Shown: in pieces, positions 1 to 6,971 of the stretch | Layout of the letters: every line of letters begins with the position of its first letter | Position numbering within the stretch: the stretch's first letter is position 1 | Assembly: GCA_017516785.1 (NCBI GenBank) | Contig: JAFXAV010000046.1 | Location: 1 to 6,971, forward strand | Reading direction: 5' to 3' | Origin: Oscillospiraceae bacterium | Lineage (GTDB): Bacteria; Bacillota_A; Clostridia; Oscillospirales; Oscillospiraceae | DNA: 6,971 bases | Made by a program: the position numbers and the translations under genes | The notes under the pieces: generated by a model | What the model saw: only the letters and a program-made list of their open reading frames with translations | Told to the model about the DNA's origin: nothing | Database searches by the model: none

Positions 1-5
1 CATTT

Positions 6-81
6 GGATAACCTCCATTGATCTTGTTTGTAAGGGGTTGCCGAACCTTCTTACAACTCTATCATCGGAGGTTTCCTTTTT
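6..81 (+). terminator. Long imperfect hairpin followed by a T tract
   Basis: The outer stem pairs 6-16 with 67-76 (AACCTCC with GGAGGTT, plus flanking GGA/TCC around one bulge). A short TGAT/ATCA stem follows at 19-22 and 61-64. The inner stem pairs 28-34 with 50-56 (TTGTAAG/CTTACAA) and then GGTT with AACC around a GCCG loop at 40-43. Five T follow at 77-81. The shape fits a large Rho-independent terminator for an upstream gene outside the window. It is unusually long for that role, so it could instead be the 3' part of a small structured RNA or a palindromic repeat element. The pairing is seen directly; the function is inferred. Confidence 0.5.
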
Positions 82-106
82 CTACGCATAAGTATAACTT
101 TTTTGC

Positions 107-134
107 ACCACCTGCATAGCAGGTGGTATTCTTT
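107..134 (+). terminator. Perfect 9-bp hairpin, weak terminator or palindromic repeat
   Basis: ACCACCTGC (107-115) pairs perfectly with GCAGGTGGT (119-127) around a 3-nt ATA loop. The tail ATTCTTT is only moderately T-rich, and a run of six T lies on the upstream side, so terminator strength is doubtful. The ACCAC...GTGGT ends resemble hairpins seen at IS200/IS605-type ends and REP-like elements, which is an alternative reading. Confidence 0.45.
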
Positions 135-142
135 AGACAATT

Positions 143-182
143 AAAAGCCTGCAAGCTTCGGTTTGCAGGCTTTTCTTTTTTT
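143..182 (+). terminator. Strong intrinsic terminator with UUCG tetraloop
   Basis: AAAAGCCTGCAA (143-154) pairs with TTGCAGGCTTTT (163-174). A G-U pair and a C-G pair close an extra-stable C(UUCG)G tetraloop at 156-161. The stem runs into CTTTTTTT at 175-182. This is a textbook Rho-independent terminator. It should insulate the spoIIA operon from transcription entering from the left. The paired A/T ends of the stem give it some ability to work on the other strand too. Confidence 0.85.
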
Positions 183-194
183 GCCCTTACGGAT

Positions 195-228
195 TCCGAC
201 GGCAAATCCAAATCCAATTTCCTATACT
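195..228 (+). promoter_or_regulatory. Candidate spoIIA operon promoter with possible Spo0A box
   Basis: TATACT at 223-228 is a fair SigA -10, 31 nt before the spoIIAA start. No -35 is seen at normal spacing. TCCGACG at 195-201, read on the other strand, matches the Spo0A box TGTCGAA at 5 of 7 positions. It would be centred near -37 relative to a start around 235, where Spo0A sits at activated promoters of the spoIIG type. In Bacillus subtilis spoIIA is transcribed by SigH with Spo0A, but no convincing SigH -35/-10 pair was found here. The repeated AAATCC at 204-215 was noted without a known role. This is a weak call. Confidence 0.25.
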
Positions 229-258
229 GAAAACAAAAAATCATAAGGAGGAACAAAC

Positions 259-576
259 ATGCAATTTACCAGTTTTCTGGACAATGGCAAACTTACAGTT
301 GCCCTGACTGGAGAAATAGACCACCACTGCGCCAAGGGATATATCCAGGCCATTGCCGGAAAAATTGAAGCTTATACCCCTGAAATCTGTATCCTGGATT
401 TTTCGGAGGTCAGCTTCGTGGATTCGTCCGGCATCGCCGTGGTAATCAATGCACTTCGGCACATGAAACAAATCGAGGGAGATCTGATGCTCACTGGAAT
501 TGGGAATCAGCCGATGAAGGTTTTCAGAGCTTCAGGCATCGATAAACTGGTTGAAATCAAGGAGGCAGTATCATGA
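259..576 (+). CDS. spoIIAA: Anti-sigma F factor antagonist SpoIIAA
   Basis: This is a STAS-domain protein of 105 aa, slightly shorter than the Bacillus protein of about 117 aa. Unphosphorylated SpoIIAA binds the SpoIIAB-SigF complex and releases SigF. SpoIIAB inactivates it by phosphorylating a serine, and SpoIIE restores it in the forespore. TGEIDHH at residues 17-23 is the typical early STAS strand of this subfamily. FVDSSGIAVV at 53-62 carries the phosphorylation site; by alignment with Bacillus Ser58, the target is Ser56. The start is fixed by AAGGAGG at 245-251, 7 nt before the ATG. Its stop overlaps the spoIIAB start (ATGA at 573-576), so the two should be translationally coupled. The RsbV-type paralogue is the main alternative, but SigF directly downstream makes SpoIIAA the firm call. 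Confidence 0.96.
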   Translation: MQFTSFLDNGKLTVALTGEIDHHCAKGYIQAIAGKIEAYTPEICILDFSEVSFVDSSGIAVVINALRHMKQIEGDLMLTGIGNQPMKVFRASGIDKLVEIKEAVS

Positions 577-1004
577 AATTCGGAAACTATATGATTCTGG
601 AGTTTCCCAGCAAATCCTGTAACGAAGGTTTTGCCCGTTCGGCGGTTGCCTGTTTCGCGGCCCAGATGGATCCAACCCTGGAGGAACTGGGAGATATCCG
701 CACCGCGGTCAGTGAAGCAGTGACCAACTGCATCGTACATGCTTATCCGGATTCTATGGGTTCAATCACCCTTCGGTGCCGGATCCTGAAGGACAATATC
801 CTGGACATCGTCATCAAGGACAAGGGTGTCGGAATTGCAGACCTTGATCAGGCAAAACGCCCCGCATTCACCACCGGCGGCAGCGATCGCAGCGGCATGG
901 GCTTTACCATCATGGAAAGTTTCATGACCAGTCTGGAAGTCAGCTCCAGGCCGGGGAAGGGGACTACTGTACATATGCGACGGAAAATCCGTCAGCGGCA
1001 ATGA
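573..1004 (+). CDS. spoIIAB: Anti-sigma F factor / serine kinase SpoIIAB
   Basis: A GHKL-fold ATPase of 143 aa that binds SigF and holds it inactive in the predivisional cell and mother cell. It also phosphorylates SpoIIAA using ATP. The N box is EAVTNCIVHAY at residues 48-58, with Glu48 (catalytic base) and Asn52 (Mg-ATP contact) matching Bacillus Glu46 and Asn50. The G1 box is DKGVG at 83-87, the G2 box is RSGMGF at 106-111, and GKGTTV lies at 128-133. Arg22 in FARSAVA corresponds to Bacillus Arg20, which contacts SigF and SpoIIAA. Length and motif order are typical. AAGGAGG at 559-565, inside the end of spoIIAA, is 7 nt from the ATG. The gene overlaps both neighbours by 4 nt. All catalytic residues are present, so it should be active. 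Confidence 0.97.
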   Translation: MKFGNYMILEFPSKSCNEGFARSAVACFAAQMDPTLEELGDIRTAVSEAVTNCIVHAYPDSMGSITLRCRILKDNILDIVIKDKGVGIADLDQAKRPAFTTGGSDRSGMGFTIMESFMTSLEVSSRPGKGTTVHMRRKIRQRQ

Positions 1005-1705
1005 GCAGGCTGGAAGAACTGATCCGCCTGGCTCAGTCAGGGGATGAAAGCGCATCGGAAACACTTGTAACAGAGAATGCAGGACTCATCTGGTCCGTTG
1101 CACGGCGATTTACCGGACGGGGAACAGAGATGGACGACCTTTATCAGCTGGGATGTCTTGGCTTTCTTAAAGCAGTGGAAGGGTTCGATCTGCAGTTCGG
1201 TACCCAGTTCTCTACCTATGCGGTACCGAAAATCGCAGGAGAGATCCGAAGATTTCTGCGGGATGATGGGGCAGTGAAAGTCTCCCGCAGCATCAAGGAA
1301 CAGGCAGCCACTATCAAAATCGCCAGAAATCACCTGACCAGCGCGTTGGGCAGGGAACCTACGGTTCTGGAAATCTCCCGGCAGACAGGATTCTCTCCGG
1401 AAGAAATCGCCCTGGCGGAGACCGCCACCGCCGCCACGGAATCCATCCAGCGCGAGACAGGGGAGGAAGGATTCTCCCTGGAAAATGTGCTGACAGATAC
1501 CGAATCGGAGGAAAAGATGGTGGAACGGATTGCCCTGAACCAGGCCATAGAAAAACTGCCGGAACGGGAGAATATGGTCATCAAGCTGCGCTATTTCCAT
1601 GGGCTTACCCAGCAAAGAGTCGCAAAAGTACTGGATGTGAGTCAGGTTCAAGTGTCCCGAATCGAGAAAAAGGCATTGGGACATTTAAAAGAACTTCTGT
1701 CTTGA
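1001..1705 (+). CDS. sigF: RNA polymerase sigma factor SigF (SpoIIAC)
   Basis: A forespore-specific sigma factor of the sigma-70 family, 234 aa, that directs early forespore genes after asymmetric division. Region 2.2 (core binding) is DDLYQLGCLGFLKAVEGFD at 45-63. Regions 2.3-2.4 (melting and -10 recognition) include FSTYAVPKIAGEIRRFLRDDG at 70-90. Region 3 holds GREPTVLEISRQTGFS at 117-132. Region 4.2, the -35-binding helix-turn-helix, spans about 202-233 with SQVQVSRIEKK, the SigF/SigG-type motif. It lacks about 15 N-terminal residues found in the Bacillus protein. The start is the ATGA overlap with the spoIIAB stop. No Shine-Dalgarno is visible before it; a small GACGG/CCGTC hairpin lies at 979-993 instead. 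Translation is therefore probably coupled to spoIIAB. SigG is the closest alternative, but position after SpoIIAA and SpoIIAB identifies SigF. Confidence 0.96.
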   Translation: MSRLEELIRLAQSGDESASETLVTENAGLIWSVARRFTGRGTEMDDLYQLGCLGFLKAVEGFDLQFGTQFSTYAVPKIAGEIRRFLRDDGAVKVSRSIKEQAATIKIARNHLTSALGREPTVLEISRQTGFSPEEIALAETATAATESIQRETGEEGFSLENVLTDTESEEKMVERIALNQAIEKLPERENMVIKLRYFHGLTQQRVAKVLDVSQVQVSRIEKKALGHLKELLS

Positions 1706-1730
1706 TGTTTTCGGCAAAATAAGATAAAAT
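1702..1730 (+). promoter_or_regulatory. SigA-type promoter for pcrA
   Basis: The -35 TTGATG at 1702-1707 matches TTGACA at 4 of 6 positions and overlaps the sigF stop codon. The -10 TAAAAT at 1725-1730 matches TATAAT at 5 of 6 positions. The spacer is exactly 17 bp. Transcription would start near 1737, about 24 nt before the pcrA ATG. This would let pcrA be made in growing cells independently of the sporulation-controlled spoIIA promoter. Confidence 0.65.
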
Positions 1731-1744
1731 AGGAGCATCTTATT
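1718..1744. repeat. 8-bp perfect inverted repeat over the pcrA -10 and start point
   Basis: AATAAGAT (1718-1725) and ATCTTATT (1737-1744) are perfect inverted copies separated by 11 nt. The left arm touches the -10 element, and the right arm begins where transcription should start. That layout suits a repressor operator. It has no T run, so it is not a terminator. It does not resemble the Bacillus LexA box (GAAC-N4-GTTC). In read-through RNA from sigF it could also form a weak AU-rich hairpin. Confidence 0.4.
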
Positions 1745-1777
1745 ATGGATAGGTGTGCCTATGAACGAATCTTATGA
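1745..1777 (+). other. Possible 10-codon upstream ORF overlapping the pcrA start
   Basis: An ATG at 1745 opens a reading frame for MDRCAYERIL that stops at TGA 1775-1777, inside pcrA and out of its frame. GGAG at 1732-1735 lies 9 nt upstream. If pcrA transcription starts near 1737, that GGAG would be outside the main transcript and the ORF would be used only on read-through RNA from sigF. Such short ORFs arise easily by chance. Confidence 0.15.
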
Positions 1778-4205
1778 AGCACGGTTTCTGACCGCAAGAC
1801 GGCAGTATATCGTTTCTCAATTTCAGAACTTAAATAACATGCAGCAGGAAGCTGTTCTGACCACCGAAGGCCCGCTGCTTCTGCTGGCTGGCGCCGGCAG
1901 TGGCAAGACCACGGTGCTCATCAACCGAATCGCCAATATCATGCGCTTCGGCTGCGCCGCGGACAGCTATGAAATCCCCGACACCTTGACGGAAGATGAC
2001 GTGGAGTTTCTGGAAACCATCACCGAGGACTGCTCCGACTTTGACCGACACCGGGCAGACTGGCTCTGCGCCCTGCGCCCCGCCGCCCCCTGGAGCATCA
2101 TTGCCATTACCTTCACAAACAAAGCTGCCAATGAGCTGAAAGAGCGACTTTCTGTCCTGCTGGGCCCCGAGGCCCAGGATATCTGGGCCATGACCTTCCA
2201 TTCCGCCTGCTGCAGGATTCTTCGCCGGGAGATTGAGCGGATGGGTTATTCCAGAAGCTTTACCATCTACGATTCCTCTGATTCCGAGCGGGTAATGAAG
2301 GACATCATCAAGGACATGGGACTGGACGACAAGACTTTCCCCGCCAAGGTGGTGCTTCATGCCATCAGCAAGGAAAAGGACAATCTTACCACTCCTGAAG
2401 AGCTTCTGGAGCGGGCAGAGCAGACCAACGACCTGCGGATTCTCCATATTGCCAAGGCCTATCAGAAGTATCAGGCCCGGCTGAAGGAGAACAATGCACT
2501 GGACTTTGACGACATCATCTGTGTCACTGTAAGGCTTTTGCAGGAGCACGAGGATGTTCGCCGTTACTATCAGCGGAAGTTCCGCTATGTGCTGGTGGAC
2601 GAGTATCAGGATACCAACCATGTCCAGTACCTGCTGACCAGCCTGCTCGCCGGTGGCTATGAGAACATCTGTGTGGTGGGCGACGATGACCAGAGTATCT
2701 ACCGCTTCCGGGGAGCAACCATCGAGAACATCTTAAGCTTTGAGCAGCAGTACCGTGGTGCCCATGTCATCCGTCTGGAGCAGAATTACCGCTCCACCCA
2801 GTCCATTCTGAATGCCGCCAATGCCGTCATCGCCCATAATCTGGGCCGAAAGGGTAAGCGGCTCTGGACCGCCAACGGCAGCGGTGAACCCATCACCATC
2901 TACGAAGCCTTTGATGAAGGCGCGGAAGGCAATTTTGTCGCCGGTCAGATTATTGCCGGCTCAAAGGGCAAGAACTTTAAGGATTACGCCATCCTGTACC
3001 GCACCAACGCCCAGTCCAACGCCATGGAATTTGCCCTGAAGCGCAACGGAATTCCTTACCGGGTCATCGGCGGCATGCGGTTCTTCGACCGGGCAGAAAT
3101 CAAGGATATGCTGTCCTATCTCTGTGTCATCAACAACCGGGCGGATGACCTGCGGCTGAAGCGTATCATCAACAATCCTCCCAGAGGCATCGGTGCCAAG
3201 ACGGTGGAGACTGCTGAACGGCTTTCTCAGGCAGAGAGCAAACCCCTTTACAGTGTGATTTCCGACCCCTATTCCTACGCACCGCTGGAAAAACCTGCCA
3301 TGAAGCTGATGCAGTTCACCTCTCTGATTGAGAGCCTTGCTGAGCTTCTGGATACCGGTATTACTCTGCCTGACTTCTACGATGAGCTTCTCGCCCGCAG
3401 CGGCTATGCGGATATGCTGATTGCCAAACCTACGGAGGAGAACAAGACCAAGCTTGAAAACGTCCGCGAACTGAAATCCAGCATCAATTCCTATGTAGAG
3501 AACGCTGAAACGCCCACTTTGGCAGGATTCCTGGAGGAAATTGCCCTGTATACTGACATTGAACAGTACAATGACTCTGATGATGCGGTGGTCATGATGA
3601 CCATGCATTCCGCCAAGGGTCTGGAATTCCCCCATGTGTTCCTGGTAGGCTTTGAAGACGGCCTGTTCCCCGGTATGCGTGCCATCGGAGACCAGGAGGA
3701 AATGGAAGAAGAGCGGCGGCTTTGCTATGTGGCCATCACCAGAGCAAAGAAAACCCTGACCATCAGCCACGCCAAGCAGCGCATGCTCTACGGCAGGACC
3801 AATGCAGCGCTGAAGTCCCGGTTTCTGAATGAGATTCCCGAGGAATGTGTGGTTCATAAGGGCGGCTTCAAACCCAGATCCGAAACCCCTGCCTACGGTT
3901 CCTATGGCTCCTCCTACGGTGGCTATGGTACGCCCTATCAGCAGCGCAAACCCACTGCCCAGCAGCTTGCCAAAAAGGAGCATATCAAGCGCAGCGAAAC
4001 TTCCAGCCTCATCGGCACCGCGCCCAAGGCTGCATACTTAGACCTCAACAAGGGCGATATGGTGCTTCACGCCGCCTTCGGCAAAGGCATGGTGCTGTCC
4101 GTCATGAAAATGGGCGGCGATGCACTGCTGGAGATTGCCTTTGACGATATCGGCACCAAAAAGCTGATGGCAAAGACCGCTTCCGCTCATATGAAGAAGC
4201 TTTGA
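1761..4205 (+). CDS. pcrA: ATP-dependent DNA helicase PcrA (UvrD/Rep family, SF1A)
   Basis: A 3'-5' SF1 helicase of 814 aa acting in repair, replication-fork clearance and removal of RecA or stalled polymerase. Motifs, numbered from the chosen start: Q motif about 23-32, Walker A AGAGSGKT 43-50, Ia AITFTNKAA 115-123, Walker B VDEYQDTN 279-286, III VVGDDDQSIYRFRGA 305-319, IV RLEQNYRSTQS 338-348, V VMMTMHSAKGLEFPHVFLVG 611-630, VI RRLCYVAITRAKKTL 652-666. The C-terminal Tudor-like domain (about 765-814, GDMVLHAAFGKGMV) is the RNA-polymerase-binding module of PcrA. A Tyr/Gly/Ser-rich linker lies at 712-726. The protein is about 75 aa longer than Bacillus PcrA, largely because of an acidic insertion at about 64-109 between motifs I and Ia. 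The ATG at 1761 is preferred because AGGTG (1751-1755) is 5 nt upstream; a GTG at 1755 would add two residues. Confidence 0.96.
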   Translation: MNESYEARFLTARRQYIVSQFQNLNNMQQEAVLTTEGPLLLLAGAGSGKTTVLINRIANIMRFGCAADSYEIPDTLTEDDVEFLETITEDCSDFDRHRADWLCALRPAAPWSIIAITFTNKAANELKERLSVLLGPEAQDIWAMTFHSACCRILRREIERMGYSRSFTIYDSSDSERVMKDIIKDMGLDDKTFPAKVVLHAISKEKDNLTTPEELLERAEQTNDLRILHIAKAYQKYQARLKENNALDFDDIICVTVRLLQEHEDVRRYYQRKFRYVLVDEYQDTNHVQYLLTSLLAGGYENICVVGDDDQSIYRFRGATIENILSFEQQYRGAHVIRLEQNYRSTQSILNAANAVIAHNLGRKGKRLWTANGSGEPITIYEAFDEGAEGNFVAGQIIAGSKGKNFKDYAILYRTNAQSNAMEFALKRNGIPYRVIGGMRFFDRAEIKDMLSYLCVINNRADDLRLKRIINNPPRGIGAKTVETAERLSQAESKPLYSVISDPYSYAPLEKPAMKLMQFTSLIESLAELLDTGITLPDFYDELLARSGYADMLIAKPTEENKTKLENVRELKSSINSYVENAETPTLAGFLEEIALYTDIEQYNDSDDAVVMMTMHSAKGLEFPHVFLVGFEDGLFPGMRAIGDQEEMEEERRLCYVAITRAKKTLTISHAKQRMLYGRTNAALKSRFLNEIPEECVVHKGGFKPRSETPAYGSYGSSYGGYGTPYQQRKPTAQQLAKKEHIKRSETSSLIGTAPKAAYLDLNKGDMVLHAAFGKGMVLSVMKMGGDALLEIAFDDIGTKKLMAKTASAHMKKL

Positions 4206-4215
4206 TGCATACCCT
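4187..4215 (+). promoter_or_regulatory. Candidate SigE promoter for yunB
   Basis: TCATATG at 4187-4193 matches the SigE -35 KMATATT at 6 of 7 positions. CATACCCT at 4208-4215 matches the -10 CATACAMT at 7 of 8. The spacer is 14 nt, within the 14-15 nt norm. The promoter lies over the last codons and stop of pcrA. Transcription should begin near 4221-4223, immediately before the yunB Shine-Dalgarno. In Bacillus subtilis yunB belongs to the mother-cell SigE regulon, so the location makes biological sense. Continued transcription would also reach ligA. Confidence 0.6.
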
Positions 4216-4227
4216 CCATCCGGAGGG
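4212..4227 (+). promoter_or_regulatory. Hairpin masking the yunB ribosome binding site
   Basis: CCCTCC (4212-4217) pairs perfectly with GGAGGG (4222-4227) around a 4-nt ATCC loop. GGAGGG is the yunB Shine-Dalgarno, 6 nt before the ATG at 4234. GCA (4207-4209) and TGC (4231-4233) could add three outer pairs across an internal loop. No T run follows, so it is not a terminator. In RNA reading through from pcrA the site should be hidden. RNA starting near 4222 would lack the masking strand. Confidence 0.55.
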
Positions 4228-4233
4228 ATGTGC

Positions 4234-6832
<2,599 letters not shown>

Positions 6833-6837
6833 ATCAT

Positions 6838-6859
6838 AACCACTAGTAAACTAGTGGTT
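6838..6859 (+). repeat. Perfect 9-bp palindrome, IS200/REP-like hairpin
   Basis: AACCACTAG (6838-6846) pairs perfectly with CTAGTGGTT (6851-6859) around a TAAA loop, starting 5 nt after the ligA stop. Only three T follow, so it is a poor terminator. AACCACTAG...CTAGTGGTT hairpins are reminiscent of subterminal hairpins of IS200/IS605 elements and REP-type repeats. No transposase is encoded in the remaining 110 nt, so it would be a remnant, a non-autonomous copy or the left edge of an element beyond the window. Confidence 0.4.
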
Positions 6860-6865
6860 TGCTCA

Positions 6866-6906
6866 GCCCCTATAAGGGTCAACACTTGCTGACCCCTAAA
6901 GGGGTC
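6866..6906 (+). repeat. Two tandem related palindromes with alternative pairings
   Basis: CCC TATAA GGG lies at 6868-6878 and GACCCC TAAA GGGGTC at 6891-6906; they look like diverged tandem copies. The inner arms also match each other: GGGTCA (6876-6881) pairs with TGACCC (6890-6895) around an 8-nt loop. Three mutually exclusive hairpins are thus possible, as in an attenuator. No T tract follows directly; the next one is after the hairpin at 6937. Confidence 0.45.
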
Positions 6907-6936
6907 TTGAAGGCGACTATCGCATCACTATTACAG

Positions 6937-6965
6937 GCAGCCACTAAAAGTGGCTGCTTGTTTTT
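6937..6965 (+). terminator. Intrinsic terminator downstream of ligA
   Basis: GCAGCCACT (6937-6945, first base G) pairs perfectly with AGTGGCTGC (6949-6957) around an AAA loop. G-U and A-U pairs can extend it outward by two. TTGTTTTT follows at 6958-6965. This is the first convincing terminator after ligA, 105 nt past its stop, and should end the pcrA-yunB-ligA transcript. The 6907-6936 stretch before it holds only a small GCGA/TCGC stem at 6913-6923. Confidence 0.75.
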
Positions 6966-6971
6966 GCCTTA

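Follow-up and report, generated by a model that had tools for sequence, protein, structure and literature searches.

Gene order and features of the window

The window (the whole 6,971-nucleotide stretch of DNA that was analysed) carries spoIIAA, spoIIAB, sigF, pcrA, yunB and ligA in that order, as assigned by Pfam domain, and the features referred to below are the following.

1702–1762, + strand: sigF–pcrA junction, with a sigma-A-type promoter (TTGATG-17-TAAAAT) and then a hairpin (promoter scan, fold, near relatives)
1761–4205, + strand: pcrA, UvrD/PcrA helicase (ORF; Pfam UvrD-helicase and PcrA_UvrD_tudor)
4187–4193, + strand: putative -35 region of a sigma-E-type promoter, TCATATG (sequence; ATA at 4189–4191, 19 bases before CATA)
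4205–4217, + strand: predicted 5′ arm of the masking hairpin (fold; core CCCTCC at 4212–4217 overlaps the -10 element)
4208–4215, + strand: putative -10 element, CATACCCT (CATAnnnT kept in relatives; predicted +1 at about 4222)
4222–4235, + strand: predicted 3′ arm, comprising the Shine-Dalgarno sequence (SD) GGAGGG at 4222–4227 and the start of ATG 4234–4236 (fold)
4234–4857, + strand: yunB, sporulation protein YunB (Pfam PF09560, 96.9 bits)
4859–6832, + strand: ligA, NAD-dependent DNA ligase (Pfam)

The pcrA reading frame ends with TGA at 4203–4205 and has an alternative start at GTG 1755, and ligA has its own SD, GGAGG at 4849–4853. The likely start of yunB is ATG 4234, six bases past the SD, the other candidate (ATG 4228) abutting the SD; the Pfam match begins at residue 1 in most relatives. 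In B. subtilis, yunB belongs to the sigma-E regulon. For C. difficile YunB (CD0782), the part of PMC3789822 drawn on here, a mother-cell regulon table, gives a ratio of 0.32, the promoter not being mapped there; we take this column to be the sigE mutant, and the value is no more than a lead towards sigma-E dependence of yunB.

A sigma-E-type promoter beside the yunB ribosome-binding site

All four motifs named by the first-pass annotation (TCATATG, CATACCCT, CCCTCC and GGAGGG) are present at the positions listed above, with 14 bases between the first two, and the window shows the sigma-E-type pattern of a CATAnnnT -10 with ATA about 16 bases upstream. Of 81 junctions compared, from the window and 80 relatives, 76 have CATAnnnT, in 71 of those 76 at -23 to -29, and a -10 beside the SD is retained in 79 of the 80 relatives. 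ATA lies 18–19 bases before CATA in 40 of the 76 CATAnnnT junctions, the window among them. The letters TCATATG are part of the pcrA codons for HMKKL; most relatives keep these codons with about 15 extra bases before the -10, so that different letters, often the pcrA stop codon, occupy the -35 place. The SigE-like promoter proposed earlier is thus sustained by its conserved -10, and TCATATG was rejected as a conserved -35, its letters being kept as pcrA codons and the ATA spacing in about half of the junctions. In the class-wide set the -35 tends toward AC. Judged from these elements, the sporulation RNA of yunB would begin at about 4222, and the predicted geometry fits a promoter whose RNA would lack the 5′ arm.

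Folding of the pcrA–yunB junction

CCCTCC at 4212–4217 pairs exactly with the yunB SD, and the window has a single copy of CCCTCC-N4-GGAGGG free of mismatches. With up to 2 mismatches the repeat was also matched in 67 of 200 window shuffles (mean 0.40), so the bare repeat is by itself unremarkable; it is the folding that is remarkable. The stem joins 4205–4217 to 4222–4227 and 4229–4235 in 13 pairs, plus an isolated pair 4203–4237, and overlaps the final letter of the pcrA stop codon on one side and the AT of ATG 4234 on the other. It folds at -20.6 kcal/mol (z -5.34; 0 of 200 shuffles equally good), and removal of the 5′ arm leaves an ordinary fold (z -0.50 from 4218, -0.02 from 4222). Opening the SD costs 15.6 kcal/mol in the long RNA vs 0.5 once the RNA is trimmed to the predicted +1. 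The claimed complementarity, with an arm overlapping the -10, was therefore borne out, and the SD and start codon are predicted to be paired in the longer RNA, one of the properties that mark the T4 gene e type of control.

An inverted repeat at a gene junction might also act in termination, in RNase cleavage or as the operator of a regulatory protein. The stem is not followed by a T run and a scan showed no terminator-like site at the junction, on which ground an intrinsic terminator was rejected; an operator agrees poorly with what is seen across lineages, where the letters of the stem change and the SD nevertheless remains within it in most of the cases inspected. This whole group of explanations is considered highly improbable. 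A known riboswitch or other known RNA element was rejected, with 0 Rfam matches in the window at the gathering score. A search of the junction against plasmids gave no match.

Predicted masking in near relatives

The near set comprised 80 junctions (79 relatives and the window; L068, without a -10, was dropped), and in L042, L044, L047 and L054, which carry CATATATC, the -10 was positioned by hand. Mean SD opening was 7.81 kcal/mol in read-through RNA vs 2.04 in RNA cut at the predicted +1, vs 5.34 for shuffles of the promoter part (CATA/T fixed; 60 replicates, sd 0.25, max 5.88), and vs 6.53 when promoter parts were swapped between loci (sd 0.30, max 7.11). Per locus, 31 of 80 exceeded 90% of their own shuffles (25 of 80 by a simpler shuffle) and 12 of 80 exceeded 90% of swaps, and on average 3.92 of the 6 SD partners lay before the predicted +1 (n=76). 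Unbroken helices of at least 6 pairs were found in 16/80 vs 18% in shuffles, and those of at least 7 pairs in 14% vs 6.4%; by this count the near set barely exceeds shuffles.

In 11 of the 80 near junctions, all keeping the -10, SD opening was below 4 kcal/mol (L013, L016, L022, L029, L036, L038, L039, L049, L052, L060, L069). Alignment of the junction in relatives had been proposed as a check, and its outcome is divided: the mask stands above the nulls on average, and these 11 stand against it. A loss of this kind, where the promoter is kept, was named in the first-pass annotation as refuting its reading.

Control genes

Matches to spoIIIAA and ylbJ in 30 near genomes all lay below the models' curated cut-off and were accepted on their E-values; of the 26 spoIIIAA loci examined, 25 were used, selected also by an M-x-C-[AR]-W start. 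Genes found by pattern match (cwlD, pdaA-like, spoIIM, ylbJ, sigK, spoIIIAA) were named by eye and are presumably the genes so called. To the eye, the spoIIIAA and ylbJ discriminators are like those of yunB.

Both genes match yunB of these genomes in sigma type and geometry. For spoIIIAA, SD opening was 3.58 vs 3.62, with 2 of 25 loci above 90% of shuffles, and for ylbJ 1 of 29 was above. The ligA SD showed no masking beyond shuffles in near relatives (3.22 vs 3.88 for the null, n=76), with 0/76 near and 4/63 distant loci above 90% of shuffles. No masking by the SD-opening measure was seen for spoIVA, which has a long leader (4.94 vs 4.97; 22 of 27 loci examined), and the SpoIIM model TIGR02831, intended as a further control, matched in 0 of 30 genomes.

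Distant relatives and a class-wide sample

For the distant set, 90 loci were read from part of the match list, 13 places in it being passed over, and 80 were used, after exclusion of L136–L141 (at least 65% identical) and of L172, L191, L198 and L200. SD opening was 8.64 vs 5.24 shuffled (sd 0.23), with 46 of 80 exceeding 90% of their own shuffles; in the comparison with swapped promoter parts it was 8.58 vs 6.04, with 22 of 80 exceeding 90% of swaps. The class set comprised 110 loci read (117 genomes with a match), of which 18 were dropped for a weak SD, and yunB was called embedded where it lies close behind a co-directional gene. More than 90% of shuffles were exceeded by 22 of 36 embedded vs 13 of 56 other yunB genes (p 5.6e-5), and averaging over protein clusters gave p 3e-4 (70% identity), 0.0015 (60%) and 0.033 (50%). 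Swaps were exceeded at 90% by 10 of 36 embedded and also by 10 of 56 non-embedded genes; the 90% level of shuffles was missed by 14 of the 36 embedded cases and passed by 8 of 39 genes called divergent. The class-wide sample thus supports an association of the predicted mask with operon context. The same context rule applied class-wide to cwlD gave no effect (1/10 embedded vs 4/19 other), and the ylbJ counts (4/11 vs 2/13) are too few to decide; 8 of 90 loci were dropped from the ylbJ and cwlD class sets.

On average 3.24 of the 6 SD partners lay before the predicted +1 in the distant set (n=57) and 4.10 in class-embedded cases (n=28), and SD opening from the predicted +1 fell to 3.20 and 1.90, respectively. 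Distant yunB genes are masked by different stem sequences; the letters vary among lineages with the SD still in the stem in most of those inspected, so that a mask with changed letters is kept on average in the distant and class-embedded sets, not in all relatives. Upstream of ten masked cases, the Pfam families pointed to tyrS, spo0A, rpoD, thrS, codY, a solute-binding protein, ppx, a Mur ligase, a Met_gamma_lyase-family enzyme and an amino-acid kinase; the finer names behind these families (thrS, rpoD, argB, murD) are our assumption, assigned by eye.

These sets bear on whether a G-rich SD beside a C/T-rich promoter discriminator pairs through composition alone, without function. In its favour, swapped promoter parts in near relatives already yield 6.53 of the 7.81 kcal/mol, and unbroken-helix counts lie close to the null. 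Such a by-product is nonetheless held improbable: spoIIIAA and ylbJ, for all their similar discriminators, show no masking, the distant and class-embedded sets beat shuffles and swaps on average, unbroken helices of at least 6 pairs are in excess there (22/80 distant vs 11%; 12/36 class-embedded vs 8%), and the mask is linked to operon context. Taken on average, the shuffles, the swaps and the control genes speak for rejecting chance pairing, though in the near set the unbroken-helix counts do so weakly.

A probable promoter-embedded mask and its release

From these comparisons, we consider it probable that a mask embedded in the promoter silences yunB in read-through RNA and is lifted by the gene's own sigma-E promoter. 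RNA entering from pcrA would fold into a hairpin in which the stretch copied from the yunB -10 element and from the letters between it and +1 forms the 5′ arm and pairs with a 3′ arm made up of the yunB SD and start codon. Initiation at yunB would then be poor, and ligA, with its SD open, would be translated from the same RNA. In the mother cell, sigma-E polymerase would begin its transcript right at the SD, at about 4222; this RNA would lack the 5′ arm, and yunB would therefore be translated. We infer both the existence of a pcrA-to-yunB read-through RNA and the size of the translational effect on yunB.

A hairpin present in every yunB RNA, with a start further upstream, could instead merely damp translation, like the small hairpin of B. 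subtilis sigG. This is very unlikely, given that the CATAnnnT box has remained close to the SD, that spoIIIAA and ylbJ share this geometry, and that embedded yunB genes differ from other yunB genes.

Translational coupling is a somewhat stronger rival, though still an unlikely one: ribosomes finishing pcrA would melt the 5′ arm, and the operon RNA would yield YunB as long as pcrA is being translated. The window itself suits this account: if the reach of a ribosome halted at the pcrA stop is taken as 12 bases beyond it, the six core arm bases are all covered, and 15 of the 80 near junctions, among them the window, have at least one arm base within that distance. In 64 of the 80, however, the arm lies beyond reach (1 of 80 has no arm), and in the 36 class-embedded cases the upstream stop is 41–142 bases before the yunB start; pure coupling is disfavoured because its geometry fails in those 64. 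For the promoter-embedded mask, this means that ribosomes terminating at 4205 in the window would sit over the 5′ arm, so some coupled yunB translation is likely there, with ribosomes finishing pcrA probably opening the mask now and then.

The two-promoter switch first proposed is consequently retained in part. The conserved -10, an arm lying mostly before the predicted +1, the excess over nulls and over spoIIIAA and ylbJ, and the operon-context link speak for it; the 11 unmasked near junctions and a pcrA stop close enough to open the arm in the window speak against it, and since that stop adjoins the arm, the statement that vegetative transcripts pass yunB untranslated may be too strong for this genome.

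Relation to known systems

In the part of PMC3014915 drawn on here, T4 genes e, soc, 49 and I-TevI have a late promoter beside or inside a hairpin over the ribosome-binding site, and in their long early RNAs a helix hides the SD or the start codon; for gene e, late promoters just upstream of the SD give well-translated RNA without the 5′ part, the masking effect is about 100-fold, and in phages related to T4 the late promoter lies within the DNA of the 5′ strand. As in gene e so described, the yunB SD is predicted to be paired in the longer RNA. Unlike the T4 genes, yunB lies on a bacterial chromosome, serves sporulation from within a housekeeping operon and has a sigma-E-type promoter, and its predicted mask is found behind many different upstream genes.

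For B. subtilis sigG (spoIIIG), the part of PMC5942855 drawn on here proposes that a large hairpin, which cannot form in RNA from the sigG promoter, blocks translation of spoIIG read-through RNA. As described there, sigG resembles yunB in being a sporulation gene downstream of another operon and differs in being a forespore gene behind a sporulation operon, with a hairpin of at least 20 pairs; yunB is a mother-cell gene behind vegetative genes, and its -10 box itself forms part of the arm. The same part of PMC5942855 reports a small sigG hairpin of five pairs that occludes the SD, with 2–4-fold damping measured; like the hairpin predicted for yunB it covers the SD, and unlike what is predicted for yunB it is present in own-promoter RNA, and it damps early and late. 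The yunB mask would thus be a further, apparently recurrent case of a known kind (T4 gene e; proposed for sigG), and no published account of masking of the yunB ribosome-binding site was found in the open-licence literature searched.

Operon membership is usually taken as co-expression. If the proposed mask is real, a gene in a housekeeping operon would be transcribed always and expressed in one cell type, the letters of its promoter locking the ribosome site, which would account for the harmless settling of sporulation genes among vegetative operons and would mean that in spore formers RNA levels are an unsafe guide to how much protein is made. Further cases could be sought by a simple sequence signature, a -10 region that is complementary to the SD next to it, and because the mask is linked class-wide to gene context, the idea can be tested directly.

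The sigF–pcrA junction

At the sigF–pcrA junction, a hairpin at 1729–1762 covers the pcrA SD and is perhaps a device reciprocal to the yunB mask. It is a tentative extension that in Clostridia such promoter-embedded masks might serve as a general insulator where programmes share a transcript, here twice and in opposite directions, the spoIIA–sigF RNA carrying a masked pcrA freed by sigma-A and the pcrA RNA a masked yunB freed by sigma-E, and that new masks might evolve when a mother-cell gene comes to lie downstream of a housekeeping gene. The pcrA start, intended as a control, was positive in 30 of 63 cases, a result that as a control weighs against the yunB reading; the -10 finder used for pcrA gives a bonus to TAAAAT.

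The pcrA–yunB junction

The genes of the window lie on one strand in the order spoIIAA, spoIIAB, sigF, pcrA, yunB and ligA (assigned by Pfam domain and order), and the feature under study sits between the pcrA stop codon and yunB:

4203-4205, + strand: pcrA stop codon
4234, + strand: yunB start

The first-pass annotation had described CCCTCC (4212-4217), overlapping a SigE-like -10 element, as exactly complementary to the yunB Shine-Dalgarno sequence (SD, 4222-4227). Its sequence letters and coordinates were correct on re-check and the observation was confirmed; the pairing is as claimed, but the stem is longer than claimed. In the predicted fold, 13 pairs join 4205-4217 to 4222-4227 and 4229-4235, at -20.6 kcal/mol and a z of -5.34 against 200 shuffles. 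The unusual structure was absent when RNA of the window was folded from 4218 or 4222. In the simplest account, the long RNA would be masked and RNA from yunB's own promoter unmasked, with the letters of the -10 and discriminator serving also as the anti-SD arm. This kind of mechanism is already known: the same principle, with long RNA masked and own RNA unmasked, is known for phage T4 gene e (PMC3014915) and proposed for B. subtilis sigG (PMC5942855). Our literature searches, which covered open-licence papers, found no report of a yunB mask, its spread or its tie to gene context.

Promoter and predicted mask in relatives

The near set comprised 80 relatives (L001-L080, YunB 61-88% identical), labelled mostly Oscillospiraceae, Clostridia or Eubacteriales, with some Faecousia. 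A pcrA match lay upstream of yunB in 80/80, and ligA downstream in 76/80 within the DNA examined. CATAnnnT was present in 76 of the 81 junctions (relatives plus window); in 71 of them it stands at -23 to -29 relative to the yunB start, in the remaining 5 at -36 to -41. Four further junctions had CATATATC instead, and in the near-set junction L068 no -10 was found. The +1, predicted 7 bases past the -10, coincides with the SD, which starts at a median of 1 base before it. The window is atypical in that most relatives have a pcrA-yunB spacer ~15 bases longer; with the window's shorter one, the ATA of CATATG, part of pcrA codons, falls 19 bases before CATA, a place where most relatives have other letters. 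Of the 76 junctions with CATAnnnT, 40 have ATA at -19 or -18. That spacing stays while letters change speaks for a real promoter, as judged from sequence. The junction pattern is matched by sigma-E promoter elements of C. difficile, whose YunB (CD0782) is listed in a mother-cell table with a ratio of 0.32 (PMC3789822; column heading inferred).

SD opening, the predicted energy to unpair the SD hexamer, averaged 7.8 kcal/mol in long RNA (at least -60 to +35) and 2.0 from the predicted +1 over 80 near junctions (the window included, L068 left out). Shuffling the promoter part with CATA and T fixed gave a mean of 5.34 (60 replicates, sd 0.25, largest 5.88), swapping promoter parts among near loci gave 6.53 (sd 0.30, largest 7.11), and 31/80 junctions exceeded 90% of their own shuffles. 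By unbroken helices, a cruder count, the near set was little above shuffles. The near-group mask is thus, on sequence comparison, real on average and not strict, and is partly a consequence of composition and shared promoter letters.

YunB matches were found in 232/300 family genomes, from which a distant set of 90 loci was read and 80 tested (33-52% identity). SD opening was 8.64 vs 5.24 in shuffles (sd 0.23, largest 5.78), with 46/80 above 90% of their own shuffles; with promoter parts swapped it was 6.04 vs 8.58 for the loci's own, with 22/80 above 90% of swaps. Stem letters vary among these loci; in some the masking arm is the -10 itself, and in others the arm precedes a -10 placed in the loop. 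Among the 57/80 with CATAnnnT, SD partners lay chiefly before the predicted +1 (3.24 of 6). No pcrA was found upstream of yunB in 47/80 distant loci (among L173-L225); two of the genes upstream there were typed by Pfam, one as a Mur ligase and the other as a Met_gamma_lyase-family enzyme, and nine more resemble these two by eye. In distant loci without pcrA, ligA is often still downstream.

The proposal that read-through RNA passes over yunB untranslated and that only the sporulation transcript exposes its SD is partly supported, and well at family level, by comparison; in 11 near junctions there is no mask (opening energy below 4). The chief rival, coupling of yunB to pcrA translation, is possible in the window, where the pcrA stop codon touches the stem, but in 64/80 near junctions the arm lies beyond reach of a ribosome at the upstream stop. 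Because of that contact, the window's own mask is, in our opinion, somewhat leaky.

Control genes

Other sigma-E-type genes were examined in 30 of the near-set genomes. In spoIIIAA and ylbJ the same -10 stands about as far from the SD as in yunB; SD opening of spoIIIAA was 3.58 vs 3.62 in shuffles, and 2/25 spoIIIAA and 1/29 ylbJ loci were above 90% of shuffles. spoIVA, with a long leader, gave 4.94 vs 4.97 (1/22). Openings of at least 8 occurred in 38/80 near yunB, 47/80 distant yunB and 0/25 spoIIIAA loci. The sigma-E geometry by itself is therefore insufficient for a mask. ligA gave 3.22 vs 3.88 (0/76 above 90% of shuffles) in the near set and 2.81 vs 3.13 (4/63) in the distant set, and its site is therefore open where the yunB site is closed. 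One control, the pcrA start, was positive.

Many spoIVA leaders (L081-L107) carry a hairpin, GGCAGGAG...CTCCTGCC, followed by AGGAGG. An SD-like segment is thus succeeded first by an anti-SD segment and then by the true SD; the anti-SD could pair with either of the other two.

Gene context across the class

YunB matches were found in 117/196 genomes spread over the class; 110 loci were read and 92 were usable. A locus was called embedded where the longest upstream frame was co-directional, had at least 100 codons and ended within 150 bases of the start, a mechanical assignment that is surely wrong in some cases. Embedded loci (n=36) had a mean SD opening of 8.47 and a mean z of 2.21, with 22/36 above 90% of shuffles, and loci with the upstream frame pointing away (n=39) had 4.94, 0.28 and 8/39; co-directional but far loci (n=8) gave z 1.09 and 4/8, and unclear contexts (n=9) 1/9. 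Embedded loci differed from all others at p = 5.6e-5, and at p = 0.0003, 0.0015 and 0.033 when averaged over protein clusters at 70%, 60% and 50% identity. Swapping reduced the mean from 8.47 to 5.41 in embedded loci and from 4.78 to 4.18 in the others; per locus, 10/36 and 10/56 were above 90% of swaps. Unbroken helices of at least 6 pairs occurred in 12/36 embedded loci (8% in shuffles) and 8/56 others (6%).

Ten upstream genes of masked cases were Pfam-typed (eight class-level, two distant), and their families point to tyrS, spo0A, rpoD, thrS, codY, a solute-binding protein, ppx, argB, murD and a Met_gamma_lyase-family enzyme (finer names by eye). So many different upstream genes suggest a repeated origin of the putative mask.

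Class-wide (L256-L285, L316-L395), the yunB -35 tends to AC, not ATA, with A at -19 in 82% and C at -18 in 57% of embedded loci (n=28). An AC-type -35 marks sigma-K in C. difficile; outside the window's family, another mother-cell sigma factor may serve yunB.

The sigF–pcrA junction

The positive control has a predicted promoter and hairpin of its own in the window:

1702-1762: sigF-pcrA junction; TTGATG-17-TAAAAT, of sigma-A type, overlaps the sigF stop, and a hairpin covers the pcrA SD

SD opening of pcrA was 5.77 vs 3.57 in shuffles (sd 0.19), with 30/63 near loci above 90% of shuffles, and fell to 4.41 when promoter parts were swapped. A promoter TTTACC-17-TAAAAT lies directly upstream, its -35 found in 51/63 and its -10 in 52/63, by a finder that favours TAAAAT. 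The predicted +1 lies inside the 5' arm; opening was 5.78 in long RNA and 2.70 from +1, and pairing of the SD after +1 (2.25 of 6) exceeded that before it (1.78). The hairpin may act as a mask in the reciprocal direction, preventing PcrA synthesis from spoIIA read-through; alternatively, it may reflect another kind of leader control, or these genomes may have more gene-start masks than one would expect from the remaining controls.

Other sporulation genes

A strict junction pattern, CATANNCTCC-3..6-GGAGG-4..10-ATG, gave 50 matches in 49/400 genomes, and 6 when reversed. Thirty matches were read: three were yunB, ten resemble other sporulation genes by eye, and the other 17 were apparently chance or non-sporulation sites. 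A CATAnnCTCC box complementary to the adjoining SD was seen in ten loci (L227, L235, L238, L239, L242, L243, L244, L246, L249, L255), whose genes by eye are cwlD, a deacetylase, spoIIM, spoIIIAA, ylbJ and sigK. Hints on a context rule beyond yunB are divided: class-wide, no such rule was seen for cwlD (1/10 embedded vs 4/19 other), and ylbJ gave a hint of one (4/11 vs 2/13). In L423 and L424, two loci with ylbJ close behind another gene, strong SD hairpins were seen, with openings of 14.5 and 13.6 kcal/mol.
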